From the NCBI RefSeq assembly GCF_009695585.1, contig NZ_VUNR01000003.1:62001-126000 (forward strand): 64,000 nt of DNA, read 5' to 3'. Shown one piece after another: positions 1-64,000 of this stretch. Position 1 is the stretch's first letter. Each line of letters begins with the position of its first letter. The DNA comes from Anaerovibrio slackiae (GTDB taxonomy: Bacteria > Bacillota > Negativicutes > Selenomonadales > Selenomonadaceae). The translations under genes and the position numbers were made by a program. A model generated the notes under the pieces. The model was not told the DNA's origin and searched no databases. It worked only from the letters and a program-made list of their open reading frames with translations.

Positions 1-264
1 TGTGGTATATATGGCAAGATGTTATATAATGAGCTGAAAGATAGTGTTATTGATATTGCATATTTTATAGATATTCATAAGGATGGATTGAAACATACTG
101 AAGTTGCAGATGTTTATAGTCCAGATGAAAGTTTGCCTTTGTGCGACGTTATTATCGTGTCGATTATTGGTGAATACGTGGATATTTTTAAGGTATTAAA
201 ACAAAAAAACAATATACCAATAATATCATTATATGAAGTTGTGTATGAAGCTAAAGAGAGTTGA
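1..264 (+). CDS. Rossmann-fold protein, 3' fragment (glycan operon)
   Basis: The frame is open from the first base of the window and ends at TGA 262-264, so only the C-terminal 87 residues are present. The visible part begins C-G-I-Y-G-K, reading like the end of a nucleotide-binding GxxG loop. It then runs through alternating strands (AYFIDIH, CDVIIVSI, IPIISLYEV) typical of a Rossmann-like half-domain. The same kind of module forms the N terminus of each of the next two genes, so this is probably a third copy, either alone or as the tail of a larger enzyme. It overlaps the next gene by 4 bases, indicating one operon. The catalytic role cannot be told from the fragment. Confidence 0.6.
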   Translation, partial: CGIYGKMLYNELKDSVIDIAYFIDIHKDGLKHTEVADVYSPDESLPLCDVIIVSIIGEYVDIFKVLKQKNNIPIISLYEVVYEAKES

Positions 265-1415
265 TAAAAGTGAATTATAGTTTAGCAGGTGTTTTTTTCC
301 CACCGATTCAAAAAATTAATCAGGGTGAAAGTATTGTTATATATGGTTATGGCAATGTAGGGCGCCAGTATATTGCAACTTTATCCGGCATGAGGATTTG
401 TCATATTTTATTTGCAGTGGATGCTAATTATGACAAAATCGAAAAAGGTTGGCTAGGTGTAGAAGTAAAGGCACCTAAAAGTATTTTATCTGAGCCAGAA
501 GCGCGTATTTTATTGGCTATTGGGTCAAGGACTGTTGCGAGGCAGATTATGGGGATGTTAAAAGCGTGGGGTATTGCAGAGAACCGCATAATATATGAGT
601 ACCCTGAATTTTCGCCATTTCCAATGCCTGTTGCTGTTGAGAGAAAGGCATTGGATAATTATGCAGAAAGAGAAAGGTATTGTGATTACTTTAAGGAACT
701 TCATAGTCTATTGATAACAAAGCAATGTGTAGATGGAGAGCTAGTGCGTGTCGGGGGCAGTAATGATGGTGGCTATGTTATGTCTGAAGCTGCTCTGAAT
801 GGTGGTATTGCATATAGCTTTGGAATAAATGATGATGTTGCCTGGGATAGTGATATGGTAAAACGTGGTTATGATATTTATATGTATGATCACACTATAT
901 CTGCTTTGCCGGAAGAATGTGCGCGGTTTCATTTTGATAGGAAAGGTATTTCGGCAGGCAGTATTTCTGTAGCTCCTTTATTTACCCTTGAAGATTTATT
1001 ACGGGAAAATGGGCATAGAGGTATTCAGCACATGGTTTTGAAAATGGATGTGGAAGGGGCTGAATGGGGATTTTTGCATAGTACGTCGTCAGATGTTATG
1101 CAGCAGTTTGACCAGATTGTATTTGAATTGCATGGTTTGCTGAACTTAGACAAGCAAGAGGAGATATTGGCAGCATTGAGAAAAATAAATGCAACTCACC
1201 AGCTTGTGCATATTCATGCTAACAATTACGCTAATAGTGTTTCTTGGGGAGAATTAGTTGTGTCTGATGCTATTGAGGTTTCATATATACGCAGAGGGAT
1301 ATGTAGTTTTTTTGATTGGCATCCGATATATCCTTTAACATTGGATGCACCATGTTGGAAAGAGGTATCGGAATTGGTTTTGGGAAATTGGAATGGCATA
1401 CAATGCGTGGAGTAG
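261..1415 (+). CDS. FkbM-like methyltransferase with N-terminal Rossmann module
   Basis: The 384-residue protein has two parts. Residues about 22-115 form a nucleotide-binding-like Rossmann module with a GxGxxG loop at G29-G31-G34. Residues about 150-345 resemble FkbM/Methyltransf_21-type SAM-dependent methyltransferases, with an acidic K-M-D-V-E-G-A-E motif around D263 and a following strand IVFELHG. The family O-methylates sugars or other small acceptors, which fits a glycan operon; the acceptor here is unknown. The start is TTG at 261, overlapping the previous stop by 4 bases and preceded by AAGAGAG; GTG 270 is an alternative. The gene is AT-rich compared with the centre of the window, suggesting acquisition with its neighbours. 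Confidence 0.65.
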   Translation: MIKVNYSLAGVFFPPIQKINQGESIVIYGYGNVGRQYIATLSGMRICHILFAVDANYDKIEKGWLGVEVKAPKSILSEPEARILLAIGSRTVARQIMGMLKAWGIAENRIIYEYPEFSPFPMPVAVERKALDNYAERERYCDYFKELHSLLITKQCVDGELVRVGGSNDGGYVMSEAALNGGIAYSFGINDDVAWDSDMVKRGYDIYMYDHTISALPEECARFHFDRKGISAGSISVAPLFTLEDLLRENGHRGIQHMVLKMDVEGAEWGFLHSTSSDVMQQFDQIVFELHGLLNLDKQEEILAALRKINATHQLVHIHANNYANSVSWGELVVSDAIEVSYIRRGICSFFDWHPIYPLTLDAPCWKEVSELVLGNWNGIQCVE

Positions 1416-1426
1416 CGGAGGTTGTT

Positions 1427-2857
1427 ATGGAGAGTCCGTATAGATATTTATTTCCGTTTGAACGAATACCTTATGGTGCAAAAATTGTGATTTATGGAGC
1501 AGGGCGGTTAGGTCAGGAATATTTACAGCAGTTGCATATTACTAAATATTGTCACGTTGTTGCCATGATAGATCGCAATGCGGAGAAATATCAGGGGACA
1601 GTGATTAATGTGTATAAACCGTGCTATTTGTGTGAATTAGAATTTGATTATGTTGTAGTTGCTTTGCGAGTGAGTATTGCGTTAAATGAAGTATTACGGG
1701 TTTTGCATGCAGAAGGTGTGTCAGAAGATCGGATTGTGTATGTTTTAGAAAGAGATGTACAAAATTTTAGTTTGTTTAGAGAACAATCTGTTTCGGGAAT
1801 TTCGCCTAGAGATTTGTCATATGTACGGTTTGGAAAAAGTTGCTCACTTGCTGTAATGATGTTGGGTGGTTTGGGTGATTTAGTAGTACAAAAAAAGTTT
1901 GTTTTAGAAATTGTTAAAAAAATTCCTCAAATACATATTGATGTGTACTCTGTGGGAAAAATTTCTTTTTTAAGAGAGTTATATTTTGATTGTCAGGTTG
2001 TTGAAAATATTATTGATGACTTGGGATTTCGTTATAAGCAGGAATGGAATAATTATGCAGCATGTATGACGATAAACGGCACTAGCTTCATAAGTGTCGA
2101 CTATTTGGATGAGAGGAAATTATGTGGTGAGTTGAATACGCTACAGGATTTAATGTATCAATTGAGGCAGTATGCTCAAGCAGAGGCACTATCTCTTACA
2201 ATACCAGCTGTAGTTTCTTTTTTACGAAGTATGAAGCGTGGGCTGAATTGCTATACAGTGTTTTCATGTGGCGGATTGTTTGATATAAAAGATAAGGTTG
2301 TGAATGTTCCGTTACAGCACGTTTATAAAGAACAATTTAAGAATTTGGACTTGAATCGTTATGTTACAGTTAATATTGGCAATGGTGATTGTGCAGATAC
2401 CAAAAAAGTTTCTAAAACATGGCCAACTAACTGTTATGAACGGTTATTGGTACTGTTTAAGACACAGTATCCTGATATTGATATAATACAACTGGGAGAT
2501 GCATCTGCAAGGCCATTGGATAATGCTGATTTGCATATTTTAGGGCAGCCTCTTGGGTTGGTGGAGCATATTTTGGCAAATGCTATTTTGCATGTGGATA
2601 TTGAGGGGGGCTTGGTTCATCTGGCAACTCAGTTAGGTACGAAGTGCGCAGTGCTTTTTGGTCCTACACCGATGGAGTACTATGGTTATGAGCAGAATAT
2701 AAATATTTCTGCTGGTAATTGTCATGGTTGTTATGGTTGCTATGTGGATGTAAATCGTTGTGCCAGAGGTTTGGTAGAGCCTGAATGTATGCTGGCTATC
2801 ACGCCGGAGCTTGTAATGAGTAAGATTGCAGGCTATATGAGTTCTTTGTGTGAGTAA
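1427..2857 (+). CDS. Rossmann module fused to GT9 (heptosyltransferase-like) glycosyltransferase
   Basis: The 476-residue protein starts with a Rossmann module (G24-A-G26-RL-G29) like the one in the preceding gene. From about residue 140 it resembles glycosyltransferase family 9 (ADP-heptose:LPS heptosyltransferase type). The C-terminal half has the GT9-like donor-site pattern: a strand, HVDIEGGLVHLATQLG, then CAVLFGPTPMEYYGY, followed by a cysteine-rich segment CHGCYGCYVDVNRC. GT9 enzymes transfer heptose or related sugars to lipid- or protein-linked acceptors on the cytoplasmic face. ATG 1427 is chosen because GCGGAGG ends 5 bases upstream; a longer frame back to 1316 would overlap the previous gene. 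Sugar and acceptor are not predictable from sequence. Confidence 0.75.
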   Translation: MESPYRYLFPFERIPYGAKIVIYGAGRLGQEYLQQLHITKYCHVVAMIDRNAEKYQGTVINVYKPCYLCELEFDYVVVALRVSIALNEVLRVLHAEGVSEDRIVYVLERDVQNFSLFREQSVSGISPRDLSYVRFGKSCSLAVMMLGGLGDLVVQKKFVLEIVKKIPQIHIDVYSVGKISFLRELYFDCQVVENIIDDLGFRYKQEWNNYAACMTINGTSFISVDYLDERKLCGELNTLQDLMYQLRQYAQAEALSLTIPAVVSFLRSMKRGLNCYTVFSCGGLFDIKDKVVNVPLQHVYKEQFKNLDLNRYVTVNIGNGDCADTKKVSKTWPTNCYERLLVLFKTQYPDIDIIQLGDASARPLDNADLHILGQPLGLVEHILANAILHVDIEGGLVHLATQLGTKCAVLFGPTPMEYYGYEQNINISAGNCHGCYGCYVDVNRCARGLVEPECMLAITPELVMSKIAGYMSSLCE

Positions 2858-2868
2858 AGGAGCATTTG

Positions 2869-4017
2869 ATGTATAAGGTTGCAGTTATTGTGCCGGTTTA
2901 TAATATGAGCCCATATATAGAACGTTGTATATCCTCTGTGTTGCAACAGACATATCGTAATTTTTGTCTTATCATTATCGACGATGGTTCCACCGATGAT
3001 TCCCTACAGAAATGCCTGCGTTTGACTGTTGGTGACAAGCGCGTTCAAGTTGTTCATCAAGACAATGCCGGACTGGGGCCATCTCGTAATCGTGGCATAA
3101 TGCTGGCTGATACGGAGTATGTTACGTTTTTGGATGCAGATGATTGGTGGAGTGATGATTATCTGGAAAATATGATGCGTGGAACCGAAGAGGGCAGAAA
3201 TGATATTGTATTATGTGATATGGATTTTGCTACGGTGGATGCTGGTGGAGGATTTACGCATAAGACTTCACGTTTGAGATTTGTACCAGGAAGGTTGGAT
3301 ATAGCAAGGGAAAAAAATTTATTAAATAAAGCTAGAACTTTCATGTGTGGCAAATTATATCGACGGTCGCTCTTCATTGATTATGGGATAGAGATTCCAG
3401 CCAAGGCCTATGAGGATGTAGCAACTACTCCGTATTTAATGTCGAAGGCAAAAGGCATTTTTTATGTAGATAAGCCATTGTACCATTATTTTCGCAATAG
3501 GCAGGGAAGTATTGTAAATAATTTTTCCAAGCTGGCAGATCTTATAGACGCTTTAAAAATGTTGAGGAATAGTTTTTTTGCGGACAATAGTTACGCTGAA
3601 TATTTACCTCAGCTGAGATATTTGTTTTGGTGCCAGCTTTGTTTTATTTATCGCGTGTTAAATGGGAAGTTCTCTGCTGGGGATTTGGATGCGCGCAGGA
3701 CTGTGTGCAATAGAGCTGAAAAGGCAGTACTGGAAGCTTTCCCGGAATTGCAGGCATTGTTTGCTATTAGGCTGGACTGTCAGGATAGTATGCTCAAGCA
3801 GGCCTATCGCTTAATAGCCTTGCCTCAGGATAATTACTTAGATGATGGGCAGATCATTATTTACACTTTATGTTTTAAAGATGATGACAATGTTGCCGAT
3901 AATGTAATTACGATAGCTAAACCATCAAATGATGAAGTCGTGGATGAGGAATCGTTCCTTTGGAATTTGGCAGATGAAATTTTCTTTGCGATAATGGCTA
4001 AGATTATTGGTGATTGA
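2869..4017 (+). CDS. GT2-family glycosyltransferase
   Basis: This 382-residue protein opens with a canonical GT-A fold: VAVIVPVYN at the N terminus, the UDP-sugar strand IIDDGSTDDS near residue 40, NAGLGPSRNRG, and the metal-binding D89-A-D91 in FLDADDWW. The GT2 domain covers roughly residues 1-230; the rest is a helical tail that may position the acceptor. It probably transfers one sugar in the glycan made by this operon. ATG 2869 is used, with AAAGGA just upstream; a TTG immediately before it could add one residue. It lies 11 bases downstream of the GT9 gene, so the two are co-transcribed. Confidence 0.85.
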   Translation: MYKVAVIVPVYNMSPYIERCISSVLQQTYRNFCLIIIDDGSTDDSLQKCLRLTVGDKRVQVVHQDNAGLGPSRNRGIMLADTEYVTFLDADDWWSDDYLENMMRGTEEGRNDIVLCDMDFATVDAGGGFTHKTSRLRFVPGRLDIAREKNLLNKARTFMCGKLYRRSLFIDYGIEIPAKAYEDVATTPYLMSKAKGIFYVDKPLYHYFRNRQGSIVNNFSKLADLIDALKMLRNSFFADNSYAEYLPQLRYLFWCQLCFIYRVLNGKFSAGDLDARRTVCNRAEKAVLEAFPELQALFAIRLDCQDSMLKQAYRLIALPQDNYLDDGQIIIYTLCFKDDDNVADNVITIAKPSNDEVVDEESFLWNLADEIFFAIMAKIIGD

Positions 4018-4075
4018 TATAATGTAGTTTTTGTTTATGACAACAATTATTTAGGATGCAAGGGTAGTGTAAAAA

Positions 4076-4780
4076 GTGAATTATGTAGTTTTATTGGCTG
4101 GCGGTTCGGGTTCCCGTATGAGGCAGGATATCCCGAAGCAATTTATTCATGTGGAAAATAAGCCGGTGATTGTATATACCTTGGAGGTTTTGCAGGCACA
4201 TGCTGAGATTGATGGTATTGTTTGCGTATGTGTAGATGGTTGGGAAAAAATATTGGCAGGCTATGCAAAGCAGTTCAGTATTGATAAGCTGCAGAGCATA
4301 GTAGCTGGCGGCAGTACAAGATTTGCTTCCACCAGAGTAGGGATGAAGGCTTTGGGGACGGTGGGGGATGAGGATGTTATCATCGTGCACGATGCGGTGC
4401 GCCCTCTGGTGACGGCGGAGTGCCTGTCGGATGTGATTGCGGTTTGCCGCAGGAATGGCAACTCCATGTCAGTGCTGGATTGCTTCGATACCATGTACAG
4501 CCGCAGTGGTGAGGATTATACGGCACAGGTGGTAGAACGGAGCAGGTTGGTGCGTGGGCAAACGCCGGAGGCTGTGACAGGCAGGCGGATGCAGGATATG
4601 TATCGTCTGGCAGATGAACGAGGGGTGGAGCTGGATTCTATTTCTGCTATGCAGAATGAACTTGGTTGGCCTATTTATTTTGCTAAAGGCTCGGAGCGCA
4701 ATATAAAATTGACCAGAGTAGAGGATATAGAACTATTTAAGGCACTGTTGCTGACGAAAAAGGATGCGTGGTTGAAATGA
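4076..4780 (+). CDS. IspD/TarI-like CTP:alditol-phosphate cytidylyltransferase
   Basis: The 234-residue protein has the IspD/TarI nucleotidyltransferase signature: LLAGGSGSRM near residue 6, PKQF near 21, and VHDAVRPLV in the centre, with a late K-L-T-R segment. IspD makes CDP-methylerythritol; the TarI branch makes CDP-ribitol. I favour the sugar-alcohol role because the gene overlaps an alditol-phosphate dehydrogenase-like gene (ATGA) and precedes an epimerase paralogue in a glycan operon. A housekeeping IspD role is not excluded by sequence alone. The start is GTG 4076 with AAGGGTAG upstream. The gene appears more GC-rich than the four genes before it. Confidence 0.75.
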   Translation: MNYVVLLAGGSGSRMRQDIPKQFIHVENKPVIVYTLEVLQAHAEIDGIVCVCVDGWEKILAGYAKQFSIDKLQSIVAGGSTRFASTRVGMKALGTVGDEDVIIVHDAVRPLVTAECLSDVIAVCRRNGNSMSVLDCFDTMYSRSGEDYTAQVVERSRLVRGQTPEAVTGRRMQDMYRLADERGVELDSISAMQNELGWPIYFAKGSERNIKLTRVEDIELFKALLLTKKDAWLK

Positions 4781-5802
4781 AGGCATTAAATTTGTATGGT
4801 GTAGGGGATTTGCGGTTTGAGGATGTGCCTCTGCCTGAGCGCAAGCGGGGAGAGGTAATGTTGCGTGTGCGTGCTGTGGGCATTTGCGGCAGTGATATAC
4901 CTCGTGTTTTTGATAAGGGAACGTACCACTTTCCGACCATTATTGGGCATGAATTTGCCGGGGAAATAGTGGAGGCAGATAATCAGTCCTTGGTAGGCAA
5001 AGGGGCATCGGTTTTTCCGTTATTGCCCTGTGGCAAATGCCTTGCTTGTCAGACCGGCCATTATGCTCAGTGCAAGGCTTATAGCTATTATGGCTCACGA
5101 CAGGACGGGGCAATGGCGGAATATTTGGCTGTTAAGGAAGCTAATCTTTGCCTACTGCCGGATGGTGTAAGCTATGAAGCTGCGGCTATGAATGAACCGG
5201 CAGCGGTGGCGCTGCATGCCTTTAGGAAAAGCCGTGCTGCGCTGGGGGATACGATGGTTATTTATGGCATTGGAGCTATTGCTTTTTTGCTGGCCTGGTG
5301 GGCAAAGGCTGCCGGGGTAAGCAACATCATCCTGGCTGGCCGCTCGCAGGCCAAGGTGCAGATGGCAGAGCAGCTTGGCTTTGCGGCAGTCAATGTGCGT
5401 GAGGTCGATTTAGGCGAATATGTACGGGGGCTTACTGGCGGAGAAGGTGCCGACGTATGCATTGAGGGCACAGGCTGCAGTGATGGTGCAGAAGCCTGCC
5501 TGGATGTGGCAAAGAGATTTGGCAATGTGGTTCTCATGGGCAATCCGGCAGGAAATATCAATATTTCTCAGAATGGATATTGGCAGATTTTGCGCAAGGA
5601 ATTGCAGTTGATTGGCACCTGGAATAGCAGCTTTAGCAGGCAGGAAAATGACTGGCAGCAGTCCTTGCAGGCGATGCAGTCAGGTATTTTGCAGCCGGAA
5701 AAGCTGATTACCCATAGATTCAGCCTGAGTGAGTATAAAAAAGCCTTTGACCTGATGCATGAAAAGCAGGAGCCTTACTTAAAGGTGATGTTTGTTTTGT
5801 AA
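4777..5802 (+). CDS. Zinc-dependent alditol-phosphate dehydrogenase (GatD/TarJ-like)
   Basis: This is a 341-residue medium-chain dehydrogenase. Catalytic zinc ligands are visible at C37 (GICGSD) and H58-E59 (GHEF); a structural zinc site follows in LPCGKCLACQTGHYAQC. The cofactor loop reads GIGAIA, with alanine where a third glycine is common. The stretch GSDIPRVFDKGTYHFP and the PLLPC segment resemble galactitol-1-phosphate dehydrogenase (GatD), a relative of TarJ, which reduces ribulose-5-phosphate to ribitol-5-phosphate. Between a cytidylyltransferase and an epimerase, the likely job is reducing a ketose phosphate to the alditol phosphate that is then activated with CTP. ATG 4777 overlaps the preceding TGA and has AAAAAGGA upstream. 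Confidence 0.75.
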   Translation: MKALNLYGVGDLRFEDVPLPERKRGEVMLRVRAVGICGSDIPRVFDKGTYHFPTIIGHEFAGEIVEADNQSLVGKGASVFPLLPCGKCLACQTGHYAQCKAYSYYGSRQDGAMAEYLAVKEANLCLLPDGVSYEAAAMNEPAAVALHAFRKSRAALGDTMVIYGIGAIAFLLAWWAKAAGVSNIILAGRSQAKVQMAEQLGFAAVNVREVDLGEYVRGLTGGEGADVCIEGTGCSDGAEACLDVAKRFGNVVLMGNPAGNINISQNGYWQILRKELQLIGTWNSSFSRQENDWQQSLQAMQSGILQPEKLITHRFSLSEYKKAFDLMHEKQEPYLKVMFVL

Positions 5803-5877
5803 TTTTTTGTGAAGATATTTGTATATTTGCAATGGTAGTTTTTGACAATGTAGATTTTGCTAGCGGAGGGGTTGGAT

Positions 5878-6543
5878 ATGTCAATCAAATATTGTGCTTC
5901 CATGATGTGCGCGGATTATCGCAATTTGGAGAAGGAAGTGCATGAACTGGAAAATGCAGGTATAGATTCATTTCATATTGATATAATGGATGGCCGGTTT
6001 GTGCCGAATTTTGCTATGTCCTTGAATGATTTGTATTGTATCGGCACTTTGACCAGGAAGCCTATGGATGTGCATCTGATGGTGGAACATCCCAACAATA
6101 GTGTGGAAATCTTTTTGCGGTGCATGCGCCCGGGGGATACGGTGTATATTCACCCGGAAGCAGAGTATCATCCGTCTACAACCTTGCAAAAAGTAATAGA
6201 TGCAGGTATGGTGCCGGGGCTGGCTATTAATCCTGGTACCAGTGTGGAAACTGTATATGAGATGCTGAGGATTGTGAAACGTGTTCTAGTAATGTCGGTT
6301 AATCCGGGCAAGGCGGGGCAGATGTATTTGCCTTATATCGGTGAGAAGCTGGAGCGTTTGCTGTCTTTGCGTGATAAGATGGGATTTGAGGTTTATTGGG
6401 ATGGAGCCTGCGGTGCGGATAAGATACGGAAATTCGGCCCGATGGGGGTAGATGGATTTATATTGGGTACAACATTGCTTTTTACTCAGAATCGTCCTTA
6501 TGCGGATATTATGGATGAGATCAGGCGCATGGGAAAAGGATGA
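5878..6543 (+). CDS. Ribulose-phosphate 3-epimerase family protein (divergent paralogue)
   Basis: The 221-residue TIM-barrel protein matches the ribulose-5-phosphate/allulose-6-phosphate 3-epimerase family. It has the DIMDGRFVPN metal/catalytic motif, HLMVEHP, MSVNPGKAGQ and a C-terminal WDGACGADKI with the second catalytic aspartate. SVNPGKAGQ and the tail differ from the usual SVNPGFGGQ and DGGI forms, so this is probably a specialised paralogue. With the two preceding genes it would supply the correct pentulose (or hexulose) phosphate for reduction and CDP activation. The start is ATG 5878 behind GCGGAGGGG. It is the last gene before the terminator at 6566. Confidence 0.8.
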   Translation: MSIKYCASMMCADYRNLEKEVHELENAGIDSFHIDIMDGRFVPNFAMSLNDLYCIGTLTRKPMDVHLMVEHPNNSVEIFLRCMRPGDTVYIHPEAEYHPSTTLQKVIDAGMVPGLAINPGTSVETVYEMLRIVKRVLVMSVNPGKAGQMYLPYIGEKLERLLSLRDKMGFEVYWDGACGADKIRKFGPMGVDGFILGTTLLFTQNRPYADIMDEIRRMGKG

Positions 6544-6565
6544 TAACTATGTAAATATTGCACAG

Positions 6566-6600
6566 CAAAAAAGCCCGAAGCTTTCGCTTCGGGCTGTTAT
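6566..6600. terminator. Bidirectional intrinsic terminator
   Basis: A perfect 10-bp stem (AGCCCGAAGC / GCTTCGGGCT) closes a TTTC loop at 6572-6595. On the minus strand it is followed by a run of six T's, so it chiefly ends the leftward tRNA transcript. On the plus strand the trailing sequence is only moderately T-rich, but it is the only hairpin after the glycan operon and may stop that too. Confidence 0.85.
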
Positions 6601-6604
6601 TAGC

Positions 6605-6679
6605 TGGTGACGCGTAAGGGATTCGAACCCTTGAAGCCGCCGTGAGAGGGCGGAGTCTTAACCACTTGACCAACGCGCC
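6605..6679 (-). tRNA. tRNA-Glu (anticodon CUC)
   Basis: On the minus strand a full cloverleaf can be drawn. The acceptor GGCGCGT pairs with ACGCGTC, the anticodon stem CCGCC/GGCGG encloses loop CTCTCAC (anticodon CTC), and the T arm AAGGG-TTCGAAT-CCCTT is followed by discriminator A and an encoded CCA. CTC reads GAG, so this is a glutamate tRNA, the C34 isoacceptor. Confidence 0.93.
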
Positions 6680-6739
6680 AGTAACGTAAACTATTATACA
6701 TCAAACCTTGCAATAATGCAAGCTATTTTTGAAAAAATA

Positions 6740-6813
6740 TGGAGCGGGCGAGGGGAATCGAACCCCCCTCTAAAGCTTGGGAAGCTTGCATTCTACCAAT
6801 GAACTACGCCCGC
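6740..6813 (-). tRNA. tRNA-Gly (anticodon CCC)
   Basis: The minus strand folds as a cloverleaf with acceptor GCGGGCG/CGCCCGC, D arm GTTC...GAAT, anticodon loop TTCCCAA (anticodon CCC), a GGTTCGATTCC T arm and encoded CCA. It reads GGG glycine codons. It lies 60 bases upstream of tRNA-Glu and shares its promoter. Confidence 0.93.
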
Positions 6814-6830
6814 ATTTCAGCAACATTTAT

Positions 6831-6859
6831 ATTCTAGCATGTTTGAAGAAAGTTTTCAA
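6831..6859 (-). promoter_or_regulatory. Sigma-70-type promoter of the tRNA pair
   Basis: On the minus strand TTGAAA (6854-6859) and TAGAAT (6831-6836) are separated by exactly 17 bases. The -10 box is 17 bases before the first base of tRNA-Gly. It is the obvious source of the tRNA-Gly/tRNA-Glu transcript. Confidence 0.8.
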
Positions 6860-6965
6860 GCAAAAGCTATAAAAATTTCCCATCAGTGGTAAAATTTTTC
6901 CATCATGGCAATAAACTATCCTTATAGAAATCATTTAATGGAAGCCAGAAAAATTCAAAGGCAAT

Positions 6966-7010
6966 AAAAAATTGCGGTTTAGCCCATCAGGTGCTTAAAC
7001 CGCAATTTTT
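6966..7010 (-). terminator. Intrinsic terminator of the cstA operon
   Basis: A long stem (AAAAATTGCGGTTTA paired with TAAACCGCAATTTTT) encloses a loop of about 15 bases and ends in T's on the minus strand. It lies 40 bases past the cstA stop. The A-rich left arm could also let it act on the plus strand. Confidence 0.8.
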
Positions 7011-7049
7011 ATATCAGCATATCATCATATCGCTATAATGCGCCGGAAA

Positions 7050-8768
7050 TTATGCTGTAACCTTCTTTGGCTTTCTCAAAGTAGAAATACCTTCGATAAC
7101 CAAAATTACTGCCAGGATGGTCAGCAGGCCGCCGATGATAACCTGTGCATAAGGACCCCAGTCAGCACCACCGGCAGCGATGACATTCAGCTGGTTCTTG
7201 ACAATAATCAGCAGGGAGCTGATGGTAACCACAGTCATAAATGCCATTGGCAGCAGGAACATCTTGTTGTTCTTGCCTGCGTTGCCCAGCCAGGTGCAGA
7301 TGGCCAGGAGGCCCAGGCCTGCCAGCAGCTGGTTGGCGGCACCGAAGATGCCCCAGATTTTCTGGAAGCCGTTCATGCCCAGGGCGATGCCCAGCACAAC
7401 GGTAATCAGGGTAGCCACATAAGGATTTACCAGGATTTTCTTCCAGCCGTCCTTGATGTCATCCACGGTCTGGCCAGGCTCCAGCCACAGCTCCTGGAAC
7501 ATGAAGCGGCCCACGCGGGTTGCGGTATCCAGGGAGGTGAGGCAGAAAGCGGAATAGGTCAGCACCAGCAGGGTGTAGAGGATGTGCTCAATGCCACCCA
7601 GCCCCGGAATGGTGGCAGCCATAGAGGCGATACCGCCGGCAAAAATATCAGTTACGCCCTTGGTATGGCCTGTCTCACGGGCATAAGCAATGGCGCAGAT
7701 GGTCAGGATTGCCAGCACGCACTCCAGCAGCATGGAGCCGTAGGCGATAGGGCGGGCATCGGATTCCTTATCCAGCTGCTTGGAGGTGGTGCCGGAGGAA
7801 ACCAGGGAATGGAAACCGGAGATGGCACCGCAGGCAACAGTGGTAAAGAGGATAGGGAACAGGTACTGCATGCCGTTTTTGGTCTCTACCGCAAAGCCGG
7901 TGAAGGCCGGGAACAGCTCAGGGTTGATGTCCGGGTGTGCGCCCACTACGCCGATAAAGGCAATAAACAGCATAGCGTAAAGCAGGAAGGAGCTGAGATA
8001 ATCCCGGGGCTGCAGCAAAATCCATACCGGCGTTACGGAAGCGATGGCGATATATAAGCCCACCACATACATCCAGGTCTGGGTAGACAGGTAAATAGGA
8101 TGCCAGTTCATGCCCACAGCCAGGCAGAAGATGATGGCTGCGATGCCGAAGACAGTGGTAACAGCCATCGAGGTGTGCCGCTGATAGACAAAAAAGCCAA
8201 AAACAACTGCCACGGCAATAAACAGCAGGGACACCATAGCCACGGAGGCCTGGGTGGAGCTGGCAGCCACATCCACCACGCCGTCCTTGACAACGGCGCC
8301 GAAGGTGCTGGCCACGATGGCGCCAAAGGCGGCCACTACCAGAATAATGGTCAGGTAAGTAAATACGGTAAATAATACCTTGGCACGGCGGCTCATGTTT
8401 ACATCAATAATCTCGCCGATGGACTGTCCCTTGTGGCGGATGGAAGCAACCAGTGCGCCAAAGTCATGGACGCCGCCGAAGAAGATGCCGCCGATCAATA
8501 CCCACAGGGCAACAGGAACCCAGCCGAAAATAGAAGCGGCAATCGGGCCGGTAATAGGGCCTGCACCGGCGATGGAGGAAAAATGATGCCCCATCAGCAC
8601 AGGTGCCTTGGCAGGAACGTAGTCCATGCCATCGGTCATGGTGTGTGCAGGGGTTGGCGTACTGTTGGTTTCGTCAACGCCCCACTGTTTGCAGAGCCAG
8701 CGGCCATAAAAGGTATAACCGCAGGCAAGAATTGCTGTACATATCAATAAAAGTACCAGCGTATTCAT
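7050..8768 (-). CDS. cstA: CstA-family peptide/pyruvate transporter
   Basis: The 572-residue protein is almost entirely hydrophobic, with well over a dozen predicted membrane segments. It matches the CstA carbon-starvation family: N-terminal YTFYGRWLCKQ, APVLMGHHFSSIAGAGPI, GVHDFGALVASIRHKGQSIGEI, and LPxxFTTVACGAISGFHSLVSSGT-like blocks near the middle. Family members take up peptides or, in BtsT/CstA, pyruvate. The start is ATG 8768 with a GGGGG Shine-Dalgarno; an open frame extends 18 codons further but overlaps the upstream gene. It is the second gene of a leftward two-gene operon, 14 bases after a small unknown protein. Confidence 0.92.
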   Translation of the reverse strand: MNTLVLLLICTAILACGYTFYGRWLCKQWGVDETNSTPTPAHTMTDGMDYVPAKAPVLMGHHFSSIAGAGPITGPIAASIFGWVPVALWVLIGGIFFGGVHDFGALVASIRHKGQSIGEIIDVNMSRRAKVLFTVFTYLTIILVVAAFGAIVASTFGAVVKDGVVDVAASSTQASVAMVSLLFIAVAVVFGFFVYQRHTSMAVTTVFGIAAIIFCLAVGMNWHPIYLSTQTWMYVVGLYIAIASVTPVWILLQPRDYLSSFLLYAMLFIAFIGVVGAHPDINPELFPAFTGFAVETKNGMQYLFPILFTTVACGAISGFHSLVSSGTTSKQLDKESDARPIAYGSMLLECVLAILTICAIAYARETGHTKGVTDIFAGGIASMAATIPGLGGIEHILYTLLVLTYSAFCLTSLDTATRVGRFMFQELWLEPGQTVDDIKDGWKKILVNPYVATLITVVLGIALGMNGFQKIWGIFGAANQLLAGLGLLAICTWLGNAGKNNKMFLLPMAFMTVVTISSLLIIVKNQLNVIAAGGADWGPYAQVIIGGLLTILAVILVIEGISTLRKPKKVTA

Positions 8769-8782
8769 GTAGGATACCCCCT

Positions 8783-9289
8783 TCAAGAAAATAATATTCT
8801 TTTCAGATTTTTCTCCATACATCTGCCGGCCTTGTTGGTGGCAACGGCCTGTTCAGCTGCCTGGCAGACAGCCAGCCGCACATCCATCCAGCCATGAAAG
8901 GAAAAAAGAAAGGTCTTGTGCACACTGCATTTTTGCAGCATCCTGAGAGCCTCAGGCTCGCAGGAGTCGCAGACAAACACGGGCGTTATGTAGGTGTACA
9001 TGTGCCCGGAGCCGATATGCGCCAGCTTCATGCCCGTCTCACGGGCCTCAGCCAGATGTTTTTCAAAAAGCTCCCTGGTCAGCACAGGCATCTCGTACAG
9101 GAAAATAAATTCCTCGCCCTTGGCAGTCCACAGGTTGACCTTGCGGGAAACAACGTATTTTTCGGCAGCCTCATAATACTCGCAAAGAGCCTTCAGAGGC
9201 AGCTTCGCATCATCATAAATCGTAATGTTATAATACCTTTGGTAGCTATCTAAAAGACGGCTTGTTATTTCTTCGCGGCTACAAGACAT
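8783..9289 (-). CDS. Unknown 168-residue protein in cstA operon
   Basis: I do not recognise a named domain. The protein is soluble, has no signal peptide, and reads as alpha/beta: LCEYYEAAEKYVVSRKVNLWTA near residue 35, GEEFIFLYEMPVLTRELFEKHLAEA, then TYITPVFVCDSCEPEALRMLQK. The C-x-x-C at VCDSC and conserved aromatic residues suggest a small metal- or ligand-binding protein. It is the promoter-proximal gene of the cstA operon, so a regulatory or accessory role in uptake is possible but unproven. ATG 9289 follows GAGGAGGGAC at a slightly long spacing, and a near-consensus promoter lies upstream. Confidence 0.75.
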   Translation of the reverse strand: MSCSREEITSRLLDSYQRYYNITIYDDAKLPLKALCEYYEAAEKYVVSRKVNLWTAKGEEFIFLYEMPVLTRELFEKHLAEARETGMKLAHIGSGHMYTYITPVFVCDSCEPEALRMLQKCSVHKTFLFSFHGWMDVRLAVCQAAEQAVATNKAGRCMEKNLKRILFS

Positions 9290-9326
9290 ACTGAAAAAAC
9301 GTCCCTCCTCATCTGAAAGTTTTTTG

Positions 9327-9355
9327 ATTATAACACACTTATTAAAAAGTGTAAA
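9327..9355 (-). promoter_or_regulatory. Promoter of the cstA operon
   Basis: On the minus strand TTTACA (9350-9355) and a perfect TATAAT (9327-9332) are separated by 17 bases, with the first gene starting about 40 bases downstream. The strong boxes suggest sigma-70-type transcription; no catabolite-repression (cre) palindrome was evident by eye next to it. Confidence 0.8.
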
Positions 9356-9527
9356 GGGAATAAGAGAAGAAAAACAAGGTGTCTTTCAAAAAATGCTTTT
9401 CGTTTTTTGCCAGTGGATAATATTCGGCTAATAATATTTGCGTACATATTCAGAGCACAAAAATGGAGAAAAAATAATACACACTCTTAATAACAGGCAA
9501 GAAAATTGTTAATATGTCATCTGTCTG

Positions 9528-9556
9528 TTGAAATGTTCTGCCCAATTGGGTATAAT
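9528..9556 (+). promoter_or_regulatory. Promoter of ilvBN
   Basis: TTGAAA (9528-9533) and TATAAT (9551-9556) are 17 bases apart. The resulting leader of about 90 bases before ilvB is too short for a T-box riboswitch, and I see no leader peptide or terminator in it. Confidence 0.8.
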
Positions 9557-9650
9557 GTAGAGACTATGTGTTAGCGATTTCCATAGAATATACAAAGAAT
9601 AAGCGTAGAATAAGATTACGTTGAAATTTCTTATAGGGGGAGGAATTTCC

Positions 9651-11348
9651 TTGCTGATGAATGGAGCGCAGGCTGTACTAGAGAGCCTGAAACGAGAAAA
9701 TGTCGAGGTAATATTTGGTTATCCGGGTGGTGCGGTGCTGGACTTGTATGATGCACTTTACAAGACAAAGTATCCCCACATCCTGACACGCCATGAGCAG
9801 GGTGCTGTCCATGCAGCTGACGGCTATGCCAGGGCCACCGGCAAGGTTGGTGTCTGCTTTGCCACATCAGGGCCGGGAGCTACCAACTTGATTACTGGCA
9901 TCGCCACCGCCAACATGGATTCTATTCCGCTGGTCTGCTTTACCGGTCAGGTGACCAATCCCCTGATTGGCAAGGATTCCTTTCAGGAGGCGGATATTGT
10001 GGGCATCACCACGCCTATCACCAAGCACAACTACCTGGTGAAGAAGGCGGCGGACCTGCCAAGGGTAATCAGGGAAGCGTTTTTCATTGCCTCTACCGGC
10101 CGTCCGGGGCCTGTGGTGATTGATATTGCCAAGGATGTATTTACCACGGAAATTGATTATGAATACCCTGAAAAAGTGCATTTGCCGGGCTATAGCGGTG
10201 ATTTTACCGGGGATGAGAGCCAGCTGGCAGATGTGATGGAGGTGCTGGGGGAGGCAAAGAAGCCGCTGTTCTTCATCGGTGGCGGGCTTACCCTTGCCAA
10301 TCAGGCTGCATTGTTCCGGGAGATTGTTGATAAAACCCATATCCCTGTGGTCAGCTCCCTAATGGGGCTGGGCTGCATCCCTTCTGCCCAAGAGGGCTTT
10401 TTGGGCATGGTGGGCATGCACGGCTCCTATGCTGCCAATATGGCGGTGCAGGAGTGTGACCTGCTGATTGGCATCGGCGTGCGCTTTGATGACCGGGTTA
10501 TCGGCAAGGTGGCCGCCTTTGCGCCAGAGGCAAGGATTGTGCATTTTGAGGTGGACAAGGCGGAAATCAACAAGAATGTAGTAGCTGATTTCCCTGTGGT
10601 TGGCGATTTGTGCTGGTCACTGCCGATTTTTGCCCGTCTCCTGCAGGAGTCTGCGGTGGATTACAAAGGCAGTTATGATGCATGGCGGAGCCATGTCATT
10701 GAGATGAACAGCAAGTATCCATTTGCGTACAAGACCAATGACAGCTATATCATGCCACAGGAGCTGATTGAGAAGGTCAGCCAGCTGGTGGATGATGATA
10801 CCGTGATTGTTACCGATGTAGGGCAGCATCAGATGTGGGCGGCCCAGTTCTTCAACAGCCGCAAGCCGCGCCAGTTCCTGACCTCCGGCGGCCTGGGCAC
10901 TATGGGGTACGGATTGCCGGCTGCCCTGGGGGCAAAGCTGGGGCAGCCTGACAAGCAGGTGGTGCTCTTTACCGGCGACGGCAGCATCATGATGAACTGC
11001 CAGGAGATGTCCACTGCTGCTGACAACAATATCGATGTGAAGGTTGTCCTCCTGCACAACCGGGTGCTGGGCATGGTAACTCAGTGGCAGCGCATGTTCT
11101 ACGGCAAGCGTTATTCCCAGACATTGCTGGGTGGCAAGACTGATTTCGTGAAGCTGGCAGAGGCTATGGGCATGGCTGCCTGCCGGATTGAGAAGCCGGA
11201 GGATTTGGAGCCGATGCTGAAGGAAGCACTGGCTGCCGAAGGGCCGATGCTGATTGATGTGATGCTGCCGGGCAACGAGGATGTGCTGCCGATGGTAGCA
11301 CCGGGAGCCTGCCTCAGTGATATGGTTTTGGGAGGGGACAAGGAATGA
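9651..11348 (+). CDS. ilvB: Acetolactate synthase large subunit
   Basis: The 565-residue TPP enzyme condenses two pyruvates, or pyruvate and 2-oxobutyrate, in the first common step of branched-chain amino acid synthesis. Visible family features are VIFGYPGGAVLDLYDAL with the catalytic glutamate in TRHEQGAVHAADGYARATG, TSGPGATNLITGIATA, LTSGGLGTMGYGLPAALGA, and the TPP-Mg motif GDGSIMMNCQE through HNRVLGMVTQWQ. Length is normal. The start is placed at TTG 9651, 7 bases from GGAGG; ATG 9657 is the alternative but sits 13 bases away. It overlaps ilvN by 4 bases. No other ilv or leu genes are nearby. Confidence 0.95.
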   Translation: MLMNGAQAVLESLKRENVEVIFGYPGGAVLDLYDALYKTKYPHILTRHEQGAVHAADGYARATGKVGVCFATSGPGATNLITGIATANMDSIPLVCFTGQVTNPLIGKDSFQEADIVGITTPITKHNYLVKKAADLPRVIREAFFIASTGRPGPVVIDIAKDVFTTEIDYEYPEKVHLPGYSGDFTGDESQLADVMEVLGEAKKPLFFIGGGLTLANQAALFREIVDKTHIPVVSSLMGLGCIPSAQEGFLGMVGMHGSYAANMAVQECDLLIGIGVRFDDRVIGKVAAFAPEARIVHFEVDKAEINKNVVADFPVVGDLCWSLPIFARLLQESAVDYKGSYDAWRSHVIEMNSKYPFAYKTNDSYIMPQELIEKVSQLVDDDTVIVTDVGQHQMWAAQFFNSRKPRQFLTSGGLGTMGYGLPAALGAKLGQPDKQVVLFTGDGSIMMNCQEMSTAADNNIDVKVVLLHNRVLGMVTQWQRMFYGKRYSQTLLGGKTDFVKLAEAMGMAACRIEKPEDLEPMLKEALAAEGPMLIDVMLPGNEDVLPMVAPGACLSDMVLGGDKE

Positions 11349-11845
11349 AAAAGTATATTTTAGCTGTGCTGGTAGACAACAAGCCGGGCGTTCTCACCCA
11401 TGTTTCCGGCCTTATCAGCCGTCGTGCCTTCAATATTGAAAGCATTTCTGCCGGTTATACGGAGGAACGTGATGTTACCCGCATCAACATCGAGGTGTCC
11501 GTAGAGGACGATAGGGAGCTGGAGCAGGTGGTACATCAGCTGGGCAAGCTGATTGATGTTATCAAGATTGTCAACCTGGGGCAGGTGGATTCCATCGTCC
11601 GGGAGCTGGTGCTGCTGAAGGTAAAGGCTCAGAAGGAAACTTTGGGAGATATTCGCAATATCGTGGATATTTTCCGGGGCAAGATTGTGGATGTAAGCCC
11701 TGAGAACGTGGTGATTGAGCTCACCGGCTCCCGCAGCAAGATTGAGGCAATCTGCGAGATGCTGGCTGAGTTCCAGATTATCGAGATTGCCAGAACCGGT
11801 GCCATTGCCCTTTCCCGTGGCCCTGTGCCTGTGAAAAATATGTAA
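11345..11845 (+). CDS. ilvN: Acetolactate synthase small (regulatory) subunit
   Basis: The 166-residue protein begins with an ACT domain (YILAVLVDNKPGVLTHVSGLISRRAFNIESI) followed by the ALS small-subunit C-terminal domain (LVLLKVKA, GKIVDVSPENVVIELTGS). It binds the large subunit, raises its activity and confers feedback inhibition by valine. ATG 11345 overlaps the ilvB stop (ATGA), which implies translational coupling. Confidence 0.95.
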   Translation: MKKYILAVLVDNKPGVLTHVSGLISRRAFNIESISAGYTEERDVTRINIEVSVEDDRELEQVVHQLGKLIDVIKIVNLGQVDSIVRELVLLKVKAQKETLGDIRNIVDIFRGKIVDVSPENVVIELTGSRSKIEAICEMLAEFQIIEIARTGAIALSRGPVPVKNM

Positions 11846-11853
11846 GAATGTGG

Positions 11854-11881
11854 TTGACATTTTTGCCATAAATGATATACT
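11854..11881 (+). promoter_or_regulatory. Promoter of the rubrerythrin gene
   Basis: A perfect TTGACA (11854-11859) is followed 16 bases later by TATACT (11876-11881). It lies directly after the ilvN stop and upstream of the palindrome at 11891. Confidence 0.75.
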
Positions 11882-11890
11882 GTTAGTAAC

Positions 11891-11905
11891 GGATAATTAT
11901 TATCC
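11891..11905 (+). promoter_or_regulatory. PerR/Fur-like operator
   Basis: GGATAATTATTATCC is a perfect 7-1-7 inverted repeat. Its core ATAATTATTAT resembles the PerR box (TTATAATNATTATAA). It sits about 10 bases after the -10 box, where a bound repressor would block the rubrerythrin promoter. Peroxide-responsive control by PerR is an inference from motif and target gene. Confidence 0.6.
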
Positions 11906-11945
11906 ATTAAATAGAGTGTGTATTTATTAATAGGAGGTATCTGTT

Positions 11946-12488
11946 ATGGATTTAAAGGGTTCAAAGACTTTGGAAAACTTGAAGGCTGCTTTTGCTGGTG
12001 AGTCCCAGGCTCATACCAAGTATCAGTATTTCGCTTCCCAGGCAAAGAAGGACGGCTATGTGCAGATTCAGAACATCTTCCTGGAGACTTCCAAGAATGA
12101 GAAGGAGCATGCCAAGATCTGGTACAAGCTCATCAATGACGGCGTAGGCAAGACTGCTGACAACCTGAAGGATGCTGCTGCCGGTGAGAATGATGAGTGG
12201 ACCTCCATGTATCCTGAGTTTGCCAAGGTTGCCCGTGAGGAAGGCTTTGACAAGATTGCCCAGCTGTTTGATGCTGTTGGCGCTATCGAGAAGGAGCATG
12301 AGGAGCGTTACAAGCTGCTGCTGCTCAACGTGGAGCAGGATAAGGTATTCAAGGCTAACGAGAAGGTTATCTGGCAGTGCTCCAACTGTGGCTATGTGTG
12401 CACCGGCGAGGCTGCTCCTGAGGAGTGCCCTGTATGCGCTCATCCGCAGGCCCATTTCGTAGTCTTGGACGAGACTTACAAGCGTTAA
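11946..12488 (+). CDS. rbr: Rubrerythrin
   Basis: The 180-residue protein is a standard rubrerythrin. An N-terminal four-helix di-iron domain carries [17 protein letters not shown], the [10 protein letters not shown] helix and the [10 protein letters not shown] helix. A C-terminal rubredoxin domain has two CxxC knuckles (CSNCGYVC and CPVCAHP). It reduces hydrogen peroxide in the cytoplasm of anaerobes. The start ATG 11946 follows AGGAGG. The gene is monocistronic, with its own promoter, an operator-like palindrome and a terminator, and codon use typical of a well-expressed gene. Confidence 0.96.
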
Positions 12489-12545
12489 GATAAATTGCTT
12501 GCAAGGGTGGCTGCACGGAGTTGGGCAGTCATCCCGGCCATAGGG

Positions 12546-12601
12546 TTGCATAGAAAATCCTCTGTTTTTCTGCGGAAAAATAGAGGATTTTTTCTATGCA
12601 A
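12546..12601 (+). terminator. Terminator of rbr
   Basis: A 17-bp arm (TGCATAGAAAATCCTCT) at 12547 pairs with AGAGGATTTTTTCTATGCA at 12582, so the T-run lies inside the right arm. It is 60 bases beyond the rbr stop. Confidence 0.75.
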
Positions 12602-12628
12602 ATCGTAAAAATGAAAATTGCGTAGAAT

Positions 12629-12676
12629 AAAGCAGCCGGTCCGGGGCATGGAGATATGCCCTGAACCGGCTGCTTG
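12629..12676 (-). terminator. Hairpin downstream of the YgbA-family gene
   Basis: GCAGCCGGT...GGGGCAT pairs with ATGCCC...ACCGGCTGC around a 6-base loop. The minus strand continues with a short T-rich tail. It lies 69 bases past the stop of the leftward gene, opposite the rbr terminator. Confidence 0.6.
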
Positions 12677-12744
12677 CTTTTTGTTTATTTATTCGCTTAT
12701 ATGTTTGCTCACTTATTGGCTGCCTTCTTATGGATGGAAGGCAA

Positions 12745-13209
12745 TTATTTTTCCTTCTTGCCTTCCTCTTTTGCCTTGGCTTTTGCTTCGGCATTCTTTT
12801 TCTTGGCAGCTGCCTTTTCAGCCTGGCGTTTTTCCTGCTCCCGCTTGGCGTAGTCTACGCTGAGGCTGGCCATCTTGTGCTTCATGGTCATCATAGGGTG
12901 CTTCAGGAACATGCCCTTGCTGGAGGAGGTCATAATCTTCATGAACTCGGTGTTCTGCGCCTTGCCAAAGCACTGTCGCTCGCAACGGTCACAGATTGGC
13001 TTGGTGATGCCATACGGGCAGCGGTTGATTTTGGTCATAACGGTGGCAAGAAGCGCGGTACACTTCGGGCAGAGCTTCTCGCCCTTGGTGCTGTGATGTT
13101 TGTTGCAGTATACACCGAAAGTTTTCTTGATGTTGGCCTTTTCCTGCGGAATGGTGTTCTTCACCTCAGGCTGTTTTTTCTTTGGTAAAAATCTGTCAAA
13201 AATACCCAT
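12745..13209 (-). CDS. YgbA-family (nitrous oxide-stimulated promoter) protein
   Basis: The 154-residue protein matches the small YgbA family. The cysteine pattern is CNKHH, LCPKCTALL, NRCPYGITKPICDRCERQCFG, with F-L-K-H-P-M further on. E. coli ygbA is controlled by the nitric-oxide repressor NsrR; its biochemical role is not settled, and the cysteines suggest a metal or Fe-S site. The last 40 residues are a lysine/alanine/glutamate-rich tail, probably a coiled or disordered extension. ATG 13209 has AAAGGAG upstream. The gene points towards rubrerythrin, so two stress genes end facing each other. Confidence 0.8.
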   Translation of the reverse strand: MGIFDRFLPKKKQPEVKNTIPQEKANIKKTFGVYCNKHHSTKGEKLCPKCTALLATVMTKINRCPYGITKPICDRCERQCFGKAQNTEFMKIMTSSSKGMFLKHPMMTMKHKMASLSVDYAKREQEKRQAEKAAAKKKNAEAKAKAKEEGKKEK

Positions 13210-13324
13210 AAATAAATGCTCCTTTATAAATCAGCGATATGCTGTGTTGTTCTGTATATAAATTGTACTTTGAAATCAACAGAATTGCAAGCAATATATT
13301 TTCTAATCTGATTCTATCTAAAAT

Positions 13325-13342
13325 GCAACTATAAATAGTTGC
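13325..13342. promoter_or_regulatory. Palindromic operator upstream of hicAB
   Basis: GCAACTATAAATAGTTGC is an 18-bp perfect palindrome (8-2-8) 48 bases before hicA and includes a TATAAA -10-like box. HicB antitoxins with a DNA-binding C-terminal domain repress their own promoters at such palindromes, so this is the likely autoregulatory site. A convincing -35 box is not obvious. Confidence 0.55.
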
Positions 13343-13389
13343 TATTTTATAGCCGTTGGTGTAAAATGTGTGATACAGGGGGTGACGGT

Positions 13390-13644
13390 GTGGGGAAAAA
13401 TGAAAAGCTCATAGAACGTGTGAAAGGCTTGCCGAAAGATTTGACATTTGATGAAGTTGTACGCTTATTGAGTGGCTTTGGCTATATACAGAAAGATAAG
13501 GGAAAAACCAGTGGTTCCAGGGTTATTTTTGTACACGAAAAACGTCCGCCAATTTTGTTGCACAAACCACATCCGCGCAAGGAACTGCTTGTATATCAGG
13601 TCAGGCAGCTGGTGGATTTTTTGCAGGGGGAGGGATTAATTTGA
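13390..13644 (+). CDS. hicA: HicA-family mRNA interferase toxin
   Basis: The 84-residue protein has the small dsRBD-like HicA fold: LPKDLTFDEVVRLLSGFGY, then GSRVIFVHEKRPP, then LLHKPHPRKELLVYQVRQLVDFL. HicA cleaves mRNA in a translation-independent way and is neutralised by HicB. The segment usually written GSHxxF reads GSR here, as I recall in the subfamily with the LHKPHP box. GTG 13390 is chosen because GGGGGTG lies just before it; an in-frame ATG at 13366 lacks a ribosome-binding site. It overlaps hicB by 4 bases in the usual toxin-first order. Confidence 0.8.
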   Translation: MGKNEKLIERVKGLPKDLTFDEVVRLLSGFGYIQKDKGKTSGSRVIFVHEKRPPILLHKPHPRKELLVYQVRQLVDFLQGEGLI

Positions 13645-14006
13645 ACAATACTATGAAATATAAGGATTACGTTGGCAGTGTGGAATTTTCAGAGGAAGAT
13701 GGTATTTTCTTTGGTAAGGTAATGGGGATCAGGGCATTGATTTCTTATGAGGGAGAAGATGCTGTTTCCTTGCTTAGTTCCTTCCATCAGGCTATTGATG
13801 AATACTTGGCATGGTGCGAGGAAAGTGGCAGGTTGCCAGAGCGGGCATACAAAGGTAGCTTTAATGTCCGCATAGGGCAGGATTTGCACAGGAAGATAGC
13901 CATGTATGCTGTCGAAAAAGAAATATCTTTAAACGGCTTGGTGGAAACGGCTTTGCAGGAGTATGTGGTGCGTGAAGAACAGAAGCAATATTCCTGTAGC
14001 CGGTAA
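13641..14006 (+). CDS. hicB: HicB-family antitoxin
   Basis: The 121-residue protein has an N-terminal partial RNase-H-like HicB domain (YVGSVEFSEEDGIFFGKVMGI, YEGEDAVSLLSSFHQAIDEYL) and a C-terminal ribbon-helix-helix segment (FNVRIGQDLHRKIAMYAVEKEISLNGLVETAL). It binds HicA and probably the operator at 13325. TTG 13641 is used because GGGGGAGGG sits 6 bases upstream; ATG 13653 would be too far from it. The start overlaps the hicA stop. Confidence 0.85.
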   Translation: MNNTMKYKDYVGSVEFSEEDGIFFGKVMGIRALISYEGEDAVSLLSSFHQAIDEYLAWCEESGRLPERAYKGSFNVRIGQDLHRKIAMYAVEKEISLNGLVETALQEYVVREEQKQYSCSR

Positions 14007-14031
14007 TGTATTTTGAGAGGGGGATTTTTTT

Positions 14032-14757
14032 ATGGAGAGTAAGCTGGCAAAGGCACTGAGGCTGAAAAATCATCCGGTGGCGGTATATCGCTCAGATGCG
14101 CTGCCGGAGGGGGCAATGCAGTTCCGCGAAGGGGTATGGGGCTGCGTGATTGCCATGCTGAACACTGTGGCCAAGAAGGGGCGCACTGCAGCTTTCTGCC
14201 GCGAGCGGGTGGAATGTATCGGTGGCAAGGCAGGCCTGGGGCTGGAGCCTTATCCCCATGGCTTTATTGAAAAGTTTATTTCAACAGGCGAGGGGATACC
14301 GCGTCCGGGAGAGTGGTACAAGCAGAGCCCGGAGCTGGCTCTGGAATTTATGGATAATATTCCTAAGGTGCCGCAGAAAAAATATGTGGTCTTCCGCCCG
14401 CTGGATGAGGTAGGGGATGGGGATGAGCAGCCGGAGCTGGTGGTGTTTTTGGTAAATCCTGACAGGCTGTCAGCATTGGCAGGGCTTGCCAACTACGATA
14501 CGCCCAATCAGGATAATGTCAAGCTGCTTTTTGGCGCAGGCTGCACTCAGAGCGTGCTTTACGGCCTGGATGCCCATGAGCAGGGACAGCGTACCTGCTA
14601 TATAGGCCTTACGGATTTGTCTGCCCGCAAGGTCATTGACAAGGATATTCTCTCCTTCAGCATACCATATCAGCGGTATCTGGAAATGGAAGCCAACGTA
14701 GATGAGTGCTTCTTCAAGACGGAAACCTGGGAATATATTGCCAAGCGTCTGGATTGA
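14032..14757 (+). CDS. DUF169 family protein
   Basis: The 241-residue protein matches DUF169: [64 protein letters not shown] and a late [12 protein letters not shown]. Members often lie near methanogen and clostridial redox genes and keep conserved cysteines, but no reaction is known. It is soluble. ATG 14032 follows GAGGGGG. It lies 25 bases after hicB yet has its own terminator, so it may be read from the hicAB promoter or alone. Confidence 0.85.
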
Positions 14758-14782
14758 CAGCGTAAAATTTCAATAGCAAAAG

Positions 14783-14828
14783 AAAATCTCTGCTAACTTC
14801 GTGGTATGGAGTCAGCAGGGATTTTTTT
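14783..14828 (+). terminator. Terminator after the DUF169 gene
   Basis: AAATCTCTGCTAAC pairs with GTCAGCAGGGATTT through a 14-bp stem with two G-U pairs and is followed by seven T's. Confidence 0.85.
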
Positions 14829-14925
14829 GCTTGCGGAGCAATGTTATCGCAAAGCTATATTACCCCGCTATATTGCTGCAAAATGAATATGCCTTTGAAG
14901 CATAATTGAATATTTGATATAGGTA

Positions 14926-14955
14926 TTGGATAAGAATTTTTTTGCGGTGTAAAAT
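14926..14955 (+). promoter_or_regulatory. Possible promoter of the CMD-family gene
   Basis: TTGGAT (14926-14931) and TAAAAT (14950-14955) are separated by 18 bases, and the gene starts 33 bases later. Both boxes are imperfect. Confidence 0.45.
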
Positions 14956-14988
14956 AAAACTACATTCGCTATATAGGAGGTGCCAGGA

Positions 14989-15423
14989 ATGAAGTGGAGA
15001 AAGCTTTTGCCGCTATTATTGGCAATGTCTTTGACGGTTGGCAGCAATTGTGCCTGGGCGGCAGGTATGGAAAGGAATGATGATGATATGAAAAATGAGA
15101 GGGTTGTACAGATGGCAGGCAGGAATGCTTTGGGCGAATTTGCGCCGGAGTTTGCTCATTATAATGATGATGTGTTGTTCGGTGAAAATTGGAATAATGG
15201 GGATATTGATTTAAAGACCAGAAGTATGATTACGGTGGTAGCATTGATGGCCTCCGGCATAACGGATTCCTCCCTGAAATATCATCTGGAAAATGCCAAG
15301 CAGCATGGCGTTACCCAAAAGGAAATTGCGGCGGTGATTACCCATGTGGCCTTTTATGCTGGCTGGCCAAAGGCATGGGCAGTGTTTAATCTGGCCAAGG
15401 AGGTATGGGCACTGGATGAATAA
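14989..15423 (+). CDS. Exported carboxymuconolactone decarboxylase (CMD/AhpD-like) family protein
   Basis: The 144-residue protein begins with a clear signal peptide (KWRK, a hydrophobic core LLPLLLAMSLTVG, and an A-x-A site near residue 24). The mature part is a CMD domain: LKTRSMITVVALMASG, LKYHLENAKQHGVTQKEIAAVITHVAFYAGWPKAWAVF. The AhpD-type CxxC is missing, so a peroxidase-partner role is unlikely; family members include lactone decarboxylases and oxidoreductase partners. ATG 14989 is used because AGGAGG ends 8 bases upstream. A divergent position is absent: the LysR gene downstream reads the same way and may control this or the next gene. Confidence 0.8.
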   Translation: MKWRKLLPLLLAMSLTVGSNCAWAAGMERNDDDMKNERVVQMAGRNALGEFAPEFAHYNDDVLFGENWNNGDIDLKTRSMITVVALMASGITDSSLKYHLENAKQHGVTQKEIAAVITHVAFYAGWPKAWAVFNLAKEVWALDE

Positions 15424-15642
15424 TCTGGTATTCTTTATGCTTCTGATGCTATGTATGGCATTTCATTATATGCCTGTGGTAAGGTGTCTGTAGGAGGAGT
15501 TGAAAATGCTGAGAACATTGCTATTAATCGGTATAGGGAAAGATTTTGCTGCTCACTTGAATATATAGTTGATTTTGAGGAAATTTTCGCATAATATAGG
15601 TAGCTAAGAAGCTTATTTGATGCAAGGAAAGAAGGGGATGGC
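15424..15642 (+). other. Intergenic region with possible gene remnant
   Basis: This 219-base gap has no convincing gene. One frame, in phase with the preceding gene after its TAA, stays open from ATG 15451 to TAA 15594 and would encode 47 residues, but it has no ribosome-binding site. Another frame offers a 20-codon peptide behind AGGAGG near 15492. Either could be decayed coding sequence. The region must also hold the LysR promoter, which I could not place. Confidence 0.35.
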
Positions 15643-16521
15643 TTGGATATACGGGTATTGCGGTATTTTCTGGCGGTGGCAAGGGAGGAGAGTATTTCCA
15701 GGGCGGCAGATGTCCTGCATATTACCCAGCCTACCTTGTCCCGGCAGATGATGCTGCTGGAGGATGAGCTGGGGGTGCAGCTTTTCAACAGGACAAATAA
15801 GATTACGCTGACGGAGGCAGGGGTGCATCTGAAGCTGAGGGCGATGGAGATTGACAGCCTCATGGATATGCTGGAGCGGGATTTTTCAGCCCGGTCGGAT
15901 GTTATGGGGCAGCTTTCTATTGGCAGCGGCATATATAGTGCTTCCAATGAGGTATTCAGCTCGTTGCAGGATTTTTCCCGTCAGTTTCCAAAGGTGACTT
16001 ATGAAATTCATACGGCTACGGCTGACAAGCTGAAAGAGATGCTGGATAAGGGGCTTTTGGATTTTGCCATTATGATGGAGCCGATTGATGTGAGCAGGTA
16101 TGAGTATTTTCGTCTGCGCACCAAGGATAAATGGGGCTTGCTGCTTTCAGCCGGGCATCCCCTGGCAGGAAAAGAGAGTATTTCCGTGCAGGATTTGAAT
16201 GGCACAGAGCTTTTGGTTACGGGCAGAAAGGCTATTTTCAATGAAATCAGCAGCCTGCTAGGGGAGCAGGCCAGGATGAATATCCGTGGTTATGTGAATT
16301 TGGTAGATAATGCCCTGCCTTTGGTGGAAAATAGCGATTGGGGCTGCCTGACCACTGATGGAGCGGCAAGCTACCTGAATCCTGAAATGGTTGTTTTTCG
16401 TCCTTTTGTGCCGGAAATAACTACCAATACGGTGCTGGCATGGCGGAAGTACGGCATGTCCTTTGGTGTGGCAAGTGCCTTTTTGACTTATATCAAGCAG
16501 GCAAAGCTGCGGCAGGAATAG
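15643..16521 (+). CDS. LysR-family transcriptional regulator
   Basis: The 292-residue protein has the LysR winged helix-turn-helix at residues 1-60 (VLRYFLAVAREESISRAADVLHITQPTLSRQMMLLEDELG, LFNRTNKITLTEAG). A periplasmic-binding-protein-like effector domain follows from about 90. The start is TTG 15643, which gives the typical M-D-I-R-V-L-R-Y-F beginning and follows GAAGGGGA at good spacing. It lies between a CMD-family protein and an aldo/keto reductase, a common arrangement for LysR control of redox enzymes; the effector is unknown. Confidence 0.92.
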   Translation: MDIRVLRYFLAVAREESISRAADVLHITQPTLSRQMMLLEDELGVQLFNRTNKITLTEAGVHLKLRAMEIDSLMDMLERDFSARSDVMGQLSIGSGIYSASNEVFSSLQDFSRQFPKVTYEIHTATADKLKEMLDKGLLDFAIMMEPIDVSRYEYFRLRTKDKWGLLLSAGHPLAGKESISVQDLNGTELLVTGRKAIFNEISSLLGEQARMNIRGYVNLVDNALPLVENSDWGCLTTDGAASYLNPEMVVFRPFVPEITTNTVLAWRKYGMSFGVASAFLTYIKQAKLRQE

Positions 16522-16546
16522 TCCTGTGTGCAATTCCAAAAAGAAG

Positions 16547-16627
16547 ATGGATAAAATGAAAATAATTAATGATGACATTTATGAAGATGGGGCTATGGAA
16601 GCTTATGTAAAATCTAAGGTAAAATAA
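16547..16627 (+). CDS. Possible 26-residue peptide or gene remnant
   Basis: A short frame from ATG 16547 to TAA 16627 encodes an acidic-then-basic peptide (KIINDDIYEDGAMEAY...). AAAAAGAAG lies just upstream, a weak ribosome-binding site. It fills the gap between LysR and the aldo/keto reductase. It could be the tail of a lost gene; I do not recognise it. Confidence 0.25.
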   Translation: MDKMKIINDDIYEDGAMEAYVKSKVK

Positions 16628-16637
16628 GGAGCGGGTT

Positions 16638-17642
16638 ATGGAATACAGCAAACTTGGAAATACAGATATAGAGGTTTCAAAATTATGTGTGGGATGTATG
16701 AGCTTTGGTAAAGCCGGAACCATGCATGACTGGACGCTGAATGAGGCTGAGAGTGAGAAGGTTATCAAACATGCTCTTGATTTGGGATATAACTTTTTTG
16801 ACACTGCAAATGGGTATTCAGCAGGAACAAGTGAGGAATATCTGGGAAAAGCGTTGAAGAAAAACATAGCAAGGAACCAGGTTGTGATTGCCTCCAAGGT
16901 GTACTTTAATGAGGGGCGTTTATCAAGGCAGGCAATCATGAGGGAAATAGACGGTAGCTTGTCACGTCTTGGAACGGATTATCTTGATTTATATATGATT
17001 CATAGATTTGATTATGATACACCGATAGAAGAAACTATGGAAGCATTGCATGAGCTTGTAAAATCGGGAAAGGTTCGGGCGCTTGGCGCATCGGCTATGT
17101 ATGGGTATCAGTTTCACAATATGCAGATAGTTGCAAGGGATAATGGCTGGACGCCGTTTTCAGCAATGGAGAATCATTACAATTTGCTTTATAGGGAAGA
17201 TGAGCGGGAATTAATTCCTATCTGTAAGCAGATGAACGTTTCACTCATGCCTTATAGTCCCCTTGCGGCAGGGCATTTGGCAAGATTGCAGTGGAGGTCA
17301 GATTCTCTGCGTGGCAGTACGGACAGGGTTGCAATGGGGAAATATGATACTACTGAAGCAGAGGATATGCAGATAGTGAAGCGGGTAGCGGAGCTTGCCG
17401 AAGGGTATGGCTGTAAAATGTCCCAGATTGCCATTGCATGGCAGTGGGCAAAGGGGATTGCAGCGCCGATTATCGGGGCTACAAAAACACGCTATTTAGA
17501 TGATGCCGCAGGAGCTTTTGCAGTAAAATTAACCGGGGAGGATATTGCATATCTGGAAGAGCTATATGTTCCGCACAGGATTGTTGGCGCAATTGATAAA
17601 AATCCTGAGCAGGGCGTTGTTTTGCTGGATGAAAAGAAATGA
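16638..17642 (+). CDS. Aldo/keto reductase
   Basis: The 334-residue TIM-barrel enzyme has the complete AKR catalytic tetrad: Asp and Tyr in NFFDTANGYSAGTSEEYLG, Lys in VVIASKV, and His in YLDLYMIHRFD. The C-terminal NADPH-binding region is AAPIIGATKTRYLDDA. It resembles the YajO/IolS group that reduces aldehydes and ketones. ATG 16638 follows AAGGAGCGGG. It follows LysR in the same direction and may be its target. Confidence 0.93.
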   Translation: MEYSKLGNTDIEVSKLCVGCMSFGKAGTMHDWTLNEAESEKVIKHALDLGYNFFDTANGYSAGTSEEYLGKALKKNIARNQVVIASKVYFNEGRLSRQAIMREIDGSLSRLGTDYLDLYMIHRFDYDTPIEETMEALHELVKSGKVRALGASAMYGYQFHNMQIVARDNGWTPFSAMENHYNLLYREDERELIPICKQMNVSLMPYSPLAAGHLARLQWRSDSLRGSTDRVAMGKYDTTEAEDMQIVKRVAELAEGYGCKMSQIAIAWQWAKGIAAPIIGATKTRYLDDAAGAFAVKLTGEDIAYLEELYVPHRIVGAIDKNPEQGVVLLDEKK

Positions 17643-17676
17643 CAGTGAAGCTGTTATGAAGCATGGAGGGTGGTTT

Positions 17677-19023
17677 ATGGCGGAGGAGCGCGATATGGAT
17701 AAGGTAGGGCAGAATAATTTTTTGAAAAAGATTGCCAGGCATTTATGCAATTGGCGGACTGTTATACCGCTGGTTATTGTCCTGCTGGGGATAGGTCTGT
17801 ATTTTTTGCCTCAGACACGTCTGCACAGGGCGGCCAGCAATCAGCTTTATGCTATTTTACAAGACGGGCAGGTGCAGAATTTGCGGCAGATGGTGACGGA
17901 GGATAACAGTACCCAAAGGCGCATCATGTGGCAGTCGGCAAGCCCTATGGAAGCACCTCAGGTGATGGTGCGGCTGGCAGGTTCGGAGGAAGGGGAGCTT
18001 CGCTATGATGCGGTGCAGGATTTCTGGGCGGATGATGGCAGTGAGAATTATCAGTACACGGTATTGCTGGATAATTTGCATCCCGGTACAGAATATGAAT
18101 ACGCTATTATTGACAAGGACAGACGCAGCGATTGGCACAGGCTGAAAACGGATAGTGCGGGACAGCCTTTTAAGATGCTGATTTTCCCTGACTCCCAGTC
18201 GGCGGATTACAGCGGCTGGCAGAAGCTGGCCCAGGCGGCCTGGGAGCGCAATCAGGGGGCAGAGCTGGTGGTGAACATGGGTGACCTGGTGGACAATGGT
18301 GAGGACAGCAGTCAGTGGCGTGCCTGGTTCCGGGGGCTGGACAATATCATCAGCCAGAGTGCCTTTGTGCCTGTGATGGGCAATCACGAGTGCTATGACA
18401 AGAACTGGCAGATGCGCCTGCCAGCTGCCTATCTGGGGTATTTTCAGACACCTGCCAATGGCAGCAGCAAGTATGACAGGTATTATTATTCCTTTGACTA
18501 TGGTGCGGTGCATTTTGTGGTGCTTTGCACTTCGGATTATGAGCTGGAGGCTTTCCAGCAGGATTTGCTGGCGGAGCAGCTGGCATGGCTCAGGCAGGAT
18601 CTGAGCAGTTCTGATAAGCCGTGGAAGGTGGTACTGATGCACAGGGATGTGCTGCAGTACAGGATTCATAACAGGCCTGAACGGCTGGAGGGCTTTTCGG
18701 AGGAAGGTGTTGCCTTTATGCCTGTCTTTGAGGAGTTTAATGTGGATGTTGTGCTGACAGCCCATCTGCATACCTATAGAAACAGGGGGCACCTTTTCCA
18801 GCGTGACAGCGCAGATAAAGGGCCGGTGTACATTTTGACAGGTGTTGCCGGTGATGTGCGCTATCCGAATCTTTGGATTGACCATGCACTGGACAGAGTA
18901 ACTGCGCCACAGCCGGAAAATGGCAATTACCTGACTATGGAGGCGGCTGCTGATACGCTGGATATTCGGTGCTATCTGGCAGATGGAACGCAGATTGATG
19001 AAATAAAGTTCAGTTTGCCGTAG
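17677..19023 (+). CDS. Membrane-anchored purple-acid-phosphatase-like metallophosphoesterase
   Basis: The 448-residue protein has a short cytoplasmic N terminus, one membrane helix (VIPLVIVLLGIGLYFL, about residues 30-46), an FN3-like PAP N-terminal domain (about 70-160) and a calcineurin-like phosphoesterase domain. Metal motifs are visible in order: FPDSQ, NMGDLVDNGED, MGNHECYD, LMHRD and TAHLHTYRN. The first motif is DSQ rather than DxH. It probably hydrolyses phosphomonoesters outside the membrane. ATG 17677 follows GGAGGG; the frame is open further upstream but overlaps the aldo/keto reductase. Its last 15 bases recur after the Rpn gene at 20528. Confidence 0.85.
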   Translation: MAEERDMDKVGQNNFLKKIARHLCNWRTVIPLVIVLLGIGLYFLPQTRLHRAASNQLYAILQDGQVQNLRQMVTEDNSTQRRIMWQSASPMEAPQVMVRLAGSEEGELRYDAVQDFWADDGSENYQYTVLLDNLHPGTEYEYAIIDKDRRSDWHRLKTDSAGQPFKMLIFPDSQSADYSGWQKLAQAAWERNQGAELVVNMGDLVDNGEDSSQWRAWFRGLDNIISQSAFVPVMGNHECYDKNWQMRLPAAYLGYFQTPANGSSKYDRYYYSFDYGAVHFVVLCTSDYELEAFQQDLLAEQLAWLRQDLSSSDKPWKVVLMHRDVLQYRIHNRPERLEGFSEEGVAFMPVFEEFNVDVVLTAHLHTYRNRGHLFQRDSADKGPVYILTGVAGDVRYPNLWIDHALDRVTAPQPENGNYLTMEAAADTLDIRCYLADGTQIDEIKFSLP

Positions 19024-19547
19024 TGCCGGTTTGTTACTTCGTGCACATACTGACTGAAATGGTTTGATAGTTCGTGGACTCTGTTCAGACATTATAAAAG
19101 GACAGGTAGCGGCAGTACCCATAGAAAACTCGCTTTCGCTCGGAGGGGTGACAAAACCCTATTTCCATGATTATTTTCGGTCTAAATCCTTGTCTGCGTT
19201 GTTGTCGTCGGTCGGCATGGAACCACCATGCCTTCTTCCTCCGCCTAGCATACAAGGATTTATCCTCGAAACTAATTCATGTCAATAGGGTTTCGTCATC
19301 CCCTGCGCCTCGCGCTTCTAAGCTCCTGCATCGCTTACGCTCGCACTCGCTAAGAAGCGAGGCTGCACTCAAGGTTTTCTTTGGGTACATGCCGCACCTG
19401 TCCCTCTTTGTGTCTGAACAGATATGCACATAGTTATCAACTATACTCTGCTGTACGCTACCAAGGTAATCAATCTGACTTTACGAAAAAGCTGAAAAGG
19501 GGGAGCTGGGAGGCTGACGAAACTTGCTATTGCCGACCGCTGTATAA
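19009..19547 (+). repeat. Long direct repeat, copy A (left of the Rpn gene)
   Basis: Copy A begins with the last 15 bases of the phosphoesterase gene (TTCAGTTTGCCGTAG) and runs to 19547, just before the Rpn promoter. It matches 20528-20913 almost base for base in two blocks, 19009-19432 and 19475-19547, with a divergent stretch between. Copy A contains an extra 166 bases (19142-19307) that copy B lacks. Block one folds on itself: CTGTTCAGAC at 19081 pairs with GTCTGAACAG near 19421, and GGACAGG and GTACCC have partners too. It is non-coding. Confidence 0.85.
19145..19303. repeat. Nested hairpin (MITE-like) inside copy A
   Basis: This 159-base segment is one long imperfect palindrome. GGGGTGACAAAACCCTAT at the left pairs with ATAGGGTTTCGTCATCCCC at the right, AAATCCTTGT with ACAAGGATTT further in, and the tip is a perfect GGCATGG-AACCA-CCATGCC hairpin. 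Copy B has only 9 unrelated bases at this position, so it behaves like an inserted non-autonomous element. No target-site duplication is clear. Confidence 0.7.
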
Positions 19548-19554
19548 ACTGAAA

Positions 19555-19583
19555 TTTACAAAAAACCAAACTTATGATATAAT
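19555..19583 (+). promoter_or_regulatory. Promoter of the Rpn gene
   Basis: TTTACA (19555-19560) and TATAAT (19578-19583) are separated by 17 bases, with the start codon 40 bases downstream. It begins right where the direct repeat ends, so the promoter belongs to the unique cassette. Confidence 0.75.
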
Positions 19584-19622
19584 AACAATAGGGATTGATA
19601 TTATATATAGGTGGTGAGCATA

Positions 19623-20525
19623 ATGGGAGAGAAAGATATATCCCAGAAAAATTTTGAGTCTCATAATGATGTAGTGGCAGATATAGTAAATGGCAGCCTA
19701 TTTGAGGGAGAGGAATTTATCAAGGCGGATAGCCTGATAGATGCACAGCCCTTCTCGCAATACAAGGCAGATGATGGTGTGCTGCATGAGCAGGAGCGGG
19801 ATGTTGCCAAGTATTGCGTGGATGCCAATTGCAACGTCCGTCTTGCCATGGTGGGCTTTGAAAATCAGATGGCAATTGACTCTGATATGCCATTGCACGT
19901 TATGGGCTATGACGGTGATTCATATCGTGATGAAATGAATCAGGACACTATAGTGGTAGATGAAGCTACCGGCAAGAAGCGCAGGGTACGCCACAAGCGT
20001 TATCCTGTAATCACCCTGGTTTTATATTTTGGTGAAAAGCCTTGGAAAAAGCCAAGGTGCCTGTATGATGTGATTGATGTACCTGACAAACTGAAGCCAT
20101 TTGTCAATGATTTTAAGCTGAATATTATTGATGTGCCGCGGCTGACTCCTGAGCAGGTAAAACGTTACAAAGGAGATTTTCAGATAATTGCAGATTATTT
20201 CGTTCAGCGTACCAGTGGCAAGGAATATGTTCCGCCAAATAAACCTATTCAGCATGTAGACAGCATGTTAAAGCTTATGTCCGTGCTTACACGGGATAAG
20301 CGTTATTACGACTTCCTAAATGAAGATTCAGCTGCAAAGGAGGGAATAAATATGTGCGAGGTACTAGATAGAATAGTAGCACAAGGGGAAGCACGCGGTG
20401 AAATTATTGGAACTCAAAGAACATTAGTGAGCCTGGTAAAAAAGAATTTGCTATCCCTACGCGATGCGGCAGCAGAAGCAGGTATGAGCGAGGAAGCTTT
20501 TAAAAAAATGGCTGGTGCTATGTAA
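19623..20525 (+). CDS. Rpn-family recombination-promoting nuclease/putative transposase
   Basis: The 300-residue protein matches the Rpn (YhgA-like, PD-(D/E)XK) family. An N-terminal nuclease domain contains NDVVADIVNGSLFEGEEFI, REx-like ERDVAKYC and the E80-N-Q82 catalytic core in VGFENQ, followed by MPLHVMGYDGDSY and YPVITLVLYFG. A helical C terminus follows from about 243. Rpn proteins are DNA endonucleases linked to RecA-independent recombination and, in E. coli, to phage defence. ATG 19623 is used, 8 bases from AGGTGG. Long direct repeats flank the gene. A second in-frame start with a strong ribosome-binding site lies at 20352. Confidence 0.85.
   Translation: MGEKDISQKNFESHNDVVADIVNGSLFEGEEFIKADSLIDAQPFSQYKADDGVLHEQERDVAKYCVDANCNVRLAMVGFENQMAIDSDMPLHVMGYDGDSYRDEMNQDTIVVDEATGKKRRVRHKRYPVITLVLYFGEKPWKKPRCLYDVIDVPDKLKPFVNDFKLNIIDVPRLTPEQVKRYKGDFQIIADYFVQRTSGKEYVPPNKPIQHVDSMLKLMSVLTRDKRYYDFLNEDSAAKEGINMCEVLDRIVAQGEARGEIIGTQRTLVSLVKKNLLSLRDAAAEAGMSEEAFKKMAGAM
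20352..20525 (+). CDS. Internal in-frame ORF: candidate RpnS-like intragenic antitoxin
   Basis: Inside the Rpn gene AAAGGAGGG (20336-20344) sits 8 bases before an in-frame ATG at 20352, the best Shine-Dalgarno in this neighbourhood. Initiation there would give the last 57 residues (MCEVLDRIVAQGEARGEI...), a helical GxxxG-rich C-terminal domain. In E. coli, short RpnS proteins made from internal starts of rpn genes bind and inhibit the full-length nuclease. The same logic is inferred here. The SD also encodes K-E-G, so it could be fortuitous. Confidence 0.55.
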   Translation: MCEVLDRIVAQGEARGEIIGTQRTLVSLVKKNLLSLRDAAAEAGMSEEAFKKMAGAM

Positions 20526-20527
20526 AT

Positions 20528-20913
20528 TTCAGTTTGCCGTAGTGCCGGTTTGTTACTTCATGCACATACTGACTGAAATGGTTTGATAGTTCGTGGACTC
20601 TGTTCAGACATTATAAAAGGACAGGTAGCGGCAGTACCCATAGAAAACTCGCTCTCGCTCTTAGCACAGCCTCGCGCTTCTAAGCTCCTGCATCGCTTAC
20701 GCTCGCACTCGCTAAGAAGCGAGGCTGCACTCAAGGTTTTCTTTGGGTACATGCCGCACCTGTCCTTCTTTGTGTCTGAACAGATATGCACATAATAATC
20801 CAACTGCATTCAATTAGTATGCAACTGTAGCAACTAATTCTGACTTTACGAGCAAGCCTGAAAAGGGGGAGCCGGGAAGCTGACGAAATCTGCTATTGCC
20901 AACCGCTGTATAA
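20528..20913 (+). repeat. Long direct repeat, copy B (right of the Rpn gene)
   Basis: Starting 2 bases after the Rpn stop, it repeats the last five codons of the upstream phosphoesterase gene (TTCAGTTTGCCGTAG) and then the whole of copy A minus the nested 166-base element. Within it, 20600-20783 forms a hairpin with arms CTGTTCAGAC.../...GTCTGAACAG and an inner CCTCGCGCTTCT/AGAAGCGAGG stem. The right block (20840-20913) doubles as the left arm of the next hairpin. Confidence 0.85.
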
Positions 20914-21104
20914 CGTATAGTGCAATCAAACAGTTTTTTAGCCTAGCTACATAGGGTGCATAGGATAGACTGCTAACTTTAGTATAAGATTATAGTGACA
21001 TACAAACAAAACTGCTTATAAGGGCAGGTTACCTTGCATAGTTGTTGGCAGTATCAGGTCTCGTCAGCCTCTCAGCCCCCCTTTTCAGGCTTGTTCGTAA
21101 GGCA
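20840..21104. repeat. Long foldback repeat
   Basis: TTTACGAGCAAGCCTGAAAA at 20845 pairs with TTTTCAGGCTTGTTCGTAA ending near 21102. GGGGGAGCC pairs with CAGCCCCCC and AGCTGACG with CGTCAGCC. The loop region of about 150 bases is AT-rich and has no gene. Confidence 0.7.
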
Positions 21105-21145
21105 TCATCATGTTGCTACGGCAAAATATAAAGGCTTGCTGAAAA

Positions 21146-21492
21146 GTGAGTGGGGAGCTGTCGCAGTATTGCAACTATTGGCAGATAATTTAATGGGCGG
21201 TTGACTTTATAAGCAGATTTGTGAAAATTTTGTGTCAGACCTCTTAAAGAGTATCAGGGCATGTACCATTCGCATGGCACTGAGACGCGCCTCGGTGCTT
21301 AGCGACTTGCAAGCCGTAGGCGTAGCAAGAGCTTAGCATCCGCTAGGCGTGGATAGTAGCGCGAGCGTGCCTGCGATGGTACTGCCCTGATGCTCTATAA
21401 AAAGGTCTGACCGTAAGTTTATACACAACAATGTAAAACAGTGACCGCCCATTGGAGTATTTGCTGATATTTTTATGACAGCTCCCCTGCAC
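21146..21492. repeat. Long foldback repeat next to flagellinolysin
   Basis: Arms of about 125 bases align in inverse orientation: GTGAGTGGGGAGCTGTC with GACAGCTCCCCTGCAC, AATGGGCGGTTGAC with GTGACCGCCCATT, GTCAGACCTCTT with AAAGGTCTGAC, and ATCAGGGCATGTACCATTCG with CGATGGTACTGCCCTGAT. The tip holds a shorter GCTTAGCGACTTGC/GCAAGAGCTTAGC-type repeat. There is no coding capacity. It is the third long hairpin in a row. Confidence 0.7.
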
Positions 21493-21554
21493 TAATCATT
21501 AAAACGTACATATATTGCAAAAGTAACAATCAAGCACTACGACAAACTAAAATT

Positions 21555-21581
21555 TAATAATTTGTGGGTAGTTTTCGATGA
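21555..21581 (+). promoter_or_regulatory. Weak sigma-28-like promoter of flagellinolysin
   Basis: TAAT (21555-21558) is followed after 15 bases by TTCGATGA (21574-21581), matching the arrangement TAAA-N15-GCCGATAA only in part. The fliC upstream region has a better match with the same spacing (49492-49518). I would not rely on it alone. Confidence 0.3.
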
Positions 21582-21654
21582 TTTCTTTGATGACAACAAG
21601 TTTTAGTGTATTAAGGGATTGAATGTTATAGATTTTTCTGGGGGAGATTGTTTC

Positions 21655-23376
21655 ATGGCAATGGTAGTAAAGAATAATATGCCTGCCAGGCAGACATTGA
21701 ATAAACTGAATAAAAACAGCAAGGCACTGTCCAAAAGCTTGAAAAAGGTTGCTTCGGGGATGAAGCTGAACAGTGCTGCTGATGATGCTTCCGGTTTTTC
21801 CATATCTGAAAAAATGCGGGTGCAGATCAGGGCACTGGACCAGGCAAATGCCAATGCTCAGAATGCAGGCAGCTTGCTGCAGACGGCAGAGGGGGCAGCA
21901 TCCTCGACAGTGGATATATTGAAAACGTTAAAAGAAAAAGCGATTAACGCTGCCAATGATACCAACACAGACATTGACAGGGCAACCATCCAGAAGGAAA
22001 TGGACCAGGCTATCGACCAGATTTCAGATAATGCCAATGTCACCTTTAACGGCATAAGAATTTTTGATGGCGGGGCAGATATCAGCAAATCTGTGCAGGA
22101 TACCATCATCAAGGCATTGAATTCCGAATGGCTCAAGGCAAGCTTTGAAATGATACAGGATGCCTATGGCATTAACTTCACCGATGGCAGGGCAAGTGTC
22201 AATGAAATGGAAGTAGTGTTGAAGGATGAGGGAGATAATAACCGTTTGGCGTATGTAACTCACAGAGCTGTTGGCGGTGTGACGGATAAGCTTACTTTGA
22301 CTGTTAACATGCATTATTATGATGATATGGATGAGAGTGATCCTAACGGTTCATCACCATCGACTGGCAGTCAGTATCTTGACCGGGTTATTGCCCATGA
22401 GCTGACCCATGCTGTGATGGCGGCTAATGTCAAAGATATGGATAATGTGCCTTTATTCATTGTAGAAGGCTTTGCAGAGGTTACCCACGGCATAGATGAT
22501 AACAGAAGGTCAACGCTGGAAAGTTTACCAGATTTGTCAACGGGCATGTCCGGCGAGGGTGCTTATGCCGGTGGTTATGCTTTCTTGCGCTATATGAACA
22601 AGCAATGTGGCACTGGCAGTGTACAGTCCTTTATGCAGGGATTGGTGCAGTATGAGGGAGATGCTGATAAGGCGGTGCAGTCCGCTACCGGCGGCAGGTT
22701 TAGTACACTGCAGAATATGATAGATTCCTTCAATGGAGCAAAGTCAGCAGCAGGTGATACAAAGGCGTTTCTGCTGAATTCCTGCGGCATAGATCTGGAC
22801 AACCCTGATGTGGGTTCCATTCTCGGCGCGGATGCCAATCAGGGGGAAGTACGCGATGATAAGGGGTCTGTACTGGAAGGCCTGAATACCAAATTCTGGT
22901 ATTATCCTAGTGCTAACTCAACCCTGATAAACGGCCTGACCGTCAAGTGGCCCGATTTCCAGAAGGGGGAAGGCATGAAATTCCAGGTTGGCACCAGGGC
23001 CAATCAGGTAATTAATTCTGCCTTTGGCAGTATCAGTGCCGAAGGGCTGGGACTCAAGGCAGACAATGGCACAAATCTCAGCGTAGGCACCCGTGTCAAG
23101 GCCAAGCAGGCAATGACCATTCTTGACAATGCCATTGAAAAGGTGCTTGACCAGCAGACCAACATCGGTGCCATTGAAAGCAGGCTGAAATATACCCAGG
23201 CAAACCTGACTACTGCCAGCGAAAATACCGTCAGCGCGGAGTCTGTCATCCGTGATGCGGATATGGCAAAGGAAATGACAGAATACACCAAGAACAATGT
23301 GTTGCTGCAGGCGGCACAGTCGATGCTGGCTCAGGCAAACCAGAACAGCTCCGGGGTTCTAAGCCTGTTGCAGTAA
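21655..23376 (+). CDS. Flagellinolysin: flagellin with inserted zinc metallopeptidase
   Basis: The 573-residue protein has flagellin D0/D1 ends nearly identical in plan to FliC at 49651. Residues 1 to about 145 (KNNMPARQTLNKLNKNS, ADDASGFSISEKMR) and about 440-573 (IESRLKYTQANLTTASEN, DADMAKEMTEYTKNNVLLQ) are the filament-forming parts. The variable middle is replaced by a gluzincin-like protease with H248-E-L-T-H252 and downstream glutamates E271 and E275 as candidate third zinc ligand. Such proteolytic flagellins assemble into enzymatically active filaments in other bacteria. ATG 21655 follows GGGGGAG. The gene lies 28 kb from fliC, alone, between long hairpins and a decarboxylase gene. Confidence 0.92.
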   Translation: MAMVVKNNMPARQTLNKLNKNSKALSKSLKKVASGMKLNSAADDASGFSISEKMRVQIRALDQANANAQNAGSLLQTAEGAASSTVDILKTLKEKAINAANDTNTDIDRATIQKEMDQAIDQISDNANVTFNGIRIFDGGADISKSVQDTIIKALNSEWLKASFEMIQDAYGINFTDGRASVNEMEVVLKDEGDNNRLAYVTHRAVGGVTDKLTLTVNMHYYDDMDESDPNGSSPSTGSQYLDRVIAHELTHAVMAANVKDMDNVPLFIVEGFAEVTHGIDDNRRSTLESLPDLSTGMSGEGAYAGGYAFLRYMNKQCGTGSVQSFMQGLVQYEGDADKAVQSATGGRFSTLQNMIDSFNGAKSAAGDTKAFLLNSCGIDLDNPDVGSILGADANQGEVRDDKGSVLEGLNTKFWYYPSANSTLINGLTVKWPDFQKGEGMKFQVGTRANQVINSAFGSISAEGLGLKADNGTNLSVGTRVKAKQAMTILDNAIEKVLDQQTNIGAIESRLKYTQANLTTASENTVSAESVIRDADMAKEMTEYTKNNVLLQAAQSMLAQANQNSSGVLSLLQ

Positions 23377-23410
23377 AAATAGAATACGGAGATATCGTTT
23401 GATAATTCAG

Positions 23411-23473
23411 GGCTGACGGGCAGGAAAAAGGCGGAGGTATTTTTCCTGTCTTGTCAGTCTTGTTTTTTTATGT
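23411..23473 (+). terminator. Terminator of flagellinolysin
   Basis: CTGACGGGCAGGAAAAA pairs with TTTTTCCTGTCTTGTCAG around a 10-base loop, followed by TCTTGTTTTTTT. Confidence 0.85.
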
Positions 23474-23481
23474 ATTTTTAC

Positions 23482-23510
23482 TTGCAATATCTAGTGAATA
23501 GGTCTATAAT
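23482..23510 (+). promoter_or_regulatory. Promoter of the lysine/ornithine decarboxylase gene
   Basis: TTGCAA (23482-23487) and a perfect TATAAT (23505-23510) are separated by 17 bases. The implied leader is about 180 bases long. Confidence 0.75.
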
Positions 23511-23516
23511 GCAACC

Positions 23517-23700
23517 CATAAATGTGCTGTAAAAAATACAAAGATGTAAAGACAGTGTACATGGTCGGTGGACAGCATATTTTGCGCCGAGTGCAGCAGC
23601 AGAGATGCGATAAATGCGAGATGTGACGAAAGCCGCTGCTGTACTATGTATGCTGCATGGAGAAGCCGCAAGGGACTCCATGAGAAAAGAGGAGGTTGTT
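23517..23700 (+). other. Long structured leader of the decarboxylase gene
   Basis: The untranslated region between the promoter and ATG 23701 contains a hairpin CATGGAG...CTCCATG ending 8 bases before the AGAGGAGG ribosome-binding site, and complementary GCAGCAGC and GCTGCTGT stretches further up. An in-frame ATG at 23614 would add 29 residues but lacks a ribosome-binding site. No known riboswitch class is recognised. A post-transcriptional control role is a guess. Confidence 0.4.
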
Positions 23701-24855
23701 ATGAATAGCTTTCGTTTAACTGAAGAAGAAGTGAATTATCTGGCAGAGAAGTATCCTACACCATTTATGGTGGTGTCACTGGACAAGGTGGAGAAAAATT
23801 ACCACTATCTCCGTCACAGGCTGCCCCGGGTGAAGGTGTTCTACGCCATCAAGGCGAATCCTGAACCGGCAGTGCTCACAAGGCTGGCAGGTCTTGGTTC
23901 CAATTTTGATGTGGCTTCAGAGGGGGAAATCAGGCTCCTGAGTTCTCTCGGCATACCGGGCAGCCGCATGATATATGCCAATCCCGTGAAGCCGCCTGAC
24001 AGCATCAGGCTGGCGTCTCAGGCAGGGGTAGATAAATTTACCTTCGACGATGAAAGCGAAATACCAAAGCTGGCTGAGAATGCTCACGGCGCCAGGGTGC
24101 TCATCAGGGTGCAGGTGGAGAATAAATCAGCCGTTGTGAATTTGAATGAGAAGTTCGGCGTAGTGCCAGAATTGGCACTGCCTTTATTGCATAAAGCCAA
24201 GGCGGCAGGGCTGGTTCCTGCCGGTATCTGCTTCCATGTGGGCAGCCAGTCCCTGAAAGCCGATGCCTATGGCAGGGCTCTGAGGATGTGCCGCAGGCTC
24301 TTTGACCAGGCAGCCTGTGAGGGGCTTGACCTGAAAATCCTGGATATTGGCGGCGGCCTGCCGATTCCTGAAATCGGTCAGCCAGAGCCTGATCTGGATG
24401 CCATGACAGGCAGCATCCGTGCAGGTCTTGATGAGCTGTTCCCGGATGTGGAAATCTGGTCAGAGCCGGGGCGCTACATGTGCGGCACAGCCGTAAATCT
24501 GGTTGCCAGCGTCATCGGCACCAAGCTGCGGGGCGGTCAGCCGTGGTATGTGCTGGATGATGGCCTCTATGGCAGCTATAACGGCCTGGTCTTTGACCAC
24601 TGGACCTACAAGCTGGAGTTTTTCCGGGAGGGAGCCAGGACTCCGTCCGTGTTTGTAGGGCCTAGCTGCGACTCCATCGATGTGGTGGCCAGGGATTTGC
24701 CGGCACCAGCTTTGCAGGTGGGAGACAAGGTGCTGACACCGGAGGCAGGCTCCTACTGTGCCTCTGCCGCTACCAGCTTCAACGGCTTCCAGCCGGCGAA
24801 GACCATCGTGTACGAGGACAATGTTGCCGCTCTCAGGCAGAAGGCCGTAAGCTGA
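23701..24855 (+). CDS. ldc: Lysine/ornithine decarboxylase (eukaryotic ODC-like, Selenomonas type)
   Basis: The 384-residue fold-III PLP enzyme matches the S. ruminantium lysine/ornithine decarboxylase. K51 (FYAIKANP) forms the Schiff base, HVGSQS and DIGGGLPIPE bind phosphate, EPGRYMCGTAVNLV follows, and S322-C323-D is the catalytic cysteine segment. In S. ruminantium the product cadaverine is built into peptidoglycan. Of the residues tied to lysine use there (A44, G45, V46, P54, S322), V46, P54 and S322 are kept, but 44 is V and 45 is K, so substrate preference may differ. ATG 23701 follows AGAGGAGG and preserves the family numbering. Confidence 0.92.
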   Translation: MNSFRLTEEEVNYLAEKYPTPFMVVSLDKVEKNYHYLRHRLPRVKVFYAIKANPEPAVLTRLAGLGSNFDVASEGEIRLLSSLGIPGSRMIYANPVKPPDSIRLASQAGVDKFTFDDESEIPKLAENAHGARVLIRVQVENKSAVVNLNEKFGVVPELALPLLHKAKAAGLVPAGICFHVGSQSLKADAYGRALRMCRRLFDQAACEGLDLKILDIGGGLPIPEIGQPEPDLDAMTGSIRAGLDELFPDVEIWSEPGRYMCGTAVNLVASVIGTKLRGGQPWYVLDDGLYGSYNGLVFDHWTYKLEFFREGARTPSVFVGPSCDSIDVVARDLPAPALQVGDKVLTPEAGSYCASAATSFNGFQPAKTIVYEDNVAALRQKAVS

Positions 24856-24914
24856 AGCAAGATGTAAGCTGAAGCAAGGTGCAGGCTGGAATAAGACGTA
24901 AGCTGAAATAAATA
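24847..24914 (+). repeat. Four 17-bp tandem repeats over the ldc stop codon
   Basis: Units GTAAGCTGAAGCAAGAT, GTAAGCTGAAGCAAGGT, GCAGGCTGGAATAAGAC and GTAAGCTGAAATAAATA follow head to tail. The first contains the final codons and TGA of the decarboxylase gene. A perfect TGCATATAC/GTATATGCA hairpin follows at 24921-24942. Confidence 0.75.
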
Positions 24915-24951
24915 TGCTGCTGCATATACTGCTGTATATGCAGTAAATAAG

Positions 24952-24994
24952 AGGACTGCTGTATCACCTTTCGGGGATGCGGCAGTCCTTTTTT
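24952..24994 (+). terminator. Terminator of ldc
   Basis: AGGACTGC pairs with GCAGTCCT, with partial pairing inside (ACC-TTTC-GGG), followed by six T's. Confidence 0.9.
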
Positions 24995-25024
24995 GAAATA
25001 ATGTTGCAAAAAAGTGGAAAGTCT

Positions 25025-25053
25025 TTGCGTAAATTTGCTTTATCATGTAGAAT
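25025..25053 (+). promoter_or_regulatory. Promoter of the degS-like gene
   Basis: TTGCGT (25025-25030) and TAGAAT (25048-25053) are 17 bases apart, 46 bases before the start codon. Confidence 0.65.
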
Positions 25054-25099
25054 AGAAGCTGAGATAGTTTAATTGTTTCGGAAATATGGGAGATAAAGG

Positions 25100-26290
25100 A
25101 TGAAGCTTTCTAGCGATATGGATGTGGAGCAGCAGGGAGAGCGGCTGCTGCGGGAGGCGTTTCAAAATACTGTGGATGCTATGGAAAATAGCAAGGGACA
25201 GATATTTGAAATTTATGAAAATACCAAAAATGATGTAGAAGCAGCTCGTGTCATGCTGAAGGAGCTGAAGGAGGAGACCGCCAAGCTGCAGGACGAGGTG
25301 GATGTGCTGGTTCACTGCGAGCAGCAGGAGAAGCAGCGGCTAGTGAAGGTCAGCAGCAATTTTGCCAACTATTCCGAGGATAAGATTCGTGCCAGCTATG
25401 AGGCGGTCAAGGATGTGCAGGTGCGCCTGGCCCTGGTGAAGGAAAAGGAATTTCAGTCCCGCCGCCAGCGTGACCGCTTGGAAATAAGGCTGCGGGGCAT
25501 GGAGCAGACACTGCTGATGGCAGAGCGGCTGGCCACCAAGCTGGGGACGGTTGTTGGCTATCTGACTTCGCAGATCAGCAATGTGGTGGCACAGATGGAT
25601 ATTGCCTCCAAGAACAAGTTCCTGGGGGTACAGATCATCAAGGCTCAGGAAGACGAGCGGCTGAGGGTGTCCCGTGAAATTCACGATGGCCCGGCTCAGG
25701 AGATGGCCAACCTGATTTATCAGGCATCTATCTGTGAGCGGCTGGTGGATACCAGGCCGGAGGAGGCGAAGGCAGGCTTGCAGGAGCTGCGGCGGCAGAT
25801 TCGCACCTGCCTGGCTGATGTGCGGCAGATTATCTTTGACATGCGGCCTATGTCCTTGGATGACCTGGGACTGGTACCTGCTCTCAGGCAGCTGGTCAGC
25901 AAGCTGGAGGAACGCAAGATTCTCAAGACGGATTTCCAGGTCAACGGCAAGGAGCGTGCTCTGGAGAAGCATGTGGAGGTGACGCTGTTCCGCATTATTC
26001 AGGAAGGGCTGAACAATATCCATCGCCATGCCGGTGTCAGCGAGGGGCGCCTGCGGCTGCTGTTTTCACCTAACGACCTGTCCATTCTGATTTCTGATGA
26101 GGGACGGGGCTTTGATATGGCGGAAACTGAGGAGATGCGCAAGAGCGGTACCGGCAACGGGCATTTTGGCATCCTGGGCATGGAGGAAAGGGCAAAGCTG
26201 ATCGGGGCTTCCCTGAATGTGATTTCCAATCCCGGGGAGGGCACGAAGATTCATGTCAAGCTGCCTTATCCAAAGCTGGAAAAGGACTAA
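25100..26290 (+). CDS. degS: DegS-like sensor histidine kinase
   Basis: The 396-residue cytoplasmic kinase has no membrane segment. Residues about 5-180 form a long coiled coil of the DegS sensory type. A HisKA_3 dimerisation domain follows with the phosphoacceptor H195 in SREIHDGPAQEMANL, then an HATPase domain with FRIIQEGLNNIHRHAG (N box), DEGRGFD and GNGHFGILGMEERA (G boxes). In Bacillus DegS phosphorylates DegU. No response regulator gene adjoins it here; the next gene is a decarboxylase, so it is an orphan kinase whose partner is elsewhere. ATG 25100 follows GATAAAGG. Confidence 0.88.
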   Translation: MKLSSDMDVEQQGERLLREAFQNTVDAMENSKGQIFEIYENTKNDVEAARVMLKELKEETAKLQDEVDVLVHCEQQEKQRLVKVSSNFANYSEDKIRASYEAVKDVQVRLALVKEKEFQSRRQRDRLEIRLRGMEQTLLMAERLATKLGTVVGYLTSQISNVVAQMDIASKNKFLGVQIIKAQEDERLRVSREIHDGPAQEMANLIYQASICERLVDTRPEEAKAGLQELRRQIRTCLADVRQIIFDMRPMSLDDLGLVPALRQLVSKLEERKILKTDFQVNGKERALEKHVEVTLFRIIQEGLNNIHRHAGVSEGRLRLLFSPNDLSILISDEGRGFDMAETEEMRKSGTGNGHFGILGMEERAKLIGASLNVISNPGEGTKIHVKLPYPKLEKD

Positions 26291-26313
26291 GGCCGGCCGG
26301 GGGAAAATAATTT

Positions 26314-27870
26314 ATGTCAGTTAAAAATTCAGGTAAATTTTCAGGTAGAGTTTCAGATAGATATACAGAGAATATGCTGAATCAACACGAGGCGCCGATT
26401 TCTCATGCAATGAAGGAATATGCAGGGGACGGCGCCCTTGCTTTTCATACTCCCGGCCACAAGCAGGGGCTGGGGGCTCATCGGCTTCTCAGGGAGCTGA
26501 TTACGGAGGAAGGCCTGCGGCAGGAGGTTTCCCTTATGGAGGAGCTGGATGACCTCCATGAGCCGGAGGGCTGCATCAAGGCGGCAGAGGCTCTGGCAGC
26601 GGAGCTGTGGGGTGCTGAGGATACCATGTTTATTATCAACGGCACTACAGGGGCGATTCACGCCATGCTGCTGGGAACATTGTCTCCGGGGGACGAGGTG
26701 CTGATACCCAGGAATGCCCATCGCTCCATTATAGGGGGCGTGATAATGGCAGGGGCTGTGCCTGTCTATGTTCAGCCGGAGGTGGATGCAAGGCTGGGCA
26801 TTGCCATGGGGCTGAGCCTGTCTGCCGTGCAGAGTGCCATAGCTGCCCATCCGGGAGCCAGGGCACTGGTGGCGGTTTATCCCACCTATTATGGCTATGG
26901 CTGTGATCTGCGGGCTATTGCAGAGGCGGTGCACGGGGCAGGCATGCTGCTGCTGGTGGATGAGGCCCATGGTGCCCATTTGCGCTTTAGTGACGAGCTG
27001 CCGCTGCAGGCCATAGAGCTGGGGGCGGATGTGGCTGCCCAGAGTACCCACAAGCTGCTGGGTTCCATGACCCAGACTTCCATGCTGCATGTGGGCAGCC
27101 ATCGGGTGGACAGGAGCAGGCTGCGGCAGGCGGCAGGGCTTTTGCAGTCCACCAGCCCCAACCAGCTGCTGCTGGCTTCGTTGGATATAGCCAGGCTGCA
27201 GATGGCGGAGGAGGGCAGGGCGCGCATGGCGGAGGCTGTGAGGCTGTCTCATCTTCTGCGTTCAGAGGTCAATAAAATCAGCGGCCTCTACAGCCCGGGG
27301 CTGGAAAGCTGCCGCTCCGGGGCAGATAGCGGTGCGGCCTGCCTGGACTATACCAAGGTGACGGTAAATCTGGCCGGGCTGGCTGTGGATGGCCCTGAGG
27401 CGGAGCTTATCCTCAGGCATCAGTACAAGATCCAGTGCGAGCTGTCTGATGCCAGCAACCTGCTGTTTATCATTTCCATGGCGGACAATGAGGCAGTAAT
27501 TGCGAGGCTTTTGGCAGCACTGAAGGATTTGGCGGCAGGTCATCTGCGGACGGAAAATGCAGGAAATACAGAAAATACAGAAAATGCCAATGGTTGCCGG
27601 GGGGCAATGGGGGATATGCCTGCGCCACGGCAACGGATAAGCCCAAGGGAGGCATTTTTTGCGGATTATAAGGCAATTGCTTTGGAAAGGGCTGTGGGGG
27701 CTGTGTCAGCAGAAACAGTGGCCTTTTATCCTCCCGGGGTGCCCCTGCTGTGCCCGGGGGAGGAAATTACGGCGGAGCTGGTGGACTACATACGCCGCTA
27801 TCAGGCTATGGGGATGCGCCTGTCCGGCCCTGCTGACGGACGGCTGGAGGATATCAGGGTGATAAAATAA
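26314..27870 (+). CDS. Orn/Lys/Arg decarboxylase (SpeA/YaaO-like, fold I)
   Basis: The 518-residue PLP enzyme belongs to the short, wingless Orn/Lys/Arg decarboxylase group. It has LAFHTPGHKQG at the N terminus, FIINGTTGAIHAM, PRNAHRSIIGG, VDEAHGAHLRF and the PLP lysine K247 in STHKLLGS; the C-terminal domain carries FYPPGVPLLCPGEEI. In many Firmicutes this gene is beside tmk, as here, and makes agmatine or cadaverine; substrate cannot be fixed from sequence. It is unrelated in fold to the decarboxylase at 23701, so the window encodes two different polyamine-forming enzymes. ATG 26314 follows GGGGGAAAA. The linker around residues 410-440 is low-complexity (ENAGNTENTENAN). Confidence 0.9.
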   Translation: MSVKNSGKFSGRVSDRYTENMLNQHEAPISHAMKEYAGDGALAFHTPGHKQGLGAHRLLRELITEEGLRQEVSLMEELDDLHEPEGCIKAAEALAAELWGAEDTMFIINGTTGAIHAMLLGTLSPGDEVLIPRNAHRSIIGGVIMAGAVPVYVQPEVDARLGIAMGLSLSAVQSAIAAHPGARALVAVYPTYYGYGCDLRAIAEAVHGAGMLLLVDEAHGAHLRFSDELPLQAIELGADVAAQSTHKLLGSMTQTSMLHVGSHRVDRSRLRQAAGLLQSTSPNQLLLASLDIARLQMAEEGRARMAEAVRLSHLLRSEVNKISGLYSPGLESCRSGADSGAACLDYTKVTVNLAGLAVDGPEAELILRHQYKIQCELSDASNLLFIISMADNEAVIARLLAALKDLAAGHLRTENAGNTENTENANGCRGAMGDMPAPRQRISPREAFFADYKAIALERAVGAVSAETVAFYPPGVPLLCPGEEITAELVDYIRRYQAMGMRLSGPADGRLEDIRVIK

Positions 27871-27914
27871 TGGTATAAGGTGTTTTTGAGGTGTTTGGAA
27901 AGGAATTGTTGCTG

Positions 27915-28601
27915 ATGGAAAACGCAAAGGGCAGGCTGATAACAATCGAGGCCGGGGACGGCTCCGGCAAGGCTACCCAGACAAATGCCCTGTATGACCG
28001 ATTGAAAAGGGAAGGCTATGATGTGCTCAAGGTGGAATACCCCGACTATGCCTCCGAGTCTTCGGCGCTGGTGCGCATGTACCTGGGGGGAGACTTTGGG
28101 GACAGGGCGGAGGATGTCAGTGCCTATGGGGCATCTGCTTTTTTTGCCGTTGACCGCTATGCTTCCTATCAGCTCAAGTGGAAGGAAGCCTACGAGAGAG
28201 GGGCGGTTATCCTGGCAGACAGGTACACTACTTCCAACATGGTGCATCAGGCGGTGAAGCTGCAGGATGCGGCAGAGCGTGAGGCGTTTCTTGACTGGCT
28301 GTGGGATTTTGAGTTCGTCAGGCTGGAGCTGCCGGTGCCGGATGCGGTGGTTTTCCTCGACATGCCGCCGGAGGTCAGCGACAGGCTGATTGCGGCACGG
28401 GCAAAAAACAATGCAGCCCGGCAGAAGGATATTCACGAGAAGGACAGTGCCTACCTGCACCGCTGCCATGCTGCCTACAGCGCAGTGGCTGACAAATATG
28501 GCTGGGCAAGGGTGCAGTGCAGCGAGGCTGGTGAGGTGCGCAGTATTGAAGACATTCACCAGGATGTGTATAATGTAGTGAAGAAGGTCTTGGGGAGATG
28601 A
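27915..28601 (+). CDS. tmk: Thymidylate kinase
   Basis: The 228-residue protein has the P-loop EAGDGSGKATQ, the DR(Y/H) motif in ILADRYTTSNM and a lid region with AARAKNNAARQKD. It phosphorylates dTMP to dTDP. The GDGSGKATQ loop belongs to the Firmicutes variant of the family. ATG 27915 is chosen, with GGAAAGGA 10 bases upstream; GTG 27891 would add 8 residues. It is followed 4 bases later by RNase M5. Confidence 0.92.
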   Translation: MENAKGRLITIEAGDGSGKATQTNALYDRLKREGYDVLKVEYPDYASESSALVRMYLGGDFGDRAEDVSAYGASAFFAVDRYASYQLKWKEAYERGAVILADRYTTSNMVHQAVKLQDAAEREAFLDWLWDFEFVRLELPVPDAVVFLDMPPEVSDRLIAARAKNNAARQKDIHEKDSAYLHRCHAAYSAVADKYGWARVQCSEAGEVRSIEDIHQDVYNVVKKVLGR

Positions 28602-28605
28602 GATT

Positions 28606-29145
28606 TTGATCAAGGAAGTTCTGGTAGTTGAGGGCAAGATGGATGTGGTGGCTATCGGCAAGGCGGTAGAGGCGGACTGCATTATCACGGAGGGCTTCAA
28701 CCTGAAGCCGCAGGCTCTTGATGCTATTGAAAAAGCATACAAAAAGCGGGGCATTATTATTTTGACGGACCCGGATTCAGCCGGGGAGCGCATCCGCAGG
28801 TTTTTGACCAAAAGGTTCCCGGAGGCGAAGCACGCCTTTGTGCCACGGGAGGATGCCACTGCCAACAACGACATCGGCATCGAGCAGGCATCCCCGGAGG
28901 CTATCAGGAAGGCACTGGAAAAGGTGCGTACCATGGACTGGGAGCCGAAAAATACCTTTACGGGGGCGGATCTGCTCCAGGCAGGTGTCAGCGGCGGCGT
29001 GGCTGCCAGCCAGCGCAGGGCGCAGTTGGGGGCTATCCTGGGAGTAGGTTATGCCAATGCCAAGACTTTTCTTTTGCGCCTGAACCATTATGGTGTCACC
29101 CGTGAGGAATTTGACAGGGCGCTGGCTGAGATAGAGTGCAAGTAA
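28606..29145 (+). CDS. rnmV: Ribonuclease M5
   Basis: The 179-residue protein starts with a Toprim domain: VLVVEGKMDVVAI with the catalytic glutamate, TEGFNL, and IIILTDPDSAGERIRR with the DxD pair. The C-terminal part (FTGADLLQAGVSGGVAASQRRAQLG) is the RNase M5-specific domain. It matures 5S rRNA. The start is TTG 28606, 8 bases from GGGGAG. The order rnmV-rsmA is conserved in Firmicutes. Confidence 0.94.
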   Translation: MIKEVLVVEGKMDVVAIGKAVEADCIITEGFNLKPQALDAIEKAYKKRGIIILTDPDSAGERIRRFLTKRFPEAKHAFVPREDATANNDIGIEQASPEAIRKALEKVRTMDWEPKNTFTGADLLQAGVSGGVAASQRRAQLGAILGVGYANAKTFLLRLNHYGVTREEFDRALAEIECK

Positions 29146-29186
29146 AGTGTATGTAAAGTGTGGCTGAAAGGACAGTTGATAATTTC

Positions 29187-30098
29187 ATGACGGAAAATAT
29201 AGATAAGGATATCTCTCAGGAGCTGGCCGGGACGAAACGTGCCAGCTCCCCCCGCCCGGTGATCGCCAATCCCCAGGTGACGCGCCATATTATGAAGGCA
29301 TTCAACCTGCGGGCGGCCAAGAAGCTGGGGCAGAATTTTTTGGTGGATGCAGGTATTGTGCAGGGGATTGTGGATGCGGCTGAGGCTGGCCCAGGGGACA
29401 GGATTTTGGAAATCGGCCCGGGCATCGGCACCCTTACCCAGGGGTTGGCAGAGTCCGGGGCGGAGGTTACGGCGGTGGAGCTGGACAAGAAGCTGCCGGC
29501 TGTGCTGGCGGAAACCCTGGCAGGATATGACAATGTAACCATTGTGCCGGGGGATATACTCAAGGTCAACATCCGCGAGCTGATGGGAGACCAGCCCTTC
29601 AAGGTGGCGGCAAACCTGCCTTACTACATTACCACGCCTATCCTGATGGCACTTTTGGAGCAACATCTGCCTATCAGTGTGCTGGTGACCATGGTGCAGA
29701 AGGAGGTTGCCCTGCGGATGGTGGCAAAGCCTGGCAGCAAGATTTACGGTGCCCTGTCCGTGGCGGTGCAGTATTATACTCGTCCTCATATCGCTTTTGA
29801 TGTGCCGCCCCGCTCCTTTATCCCCGCGCCGGAGGTGGACTCGGTGGTGATTGTCTGCGATGTGAGGGAAAAACCGGCAGTGGCGGTAAAGAGCGAGAAG
29901 CTGTTCTTCCGGGTGGTGAAGGCTGCCTTCGGCCAGCGGCGCAAGACCATGTCCAACGCCATGAAGGGGGCAGGCTTTGTGCCGGAGCAGATTGCTGGTG
30001 CTTTTGAAAAATGCGGCTTGGACAGCACACGCCGGGGCGAAACCTTCTCCATGGAGGAATTCGGCATTTTGGCAGATGCCTTGACGGAGCTGGCATGA
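29187..30098 (+). CDS. rsmA: 16S rRNA (adenine1518/1519-N6,N6)-dimethyltransferase
   Basis: The KsgA/RsmA family is clear: KKLGQNFLVD at the N terminus, SAM-binding EIGPGIGTLTQ, VELDKKL, the catalytic NLPYYITTP motif and PRSFIPAPEVDS. It dimethylates two adenines at the 3' end of 16S rRNA. The start is uncertain: ATG 29187 (303 residues) lies 13 bases after GAAAGGA, while GTG 29160 would add 9 residues. Confidence 0.94.
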   Translation: MTENIDKDISQELAGTKRASSPRPVIANPQVTRHIMKAFNLRAAKKLGQNFLVDAGIVQGIVDAAEAGPGDRILEIGPGIGTLTQGLAESGAEVTAVELDKKLPAVLAETLAGYDNVTIVPGDILKVNIRELMGDQPFKVAANLPYYITTPILMALLEQHLPISVLVTMVQKEVALRMVAKPGSKIYGALSVAVQYYTRPHIAFDVPPRSFIPAPEVDSVVIVCDVREKPAVAVKSEKLFFRVVKAAFGQRRKTMSNAMKGAGFVPEQIAGAFEKCGLDSTRRGETFSMEEFGILADALTELA

Positions 30099-30123
30099 TC
30101 ATAATTGGGAAAGGATGATAAAA

Positions 30124-30378
30124 ATGGCAAAAATAGAGTATGAGCCTCAGGGGATTTGCCCGCGGCTGCTGCGTTTTGAGGTGGAGGACAACAAGCTGAA
30201 GGGCTTTCAGGCACTGGGAGGATGCAACGGCAACCTGCAAGGGCTGGGCAGGCTGACTGAGGGCATGGATATTGACGAGGTTATCAGGAGGCTGGAGGGC
30301 ATCCGCTGCGGTGCCAAGATTACTTCCTGCCCTGACCAGCTGGCACAGGCACTGAAGCAGTACAAGGCACAGCAGTAA
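30124..30378 (+). CDS. TSCPD domain protein (TIGR03905-like)
   Basis: The 84-residue protein carries G-I-C-P, GGCNGNLQG, GIRCGAKITSCPDQLAQAL, the TSCPD motif also found at the C terminus of adenosylcobalamin ribonucleotide reductases. The conserved cysteines suggest metal or redox function; the free-standing form has no established role. ATG 30124 is 8 bases from AAAGGA, whereas ATG 30115 overlaps that site. Confidence 0.85.
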   Translation: MAKIEYEPQGICPRLLRFEVEDNKLKGFQALGGCNGNLQGLGRLTEGMDIDEVIRRLEGIRCGAKITSCPDQLAQALKQYKAQQ

Positions 30379-30461
30379 TATATGCAGGCTGCTGCAATGC
30401 AGCAGATGATGCATCAGTGATGTTGCTGGCGGTGTTTTCAGGTGAAATCGAGGTTGAGAAT

Positions 30462-31247
30462 ATGATATTTGATAATCATTCCCATACGGTATTTTCCTCA
30501 GATTCGGAGATGGAGGCGGAGGCGGCCCTGGAGGCGGCGGCAAGGCAGGGGCTGGGACTGGTCTTTACCGAGCATTATGATTATGACTACATCAATACGA
30601 GGCATTACAAGGAAATGGAGTTCCGCTTTGATGCCGCCGGATATTGGGAAAAATACCTGCCCTACCGGGGAGACAGTCTCAGGCTGGGGGTGGAAATCGG
30701 CCTGTCGGAGACCAGCGGCGCTGCCAACAGGGAGTTTTTGCAGGGTGCGCCTTTTGACCTGGTGATAGGCTCCATCCATATCATTGATATGCTGGATTTG
30801 TACTATCCTGATTTTTATGAGGGAAAGTCCAAGGCTGAGGCTTTTGGCAGATATCTGAGGGTGATGGCTGATATGCTCAGGGCAAACCCTTATATTGATG
30901 TGCTGGGGCATATTGATTATATCTGCCGCTATGCCGCTTATGAGGACAAGGAGCTGGCATATGGTGATTTTGCCGGGCTGGTGGATGAGGTGCTGAAGGC
31001 AGCCATTGACTGCGATGTGGTGATGGAGCTGAATACCAGGCGGCTGGGGGACAGCCGGGCGGTGGAGGCGCTCTTGCCGGTGTACAGGCGTTACCGGGAG
31101 CTGGGGGGGCGGTATATCACCCTGGGCTCCGATGCCCATGCGGCAGAGAATATCGGCATGAACTTCAGGGCGGCACTGGACATGGCGGAGGCCCTTGAGT
31201 TGCAGCCGGTGACTTTTGAGGCACGGAAAATGGCGTATTGCAGGTAG
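30462..31247 (+). CDS. PHP-domain phosphatase (HisK/HisJ-type histidinol phosphatase-like)
   Basis: The 261-residue protein has the PHP metal motifs in order: FDNHSHTVFSSD, FTEHYDYDY, GVEIGL, DLVIGSIHIID, DVLGHIDYICRY, ELNTRRL and GSDAHAAENIG. Family members dephosphorylate histidinol phosphate or related substrates. ATG 30462 follows GAGGTTGAG; the frame is open upstream to 30417 without a better site. It is the last gene before a large bidirectional terminator, and no other his genes are nearby. Confidence 0.85.
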   Translation: MIFDNHSHTVFSSDSEMEAEAALEAAARQGLGLVFTEHYDYDYINTRHYKEMEFRFDAAGYWEKYLPYRGDSLRLGVEIGLSETSGAANREFLQGAPFDLVIGSIHIIDMLDLYYPDFYEGKSKAEAFGRYLRVMADMLRANPYIDVLGHIDYICRYAAYEDKELAYGDFAGLVDEVLKAAIDCDVVMELNTRRLGDSRAVEALLPVYRRYRELGGRYITLGSDAHAAENIGMNFRAALDMAEALELQPVTFEARKMAYCR

Positions 31248-31265
31248 GAGCAAATAAAATAATGC

Positions 31266-31347
31266 AAAAAAACAGGGTTCTCCTGATTTATCATCAGGGC
31301 ATGGCGTTGCATGCCCTGATGATAGCAGGAAAATCCTGTTTTGTTTT
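31266..31347. terminator. Large bidirectional terminator
   Basis: AAAACAGG at the left pairs with CCTGTTTT at the right. Inside, TCCTG/CAGGA and a perfect TATCATCAGGGCATG/CATGCCCTGATGATA-type stem complete a tall hairpin. T-runs are present on both strands, so it separates the convergent PHP and HD-GYP genes. Confidence 0.88.
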
Positions 31348-31369
31348 AGAAATAATTATGTGCTCTCAT

Positions 31370-32509
31370 CTATTCCTGCATCAGCAAGGAAGCAGGGTTG
31401 AATTTCAGGCGGAAGCAGAGGGCACCGAAATCATTGCCGTCGACGACCGAGGTGATAAAATCGCTGTCGTGGTCGGTGGTTTCGATGGTAATCGGTGTCG
31501 GCAGCAGCTGGTTGCTGTTGTCGGCAAAGAGAATCAGCCGCGGATACCGGGTCATGCCGATGTGCACGTCCTTGACAATGCCGTAGCCCATGGCGGTTTT
31601 CAGCACCGTGCCGATAGGATACAGCGCCACATGGTCAAAAAACAGCTTTAAAAGCGGCGGATCAAACTGCTTGCCGGAGCATTTCGTCATAATCTTGTAG
31701 GCGATGTGGGGCGGATATGCCTTTTTGTATGGCCGCTGGGTGGTTAGGGCATCATATACATCAGCAATAGCTACGATTTTGGAAAAATCGCTGATGCTGT
31801 CATCCGTCAGATGGCGTGGATAGCCGCTGCCGTCCAGATGCTCATGGTGCTGGTAGGCGATGTTGGCAATGGCGGATACATCCAGGTCGGTGCCGGTAAG
31901 TTCCCGCAGCCGCTGCCAGCCCCATTCCGGGTGCAGGTGGATGGTCTTAAATTCCTCGTCCGTCAGCGCTCCCGGCTTGTTGAGGATCTTGAGGTTTACC
32001 TTCAGCTTGCCGATGTCGTGAAGCAGCGCCCCCATGGTCAGGGTAATCAGATCCGACTTGGTAAAATGGCATAAAAGCCCTAGCATGGCGGACAGGGCGG
32101 CCACATTGACAGAATGGGCGAAGGTATAGTCATCATAAAGGCGGATATCCGTCATCTGCACCAGATTGTCCGGCTTCTGGATCAGGTCAGCGATAATACT
32201 CTCGGAAGCACTGAGGAGAGGCGGGATTTCCATGTCCTTGGCCTGCTGGATTCTGGCGTATGTATCATATACCTGATGGATGGCTGTTACCCTGGTATCC
32301 TCCTGGATGATGTCCTCGGGAAGCGGCAGCGGCATATCAGGGTCCAGGGAGGTGATAGTCACGCTGGATATGCCTATTTTGCGCAGCCTGTCGATATACT
32401 GCTGGTTGAGCTTTGTGCCGCGGGTGAGATAGCTGGCACCTTCGCTGTTGTAGATGCTTTGCGCTGTTACCATGCCATCCCGGAGACGGGTTATTGGTAA
32501 ACGTATCAT
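31370..32509 (-). CDS. HD-GYP domain protein (probable c-di-GMP phosphodiesterase)
   Basis: The 379-residue protein has an N-terminal region of about 110 residues (LRDGMVTAQSIYNSEG...), an HD-GYP domain with ALLHDIGKLK, HLHPEWG, AYQHHEHLDGSGYPR and IADVYDALTTQRPYK, and a C-terminal PilZ-like or beta-rich tail. The complete HD and GYP signatures indicate hydrolysis of cyclic di-GMP, which would favour motility. There is no membrane segment. ATG 32509 follows AGAGGGA. It is transcribed alone, convergent with the tmk-rsmA group. Confidence 0.9.
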   Translation of the reverse strand: MIRLPITRLRDGMVTAQSIYNSEGASYLTRGTKLNQQYIDRLRKIGISSVTITSLDPDMPLPLPEDIIQEDTRVTAIHQVYDTYARIQQAKDMEIPPLLSASESIIADLIQKPDNLVQMTDIRLYDDYTFAHSVNVAALSAMLGLLCHFTKSDLITLTMGALLHDIGKLKVNLKILNKPGALTDEEFKTIHLHPEWGWQRLRELTGTDLDVSAIANIAYQHHEHLDGSGYPRHLTDDSISDFSKIVAIADVYDALTTQRPYKKAYPPHIAYKIMTKCSGKQFDPPLLKLFFDHVALYPIGTVLKTAMGYGIVKDVHIGMTRYPRLILFADNSNQLLPTPITIETTDHDSDFITSVVDGNDFGALCFRLKFNPASLLMQE

Positions 32510-32635
32510 ATAAAAGTCCCTCTTGTTGTAAATAATGGTTTCTTTCTACATTAATGGATTTTTAATACATTGTACATAATATGATAATATATTTTGCGAA
32601 AAAAAGAAATAGTGAATTTGGAGAGTTCTTTGCTC

Positions 32636-32664
32636 TTGCTAGAGTGTGGGCATTTTGGTATACT
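32636..32664 (+). promoter_or_regulatory. Promoter of the LCP-family gene
   Basis: TTGCTA (32636-32641) and TATACT (32659-32664) are 17 bases apart, 53 bases before the start codon. Confidence 0.65.
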
Positions 32665-32717
32665 GAAATGTGGATTGGAAGCTTTGTTTGAATTCTAAGG
32701 AAAAGAGGAGTTTTTAG

Positions 32718-34094
32718 ATGCGAGTAAGGCGCAGGAGACGCCGCAATTTTACGCGAGTATATATTTTGGCAGCCTGCCTGCTGGTGGCACTGGCAGGGGT
32801 ATTGGCGGCAAGCTTTATGGGCGGCAGCCAGGAGGAAAATCCGGTAGTGGCGGAGTCAGGCATTGAGCGGCCTGATGATTATATGCATGTGATGGTGATG
32901 GGCGTGGACAGGCGCAGTGATGATGCCGGGCGCAGTGATACCCTGATGGTGGTGACGGTGAACAAGACCACCGGCAAGGCGGAGATTTTGTCCCTGCCCC
33001 GGGATACCCGTGTACGAATAGAGGACAACGGTTACGACAAAATCAATCATGCTTATGCCTTTGGCGGCTCCAAGCTTACCAGGAAAACCGTGGAGGAGCT
33101 TCTGGGGGTGCCCATGGATTATTATGTGCTGGTGGATATCAAGGCGTTTGAGCGGATTATTGACGCCATGGACGGTATCGATATTGATGTAGAAAAGCGC
33201 ATGTATTATGAGGACCCCTGGGATGACAACGGGGGGCTGGTGATTGACCTCTATCCGGGTATGCAGCACATGACCGGGGACAGGGCTATTCAGTATGTGC
33301 GCTACCGTGATGGCGAGGGGGATATCGGGCGCATCGGCAGGCAGCAGCATTTCATGCGGGCAGTGATGGACAAGATGCTGTCACCGGCTATCCTGCCGAA
33401 GCTGCCTCAGCTGGTGGAGGAAATCCGCTCTGCGGTAGAGACGGATATGCCCCTGACGGAGATGGTGGCGCTGGCACAGCTGCTGCCGTCCATCCGGGAG
33501 CATGGCATGGAGTCGGTGATGGTGCCGGGCAAGCCTGCCTATCTGGAGGATGTGAGCTACTGGCTGCCGGATATCATGAGCCTCCGGGAGCTGGTTTCCA
33601 GGCAGATGGAAACGGAGCTGGCGGACAAGGCTCTTGCCAATGCGGAAAAGGTGAAGGCACAGTATGATGACTCCCTGCCGAAGGGGCTGACGGTAATGGC
33701 TGAGAATGCTGATGGGGCTGTGAATAGCGCAGCAAAGGAGGCAGCAAAGCCTGCTGACGGCAATGGTGCAGCAGATACTGATACCCGGGAGGCGGCCAAG
33801 GAGGAACAGGTGAAGCAGGTTGCCAAGGCTGATGGGCCGGGGGGCATCTCTGTGCTGATTATCAATGACAGCGGCATCAATGGGGCTGCGGCACGGCTGG
33901 CTGACAGGCTCCGTGCCAAGGGTTTCAATGTGACCGGTGTTGATACCGGCAGAAAGAGCGACCGCAGCCATACGATTATTGTGACGGACAGCAGCAATAC
34001 GGAGTGGTTTTATGGGATGCCGTTCCCTTGCACCATCATGGATGGAGGGGAGCCTAATGAAGCTGTTGTGTATATAGGGCAGGACTATGAATGA
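32718..34094 (+). CDS. LytR-CpsA-Psr (LCP) family cell-wall ligase
   Basis: The 458-residue protein has an arginine-rich cytoplasmic tip (RVRRRRRRN), one membrane helix (YILAACLLVALAGVLA), an LCP domain (VMVMGVDRRSDDAGRSDTL, ILSLPRDTRV, INHAYAFGG, YVLVDIKAFERIID, YVRYRDGEGDIGRIGRQQ) and, after an alanine-rich linker at about 325-375, a LytR_C domain (ISVLIINDSGINGAAARLADRL). LCP enzymes transfer lipid-linked glycopolymers onto peptidoglycan, so it may attach a polymer made by operons like the one at 1-6543. ATG 32718 follows AGAGGAG. Confidence 0.9.
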   Translation: MRVRRRRRRNFTRVYILAACLLVALAGVLAASFMGGSQEENPVVAESGIERPDDYMHVMVMGVDRRSDDAGRSDTLMVVTVNKTTGKAEILSLPRDTRVRIEDNGYDKINHAYAFGGSKLTRKTVEELLGVPMDYYVLVDIKAFERIIDAMDGIDIDVEKRMYYEDPWDDNGGLVIDLYPGMQHMTGDRAIQYVRYRDGEGDIGRIGRQQHFMRAVMDKMLSPAILPKLPQLVEEIRSAVETDMPLTEMVALAQLLPSIREHGMESVMVPGKPAYLEDVSYWLPDIMSLRELVSRQMETELADKALANAEKVKAQYDDSLPKGLTVMAENADGAVNSAAKEAAKPADGNGAADTDTREAAKEEQVKQVAKADGPGGISVLIINDSGINGAAARLADRLRAKGFNVTGVDTGRKSDRSHTIIVTDSSNTEWFYGMPFPCTIMDGGEPNEAVVYIGQDYE

Positions 34095-34224
34095 TGCGAT
34101 AAGGTTCGGCGGGGAGGCATATATATCCCCTTAGTTCCGGCTGATATGATATCATTCAAGTAGATAGTGCTAATTTATATTTATTGCAACAGCTTCATTG
34201 CGGTGTATAAGGAGTGTGTTAGAT

Positions 34225-36207
34225 TTGGGTAGCATAAAGGTTAGCGGTTTGTGCAAGGCCTTTGGTATAGATGAGCTTTTTAATGATGTGAGTTTTGAGA
34301 TAAAGCGCGGGGAAAGAGTGGGCTTCGTGGGAGCCAATGGTGCCGGCAAGTCCACATTGATGAAGTGCCTGCTGGAAAAGGTGGAGTATGACAAGGGGGT
34401 TATCTCTATTGACCCGGCTGATACCATCGGCTATGTGGAGCAGCAGGCGGAGATGGCTAGCGAGGCAACCCTGTATGAGGAGCTGAAAAGTGCCTTTGCA
34501 GATGTGATGGCGCTGGCTGCTGCCAAGGAAGCCATGGAGGCAGAAATCAGGCATGACCACAGCGAGGAAAAGCTGGCGGCCTATGGCAGGCTGGTGGAGA
34601 GGTTCGAGCATGCCGGTGGCTATGACTTTGAGAGCCGCATCCGCCGTACTGCCTTCGGGCTGGGATTTGCCGAGGAGGACATGGAGAAGAAGGTGGCTCT
34701 GTTTTCCGGCGGTCAGAAAACCCGTGTCTGCCTGGCCAAGGCACTGCTCCGGGAGCCGGATTTTCTCTTTTTGGACGAGCCTACCAACCATCTGGATATC
34801 GGCATGATTGAGTGGCTGGAAGGCTTTTTGCAGAGCTACAGCGGCGGCGTGCTGATTATTTCCCATGACCGCTTCTTTTTGGACAAGGTGACCAACCGCA
34901 TTTTCGAGATAGAGAACAAAACTGTCACCGCCTATGAGGGCAATTACAGCTACTACATGAAGGTCAGGGAGCAGCGCCGGGCGGCACAGCTTTCTGCCTA
35001 CGAGAAGCAGCAGGAGCATATCAGGAAGACCGAGGAATACATCAGGAAGTACAAGGCAGGCATCAAGTCAAAGCAGGCAAGGGGGCGCCAGAGCCAGCTG
35101 AACCGGCTGGAGAGGATTGTCAGGCCTGCGGAGACAGCGGCCTTTAACTATTTTGCCTTTAACGAGCCGGGGGAGTGCGCCCAGCGGGTGGCAGAGCTGG
35201 AGAATGTGGCATATCATTTCCCGGACACGCAGAAAAAGCTCTTTGAGCATGTGGATGTGCTGATCCGCAAGGGAGACGGCGTGGCCATCGTGGGGCCAAA
35301 CGGTGCCGGAAAGACTACCTTTTTGCGGCTTTTGGTAGGTGAGCTGGAAGCTACGGAGGGGCGGATAAAGATTGGCTCCCGGGTAAAAATCGGCTATTTT
35401 TCCCAGCAGCATGAGGGACTTCACATGGAGCGCACCCTGCTGGAGGAAATGGAGTACGAGTACGGCCTGTCCGAGGAGCAGAGCCGCCGCTATCTGGGGG
35501 CGTTCCTTTTCCATGGTGACGAGGTATTCAGGCTGATTGGCGCCCTGTCCGGCGGCGAGCAGTCCAGGCTGGCCTTTTTGAAGCTGATGCTGACCGGGGC
35601 GAATTTCCTGGTGCTGGACGAGCCTACCAACCATCTGGATATTCCGGCCAAGGAAGCGGTGGAGGAAGCCCTGTCCACCTTTCCGGGAACCTATATCACT
35701 GTTTCCCATGACCGTTATTTTCTGGACAAGGTGGCAAACTGCGTGCTGGAGATTGATGGCGGCAGCCTGACCGAGTACGATGGCAACTACAGCTATTATC
35801 GGGAGAAAAAGGCGGAGGAAGCAAAGGAAGCCGAGGAAGCGGCAGCTGAGAGGGCGGCACAGGAGGCTGCCCTGGCAAAGAAGGCGGCTGCCAAGGCAAA
35901 ACAGCAGCAGGATGAGGCGGAAAAGGCGGCTCTGCAAAGGGCGGCAGCCCAGGCGGAAAGCAAAAAGCAGGCTCAGCTGGGGGCTATCCAGAAGATGAGC
36001 GAGGCAAAGCGCACGGAGCTCATCCAGCGGACGGAGGCGGAGATTGCCATGGCAGAGGCGGAGCTGAAAATGCTGGAGCATGAGATGAACGATGTGAGCT
36101 TGCAGGCGGACCCTGCCAAAAGCCAGGAAATAGCCGAGGCCTATGCGGCAAAGGAGCAGGAGATTCAGGCAAAGTATGAGAAGTGGGAGCAGCTGACGGA
36201 GGTATAG
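34225..36207 (+). CDS. ABC-F family ATPase
   Basis: The 660-residue protein has two ABC domains and no membrane segment. Domain one: GANGAGKST, LFSGGQKTRVCLAKALL, FLFLDEPTNHLDI. Between the domains is the ABC-F linker (YEKQQEHIRKTEEYIRKYK). Domain two: GPNGAGKTTFL, LSGGEQSRLAFLKLML, FLVLDEPTNHLDI. A C-terminal coiled coil of about 130 residues rich in A/E/K follows. ABC-F proteins bind the ribosomal E site to aid translation or resist antibiotics. TTG 34225 is chosen because ATAAGGAG lies 10 bases upstream. Confidence 0.92.
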   Translation: MGSIKVSGLCKAFGIDELFNDVSFEIKRGERVGFVGANGAGKSTLMKCLLEKVEYDKGVISIDPADTIGYVEQQAEMASEATLYEELKSAFADVMALAAAKEAMEAEIRHDHSEEKLAAYGRLVERFEHAGGYDFESRIRRTAFGLGFAEEDMEKKVALFSGGQKTRVCLAKALLREPDFLFLDEPTNHLDIGMIEWLEGFLQSYSGGVLIISHDRFFLDKVTNRIFEIENKTVTAYEGNYSYYMKVREQRRAAQLSAYEKQQEHIRKTEEYIRKYKAGIKSKQARGRQSQLNRLERIVRPAETAAFNYFAFNEPGECAQRVAELENVAYHFPDTQKKLFEHVDVLIRKGDGVAIVGPNGAGKTTFLRLLVGELEATEGRIKIGSRVKIGYFSQQHEGLHMERTLLEEMEYEYGLSEEQSRRYLGAFLFHGDEVFRLIGALSGGEQSRLAFLKLMLTGANFLVLDEPTNHLDIPAKEAVEEALSTFPGTYITVSHDRYFLDKVANCVLEIDGGSLTEYDGNYSYYREKKAEEAKEAEEAAAERAAQEAALAKKAAAKAKQQQDEAEKAALQRAAAQAESKKQAQLGAIQKMSEAKRTELIQRTEAEIAMAEAELKMLEHEMNDVSLQADPAKSQEIAEAYAAKEQEIQAKYEKWEQLTEV

Positions 36208-36215
36208 TGACGGTC

Positions 36216-38396
36216 ATGGAAGTGCAGGATGAGCTGGAAGCCCTGACGGGAGTAGTGGACAATATCATATTTGCCAGCCCGGAGGGGAGCTTTTGCGTGT
36301 TCCGGCTGCTGCCGGAGGGGCAGAAAAGCACCGTGACCGTAACGGTGCAGATGGCTGCGCCCTTGCAGGGGCAGCAGCTGGATTTGAAGGGCAGATGGGT
36401 GGAGCATCCCAGGTTCGGCACCCAGTTTAATGCCATGCACATGATTGTTTCCGCCCCTACAGGGGTGGAGGGCATCCGGCGCTTTCTGGCCTCCGGCACC
36501 ATTGAGGGCGTGAGCAAGGCCATGGCGGCACGCATCGTGGACAAATTCGGCGGCATGGCCCTGGAGATTATTGAGAAGCAGCCCCACAGGCTCCGGGAGG
36601 TGCGGGGCATCGGCAAGAAAACCGCGGAGAAAATCCATGCTTCCTATCAGGAAAAAGCGGAGCTTAGGCAGGTGATGGTGTGGCTGGAACAGCATAATGT
36701 GTCGGGGATTTTTGCCGGGAAAATCTATGAGCGTTACGGCTCTTTTTCCGTGGAGGTCATGGAGCAGAATCCCTATCGGCTTGCCACTGAGATTGAGGGA
36801 ATCGGCTTTAGTACGGCTGATGCTATCGCTGCCAGCCTAGGGCTAGACCCCTGTGATGCCTTTCGTGTATCAGCGGCTCTTTCCTATCAGCTGCAGAGGA
36901 TTGCTGTCAACGGACATTGCTGCGTGCCGGAAAATCAGCTGGTGGACGATGTGGAAAAGGGCATCATGGTACCCAGGGATGTGGTCTGGGAAGTGCTGAA
37001 GCAGGACTTGGCAACAGGCAGGCTGGATCAGGAGTCGGTGGGGGGCACCATCCTGGTATATCCGGAGTATCTCTATCGGGCGGAAGCTGAGACGGCGGAG
37101 AGCCTTTTGTATTTGCAGGAGAAGGCGGCGCCTATTGCCGCCAGCAATCCCGGGCGGCTGGTGCATCGCTGGGAAAAGAAAACAGGAGTTGTGCTGGCGG
37201 AGCAGCAGCGGCAGGCGGTGGAAGCGGTGCTGGAACATGGTGTTTTCGTGCTGACCGGCGGTCCCGGCACCGGCAAGACCACCGTGGTCCGGGCTATGCT
37301 GGACATACTGGAAAAGCTGGGCTTGCAGATTTTGCTGGGAGCTCCTACCGGCAGGGCGGCGAAACGGCTTAGCGAGGCAACAGGCAGGGGAGCCAGGACG
37401 GTGCACAGGCTGCTGGAGGCATCAGGCGGTGACGGGGAGGGTTCCGGCTTCGGCCGCAATCAGGATGAGCCTTTGGAAGCGGATGTGGTTATCCTGGACG
37501 AGATGTCCATGATGGATATCGTGTTGATGCGCCATTTTCTGGAGGCGGTGCCTGTGGGCTGCCGTGTAATTCTGGTGGGGGATGCGGACCAGCTGCCGGC
37601 TGTGGGGCCGGGATCGGTGCTGAAGGATATCCTTCGCAGCGGCGTGGTGCCCCAGGTGAGCCTGACGGAAGTTTTCCGCCAGCGGGATGACAGCACCATT
37701 GTCATGAATGCCCATGCCATCAATGCAGGGCGGCTGCCTCAGTGCTCCCTGGATGATGGGAGCGATTTTATCTTTATTGAGCAGCAGAGCCCTGAGTGGG
37801 TGGAGCAGCATATTGTCACCCTGTGCCGGAAAATCCTCCCGGCCAGGGACTACGATGTGCTGGAGGATGTGCAGGTGCTGTCACCCATGCATCGGGGCGT
37901 CTGCGGCGTGGAGCGGCTGAACCAGCTGTTGCAGGATTCCTTGAACCCTGCCGGGGAGGATGTGCCGGAGCTGGCTCACGGCTCCCGGGTTTTCCGCCTG
38001 GGGGACAAGGTGATGCAGAACAAAAACAACTACGAAAAGGGCGTCTTTAATGGCGATATAGGCTATATCACCCTGCTGGATACAGTGCATGTCCGGGTGC
38101 AGTTCGGAGATGAAATGGAAGTTGAATATGAAACTGCGGAGCTGAATCAGCTGCAGCTGGCATACTGCATGACCGTGCACAAGAGCCAGGGCAGCGAGTA
38201 CCCGGTAGTCATATTGCCGCTGGTGCCGGGGCATCATGTGATGCTGCAACGGACGCTGCTCTATACGGCAGTAACCAGGGCAAAGAAGCTGGTTATCCTG
38301 CTGGGCACCAAGGCGGCACTGAATACTGCCGTGGCAAATGACAGGACGAAGAAACGCTACACTCTGCTGGCTGAACGGCTGGGACGAAAGCTGTGA
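36216..38396 (+). CDS. recD2: RecD2-family ATP-dependent DNA helicase
   Basis: The 726-residue protein follows RecD2 order: an N-terminal OB-like segment, tandem helix-hairpin-helix motifs (LREVRGIGKKTAEKI, ATEIEGIGFSTADAIA), a winged region, then SF1B helicase motifs. Walker A is GGPGTGKTT with K354, DEMSMMD is motif II, GDADQLPAVGPGSVL is motif III, and MTVHKSQGSEYP is motif V. RecD2 is a 5'-3' helicase in repair outside RecBCD. ATG 36216 is used, with GGAGGT upstream; GTG 36207, overlapping the previous stop, is an alternative. Confidence 0.93.
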   Translation: MEVQDELEALTGVVDNIIFASPEGSFCVFRLLPEGQKSTVTVTVQMAAPLQGQQLDLKGRWVEHPRFGTQFNAMHMIVSAPTGVEGIRRFLASGTIEGVSKAMAARIVDKFGGMALEIIEKQPHRLREVRGIGKKTAEKIHASYQEKAELRQVMVWLEQHNVSGIFAGKIYERYGSFSVEVMEQNPYRLATEIEGIGFSTADAIAASLGLDPCDAFRVSAALSYQLQRIAVNGHCCVPENQLVDDVEKGIMVPRDVVWEVLKQDLATGRLDQESVGGTILVYPEYLYRAEAETAESLLYLQEKAAPIAASNPGRLVHRWEKKTGVVLAEQQRQAVEAVLEHGVFVLTGGPGTGKTTVVRAMLDILEKLGLQILLGAPTGRAAKRLSEATGRGARTVHRLLEASGGDGEGSGFGRNQDEPLEADVVILDEMSMMDIVLMRHFLEAVPVGCRVILVGDADQLPAVGPGSVLKDILRSGVVPQVSLTEVFRQRDDSTIVMNAHAINAGRLPQCSLDDGSDFIFIEQQSPEWVEQHIVTLCRKILPARDYDVLEDVQVLSPMHRGVCGVERLNQLLQDSLNPAGEDVPELAHGSRVFRLGDKVMQNKNNYEKGVFNGDIGYITLLDTVHVRVQFGDEMEVEYETAELNQLQLAYCMTVHKSQGSEYPVVILPLVPGHHVMLQRTLLYTAVTRAKKLVILLGTKAALNTAVANDRTKKRYTLLAERLGRKL

Positions 38397-38507
38397 GGCT
38401 GTAAGGGAAATAAATGCAGGGGATAATGCTTTTGTCAGTTTTATCGGTTTGATGATAGTTTGGTGATAGTTTGCTAATGAAGTAAATGAGGGGAATGGGG
38501 TGAGGCT

Positions 38508-39239
38508 GTGTTAGACTGGGTGCTGGATTTGCTCTTTCCGCCCCAATGCCCTGCCTGCGGCAGGTATACGGAGCGCAGGGACACATGGTGCGACAGCTGC
38601 TTTGCGGGGCTGGTGAAGCCCCACCGCCTGCCCCTGGATGCTGAGATGTACAGCCTGTTTGATGGGGGTGTATGGGCACTGGGCGTGTATGAGGCAGGGC
38701 TCCGGGATATGCTGCGCCAGCTGAAATACGATGGTAAAAAAGGTCTTTTGCCTGGCTTGCACAGGTATATGGCGGCAGGGCTCAGGCAGCTGCCGCTGGC
38801 GGCAGGTAATGGAAGGCAGGAAGGGCTGCGGTGCAATAAGAGCAGAGCGGATGGTGATGTTAGCAGGGAAAATGTGCTGGCAGTGCCTGTGCCGCTGCAT
38901 CCTGACAGGCTGAAGGAGCGGGGCTTCAATCAGAGCGAGCTCTTATTCAGGGAGCCCCTGGCGGCACTGGATATTCCCCTGCAAGGGGCACTGGTGCGAT
39001 GCCGTGCCACAACGCCCCAGTTCGGGCTGACAGCGGCAGAGCGCAGGGGCAACCTCCAGGGGGCCTTTGCACTGGCGGAGGAGGCAACGGCAGCTGGCGA
39101 TGCTTTGAACGGCAAAAAAGTTATTCTCGTAGATGATATCATGACCACCGGCGCTACCCTGCAGGAATGCGCCCTGGTGCTAAAGGAAGCAGGTGCTGCC
39201 AGCCTCATGGGGATTGTGGCAGCCTCCGGCAGAAAATAG
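38508..39239 (+). CDS. comF: ComF-family amidophosphoribosyltransferase-like protein
   Basis: The 243-residue protein has the ComF layout: N-terminal double zinc finger (CPACGRYTERRDTWCDSC), GVYEAGLRDMLRQLKYDGKK, VPVPLHPDRLKERGFNQSEL, and the PRPP motif KVILVDDIMTTGATLQEC. It is needed for single-strand DNA uptake in competence. About 30 residues around 95-125 (RQEGLRCNKSRADG) look like a low-complexity insertion. The start is GTG 38508. It heads the flagellar cluster, as in Bacillus. Confidence 0.92.
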   Translation: MLDWVLDLLFPPQCPACGRYTERRDTWCDSCFAGLVKPHRLPLDAEMYSLFDGGVWALGVYEAGLRDMLRQLKYDGKKGLLPGLHRYMAAGLRQLPLAAGNGRQEGLRCNKSRADGDVSRENVLAVPVPLHPDRLKERGFNQSELLFREPLAALDIPLQGALVRCRATTPQFGLTAAERRGNLQGAFALAEEATAAGDALNGKKVILVDDIMTTGATLQECALVLKEAGAASLMGIVAASGRK

Positions 39240-39255
39240 CGGCTAAAAATTTATA

Positions 39256-39284
39256 TTGAATAAAAATACGGAATAATTTATAAT
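39256..39284 (+). promoter_or_regulatory. Promoter of yvyF
   Basis: TTGAAT (39256-39261) and TATAAT (39279-39284) are 17 bases apart, 36 bases before the start codon. Confidence 0.75.
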
Positions 39285-39319
39285 AAAAGCGTAGTGTCGA
39301 GCTTTAGGGAGAGGATTAC

Positions 39320-39715
39320 ATGAACAAACTGAAAAATTGTAACGGTTGTGGCAAGCTGTATATGGAAATAGGGCAGGGAATGTGCCCTGATTGCTACCGC
39401 AGGGAGCAGGAGGATGAACAGACAGTTTATTCCTATGTCCGTGATCATGACAAATGCAGCATCAAGCAGATTGTGGACAATACGGGAGTCAAGGAGCGAG
39501 TTGTACTGCGCATGCTGAAGCAGGGGCGTTTCATCGCCAGCGGTTTCGAGATTACTTATCCGTGCCAGGGGTGCGGTGCGCCGATTACCACCGGCAAGCT
39601 TTGCAGCAAATGCAGCAATGACATCATCAATCAGGCGAAGCGTCTGGAGGCTGCAAAAGCTGTAAAGAAAGTGGACAAGAGCTCCACCATGTATAATTCT
39701 TCCCGTAACAGGTAA
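39320..39715 (+). CDS. yvyF: YvyF-family flagellar operon protein (TIGR03826-like)
   Basis: The 131-residue protein has two zinc-finger-like cysteine clusters: NCNGCGKLY with GMCPDCYRRE, and PCQGCGAPITTGKLCSKC. Between them lies a winged-helix-like segment (YVRDHDKCSIKQIVDNTGVKERVVLRMLKQGRF). Members sit between comF and flgM in Firmicutes; the function is not established but a regulatory role is likely. It has its own promoter and terminator. Confidence 0.85.
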   Translation: MNKLKNCNGCGKLYMEIGQGMCPDCYRREQEDEQTVYSYVRDHDKCSIKQIVDNTGVKERVVLRMLKQGRFIASGFEITYPCQGCGAPITTGKLCSKCSNDIINQAKRLEAAKAVKKVDKSSTMYNSSRNR

Positions 39716-39777
39716 AGAGCAGGCAGGGCATTTTATGGTAGGGTGCCCCGGCTGATAGTGCTGATAATTTAGAAGGC

Positions 39778-39811
39778 TAGCAGGATTATTTAAGAATCCT
39801 GCTATTTTTTT
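39778..39811 (+). terminator. Strong terminator between yvyF and flgM
   Basis: TAGCAGGATT and AATCCTGCTA form a perfect 10-bp stem around a 7-base loop, followed by seven T's. It implies a separate promoter for flgM and the genes after it. Confidence 0.93.
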
Positions 39812-39898
39812 CGATATTTTTGCTAGGATTAGAAGATGATGGGTTTATTCTTACAGAGAATTTTACAGAAAATATAGTGGCAAGGATGGTGAAAAATC

Positions 39899-40177
39899 GT
39901 GATTATAAATAACACCCTGCAAGGCGTAGCCGGTGTCTACACCAATTCCGGCAGTGTCAACAAGCTGGCAAAGGCATATCGCCAGGAGGCGCCTGTCAAT
40001 GACAATATTCAGATTTCATCCCAGGGGCAGCAGTTCAGCGAGATTATGAAGAAGCTGAAGGCAGGCTCTGATGTGCGCATGGACAAGGTAACCGAGTACG
40101 AGAACCTGATTGCTTCCGGTGCTTATCAGGTGAGCAATGGTGATTTGGCAGATAAGATTTTGCAGTATCGCTATTGA
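39899..40177 (+). CDS. flgM: Anti-sigma-28 factor FlgM
   Basis: The 92-residue protein shows the FlgM pattern: a flexible N terminus with Q-I-S-S-Q-G-Q, then the sigma-28-binding helices MDKVTEYENLIASGAYQVSNGDLADKIL. It holds FliA inactive until hook completion. The start is GTG 39899 with AAGGATGG upstream. It is the first gene of the late operon. Confidence 0.9.
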   Translation: MIINNTLQGVAGVYTNSGSVNKLAKAYRQEAPVNDNIQISSQGQQFSEIMKKLKAGSDVRMDKVTEYENLIASGAYQVSNGDLADKILQYRY

Positions 40178-40259
40178 TGCCGGTATGATTCATGTCAATC
40201 AACAGATGTGCATGTAAGATCTGTTGGCGTATTGCGATCATCAAGAGGGAGGGCAGCCC

Positions 40260-40745
40260 ATGTGGCAGGAATTAGCCAGAATACTGGCAGTCTTGATAAC
40301 CCAGTATCAGAAGCTGAAACAGCTGAATGAGGAAAAGCACGGCATCCTGGTTCTCGTGAAGATGCAGGAGCTGGAAAAGCTGGTCAGGCAGGAGGAGGAT
40401 GTTATCAAGGTCATCAACCAGACAGAGAAGCAGCGCCAGGAACTGTTGGCAAGGATGGCAGCAGGCGGTGTCAGGGTAACTCCTGATATGCGCATGGACA
40501 GCGTATGGTCCCAGTGCCCGGAACGGCAGCAGCGGGAGACCTTGTACAAGCTTCACAAAATGCTGGGCAAGCTGGTGGCAGAGGTGCAGGAGGCATCGGC
40601 AAACAATGAAATACTCATTTCCAGTGCACTGGATGCTATCAATTTCAGGCTGAACCAGCTGGGAGGCTCCATGGTGGAGCCTGCTTATGGCAGCAGGGGA
40701 CAGGAGCAGGTTTCACATGTCAAGAACTTTGATTTGGAGGTATAG
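40260..40745 (+). CDS. flgN: FlgN-family flagellar export chaperone
   Basis: The 161-residue protein is mostly helical (LARILAVLITQYQKLKQLNEEKHGILVLVKMQELEKLVRQEEDVIK), the FlgN pattern. FlgN keeps the hook-junction proteins FlgK and FlgL soluble for export; their genes follow. ATG 40260 lies 7 bases after GAGGGAGG; a longer frame begins at 40224 without such a site. Confidence 0.85.
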   Translation: MWQELARILAVLITQYQKLKQLNEEKHGILVLVKMQELEKLVRQEEDVIKVINQTEKQRQELLARMAAGGVRVTPDMRMDSVWSQCPERQQRETLYKLHKMLGKLVAEVQEASANNEILISSALDAINFRLNQLGGSMVEPAYGSRGQEQVSHVKNFDLEV

Positions 40746-40748
40746 CCG

Positions 40749-41216
40749 GTGCAGGATTTGATACACATTATCAGGCAGCAGCTGGTGCTTTGCCTCAGGC
40801 TTTATGAACTGACCAGGGAACAGCAGAATGCCCTGGTGAATACGGCAGCTCCGGCAGTGCAGCGGCTGACCAAGGAAATAGAGGCAGTAGTTATAGATTT
40901 GAACAGGCTTGAGAAAAAACGTTGTGATTTTTTGCAGCAGCAAGGTAGCAGGGATGCTGCCAGCTGGGTAGCTGCCCAGCCTGAGGGGCTGGAAAAGAAT
41001 ATGGCACTGCAGCTATTGGAAAAACAGGCAGGACTATTGCAGAAACTAAAGGAAGCCTCTGGCAACAATCTGCAATATTTAAATAAAAATATAGAATATA
41101 TCGATTATAACGTGAATGTCATGACATGTACTGCGGCAGGGGTAACCTACGGAACACCGGGCGATAACGGTGGCATGCCGGTACAGGGCAGCAAGATGTT
41201 CGAGGCGAATGTCTAA
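40749..41216 (+). CDS. Second FlgN-like helical protein
   Basis: The 155-residue protein repeats the FlgN-like layout (LIHIIRQQLVLCLRLYELTREQQNALV, LNRLEKKRCDFLQQQG, LQKLKEASGNNLQYLNKNIEYID) but with low identity to its neighbour. Two tandem chaperone genes may serve FlgK and FlgL separately. GTG 40749 follows TTGGAGGT by 6 bases and begins 3 bases after the flgN stop. Confidence 0.6.
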   Translation: MQDLIHIIRQQLVLCLRLYELTREQQNALVNTAAPAVQRLTKEIEAVVIDLNRLEKKRCDFLQQQGSRDAASWVAAQPEGLEKNMALQLLEKQAGLLQKLKEASGNNLQYLNKNIEYIDYNVNVMTCTAAGVTYGTPGDNGGMPVQGSKMFEANV

Positions 41217-41257
41217 CCGGCATAGCGTGACAAATATTTGAGAGCAGGTGAAACAAC

Positions 41258-43078
41258 ATGCAGAGTACCTTTTCCGGACTCAATACCATGGTAAATGGTA
41301 TCTATACAAACAGGCTGGGGCTGAATACGGTCGGTCACAATATCAGCAACTCCAACACGGAGGGATATTCCCGCCAGACAGCTCATGCGGCGGCAACTCC
41401 GTCCTCCGAGGTTTATACATTAGCAGGTGCCAGCCAGGTGGGCAACGGCTCCACTGTCACTTCCGTCATCAGGGCCAGGGATATTTATGCAGACCGCCAG
41501 TATTGGAAGGAAAACAGCACCAATGGCTACTACAACGGCAAGGCAAATAACTATGCCAAGATAGAGTCCATTTTCAATGATTCCAAGAATACCGGCATCC
41601 AGAATGCCATGGAGAAATTCTATGAGGCATGGGAGGACTGCTCCACTACGGCCAGCAGCGATACCAGCCGTCAGAATGTCATCAATGCGGGGCAGAATTT
41701 CGCCCAGACATTGCAGATTGCAGCCAATCAGGTGCAGGAGCAGATTAATTCCCTCTATGACGATATCACCCTCAGTGTGGAAACTATGAATCGCCTTTTG
41801 GGACAGGTTGTAGAGCTGAACAAGAATATTTCCGGCATTGAGGCAAATGGCGCTAATGCCAATGATCTGCGTGACCAGCGGGATCTGATTGTGGACCAGC
41901 TGACGGAGATGACCAATATCACCGTTTACGAGACCAGCAACGGCATGTACACGCTGGTAAGCAACGGCACTACCTTGGTCAACGGCATTACCAAGGTTGA
42001 TTTGGAAATGTCTGCCCCGAAGAACAACAAGGAATACGGCCTGAATGATTATGATATCATCATCAAGCAGACGGGTACTATCTACTCTCCGGGTGGCGGT
42101 GAGCTGAAGGCTCAGTTTGAGGCAATTGCCGAGGATAAGGGATATATTGATGAGGTGGCCCGTATGGCAACCTTCCTGCTGACTACCCTCAACGACCAGC
42201 ACAAGGCTGGCTATGGCATTGATGGCAACAAGGATAAGCCTTTTGGCAATGCCAATCCTGACGATGATGCTACCACAGGCCTGAATTTTTATGGTGAGTC
42301 GGACTATGAATTTACCTGGACTGAGGCTGATGGATTGGTAGTGAAGAATACTACCACTAACACAGAGGAAAAAATGTCCGGCATACAGATTGTGGATCTT
42401 TTGGTTGTGAATGGCGAGCTGACAGCAGTGGATGGACATAAGAAGCTGGCAACCAGAAGTGGCGAGCGCGCCAGCGATATGGGCACTATTTTCTATGAAA
42501 CAAATGCTCCTGGGGTATATACTACGGATAAGAACGATCCTAATATTAAGACAGATGGTTCAGGTAACGTTGTTCTGGTTGAGGTAGATTTGGGTGACAA
42601 GCTTGTGTATACAGCTAATGGAGCTAGCGGTCTCAAGACTAGATATACAACTGATGCTGCCTTGGCAGATAAGGCTGCCAGTGGCTATCCAATACCAGTT
42701 GATGTAAACGGTACAGGTGATGGCAGCAATGCCGTGTGGATGGCAACCCTTTTGAACTGTGAAAACGACAAGACCAGTCCTGAGGTTCGTGATAGTGTCA
42801 GGGCAATTGGTAAAGGCTCACTGTACAGCTACTACAACACCAGTATGACAACCATGGGCTCAGCTGCTTCCAACATGAACGGCAGGGTTGATTTCCAGTC
42901 CAACGTCATGAGCCAGGTGGAAAACCTCAGAAGCTCCACCAACGGTGTAAACTGGGATGAGGAACTGACTAACATGATTATGTTCCAGCAGGGATATTCC
43001 GCCTGCTCCCGTTGCCTGAATGCTATGGATGAGTGCCTCGATAAGCTGATTAACGGCACTGGCACTGTGGGCAGGTAA
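41258..43078 (+). CDS. flgK: Flagellar hook-associated protein 1
   Basis: The 606-residue protein has conserved ends: N-terminal TFSGLNTMVNGIYTNRLGLNTVGHNISNSNTEGYSRQ and C-terminal SSTNGVNWDEELTNMIMFQQGYSACSRCLNAMDECLDKLI. It forms the first hook-filament junction ring. The middle, especially about 42300-42720, is more AT-rich and uses other codons, as expected for the exposed variable domain. ATG 41258 follows GAGCAGGTG. Confidence 0.95.
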   Translation: MQSTFSGLNTMVNGIYTNRLGLNTVGHNISNSNTEGYSRQTAHAAATPSSEVYTLAGASQVGNGSTVTSVIRARDIYADRQYWKENSTNGYYNGKANNYAKIESIFNDSKNTGIQNAMEKFYEAWEDCSTTASSDTSRQNVINAGQNFAQTLQIAANQVQEQINSLYDDITLSVETMNRLLGQVVELNKNISGIEANGANANDLRDQRDLIVDQLTEMTNITVYETSNGMYTLVSNGTTLVNGITKVDLEMSAPKNNKEYGLNDYDIIIKQTGTIYSPGGGELKAQFEAIAEDKGYIDEVARMATFLLTTLNDQHKAGYGIDGNKDKPFGNANPDDDATTGLNFYGESDYEFTWTEADGLVVKNTTTNTEEKMSGIQIVDLLVVNGELTAVDGHKKLATRSGERASDMGTIFYETNAPGVYTTDKNDPNIKTDGSGNVVLVEVDLGDKLVYTANGASGLKTRYTTDAALADKAASGYPIPVDVNGTGDGSNAVWMATLLNCENDKTSPEVRDSVRAIGKGSLYSYYNTSMTTMGSAASNMNGRVDFQSNVMSQVENLRSSTNGVNWDEELTNMIMFQQGYSACSRCLNAMDECLDKLINGTGTVGR

Positions 43079-43147
43079 TATAGATAGCATAACGGCAAAA
43101 TAAATTAGATTTTTTAGACCATAACATAGAGAATAGGGTGAAATAAT

Positions 43148-44467
43148 ATGCGTATAGCCAGCACAATGATGTCCCATAACTACCTGAAGCAGCTGAACGG
43201 CACCTATGAGCAGTATGCCAAGCTCATGGAGCAGAGCGACGGCAGCAAGCTGCATCGTGCTTCAGATGATGCAGTGGGATATTCCAAATATCTGCGTTAT
43301 CAGAATAACAAAATCGGCAATGAGCAGTATCAGGATAATGTGAGCACTGCTACCAGCTGGATGAAAAATGCTGATGCGGCACTGGTAAATGTTACTGATT
43401 TGTTGCAGACATTTAAAGCGAAGACAGAGCAGGCAGCTAATTCTACCAATAATACCAGCGATTGGCAGGATATAGCTAAGGAGCTTCTTGCCAACGTGCA
43501 GGAGCAGGTGGCAGACTTGAATACCCAGATTGGTGACCGCTTCCTCTTTGCCGGGCAGAAGGACACTACCATGCCATTTACCATTACAGATGATAAGATG
43601 GACAGAGGCGAGACTCGTACCCTTGATGAGAAGCAGCAGGCGTTTTTCTCTGGTGCTACTGAGTGGGGCGAGGAAAATACTACCATGAAGCAGATGCTGA
43701 AGCTGAATGGCGATGATGGTAATGTTTACTATATGAATGTGCAGACAGGTGATATTTTTACTGAGGATTTTGTAGTCAATGGATACAAGAACGAAACAAA
43801 ATTTGATCCTGCTGCGCAGAGGTTTGCTACGCTGAATACGGCACCTGGCATAACGCCAACTACAAAGTTTGATATTTCAGATCATTTTGATGAATATGGT
43901 GTCATCAAGGAAGGCGCTGATGGCAGGGAGTGGAACAAAACCGTCAATGGTGTTAAGTTGACTTTTGCTACCACCAAGCAGTACATTGTCAAGTACAACG
44001 GTGATGACAAATACATCTCCATGGTAAAGAAGAATGGTGGCGTTGACCAGGCAACAGATACAGTAAATGTTACCGGGCAGGATATTAACGGCACTGATAT
44101 ATTTGATGTAGGCAAGAATCCAGCTACCGGCACCGCCATGCTGAACCAGCTGATGTACACCGTAGCAAAGGTTGAGGCATGTGACTATCATTGGGCTGGT
44201 CAGGAGGGCATGACTATCGCAGATACTGCTCATGCTACTGTGCTGGGGGCTGAGACCAAGATGGCAGCCCGTCAGCAGGCTTATACTGCTGCTTCCGGCA
44301 TGCTGACAACTCAGAATGAGTCTATAACCAGCGATATTACTGATGTGTCCAGCACTGATGTGGCATATCTTGCTACCAAGCTGATGGAGTACCAGACTAT
44401 TTACAGTATGTCCCTGTCTGTAGGCTCCAAGATACTGCCGGGCAGCCTGGCTGATTACCTGAATTAA
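43148..44467 (+). CDS. flgL: Flagellar hook-associated protein 3
   Basis: The 439-residue protein has flagellin-like ends (MRIASTMMSHNYLKQLN; LATKLMEYQTIYSMSLSVGSKIL) and the FlgL-typical LNTQIGDRFLFAGQKDTTMPF. It forms the second junction ring. Its centre (about 43700-44130) is AT-rich and low in similarity. ATG 43148 follows AGGGTG; a 69-base gap separates it from flgK. Confidence 0.93.
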   Translation: MRIASTMMSHNYLKQLNGTYEQYAKLMEQSDGSKLHRASDDAVGYSKYLRYQNNKIGNEQYQDNVSTATSWMKNADAALVNVTDLLQTFKAKTEQAANSTNNTSDWQDIAKELLANVQEQVADLNTQIGDRFLFAGQKDTTMPFTITDDKMDRGETRTLDEKQQAFFSGATEWGEENTTMKQMLKLNGDDGNVYYMNVQTGDIFTEDFVVNGYKNETKFDPAAQRFATLNTAPGITPTTKFDISDHFDEYGVIKEGADGREWNKTVNGVKLTFATTKQYIVKYNGDDKYISMVKKNGGVDQATDTVNVTGQDINGTDIFDVGKNPATGTAMLNQLMYTVAKVEACDYHWAGQEGMTIADTAHATVLGAETKMAARQQAYTAASGMLTTQNESITSDITDVSSTDVAYLATKLMEYQTIYSMSLSVGSKILPGSLADYLN

Positions 44468-44536
44468 TTAATGATTGATTGTAGTTTATAGTTTGTTTCT
44501 ATAAATGGCAGAGCTGTTGAAAGGATGTGAGGCAGT

Positions 44537-45163
44537 ATGGGAATGCTGGATGGCCTGGGCGGCACCGGCATGTTGTCCGGTATGAAATATGTAAATATCA
44601 GGCATGAGCTGCCGGAAATCGGTATCCGTCAGCAGCATGCCATGGGTGAGCGGAACGGCTATATACAGGCGGAGATGCATCGGGATTATGAGGCGCCTCT
44701 TGCCGATATGGGCTGGTCCCAGATTAAGGTGGATATAAATTGTTATCCGTGCCGTACCGCTTATGGATTTTTGAATAATACGGATTTTGCCCAGAAATAC
44801 GGTCAGCAGGGGCAGCAGGATGTGGCAGCAGCCACCTCCAAGCATACCAATGATGGCTGGGACATGGCGCGGAACGGTGCAAGGCCGGGGCGTAATGTCA
44901 TTGCCCAGCAGGCGAAGTCCGATTTCTGGAGCCAGGTAGTAAAGTGGCCACAGTGGACTGCCAAGCAAATACCTGACCCGGAGTTTACCGTAACCCCGTC
45001 GGAGATTAAGGGGCAGATGAACGTAGGGCATGACAAGTACAGCATTCAGCCGACAGACCATGCCGACATTGCTATCAAGACGGGCTCAGCGGAGACTTAT
45101 ATTGCTAAGGAAGGCTCCATACGCATGTGGGCCACGGAAGGCCGTTTGGATATCTATGCGTAA
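44537..45163 (+). CDS. DUF6470 (YviE-like) flagellar operon protein
   Basis: The 208-residue protein resembles Bacillus YviE: IRHELPEIGIRQQHA, AEMHRDYEAPLADMGWSQIKVDINCYPCRTAYGF, and a C-terminal SAETYIAKEGSIRMWATEGRLDIYA. It lies between flgL and fliW in Firmicutes; function is unknown. No signal peptide. ATG 44537 follows AAAGGATGTGAGG. Confidence 0.85.
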   Translation: MGMLDGLGGTGMLSGMKYVNIRHELPEIGIRQQHAMGERNGYIQAEMHRDYEAPLADMGWSQIKVDINCYPCRTAYGFLNNTDFAQKYGQQGQQDVAAATSKHTNDGWDMARNGARPGRNVIAQQAKSDFWSQVVKWPQWTAKQIPDPEFTVTPSEIKGQMNVGHDKYSIQPTDHADIAIKTGSAETYIAKEGSIRMWATEGRLDIYA

Positions 45164-45195
45164 ATTGATGCAAATTGATTTTTGGAGGCTTTTGG

Positions 45196-45642
45196 ATGAA
45201 AAAGATTAATACACTGCGTTTTGGCGAATTGGAGATTGAGGAGCAGGATGTTGTGAGATTTGCTGATGGAATACCTGCCTTTGAGGATGAGCATGAGTTT
45301 GTGGTGCTTCCCTATGAGGAAGGCACACCTTATATGTTCCTGCAATCCATGGCAACGCCAGAGCTGGCATTTTTGATGACAGACCCGTTTGTATTTTTCC
45401 CGGACTACAGCTTTGAGCTGGATGATGAGAACATGGACAAGCTGGAGATAAAGACAATGGATGATGTCCTTGTCTGCACCCTGATTTCTATTCCAAGGTC
45501 AGGGGTGGCTGATATGACTACCAACCTTTTGGCACCAGTAGTCATCAACCGGCATACCATGCAGGCAAAGCAGATTGTGCTGGAAAAGACACAGTACACC
45601 ACCAAGCACAGGCTGTTCCCTGAGAAAAAGGGGGATAAGTAA
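45196..45642 (+). CDS. fliW: Flagellar assembly factor FliW
   Basis: The 148-residue protein has the FliW features: TLRFGELEIEEQDVVRFADGIPAFEDEHEFVVL, FLMTDPFVFFPDYSFEL and NLLAPVVINRHTMQAKQIVL. FliW sequesters CsrA; when free flagellin falls, FliW binds flagellin instead. ATG 45196 follows TTTGGAGG. It overlaps csrA by one base (TAATG), so the antagonists are translated together. Confidence 0.95.
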   Translation: MKKINTLRFGELEIEEQDVVRFADGIPAFEDEHEFVVLPYEEGTPYMFLQSMATPELAFLMTDPFVFFPDYSFELDDENMDKLEIKTMDDVLVCTLISIPRSGVADMTTNLLAPVVINRHTMQAKQIVLEKTQYTTKHRLFPEKKGDK

Positions 45643-45866
45643 TGCTGGTTTTGACGAGACGGCCTCACCAGCAGATTATGCTGGGTGATGATATAACTAT
45701 CAATATCGTTGATGTGAATGGGGAGAATGTCAGGATTGCCATTGATGCTCCTCGTCATGTAAAGATATACCGTGGCGAGATTTATCGGGAGATTAAGGAT
45801 GAGAACCGCACGGCTGCGGCGGCTCCGATGGATTTCGATTTGACAGAGGCATTACCGGTGAAGTGA
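45642..45866 (+). CDS. csrA: Carbon storage regulator CsrA
   Basis: The 74-residue protein has the RNA-binding core MLVLTRRPHQQIMLGDDITINIV and VRIAIDAPRHVKIYRGEIY. CsrA dimers bind GGA motifs and block translation, classically of flagellin mRNA. The C terminus is about 10 residues longer than in E. coli, as in Bacillus. Hairpins with GGA loops occur downstream at 45910 and in the fliC leader at 49604. Confidence 0.96.
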   Translation: MLVLTRRPHQQIMLGDDITINIVDVNGENVRIAIDAPRHVKIYRGEIYREIKDENRTAAAAPMDFDLTEALPVK

Positions 45867-45909
45867 TAGTCTGGCGGCTTTAGTTTCGGCAATGGGCTTC
45901 ACCTGCTGA

Positions 45910-45927
45910 CAGATTGAGGATAATCTG
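45910..45927 (+). promoter_or_regulatory. Candidate CsrA-binding hairpin upstream of flaG
   Basis: CAGATT and AATCTG form a 6-bp stem that presents GAGGAT in the loop, the context CsrA prefers. It lies 41 bases before the flaG start and 43 after csrA. Direct binding is inferred. Confidence 0.4.
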
Positions 45928-45968
45928 CCAAATATAAAGGAATAATCATTTTCTATGGAGGGATAACA

Positions 45969-46433
45969 ATGATTGGAAAGATGCGTGACATGGTAACGGC
46001 TGCGGTTGTTGTTTCTGCGGCTGATAATAAGAGTCCTAAATTTGCTGGTCCAGAGAGCAAGAGCAGCCAGGGTGCGGCAGACAGCAGCAGTGCGGCTGCC
46101 AAGTTTGGCATTCAGCCGGAGATGGCAGATGCCGTATCCGCAGTACCTGATTCCAGCAAGTCCTCACAGGAGCAGCAGGAAGAAAAGCAGGAGCAGAGGG
46201 GCAAGCTGTCTCCTGAGTTTGTCAGCGAGATGACACGAGAGCTGAATGAGCTGATGGGCAAGCTGAATTGTGATTTGGAGTTCCAGTATCACAAGGAAGT
46301 AGATGTAATGTCTGTAAGGATGATAGATAAGAACACCAAGGAAGTCATCAAGGAATATCCGCCAGAGGAAATGGTTGAGGGCATGATTAAGGCACAGGAA
46401 TGGCTGGGTGCTTTTCTGGACAAGAATGCCTAA
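45969..46433 (+). CDS. flaG: FlaG-family flagellar protein
   Basis: The 154-residue protein has a disordered S/Q/E-rich first half and the FlaG domain at the end (LNELMGKLNCDLEFQYHKEVDVMSVRMIDKNTKEVIKEYPPEEMVEGM). FlaG affects filament length and usually precedes fliD, as here. ATG 45969 follows GGAGGG. Confidence 0.92.
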   Translation: MIGKMRDMVTAAVVVSAADNKSPKFAGPESKSSQGAADSSSAAAKFGIQPEMADAVSAVPDSSKSSQEQQEEKQEQRGKLSPEFVSEMTRELNELMGKLNCDLEFQYHKEVDVMSVRMIDKNTKEVIKEYPPEEMVEGMIKAQEWLGAFLDKNA

Positions 46434-46519
46434 GAAGGTTTGAATGAGCTTGAGTAATTTTGAGTACTTTTGAGTGAAAATTGGCGAGTGATTGAGTGAG
46501 AGAATAGGAGGCGGCGAAA

Positions 46520-48322
46520 ATGGGCGCAAACGGCATATATGGCTTGTCCGGTTCCGGGCTTGACATTGAGTCCCTGGTAAAGATGGGCATGATGAACAAG
46601 CAGAACCAGTACGACAAGATGTATCAGAATGAGATGAAGCAGGAGTGGCTGAAGGAAGCCTATGTAGAGGTTTACGACAGCATGAAGACCTTCAAGAACA
46701 ATATGACGGACTTCAAGATGCAGTCCAACATGAGTGCTATGAAGGCTACCACTACCAATGAGGATGTGGTAAGCGTTACGGCTAACGGTGCAGCTGCTGC
46801 CATGAGCCACAAGGTGAGCGTATCCCAGGTGGCAAGCAATGCGTATATTATGACGGGCATGAAGGTTGATGATAGTGGAAATAAAGTTCCGGCTACTATT
46901 AATTTTGCAAGTGATGCAAATCCGGGTAAAAATTACCTGATGGATGTGCTGTATAAAGATGTTCAGGCTACTGCTGATGGCAAGTATAAAATATCACGAG
47001 ATGGCGCTAATTTTGAGGAAGTTGATGGTTCCGCTACTGCCATCAAATTGCAGTTAAAGGATTCGACCGAAAACGGTGCCAAGACTTATACTGTAGAGTT
47101 TACTTATGATGAGCTGTTCCAGGATAAGAAAACCCTGAGTGATTTGGCTAGTGCTGTTAATAATGCCAAGGTTTACAAAGATGATGGCACGATAGATAAG
47201 ACTGCTGAGGCTATCAATATTCAGGCTGGCTTTGATGTGGCAAATGGTTCTTTTAGCCTGTATAACAAGACCAGCGGCACAAAGAATGTTATAGATATTG
47301 CTGCAGCAAATACTGGTGATAATGTTGGTTCTGACACTGCGAAATTGCTGAACAGCCTGCATTTGGCAAGTTACAATCCTAATGAGGCGGATCAAGCGAA
47401 TGCATTGACTGATTTGGGGACATTTTCAGCAAATGGAGCAATGCCGAGTGGTGCAGTTACAGGCACTAATGCCAAGGCAACCATTGATGGCAAGACCTAT
47501 GACCTTGAGTCCAACAAGATTACCGTAGCAGGTGTTACTTACAACTTTAACAATGTCAGCGAGGTAGGCAAGACCACTACAGTCAATGTCAGCCAGGATA
47601 CTGACAAGATTGTAGACAATGTTAAAAAATTCGTAGACATGTACAACACCCTGCTGGACAGCCTCAATGACAAGCTGTCGGAGGAAAAGTACTCCGACTA
47701 TAAGCCGCTGACCAAAGAGCAGGAAAAGGATATGTCAGAGGATCAGATCAAGAAGTGGAACGAAAAGGCGAAGTCCGGACTTCTGTATCACAACAATGAG
47801 GTGCGTAGCCTGGTCAGCGACATGCGCGAAGCTATTTACACGCCTGTAGATGCAGTAGACAGCAAGTATAATTCCCTGTCTGCAATCGGCATTACAACAA
47901 CTACCACCAAGGGGCACATTACGCTGGATGAGGACAAGCTGAGAAAGGCTCTGACCGAAGACCCGGATTGCGTATACCAGCTCTTTGCTTCCGACCAGGA
48001 CAGTTCCTACATTGCCGGCAGCACCAATACCAACAAGTTGTCTTCGTATGAGAAGAAAGAGGACTACAAGAATACCGGTATCGCCAACCGCTTGTACAAC
48101 GCCATGACTGAGAACATGAGCATCTTTGAGGATTACGCTGGCACCAGCAAGGCCACGGATGACCAGAGCTACCTGGGCAAGCTGATTACCAACATGCAGA
48201 CCAAGATGACCAATTTCCAGACCTTGATGAAATCCTACGAGAATAAGCTCTACGACAAGTACGATGCCATGGAAGTGGCACTTTCCAAGCTGGGAACCCA
48301 GCTGAGCTATATTACAGGCTGA
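46520..48322 (+). CDS. fliD: Flagellar filament cap protein
   Basis: The 600-residue protein has the FliD N terminus (GLSGSGLDIESLVKMGM, MKTFKNNMTDFKMQSNMSAMKA, HKVSVSQVASNA) and C-terminal region (YNSLSAIGITTTTTKGHITLDEDKLRKAL, LYDKYDAMEVALSKLGTQLSYI). The middle (about 46860-47400) is strikingly AT-rich against GC-richer ends. It caps the filament and folds incoming flagellin. ATG 46520 follows AGGAGG. Confidence 0.95.
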   Translation: MGANGIYGLSGSGLDIESLVKMGMMNKQNQYDKMYQNEMKQEWLKEAYVEVYDSMKTFKNNMTDFKMQSNMSAMKATTTNEDVVSVTANGAAAAMSHKVSVSQVASNAYIMTGMKVDDSGNKVPATINFASDANPGKNYLMDVLYKDVQATADGKYKISRDGANFEEVDGSATAIKLQLKDSTENGAKTYTVEFTYDELFQDKKTLSDLASAVNNAKVYKDDGTIDKTAEAINIQAGFDVANGSFSLYNKTSGTKNVIDIAAANTGDNVGSDTAKLLNSLHLASYNPNEADQANALTDLGTFSANGAMPSGAVTGTNAKATIDGKTYDLESNKITVAGVTYNFNNVSEVGKTTTVNVSQDTDKIVDNVKKFVDMYNTLLDSLNDKLSEEKYSDYKPLTKEQEKDMSEDQIKKWNEKAKSGLLYHNNEVRSLVSDMREAIYTPVDAVDSKYNSLSAIGITTTTTKGHITLDEDKLRKALTEDPDCVYQLFASDQDSSYIAGSTNTNKLSSYEKKEDYKNTGIANRLYNAMTENMSIFEDYAGTSKATDDQSYLGKLITNMQTKMTNFQTLMKSYENKLYDKYDAMEVALSKLGTQLSYITG

Positions 48323-48345
48323 TAATCTGAAAATGAGGGAAATAT

Positions 48346-48732
48346 ATGATTAATAATGCAGCAGAAGCATATAAAAGACAGCAGGTGATGACTGCTACCC
48401 CTGAGGCACTGACCCTGATGCTTTACAATGGAGCCCTCCGCTTTATGAAGGAAGGGCTGGATGCCATGGAGGCCAAGAAGTGGGAGCAGTGTAATACATC
48501 CCTGCAAAAGGCACAGAAGATTATCTTGGAATTTCAGGCTACCCTGAAAATGGAGTATGATATTTCCAAGCAGCTGATGCCTTTGTATGATTATGTCTAC
48601 AATGGCCTGGTGGAGGCAAATATGCGCAGCAAGCCGGAAAAGGTGACGGAGTGCATGGACATTATCCGGGAACTGCGGGATGCTTGGGCTGAGGCCATGA
48701 AGATTGCCAGAAAGGAAAGAGGTGCATCCTGA
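48346..48732 (+). CDS. fliS: Flagellin export chaperone FliS
   Basis: The 128-residue protein matches FliS: YKRQQVMTATPEALTLMLYNGALRFMKEG, LQKAQKIILEFQATL, EYDISKQLMPLYDYVYNGLVEAN. It binds the flagellin C terminus and, in Firmicutes, also FliW. ATG 48346 follows GAGGG. Confidence 0.95.
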   Translation: MINNAAEAYKRQQVMTATPEALTLMLYNGALRFMKEGLDAMEAKKWEQCNTSLQKAQKIILEFQATLKMEYDISKQLMPLYDYVYNGLVEANMRSKPEKVTECMDIIRELRDAWAEAMKIARKERGAS

Positions 48733-49103
48733 TGATGCAGCCACCGAAGCTGAAAAGACCGGTTCCCAAGTACACGGAAAAGCAGTTGTGGGAAAGATAT
48801 CTGGGGGCTACGGAGGAACTTTTGAAGTTTATCAAGGCTGGGGATATCGATACGTTCCTGGAGCTGGTAGACCAGCGCCAGCAGCTGATGGAGATGATGC
48901 AGGCACTGCCGGAGTCAGAGCGTGATTTCAGCAGCACCCCTGAGTGTGATGCCATGCGGGAGCAGATCAAGCCCATGGATATGCAGATTATGTACAAGGC
49001 TCGCACCTGGCTGAACAAATCCCGTCGCAACAACGCCCAGGTGCGCAATTATGATGTGACCGGCTACGGTGCCAACGCCGGGCTGTTCAGCAGGGAATAT
49101 TGA
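48732..49103 (+). CDS. FliT-like flagellar protein
   Basis: The 123-residue helical protein directly follows fliS, overlapping its stop by one base. The stretch YLGATEELLKFIKAGDIDTFLELVDQRQQLMEMM resembles FliT-type export chaperones for FliD. The tail (NVTGYGANAGLFS-like) is glycine-rich. ATG 48735 is an alternative start. Confidence 0.65.
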   Translation: MMQPPKLKRPVPKYTEKQLWERYLGATEELLKFIKAGDIDTFLELVDQRQQLMEMMQALPESERDFSSTPECDAMREQIKPMDMQIMYKARTWLNKSRRNNAQVRNYDVTGYGANAGLFSREY

Positions 49104-49112
49104 TGTGTTGTA

Positions 49113-49146
49113 AAGGCAGGTTATCCGTGTGGTAGCCTGCTTTTTT
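49113..49146 (+). terminator. Terminator of the flgM-fliT operon
   Basis: GGCAGGTTA pairs with TAGCCTGC (one G-U) around a short loop and is followed by six T's. Confidence 0.85.
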
Positions 49147-49245
49147 GTTGAATGTAAGCGGAGATTATCGTACAATATTATTACACGTGAATACCCTTGG
49201 TATGATTAGATGGATTTTATCTGATTTATATGGAACACATATTTA

Positions 49246-49473
49246 TTGAAATCAGATTTACTGGATGAGAATGAAAAGGAATACTACAAGCGGATATATG
49301 CAAGAGACATAGCGTTGCAGGAGCAGGATTTGGCAAAGGCTATGGAAGCTTTCAAGCAGATAGAGGAGCTTGCCTATAGCAGCGAGTTTGAGCAGAGGCA
49401 GATAAATAAAGTGTGGAAATATGGAATTGGCTTTTGTGGCAAGAAGATATGTTTATACACAGATGAGGCGTAA
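49246..49473 (+). CDS. Small hypothetical protein before fliC
   Basis: A 75-residue frame starts at TTG 49246 and is rich in charged helix-forming residues (EYYKRIYARDIALQEQDLAKAMEAFKQIEELAY). No ribosome-binding site is evident, so it may be a remnant or start differently. I do not recognise it. It lies between the flagellar terminator and the fliC promoter; a flagellar link is only positional. Confidence 0.4.
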   Translation: MKSDLLDENEKEYYKRIYARDIALQEQDLAKAMEAFKQIEELAYSSEFEQRQINKVWKYGIGFCGKKICLYTDEA

Positions 49474-49491
49474 AAATTTTTTTAGGTGATT

Positions 49492-49518
49492 TAAGTAGCC
49501 GGAATGATGTTACGATAA
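49492..49518 (+). promoter_or_regulatory. Sigma-28-type promoter of fliC
   Basis: TAAG (49492-49495), 15 bases, then TACGATAA (49511-49518) approximates the FliA consensus TAAA-N15-GCCGATAA. It leaves a leader of about 125 bases before the fliC start. Confidence 0.6.
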
Positions 49519-49603
49519 TATAAATGACAACGGCAAAAGGTACTTCTCAGGTGGCTAGCAACCAGCAGGAGTATTGATATTTTGCAAAAAATTTCATAGG
49601 TAA

Positions 49604-49617
49604 TGGCATGGATGCCA
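49604..49617 (+). promoter_or_regulatory. Candidate CsrA-binding hairpin in the fliC leader
   Basis: TGGCATGGATGCCA folds with a GGCA/TGCC stem and a TGGA loop; CATGGATG matches the core of the CsrA consensus. A second GGA lies in the AAGGAGGAA Shine-Dalgarno at 49636-49644. Bacillus hag mRNA has the same two-site layout. Confidence 0.55.
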
Positions 49618-49650
49618 AAAAACTTGTTGACAACCAAGGAGGAAATTATC

Positions 49651-50949
49651 ATGGCAATGGTAGTAAAGAACAACATGTCCGCATTGACCACTTTGAACAC
49701 CCTGAACAAGAACACCAATGCACTCTCCAAGAGCTTGCAGAAGGTTTCTTCCGGTATGAAGATCAACAGCGCAGCTGATGATGCTTCCGGCTACGCTATT
49801 TCCGAGCGTATGCGCGTTCAGATTCGTTCTTTGGATCAGGCAAACAGCAACGCGCAGAACGGCGGTTCTATGATGAAGGTTGCTGAGGGTGCTGTAAGCT
49901 CTACTGTAGAGATCCTGAAGACTCTGAAGGAGAAGGCAGTAAACGCAGCCAACGACACCAACACTGATGCTGACCGTGCGACTATCCAGAAGGAAATGGA
50001 TCAGTCCATCGACCAGATCAACGATAACGCAAACGTAACATTCAATGGTCAGTACCTGGTAGATGGTTCCAAGAATAAGGCAACTAATCAGACCACTACT
50101 TTGATGACCAACCAGAGCCTGTCTACTGATACTACAAAGAGTATGGCTTTGACTGCATTGGCAGCTCGTAACGGTGATGGCTTGAACATTCATTCCACGG
50201 ATACTGTTACTATTTCTTATGTAAAGAATGGTAAGACTTATACTGATTCTACCCAGGTTGGTAGCAAGAAGCTGGATGCTGTTATTAGCTCGTTGACCAA
50301 TGGTGCGGTTACTGTTAAGGAACAGGGTACTTTCATTGGTATCGATGGTTCCGGCAACACCGTAGCTACTGCTTCCAACCAGAAGGCTATCACTATCACT
50401 TCTGTTTCCGGCGGCATTGCAGGTCAGATTGCAGGCTTCACCATGTACATTACCGATAACAAGGGCAATGTAAACAAGTCCGCTAACGCAGCTCTGGATG
50501 CTTTCGATGAGTCTCTCCGTGCTCAGAACAAGTCCGAGGACAACTCCATCGTTATGCAGATTGGCACCAAGGCCGGCCAGTCCATCAATGTTGGCCTGAC
50601 CGACATGAAGGCTACCGCTCTGGGCTTGCAGGGTGATGATGGCAAGACTTTGTCCATCGGCAACCAGGAGAATGCAAATGCAGCTATCAATGTTCTGGAT
50701 GCAGCTATCCAGAAGGCTCTTGACCAGCAGACCACTATTGGTTCCATTGAGTCCCGTCTGGAGTACACTCAGTCCAACTTGACTACTGCCAGCGAGAACG
50801 TAACTGCTGCTGAGTCCACTATCCGCGATGCTGATATGGCTAAGGAAATGACCGAGTACACCAAGAACAACGTTCTGATGCAGGCTGCGCAGTCCATGCT
50901 GGCACAGGCAAATCAGAGCAGTTCCAACGTACTCAGCCTGCTCCAGTAA
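49651..50949 (+). CDS. fliC: Flagellin
   Basis: The 432-residue protein has full D0/D1 ends (VKNNMSALTTLNTLNKNT, SGMKINSAADDASGYAISERMR; IESRLEYTQSNLTTASEN, DADMAKEMTEYTKNNVLMQAAQSMLAQANQ) and a threonine/serine/lysine-rich central domain that offers O-glycosylation sites. Codon use looks strongly optimised. ATG 49651 follows AAGGAGG; a frame open to 49603 includes the regulatory hairpin and is not used. A sigma-28 promoter and a strong terminator make it monocistronic. Glycosyltransferase genes start 180 bases downstream. Confidence 0.96.
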   Translation: MAMVVKNNMSALTTLNTLNKNTNALSKSLQKVSSGMKINSAADDASGYAISERMRVQIRSLDQANSNAQNGGSMMKVAEGAVSSTVEILKTLKEKAVNAANDTNTDADRATIQKEMDQSIDQINDNANVTFNGQYLVDGSKNKATNQTTTLMTNQSLSTDTTKSMALTALAARNGDGLNIHSTDTVTISYVKNGKTYTDSTQVGSKKLDAVISSLTNGAVTVKEQGTFIGIDGSGNTVATASNQKAITITSVSGGIAGQIAGFTMYITDNKGNVNKSANAALDAFDESLRAQNKSEDNSIVMQIGTKAGQSINVGLTDMKATALGLQGDDGKTLSIGNQENANAAINVLDAAIQKALDQQTTIGSIESRLEYTQSNLTTASENVTAAESTIRDADMAKEMTEYTKNNVLMQAAQSMLAQANQSSSNVLSLLQ

Positions 50950-51006
50950 TCTGGCAGCATGCTTGCACGAAACTGAATTTGTTTCGGGTGCTTGGCATCT
51001 GTTTGG

Positions 51007-51033
51007 GGAGCCACCTTCGGGTGGCTCCTTTTT
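51007..51033 (+). terminator. Terminator of fliC
   Basis: GGAGCCACC-TTCG-GGTGGCTCC is a perfect stem followed by TTTTTGG. Confidence 0.93.
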
Positions 51034-51128
51034 GGTATGCAAATTCAAGATGTTCGGGAAAGTCTACGATAATCTTATTGACGGTTTGATTTACGTAATG
51101 TGCAATGGTTAGCAGCTGGGAGAGATTT

Positions 51129-53651
51129 ATGAAAATATCGGCGTGTTATATAGTTAAGGATGAAGAAAAAAACTTGGCACAGTCCATAGGCAGCTTGCGA
51201 GACGCGGTGGACGAGATTATCGTGGCAGATACTGGCTCGGAGGATAATACCATAGCGGTTGCCAGGCAACTGGGGGCAGCTGTGTACAGCTTTCCGTGGC
51301 AGGAGGATTTTGCGGCAGCCAGGAATTTTGCTCTGTCAAGGGCTACAGGGGACTGGCTGATTCTGCTGGATGCGGACGAATACTTTACGGAAAGCACGGC
51401 GGGGAATATCCGAAGCCTGCTGGCAGGTGCAGCACAGGATGTCAACGGGCTGTTGATACAGATGGTGAACTATGATACGGACAGGCAGGAGGAGCAAGAC
51501 AGGTTTTATCAGCTCCGCATTGTCAGAAATCTGCCGGGGCTGGCATATCATGGGATTATTCATGAGCGGCTGCGGCTCAGGGGGGGCGATATTCCGGGGA
51601 TAGCCCTGGTAAAGAGCCATCTGCTGGAGATTTACCATACAGGCTACAGAACAGGGACCTCGGAGTTCAAGAAAAGGCGCAATCTACGGCTGTTGCAGAA
51701 GGCTCTGGCAGCAGGCAGCAGTGAGGCGGAATTGTCCCTGTATCTTTGTGTCACTTATGCCGCCCTGAAGGAATGGGACAAGGCACTGTATTATGGCTGG
51801 CTGAATGTGCATCAGGGGCGCAGCAGTGTTACCTATGCAGCCCAGTGCCATCGCATCCTGCTGGAGTATTATGCCGATAAGGATACCTGGGAAGCCAGGG
51901 AGAGGCGGCTGGAGCTGGCGGAGCTGGCTGCCAGCCAGTTCCCGGAGCTGCCGGATTTTCATGCCGAGTACGGGGAGTGCCTCTTTCAGTGGCGGAGGTA
52001 TGATGAGGCAGCTAGGGAGCTGCAGCAGGCACTGGCTTTGTGGGACGGCTATGATGGGCTGGAGCCATGCCTTTTGACACAGGAGCATATAGATGTGATG
52101 GAGAAGCGCAGGGAATTATTTGCCGCAAGAGCGGCAGCACAGGCAAATCTGCGCATTACGGCATGCATCATCTGCAAAAACGAGGCAGGCAATATGCCCA
52201 AATGGCTGGATAATGCTTGCGTATATGCTGACGAGATAGTGGCAGTTGATACGGGTTCTACGGATGGCACAGTGAACATCCTGGCTGACAGGGGCGTATC
52301 ATACTACGAGTATCAGTGGCAGGAGGATTTCGGGGCAGCCAGGAATTTTGCCATGGAAAAGGCAACAGGCGATGTGACTGTCTTTCTGGATGCGGATGAA
52401 ACCTTCAGGTATCCGGCAAGCGTCAGGGGCAGTCTCAGCAGGCTCTGGGAGAACAGGGATGACTGGGATGTAGTGGTGGTTGACCTGCACAATATCGATG
52501 TGGATAACAACAATAATCTCATCAATACCAATCAGGTGGTGCGCATCCTGAAAAACAAGGCAGGGCTTTGCTATGCCGGGGCTGTCCATGAGCAGGTTGC
52601 CGATAGCAGGTGTCCTGGGAGGCAGCTTCGCTGCACCTATGGGGATGGGCTGCTGGCTGTGGAGCATACAGGTTATTCATCCGGGATAATCCGGCAGAAG
52701 CTGGCAAGAAATCTGAGCCTGCTGATCAAGGTTATCAATGAAGGTGCGGATATAGAGCTTTATTATGGCAATCTGGCAGGCTGCTATTTTGGCATGGGGG
52801 AATACAGTCGGGCACTGGATTATGCGCTGCTGGCCATTCAGTCAGGGTATCAGCCTGTCCACAATTGTGGTGATAATTATTGGATAGCTTTGGAATCTAT
52901 GGAGGAACTGGGGTATGGCTATGATGACAGGCTGGCAGTGGCGGAGGTGGCAAGGCAGGAACTGTCGGAGGTGCCTGATTTCTGGGGCTACAAGGGGTAC
53001 TATCTGGCCAGGCAGGGACATTGGGCTTCCGGCAGGGACAATCTGGCAAAGGCATTTGATTTGCATCAGTCAGGCAGCAATGGACATGCGGCAACCCATT
53101 TTCCGCAGCTTTATTGCCAGTTCAGGACTTATATGGCAGAGTGCTATTTCCATCTGGGGGAGTGGCAGCTGGCAGAGGCGATGTATCTGGAGGTTCTGCG
53201 TCTGAACAGGTGGTATGAAGCGGCGATTTCGGGCTATCTTGATATGGGAGCAGACAGGGCAGCACTGTATGAATTATATGCTTCGGCAGAGGAACGAAAG
53301 GCTTTAGAGAGGCTGCTGGACAGGCATGGCTTCGGAGCTGGAAGTCAGCCGGAGGACTGGGATGTGCGTAAGGCTATGACCGCCTTGGTAGAAAATATGC
53401 AGTATTTATTTGTCAGCTTGCTGGGGCGGCAGCCGGACTTTGCCTCAGCTATGTTCAAGGAACAGATTGGGCTGCTGCCGGAGGGCTTGCAGAGGCTGGT
53501 GCTGGCCTATCATGGGCGGCTTGAGGATGCAGGACAGCTGGAGCAGAGCGATTATCAAAGCATGATGTCTGCGGTGACCGACTGGGGGACTGCGGAGATT
53601 ATAGAGGCATACAGGAATTTGGGAAAGGTTTTTGGTGAGGCTGGAGTATGA
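51129..53651 (+). CDS. Tandem GT2 glycosyltransferase with repeat regions
   Basis: The 840-residue protein contains two GT-A domains of the SunS-like glycan/peptide type. Domain one starts KISACYIVKDEE with WLILLDADEYF; domain two starts at about 343 (LRITACIICKNEAGNMPKWLD) with FLDADETF. After each comes a helical, TPR-like stretch (ALDYALLAIQSGYQ..., AEAMYLEVLRLNRW). SunS-type enzymes glycosylate peptide side chains, so its place directly after fliC suggests flagellin O-glycosylation. ATG 51129 follows GGGAGAG. It overlaps the next gene by 4 bases. No signal peptide; action is cytoplasmic, before export. Confidence 0.85.
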   Translation: MKISACYIVKDEEKNLAQSIGSLRDAVDEIIVADTGSEDNTIAVARQLGAAVYSFPWQEDFAAARNFALSRATGDWLILLDADEYFTESTAGNIRSLLAGAAQDVNGLLIQMVNYDTDRQEEQDRFYQLRIVRNLPGLAYHGIIHERLRLRGGDIPGIALVKSHLLEIYHTGYRTGTSEFKKRRNLRLLQKALAAGSSEAELSLYLCVTYAALKEWDKALYYGWLNVHQGRSSVTYAAQCHRILLEYYADKDTWEARERRLELAELAASQFPELPDFHAEYGECLFQWRRYDEAARELQQALALWDGYDGLEPCLLTQEHIDVMEKRRELFAARAAAQANLRITACIICKNEAGNMPKWLDNACVYADEIVAVDTGSTDGTVNILADRGVSYYEYQWQEDFGAARNFAMEKATGDVTVFLDADETFRYPASVRGSLSRLWENRDDWDVVVVDLHNIDVDNNNNLINTNQVVRILKNKAGLCYAGAVHEQVADSRCPGRQLRCTYGDGLLAVEHTGYSSGIIRQKLARNLSLLIKVINEGADIELYYGNLAGCYFGMGEYSRALDYALLAIQSGYQPVHNCGDNYWIALESMEELGYGYDDRLAVAEVARQELSEVPDFWGYKGYYLARQGHWASGRDNLAKAFDLHQSGSNGHAATHFPQLYCQFRTYMAECYFHLGEWQLAEAMYLEVLRLNRWYEAAISGYLDMGADRAALYELYASAEERKALERLLDRHGFGAGSQPEDWDVRKAMTALVENMQYLFVSLLGRQPDFASAMFKEQIGLLPEGLQRLVLAYHGRLEDAGQLEQSDYQSMMSAVTDWGTAEIIEAYRNLGKVFGEAGV

Positions 53652-56200
53652 GAGCAGGCAGGGTGAAGCCCACAGGGGCTGGTACGGGAAGGGACATGAA
53701 GCTTTCCGCTTGTGTCATAGTGAAAAATGAGGCGGCCAATCTGCCCAAATGGCTGGAATGCATGGGGCAGATTGCTGATGAGATGATTGTGGCAGATACC
53801 GGCTCTACAGATGATACGGTGGCTATCGCGGAGGCGGCAGGGGCAAAGGTCTGCCATTTTGCCTGGTGCAATGATTTTGCGGCAGCCAAGAATTATGCTT
53901 TGGAGCATGCTACAGGGGACTGGATATTGTTTTTGGATGCGGATGAATATTTTTCCAGTGAAAGCATGAAGATTTTACGGCGGGAAATGGTACAGTATCA
54001 TCGTGACAGGACTGTAGGGATTGTTTTATGCCGCCTGATTAATATCGACAAGGATAATAACAACAAAATCGTTGATACCATGCTGCAGAGCAGGATTTTT
54101 CGCAATTTGCCCCACATCAGATTTGAGGGATGTATACATGAACATCTCATCAATACCAAGGGAAATTTGAAAATGGTTTGCAATAATCAGCTGATAATCT
54201 ATCATACCGGCTATGCTGCCACCACCTTTCAGCTCAAGGCAAGGCGCAATCTGGTCCTGCTGAAGGAAAAGCTGGCGTCAGCCAGTACGCAGAAGGAAAG
54301 GGATGAGCTGGCACCTTATCTGATGGATGCCTATCACTCCTTGGAGGATTATGAAAAAGCTGTCCGATATGCCAGGCAGGCAATAGCTGCCCATATCAGG
54401 CTGATTGGCATGGAAGGATATCTCTATGAAGCCTTGTTCAGTGCCAGCCAGCGGCTGGGGAAAAGCCGGGAGGAACTCTTTGCCATTTTGGATGAGGCTA
54501 TGGGAGTATATCCGGATGAGGCGGCGTTCATCATCGAGAAGGGGGATCTATACTGGCAGTCTGGCGAGCTCTCAGAGGCGGAGCAATGCATGCTGCGGGG
54601 GCTGGAGCTGCGGAAGCGGTTTGAGCGCAAGCTGTCCCAGGGGCAGTTTTTGACGGATAATTCCCTGCGGCTTTTGCCGTATGCCTATCAAGTACTGGGA
54701 GATATTGCATACAGGCGGAAGGATTTAGCTGCTGCAAGTGATTATTTCTTTAGGGGGCTGCAGGAGTACAAGTATAGTGAGGCACTTCTGGCAGGGCTGC
54801 TGGACTGTATAGGCGGCAATGAACCTGCAGAGATTGTCCAGCTTTTGAATACTATGTACAGCCCCAGGGAGGATGCCGTCTTTTTGGTCAATGCCTTGAA
54901 GGGCAAGGCTGATAAAAGAGTATTGCTGTATTATGCCGGGGGTGATGGCAGTATATCACCAGTGAAAAAATACCTGCTGGCAGACAGGTTTGATGCGGCG
55001 GCGGTGGAGGCTGCTGCCAATATTCGGCGGCTGGCAGGGGCTTTGATATGCGGCAGCATAAGGGACAGCTTGAAATATAACAGGGCAGGGCAGGCTCAGC
55101 CTGCTGACGAGTATGCAGGCTTGCAGGCTGCCAAAATGCAGGAAAATAAAGCTATGCTGCAGCTGATTTTATCACCTAAGCATAAGGAACTGGTGAATAG
55201 TGGTCAGCCGGAAAGGGACAGCTTCGTGGGCAGGGAGGTTCTGCGCAGGCTGGCAGCCATGGATATTTCTGCCGGAGCGGAGTGTTATCTGGACAACCGG
55301 CAGTATCCGCTGGTCAGCATTATGATACCTACCTACAATCGGCCGGATTTGTTTGAGCAGACCTTGCAGAGTGCCCTGGCACAGACCTATCCTAACGTGG
55401 AAATACTGGTCACGGATAACAGCACAAATGAGGATACGTGTCTTCTGATGGAAAAATATGTGGAGGATGTCCGTATCAGGTATTTTCGCAACAGGGATGC
55501 CAGTAGCAAGGCGGATAATTTCCGTCCTTTTGAGCAGATGGCACGGGGAGAATATCTGCAATGGTGCATGGATGATGATGTGCTGGCACCTAATAAGCTG
55601 GCGGTGATGGTGCCGGTACTGCGTGACAATCCGGGGATTGCCCTGGTGACCTCCCAGCGCAGCGTGATTGATGCTGAAGGCAATATTCTGTCGGAAGAAG
55701 CGGTGCAGCTGATGGATAGCGGGGCAGCCTGGCAGTGTTATGGCGGCCGTGATGTGGGGCGTGTCATGCTATCTGGTACTAATAACTTTATCGGGGAGCC
55801 TTCCGCAGTGCTGTTCAGGCGGCGGGATTTGCAGCATCATTACTGGGCTGCTGACTGCCGGGGCTACAAGGCTGTCTCGGACGTGGCCATGTGGCTGGAG
55901 CTTTTGGAAAAGGGGGATATGGTGGTATTCCGTGAGTCCTTGAGCTATTATCGGCGGCATGACAGCCAGGAAGGGCAGCAGCCGGAGGTGGTGCTGCTGA
56001 GCCGCATGGAGTGGAATAGGCTTTTGGATGAATATGCAGACCGGCAGGCCTTTTTGGACGGAGCTGCCTTGCGGCAGGGCAAGCTGTCCCTGTGGCAGGA
56101 TTATCAAAAAATCAGGGAATATCCCAGCGTGCAGCAGGCAGGGAATTTTGCCGCGTATCGAGCCTGCATGGAGGCTATAGGCAGTCAGTATGGTAAATAA
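53648..56200 (+). CDS. Two-domain GT2 glycosyltransferase with repeat linker
   Basis: The 850-residue protein has an N-terminal GT2 domain like the preceding gene (KLSACVIVKNEAANLPKWLECMG, ILFLDADEYF), a helical repeat region (about 230-500), and a different C-terminal GT2 domain starting near 555 (LVSIMIPTYNRPDLFEQTLQSAL, YLQWCMDDDVLAPNKL) of the common sugar-transferase type. Two activities in one chain would extend a glycan stepwise. ATG 53648 overlaps the upstream stop (ATGA); ATG 53696 is a possible shorter start but its SD is too close. Confidence 0.83.
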   Translation: MRAGRVKPTGAGTGRDMKLSACVIVKNEAANLPKWLECMGQIADEMIVADTGSTDDTVAIAEAAGAKVCHFAWCNDFAAAKNYALEHATGDWILFLDADEYFSSESMKILRREMVQYHRDRTVGIVLCRLINIDKDNNNKIVDTMLQSRIFRNLPHIRFEGCIHEHLINTKGNLKMVCNNQLIIYHTGYAATTFQLKARRNLVLLKEKLASASTQKERDELAPYLMDAYHSLEDYEKAVRYARQAIAAHIRLIGMEGYLYEALFSASQRLGKSREELFAILDEAMGVYPDEAAFIIEKGDLYWQSGELSEAEQCMLRGLELRKRFERKLSQGQFLTDNSLRLLPYAYQVLGDIAYRRKDLAAASDYFFRGLQEYKYSEALLAGLLDCIGGNEPAEIVQLLNTMYSPREDAVFLVNALKGKADKRVLLYYAGGDGSISPVKKYLLADRFDAAAVEAAANIRRLAGALICGSIRDSLKYNRAGQAQPADEYAGLQAAKMQENKAMLQLILSPKHKELVNSGQPERDSFVGREVLRRLAAMDISAGAECYLDNRQYPLVSIMIPTYNRPDLFEQTLQSALAQTYPNVEILVTDNSTNEDTCLLMEKYVEDVRIRYFRNRDASSKADNFRPFEQMARGEYLQWCMDDDVLAPNKLAVMVPVLRDNPGIALVTSQRSVIDAEGNILSEEAVQLMDSGAAWQCYGGRDVGRVMLSGTNNFIGEPSAVLFRRRDLQHHYWAADCRGYKAVSDVAMWLELLEKGDMVVFRESLSYYRRHDSQEGQQPEVVLLSRMEWNRLLDEYADRQAFLDGAALRQGKLSLWQDYQKIREYPSVQQAGNFAAYRACMEAIGSQYGK

Positions 56201-57845
56201 TCATCAATCGTCTGTGACAGGTGTCAGCCGGGCGGATGAGCTGTGGCAGCAGGGCTTTGACAGGATGCAGCGGCAGGAGTATCCGGAGGCTGTCAGGCTG
56301 CTGCAGCAGGCCTTGGCTTTGGACCGGCAGCAGGGGGCAGGGCTTTCCCTGGAAATCATGCTCTATCTGGCAGAGGCGTACAAGCTGAACAATCAGCTGT
56401 GGCTGGCGGCAGATATGATTAATAAGGCATGTCATCAGCTGGCAAAGGAGCAGAACAGGGGCACAGCAGAATTTCAGCTGAGGCTCCGCATGCGGCAGGG
56501 AGAATACAATCGTGCCGCAGGCAATATCCCGGAGGCACTTGAGGGCTACAGCCAGTCGGCAGAGTTGTACGAGGCGAAGGATATCCGGCATCGTTCTGAT
56601 GCTTATGGTTCATGGCTTTTAACGCTGGCCTGTCTTGATGTGACGGCAAGGGAAATGCAGGCGGCATGCCTTGGCTACAATGAATTGTTTGCAGGGAACA
56701 GGGCATTGCTGCAAAGTGGCTCAGGCTGCTTGCCTGGCAGGCGTGAGGGCAGGAAAAAAATCCGGCTGGGGTATCTTTCTGCTGATTTTCGCCAGCATGT
56801 GATGTTTTCGTTTTATTATGTGATGCTGCAGGGCTACAACCGGGAAAGGTTTGAGGTGACCTGCTACAGCCTGGGGGAAAAAGCTGATGGATATACGGAG
56901 CATCTGAAGACGCTGGTGGATGGGTGGCAGGATGTGCAGGGAAAATCACTGCCGGAGCTGGCGGAGATTATCCGCCAGGACGGGATAGACATTTTGGTGG
57001 ATTTGTCCGGGCATAGCTCCGGCAGTGCCTTGCCGGTGTTTGCCCTGCGGCCTGCGCCTGTGCAGGTTTCAGGCCTGGGCTGGATGGAGTCCACGGGATT
57101 TTCCTGTACGGATTATCTTCTGACGGACAGGTATCTGGAGGGATTTGACGGAGAATATGAACAGTATCTGGCAGAAAAGCCTTTTTACCTGACCAGTCAG
57201 TTTTGCTACACAGGGCGCAGTGATGTGCCTGAGCCCGCCGGGGCTCCCTGCAGGGGGAAGGGATATGTTACCTTTGGTTCCTTTAATGCCTATTACAAGC
57301 TTACCCCGGAAGTGGTGGAGCTGTGGAGCAGAATTTTGCAGCTGGTGCCGGAGTCCAGGCTTTTGCTGAAATGTTATGCTTTTATAGATGGGAGGCTGCA
57401 AAGGGAGCTGATGGGCAGGTTTGCCAGATGGGGCATCGGGAATGAACGGCTGCTTTTTGAACCGGCTACTACTGATTATATGAACAGATATCTTGAGGTA
57501 GATATTGCCCTGGATACCTATCCATATACTGGCGGTGGCACTACACTGGATGCCCTGTATATGGGGGTGCCGGTTATCAGCATGCATGGGGAGCGGCGCA
57601 GCTCGCGCTTCGGGCTGAGCATATTGTCCAATGCAGGCCTTGGCATGCTGGCAGCAGCCTCGCCGGAGGAATATATCGGCCTGGCAACGGGGCTCGCTCA
57701 TGACTGGCAGCTTTTGGATGAGCTGCATTTCAATTTGCGGCTCATGCTGCAGGCTTCTGATATAATGAATGGGAAAAAGTATATGCAGGAGCTGGAGACC
57801 GGCTATGAAAATATAATGGCAAAATATAATAGCAGAGAAACTTAA
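56190..57845 (+). CDS. TPR-containing O-GlcNAc-transferase-like (GT41) enzyme
   Basis: The 551-residue protein has TPR-like repeats in residues 15-150 (LWQQGFDRMQRQEYPEAVRLLQQALAL). A GT41/SPINDLY catalytic part follows: IRLGYLSADFRQHVMFSFYYVML, DILVDLSGHSSGSALPVFALRPAPVQVSGLGWMESTG, YVTFGSFNAYYKLTPEVVELWSRIL, and DIALDTYPYTGGGTTLDALYMGVPVIS. Bacterial GT41 enzymes attach sugars to Ser/Thr of proteins including flagellin. ATG 56190 overlaps the previous gene by 11 bases, in one operon. Confidence 0.9.
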   Translation: MVNNHQSSVTGVSRADELWQQGFDRMQRQEYPEAVRLLQQALALDRQQGAGLSLEIMLYLAEAYKLNNQLWLAADMINKACHQLAKEQNRGTAEFQLRLRMRQGEYNRAAGNIPEALEGYSQSAELYEAKDIRHRSDAYGSWLLTLACLDVTAREMQAACLGYNELFAGNRALLQSGSGCLPGRREGRKKIRLGYLSADFRQHVMFSFYYVMLQGYNRERFEVTCYSLGEKADGYTEHLKTLVDGWQDVQGKSLPELAEIIRQDGIDILVDLSGHSSGSALPVFALRPAPVQVSGLGWMESTGFSCTDYLLTDRYLEGFDGEYEQYLAEKPFYLTSQFCYTGRSDVPEPAGAPCRGKGYVTFGSFNAYYKLTPEVVELWSRILQLVPESRLLLKCYAFIDGRLQRELMGRFARWGIGNERLLFEPATTDYMNRYLEVDIALDTYPYTGGGTTLDALYMGVPVISMHGERRSSRFGLSILSNAGLGMLAAASPEEYIGLATGLAHDWQLLDELHFNLRLMLQASDIMNGKKYMQELETGYENIMAKYNSRET

Positions 57846-57903
57846 TGTTAAGTGATAAAAATTCGATAATTAGTTCGAGAAAATATTTTTAGGGGGATTA
57901 TTC

Positions 57904-58971
57904 ATGGCTAAGATAAAAAATCGGATTGCCAACAAGCGCATGCAGAAAAAGGCTGAGGCACAGGATGCAGCTTTCAGGGATTTGAAGGCGGAGATGCAGC
58001 AGCTGATGGATACAGAGGATTATGTGGCTGCAATGGATGTAATGGCAGAGATTGCTGCCAATAAAAAGATTGATGCGGATGTTATGTACTGGGGAGCTGT
58101 CTGCTACTTCCGTACAGGGGATTATGAACGGGCTGCTAAATGGGTAAATAACGTGCTGACCTATGATAGCGGCAGCCTCAGGGCGAGGAGTCTGCTGGCT
58201 GCCATCTGCATTGGCGAGGGGCGCCGGGAAGACGGCATCAGGATTGCAGGATTTGTCCTGTCCAATGCCGGTGCTGGCCTGGCTGAGCAGGACAGGGAGT
58301 TTTTGCAGGAGGTGCTGGCACCGGTACGCTATGGCAGTGCCGATGTATTGGCACAGTATCCTCAGGTGAGGGAGTTCCTGGCGGAAACCAGTGATATCCA
58401 GTCTGCCCTGGATGTGGCAGCAGGCATGCCGGAGGTGGCTGACAGGCAGCCGGAAAGGGAGCAGGCTGAGGCTGATGCGGCAAAGCCGTCTGCGGTGGAA
58501 GCTCTTGCCAAGCTGCGCAGGATGCTGGAAAAGAGCAGGGCTGCCGGTCAGGAGCAGGTTCAGCCTGCAGAAGAAGTGCCTCAGGAGAGTTTTGTATTAA
58601 CAGATGAACAGGCGAGCAAGGTTCCTGCTGTTGAAGAACAGGAAAATGCAGAGGCTGCTGATGGGAATATAGCAGAGACAGGCTTCGATGTGGACAGCAC
58701 GGTGGAGAAGGTGCTGGCAAAAGCGATTTCCCTGTGTGAGAAAGTGAAGCTGCTGAATATTTTTGCCGGGGCATGTTATCAGGAGAATGACCACCAGTCT
58801 GCCTTTGATCTTTTGTCGGCTGCCTTGCAGCTGGATGGCTGCGATGCTGCTACCCTCAGAAATATGGCGTATGTGTGTCTGTCGGCTGGTGAGAAGGAGC
58901 AGGCACTTGCCTATGCAGCCAAGCTGCCGATGGCAGATTTTGGCTTGCTGTATGCATTGAAGCACAATTGA
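57904..58971 (+). CDS. TPR-like repeat protein of the glycosylation island
   Basis: The 355-residue protein has a basic N-terminal coil (KNRIANKRMQKKAEAQD), helical repeats (DYVAAMDVMAEIAANKKIDADVMYWGAVCYFRTGDYERAAKWVNNVL), a long acidic disordered linker (about 185-270), and a final pair of repeats (LLNIFAGACYQENDHQSAFDLLSAALQL). No enzyme motif. It may scaffold the glycosyltransferases or bind flagellin. ATG 57904 follows AGGGGG. Confidence 0.75.
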   Translation: MAKIKNRIANKRMQKKAEAQDAAFRDLKAEMQQLMDTEDYVAAMDVMAEIAANKKIDADVMYWGAVCYFRTGDYERAAKWVNNVLTYDSGSLRARSLLAAICIGEGRREDGIRIAGFVLSNAGAGLAEQDREFLQEVLAPVRYGSADVLAQYPQVREFLAETSDIQSALDVAAGMPEVADRQPEREQAEADAAKPSAVEALAKLRRMLEKSRAAGQEQVQPAEEVPQESFVLTDEQASKVPAVEEQENAEAADGNIAETGFDVDSTVEKVLAKAISLCEKVKLLNIFAGACYQENDHQSAFDLLSAALQLDGCDAATLRNMAYVCLSAGEKEQALAYAAKLPMADFGLLYALKHN

Positions 58972-59020
58972 ATAGCTTGATTATCCGCTGACAACAATAT
59001 TTTTGCAATGGTAGGATTTT

Positions 59021-61162
59021 ATGGAGATAAAAAATGTAGATGTGGCTTTTTGGCCCCGGGAGGGGGAAGAAGGGCTAGCAACCTTTAAAAAGCTGCTAAA
59101 AAAATTGGAGGATAATGCCTATGATGATGAATTTCTGGCTTTGCTGGACAAGTATCGTCAGCTTTATCCTGAGTCTGAGCATGTAGATATTTTTGCAGCC
59201 AGATTTGCTTTTGCCTATGGCGATTATCAGGCTGCCCTGGATTTTGCCCTGAGTGCCTTTCACAAGCGAAAGGTAAATCTGGTCATCTGGCAGCTTTTGG
59301 CAGAGTGCTATGAAAAGCTGGGCAATCTTGTCGAGCGAAATAGATTTTTAACGCATATCAATATTCTTTATGGCATCGGCATGGAGCTGCAGCTGGATGA
59401 CATACATGATGGGGAAATCCTGGCTGCGGTGACGATGGCTGGCAGCCTTGGCAATTTTGCGCCATTTTTGCTGAACAAGGCTGTTTTGAATAATGGCAGC
59501 CTGGAAAAAAAGCAAGTGTCCCTGGCAGGGGAGTTTATTCCTGAAAGTTTTGATGATGAGGGCTATGGCTACTGGGTAGGTGCCTATGTCAATCAGGAGA
59601 TACTTAATGCCAAGGGACAGCTATTAGCCAGGGAGGCTGAGCTGCCGGAGTTTATGGACGGCTATGGGGCAGATTTCGTCTATGATATTATGCGAGCCAA
59701 AGAGCTGTCACATTTAGACTTTGATCCTCGTGGCAGGGAGTATATCCTGCCTATTGCCGGTAATACGGACAGCCAGGAGCTGGACATAAGTACCAGTCAA
59801 AAATCCTATAGTGCAGTGCTGGGACGCTATGAATACAGCTATTATAAGATATCTGAACCTGTGTCGATAAAATCGCCACAGGCTTTTGTCGTGGGAAAAC
59901 CTGTGCAGCTGGGGCATAGCCCGAAGCGGAAAAAGGTGGTACTGAATATTCTGGTGGATGCCCTCAGCTGGAAGGCGGTTAAGGAAAGAAACTACAGCCT
60001 GATGCCAAATACCATGAAATTTTTCCAGAAGGGCATAATCTTTGACCAGTATTTTTCTGTCAGTGAGTACACATATCCATCTCTGCCTACTATTGAGACA
60101 GGACTGTATCCCCATCATTCCCAGCTGTTTGCCGAGCATGTGCATGTGCCGCTGGACAGGTACATCAGGACTATTTCTGAGCAGATGGGGGCACTTGGAT
60201 ATTATTGCGTGAATGTCATGGGGGGCGGTCATGCTATTTATAATGGAGCGGTGCGGGGGTATGACCATTTCGTTTCCAATTCCTACGCCATGAGGGCTTA
60301 TGAGGGTGTGGAGCGGACTATTCAGCAGCTGGAGGCCTTTGCCGAATGTGACCAGTTTTTATTCCTGCATATTATGGATGTTCACCCATGGCCGATTCAG
60401 TCTATTCAGGTGCCTTTAGCAAGCCAGACACGGCTTTCACTGGATGAGAGGCTTTTTGGCACGGAGAAAAAGGTTGCCAGCGTGTACATGAAATACGCAC
60501 CTCTGTATGCAGATGCCAATATGCAGGGCATACGCAATACAGATCGTAGCCTGGGGGTGCTGTTTGACTATTTGCAGGCGCATTATGACGAGGACGAATA
60601 TGTGGTGCAGCTTTACTCGGACCATGGCTGTTCTGTGTATGATGATTATCCGTGCCTGCTGGGGGATTATCAGACTAATGGGGCATATATGGTTCGGGGC
60701 AGCGGCATTCCTGCTCTGGGGATAGTCGATGAGCTTACCAGTGCCCTGGATATCTATCAGGTTATGGCTCACTGCCATGGCTTTTCCCCAGCCCATCGTC
60801 TGGATGGCAATCTGCCAGAGGCTTTTGGCGGCAGGAGACGGGAATCTGTCATCAGCAATTCCATTTTTCCCGGGCAGTCCTATAAGCTGTGCATTCGTAC
60901 TGATAAGTACGAGTTTCAGCTGGAGTCCCGGGAGACGGTGGATGAGGATGGAACGGTTGATTTGACCGGTGCCTCTATGTATGTTCTGGAGCGTGGCAAG
61001 GATTTTGTGCAGAATTATGACCTGGATGTATTGCGGTATTTTATGGATATAGCCAGGGCACATACGGCTTCCTTTAATCATCAGGGGCGTTATTGGCAGG
61101 AAATGCGCAGGGAACGGGCAAATTGGTTTGAGACAGAGCAGAAAGGGACGGCAACGGTATGA
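59021..61162 (+). CDS. Alkaline-phosphatase-superfamily (sulfatase-like) enzyme with repeat domain
   Basis: The 713-residue protein starts with about 120 residues of TPR-like helices (KYRQLYPESEHVDIFAARFAFAYGDYQAALDFAL) and carries a sulfatase/phosphotransferase-type domain from about 305. Candidate metal and nucleophile residues are D313 (LVDALS), the threonine/serine of EYTYPSLPTIETGLYPHH, and D534-H535 (YSDHG). The superfamily includes sulfatases and phosphoethanolamine/phosphoglycerol transferases. No membrane segments or signal peptide are present, unlike LtaS or EptA, so it should work in the cytoplasm on intracellular glycan. With a phosphonate operon next door, a phosphonate-transfer role is an attractive inference. 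Confidence 0.75.
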   Translation: MEIKNVDVAFWPREGEEGLATFKKLLKKLEDNAYDDEFLALLDKYRQLYPESEHVDIFAARFAFAYGDYQAALDFALSAFHKRKVNLVIWQLLAECYEKLGNLVERNRFLTHINILYGIGMELQLDDIHDGEILAAVTMAGSLGNFAPFLLNKAVLNNGSLEKKQVSLAGEFIPESFDDEGYGYWVGAYVNQEILNAKGQLLAREAELPEFMDGYGADFVYDIMRAKELSHLDFDPRGREYILPIAGNTDSQELDISTSQKSYSAVLGRYEYSYYKISEPVSIKSPQAFVVGKPVQLGHSPKRKKVVLNILVDALSWKAVKERNYSLMPNTMKFFQKGIIFDQYFSVSEYTYPSLPTIETGLYPHHSQLFAEHVHVPLDRYIRTISEQMGALGYYCVNVMGGGHAIYNGAVRGYDHFVSNSYAMRAYEGVERTIQQLEAFAECDQFLFLHIMDVHPWPIQSIQVPLASQTRLSLDERLFGTEKKVASVYMKYAPLYADANMQGIRNTDRSLGVLFDYLQAHYDEDEYVVQLYSDHGCSVYDDYPCLLGDYQTNGAYMVRGSGIPALGIVDELTSALDIYQVMAHCHGFSPAHRLDGNLPEAFGGRRRESVISNSIFPGQSYKLCIRTDKYEFQLESRETVDEDGTVDLTGASMYVLERGKDFVQNYDLDVLRYFMDIARAHTASFNHQGRYWQEMRRERANWFETEQKGTATV

Positions 61163-63180
61163 AAGCATTAATTTTGAATTCCGGCATGGGCAGCCGTATG
61201 GGTGCCCTGACAGCGGAACAGCCGAAATGCCTGACGAAAATCAGCGGGCAGGAAACTATTCTCAGCAGGCAGCTGAATCAGTTGTCTGCCGTTGGCATAA
61301 AAGAGGTTGTGATTACTACAGGGGCTCATGCAGCAGTGCTGGAGAGCTATTGCCAGTCATTGGAGCTGCCTGTCGAGATTTCCTTTGTTCACAATCCATT
61401 GTATAGGGAAACGAATTATATTTATTCCTTGTATCTGGCACGAGAGCTGGTGCAGGATGAGGATATTATCCTGTTGCATGGTGATTTGGTTTTTGAGCAC
61501 GAGGTATTGCAGAGAACGGTGGATCAGGTAGCCGGGGGGCAGAGTTGCATGGCTGTCAGCTCAAGTCAGCTGCTGCCGGAAAAGGATTTTAAGGCCGTGG
61601 TAGAGAATGGCAGTATCCGGGCTGTGGGCATAGAGTTTTTTGCTAATGCCATGGCAGCACAGCCTTTATATGGCCTGTGCCGGCAGGCTTGGCAGGCATG
61701 GCAGGAGGAAATAGCTGCTTTTTGCGAGGCTGGTGACAGGGGGGGTTATGCAGAAAATGCCCTGAACAGGATTTTGGACAGGTTGAGCCTCATGCCGCTG
61801 GATGTCAGGAATTTGTTGTGCGGGGAAATTGATAATCCTGCTGACCTGGAGGTAGTATCAGGCAGGCTGGCAGAGCTGGCAAGGCGTAACGTTTATATGT
61901 GTTTTTCAACAGATATTCTGCACAGCGGGCATATAGCTCTGATTCGCAGGGCGCAGCAGTATGGCCGTCTGATTATAGGTGTTCTGTCAGATGAGGCGGT
62001 AGCCAGCTACAAGAGATTTCCGCTGTTGCCCCAGGCAGAGAGAATGGCTCTTTTTGCCAACGTAGCAGGCGTATACAAGGTGGTGGAGCAGCAGTCCCTG
62101 AGCTACAGGGACAATCTGGAACGCTACAGGCCTGATGTGGTTGTGCATGGAGATGATTGGCAGAACGGATTGCAGAAGCCTGTCAGGGATGAGGTGGTTT
62201 CGGTGCTGGCATCCTATGGCGGACGGCTGGTGGAGTTTCCTTATGCCGGGGATAGGAAGTATCAGGAAATCGAGGGCAGAACCAAGGCCGAGCTGGGTAT
62301 GGCTGATCGCAGGCGTCCGCGGCTGAAAAAGCTGCTGGATATCAAGGGGCTGGTGACTGCTATTGAAACCCACAGTGGCTTGACCGGGCTGCTGGCTGAG
62401 AAGATGGCTGTAGGCGAAAAGGGCGGAGTGCATCAGTTTGATGCTATGTGGGTATCCTCCCTGTGCGATTCCACAGCAAAGGGAAAGCCGGATATTGAGC
62501 TGGTGGATATGTCTTCCCGTTTTCAGACCATCAATGACATTATGGAGGTTACCACCAAGCCGATTATCTTTGACGGTGATACCGGCGGCTTGAAGGAGCA
62601 TTTTGTTTATACGGTGCGCACACTGGAGCGCATGGGTGTGTCCATGGTGATTATAGAGGATAAAAAGGGGCTGAAAAAAAATTCCCTTTTTGGCACGGAG
62701 GTAAAGCAGACACAGGATAGCATTGAAAATTTCTGCGAGAAAATACGGGCAGGCAAGCAGGCACAGAAGACGGATTCTTTTATGATTTGTGCCAGGATTG
62801 AGAGCCTTATTCTGGAACAAGGCATGGAGGATGCTTTGGCCAGGGCGAGGGCTTTTACTGAGGCCGGGGCAGATGCCATTATGATCCACAGCCGCCGAAA
62901 GGAACCGGATGAGATTTTTGAGTTTGTGGAAAGGTTCCGTCAGGGGGATGCGGCAACGCCACTGGTAGTGGTGCCTACTTCTTTTAACCATGTGCGTGAG
63001 GAGGAGTTTGCGGCACGAGGGGTAAATGTCATCATTTATGCCAATCAGATTACCCGGGCTGCTGTTCCGGCTATGCAGGAAGCGGCAAGGCGCATATTGT
63101 CCAATCACCGTTCCCTGGAGTGTGATGATATTTGTATGCCATTTAAGGAGATTATCCGGCTGATTCCGGCTGATTATTGA
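61159..63180 (+). CDS. Three-domain fusion: nucleotidyltransferase - cytidylyltransferase-like - PEP mutase
   Basis: The 673-residue protein has three domains. Residues 1 to about 235 are a LicC/PntC-like NTP transferase (LNSGMGSRMG, KCLTKI, HNPLYRETNYIYSLYLAREL, LLHGDLVFE). Residues about 243-380 are a CTP_transf-like domain with H255-S-G-H258. Residues about 390-673 are PEP mutase, with the hallmark E500-DK-xxxxx-N508-S509 loop, SLCDSTAKGKPDIE and IIFDGDTGG. The last two together look like the known cytidylyltransferase-PEP mutase fusions; the extra N-terminal domain resembles enzymes that CMP-activate phosphonates. PEP mutase makes phosphonopyruvate, the C-P bond-forming step. ATG 61159 overlaps the upstream stop by 4 bases. 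Confidence 0.9.
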   Translation: MKALILNSGMGSRMGALTAEQPKCLTKISGQETILSRQLNQLSAVGIKEVVITTGAHAAVLESYCQSLELPVEISFVHNPLYRETNYIYSLYLARELVQDEDIILLHGDLVFEHEVLQRTVDQVAGGQSCMAVSSSQLLPEKDFKAVVENGSIRAVGIEFFANAMAAQPLYGLCRQAWQAWQEEIAAFCEAGDRGGYAENALNRILDRLSLMPLDVRNLLCGEIDNPADLEVVSGRLAELARRNVYMCFSTDILHSGHIALIRRAQQYGRLIIGVLSDEAVASYKRFPLLPQAERMALFANVAGVYKVVEQQSLSYRDNLERYRPDVVVHGDDWQNGLQKPVRDEVVSVLASYGGRLVEFPYAGDRKYQEIEGRTKAELGMADRRRPRLKKLLDIKGLVTAIETHSGLTGLLAEKMAVGEKGGVHQFDAMWVSSLCDSTAKGKPDIELVDMSSRFQTINDIMEVTTKPIIFDGDTGGLKEHFVYTVRTLERMGVSMVIIEDKKGLKKNSLFGTEVKQTQDSIENFCEKIRAGKQAQKTDSFMICARIESLILEQGMEDALARARAFTEAGADAIMIHSRRKEPDEIFEFVERFRQGDAATPLVVVPTSFNHVREEEFAARGVNVIIYANQITRAAVPAMQEAARRILSNHRSLECDDICMPFKEIIRLIPADY

Positions 63181-63224
63181 GGTTTATTAAAGTTATTTAT
63201 TTAGGCTGGACAGGGGCGGTTGAG

Positions 63225-64000
63225 GTGATTGATTTGCATCGGACAAAAATTTTGACAGAAGCGGCTGCCGCAGGTGAGGTGGCAGGGTGGCTGCAGGATA
63301 TCCGATGTCACAGGGCGATGCTGGTGCATGGCGGTTCTGCCATGCAGCTGGCTGGTTGGCAGGTGCTGACAGATATGCTGGTGCAGCAGGGAATAGAGAG
63401 GATTTCCTTTGGGGATTTTCAGCCAAATCCTCTATATGAGTCGGTGCAGGCAGGTTGTGACAGATTTTTGGCTGCCGGGTGCGATTTGCTGATAGCAGTG
63501 GGTGGTGGCAGTGCCATTGATGTGGCAAAATGCATACGGAAAAAGCTTTTGGCGGAGTCTGGCAGGAAGACGGCCTTTTTGGTGTTGCCAACGACTGCCG
63601 GTACGGGAAGCGAAGCGACACGATATGCTGTAACCTATCTGGATGGTCAGAAGCAGTCCCATACGGATGAGATTTTTTATCCGGATGTGGTTTGGTATTT
63701 TTCCAGCAGCTTGGCTAGTTTGCCACTTTATCAGAAAAAGTCAGCTTTTTTAGATGCTTATTGTCATGCAGTGGAAGCCTGCTGGTCCATTAATGGAACT
63801 AGGGAAAGCAGGCTGCATGCAGAAAAGGCACTGGCTATCCTGCAGAAGTATGGCGATATTTATATTGATGCCGGGGAAAAGGCTTTGACGTGTGGTGAAA
63901 CTGAGCTGGCAGTGTATAGGCAGCTTTTTTCGGCAGCTTATTGGGCAGGCCGTGCTATAGATATTACCCAGACAACGGCGGGGCATGCCATGTGCTACAA
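63225..64000 (+). CDS. Iron-containing alcohol dehydrogenase, probable phosphonoacetaldehyde reductase (3' end outside window)
   Basis: About 258 residues are visible. The NAD-binding GGGSAIDVAKC and TTAGTGSEATRYAV motifs and the metal region DAYCHAVEACWSINGTRESR, then TAGHAMCY at the window edge, place it in the Fe-ADH family. The Y-L-D-G-Q-K-Q-S and ESxWSxNxTxESR features recall reductases of phosphonate clusters that turn phosphonoacetaldehyde into 2-hydroxyethylphosphonate. It directly follows the PEP mutase gene. GTG 63225 (GGGGCGG upstream) or TTG 63234 (GAGGTG upstream) could be the start. A phosphonopyruvate decarboxylase gene should follow beyond 64000. Confidence 0.8.
   Translation, partial: MIDLHRTKILTEAAAAGEVAGWLQDIRCHRAMLVHGGSAMQLAGWQVLTDMLVQQGIERISFGDFQPNPLYESVQAGCDRFLAAGCDLLIAVGGGSAIDVAKCIRKKLLAESGRKTAFLVLPTTAGTGSEATRYAVTYLDGQKQSHTDEIFYPDVVWYFSSSLASLPLYQKKSAFLDAYCHAVEACWSINGTRESRLHAEKALAILQKYGDIYIDAGEKALTCGETELAVYRQLFSAAYWAGRAIDITQTTAGHAMCY

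Follow-up and report, generated by a model that had tools for sequence, protein, structure and literature searches.

The window analyzed here, a 64,000-nt stretch of an Anaerovibrio slackiae contig, carries on its forward strand an intact rpn open reading frame (19623–20525), predicted to encode RpnL, an Rpn/YhgA-like nuclease of 300 aa, for which a GTG at 19611 on the same strand, preceded by a weak Shine-Dalgarno (SD) sequence, offers an alternative start. Within this gene lies a second potential initiation site, composed of an internal SD, AAAGGAGGG (20336–20344, forward strand), which pairs with the anti-SD at -12.3 kcal/mol, and an ATG at 20352–20354. A previous sequence-only reading of this DNA had pointed to this ATG as an in-frame internal start giving a 57-residue C-terminal product, and it is indeed in frame with the 300 codons of RpnL and separated by 57 codons from their common stop, TAA (20523–20525). 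The SD-to-ATG distance of 8 nt given in that reading is correct when counted from the end of the GGAGG core, whereas the end of the whole 9-mer is 7 nt away from the ATG. The predicted product, the putative intragenic antitoxin RpnS (20352–20525, forward strand), contains the sequence GEARG (20385–20399), a single copy of a four-residue (12-nt) repeat region, followed on the same strand by an exchangeable C-terminal tail with an HTH-like fold (20400–20522), typed as T1 or T3 in our two groupings. No Rfam family was found in the rpn region. Since AAGGAGG followed after 5 to 9 nt by ATG occurs twice in the 64-kb window, against 1.34 occurrences expected by chance, the site alone proves nothing; what is decisive for the significance of the internal start is its comparison with relatives, rather than the isolated pattern.

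The body of the gene has the hallmarks of a nuclease. The window protein matches Pfam PF04754 (YhgA-like) with 24.6 bits, over a cut-off of 21. Residues R59-D60, E80, and Y96-D97 are invariant, Q82 is nearly so, and the catalytic motif of the predicted nuclease is intact. In the model of full-length RpnL (mean pLDDT 86.9), the top structural matches of residues 1–208 are PD-(D/E)XK nucleases, that is, EndoMS/NucS, Card1, McrC, NucC, and SduA, with a best Z of 6.2, and a long α-helix (244–273) begins with the internal Met. A Foldseek search with the RpnL model gave no match at E ≤ 0.001.

As for the tail, a profile of the S form searched against the PDB matches 7TH0 (7th0_A, RpnA-S) with E = 3e-5. 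The model of the S product displays one long first helix and two short ones (mean pLDDT 73.8), and the crystallized E. coli RpnA-S likewise consists of three helices, the first of which is long. A phmmer search of the PDB with the window 57-mer alone yielded chance matches only and missed 7TH0, Pfam and NCBIfam gave nothing above cut-off for this 57-mer, and the matches listed in a fold search with the S model included HTH domains and not 7TH0. One candidate, a "CAP repeat" match to 8VD6 (E = 1e-22), was rejected, as it stems from a generic HTH-like stretch that is present five times in near-identical form, at ~17 bits per copy. The resemblance of residues 255–300 to HTH domains (DeoR, TrpR, and Fis), together with the HHpred relation to HTH reported in PMC10327210, might indicate that RpnS is made but has a main role other than that of antitoxin, such as an HTH-like DNA-binding autoregulator or an L2S2 structural subunit targeting the nuclease. 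We find such a role improbable, as the Z near 5 is weak for a small helical domain, and RpnS of E. coli blocks both the toxicity of RpnL and its cleavage of DNA (PMC10327210).

Codon usage in close relatives bears directly on the internal site. The codon that precedes the conserved Glu specifies K, R, E, T, M, Q, or L in 17 relatives, yet its third base is always G, while the Glu itself is GAG in 17 of 17 genes, in which GAG accounts for only 16–71% of Glu codons. A codon alignment of 15 relatives over the whole gene, in which mean synonymous identity is 0.53, contains a single column that combines an invariant third base with an amino acid identity below 0.5, and this column supplies the first G of GGAGG. 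Moreover, just 1 of the 20 Glu columns in this alignment is always GAG, namely that of the internal SD. GGAGG is thus fixed where amino acids vary, which bears out the earlier suggestion that the SD is conserved at the nucleotide level, for which synonymous sites in relatives had been named beforehand as the check. A third base that stays fixed while the residue varies is at odds with a constraint acting on the protein only, in which a K/E/G-rich linker followed by a helix-starting Met would spell GGAGG-ATG by coincidence, even though these residues do favor an SD (the mean for shuffled codons is already -7.6 kcal/mol) and Met does begin the predicted RpnL helix.

The same pattern extends across families and phyla. 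Among 78 non-redundant, full-length rpn genes of Selenomonadaceae, 91% have a strong SD (anti-SD pairing at least as stable as -8 kcal/mol) at the aligned internal start, whereas only 2.4% of the 617 other in-frame ATGs in these genes do. When synonymous codons were shuffled gene by gene, the pooled Stouffer z was -9.0, which, like all pooled SD statistics in this study, combines genes that are related to one another and thus not fully independent. Single genes reached p ≤ 0.05 in just 10 of 78 cases, because the K, E, and G residues already favor an SD, and the argument therefore depends on pooling. A second set of 63 genes, which covers Lachnospiraceae and other Clostridia, Treponema, Riflebacteria, and additional groups, gives figures of 95% at the internal start versus 3% at other ATGs, with a pooled z of -10.1, and the start falls exactly at the aligned Met in all but one. 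Depending on the gene, the SD falls in any of the three reading frames and encodes different residues (for example, KEG, EGG, RRP, and KGE), the motif reading as GGx, RRP, or KGE in the other frames. Val takes the place of Met at the start position in nine cases and is then invariably encoded by GTG, a codon that serves for only 51 of the 176 other Val residues of the genes concerned. The internal start site also shows less folding than the remainder of the gene. The codon data largely refute a protein-level-only constraint, which we regard as very unlikely.

The location of the SD at the boundary between nuclease and tail could also suggest a conserved ribosome pause site that aids folding without giving a separate product. 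However, pausing would need neither a start codon at a fixed spacing, nor the restriction to GTG in place of ATG, nor low structure; S units occur as separate open reading frames with their own SD; and RpnS is made from rpn genes of both E. coli and Clostridioides difficile (PMC10327210). We therefore consider a pause site extremely unlikely. The third-base, frame, GTG, and low-structure features instead fit translation initiation. Met-Cys after the SD, which the first reading believed to be common in clostridial Rpn proteins, proves to be the rule in clostridial relatives. The idea that the S start always surpasses the L start in SD strength is not supported, since this holds for only 41 of 82 and is not general, and the ribosome-binding site by itself consequently gives no reason to predict an excess of S. 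Altogether, this provides independent evidence, drawn from sequence only, that selection maintains the intragenic antitoxin start of Rpn proteins in several phyla, beyond E. coli. An SD with ATG or GTG at the tail boundary could also be used as a practical signature for annotating missed RpnS proteins.

Zhong et al. (2023, PMC10327210) demonstrated the RpnL/RpnS design in E. coli and by expression of a single C. difficile gene. The conserved start, the tail homology, the repeats, and the stand-alone copies place the window gene in this known family, and we consider it highly likely that it is a gene-within-a-gene toxin-antitoxin unit, whose internal start very probably makes a 57-residue predicted antitoxin from the gene's own tail. 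The site, its conservation, the tail homology, and the nuclease motif are observed, while initiation, antitoxin action, and phage defense would apply by analogy with E. coli. As in E. coli RpnA-E and RpnP2 and in the C. difficile protein (PMC10327210), there is a PD-(D/E)XK Rpn nuclease, an in-frame internal SD and ATG, a small three-helix tail, variable four-residue repeats 8–20 residues after the start, and stand-alone S copies near sister genes. In contrast to those systems, the host belongs to the Negativicutes, the similarity to Pfam YhgA is weak (24.6 bits), the unit is known from its sequence alone, and tails are seen exchanged between nuclease cores in its family. The proposal that the same toxin/intragenic-antitoxin design exists in Negativicutes thus gains support from the conservation of GGAGG across families, phyla, and frames, and, given the E. 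coli and C. difficile precedent, this extension is expected rather than new.

By analogy, the whole open reading frame would yield RpnL, a PD-(D/E)XK-type DNA nuclease with a helical C-terminal tail, while ribosomes would also initiate at ATG 20352 via AAAGGAGGG to produce RpnS, the tail alone. The long first helix of RpnS would pair with the identical tail of RpnL, keeping the nuclease inactive, and when this pairing is disturbed, by high pH in E. coli and presumably by phage infection, RpnL would cut DNA. PADLOC has no model matching the window gene, which says little on anti-phage activity. No phage records encoding the S protein were found, and plasmid matches to the full protein are weak, with 25–27% identity.

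The region following the internal start is variable. A four-residue repeat of variable number is typical of the Rpn family (PMC10327210), and there is one GEAR unit in the window gene, three in its nearest orthologue (L015), and zero to six in relatives. L015 is 95% identical over the 450 nt upstream and 100% identical in the initial 39 nt of S, and it differs by two extra 12-nt GEAR units. The source genome, of 3.0 Mb, shows a great expansion of Rpn genes, with 19 PF12784 matches and five full-length YhgA-like genes, and contains four further close full-length copies of the window gene along with several isolated tails. On contigs C40 and C66, S genes that stand by themselves and carry an SD of their own adjoin sister genes, and in several isolated S frames the internal start codon is the most upstream one; no stand-alone S copy lies beside the window gene.

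We distinguished 15 tail types, which require at least 23 changes on the tree of the nuclease part, versus a minimum of 14. Different tails occur on similar cores, as in L103/L104 (86% identical cores) and L019/L034 (91%), and the junction lies downstream of the internal start, either inside the repeat region or beyond it. The window tail type is common to several Rpn proteins of the PF12784 family (TIGR01784, PD-(D/E)XK nuclease family transposase), in which the corresponding start is likewise preceded by an SD, but their nuclease core is separate and does not align at this level with that of the window gene, which matches PF04754 and not PF12784. C-terminal tails are thus exchanged among nuclease cores, of which we found no description in the part of the literature that was searched. 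This tentatively suggests, although we rate it somewhat short of probable, that Rpn genes are cassettes in which HTH-like tails, joined via GEAR-type repeats, are swapped among cores, even between PF04754 and PF12784, with the internal SD and start as the fixed hinge enabling the swap. With one tail serving as the control domain of the toxin and also making up the entire antitoxin, a single recombination would change toxin and antitoxin specificity together and leave them matched, which suggests how a toxin-antitoxin system could diversify without losing its match.

The rpn gene is surrounded by copies of a dispersed MITE-like repeat of ~385 bp (19004–19547 and 20523–20913), with termini ATTTCAGTTT and AAACTGAAAT, which the genome contains in about 37 near-full copies. 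The TAA of rpn directly abuts the right-hand copy. The left copy is interrupted by ~165 bp (19142–19306), possibly a nested element, with its own imperfect 26-nt terminal inverted repeat (19145–19170 and 19277–19302). A paralogue of the window gene (G000:C23:21697-22494) is likewise flanked on both sides by the MITE-like repeat. Farther downstream, the window encodes a flagellin (21619–23376) of the flagellinolysin type, a known class of proteins (PMC5595980), whose internal, metalloprotease-like insert carries the HExxH motif as HELTH.
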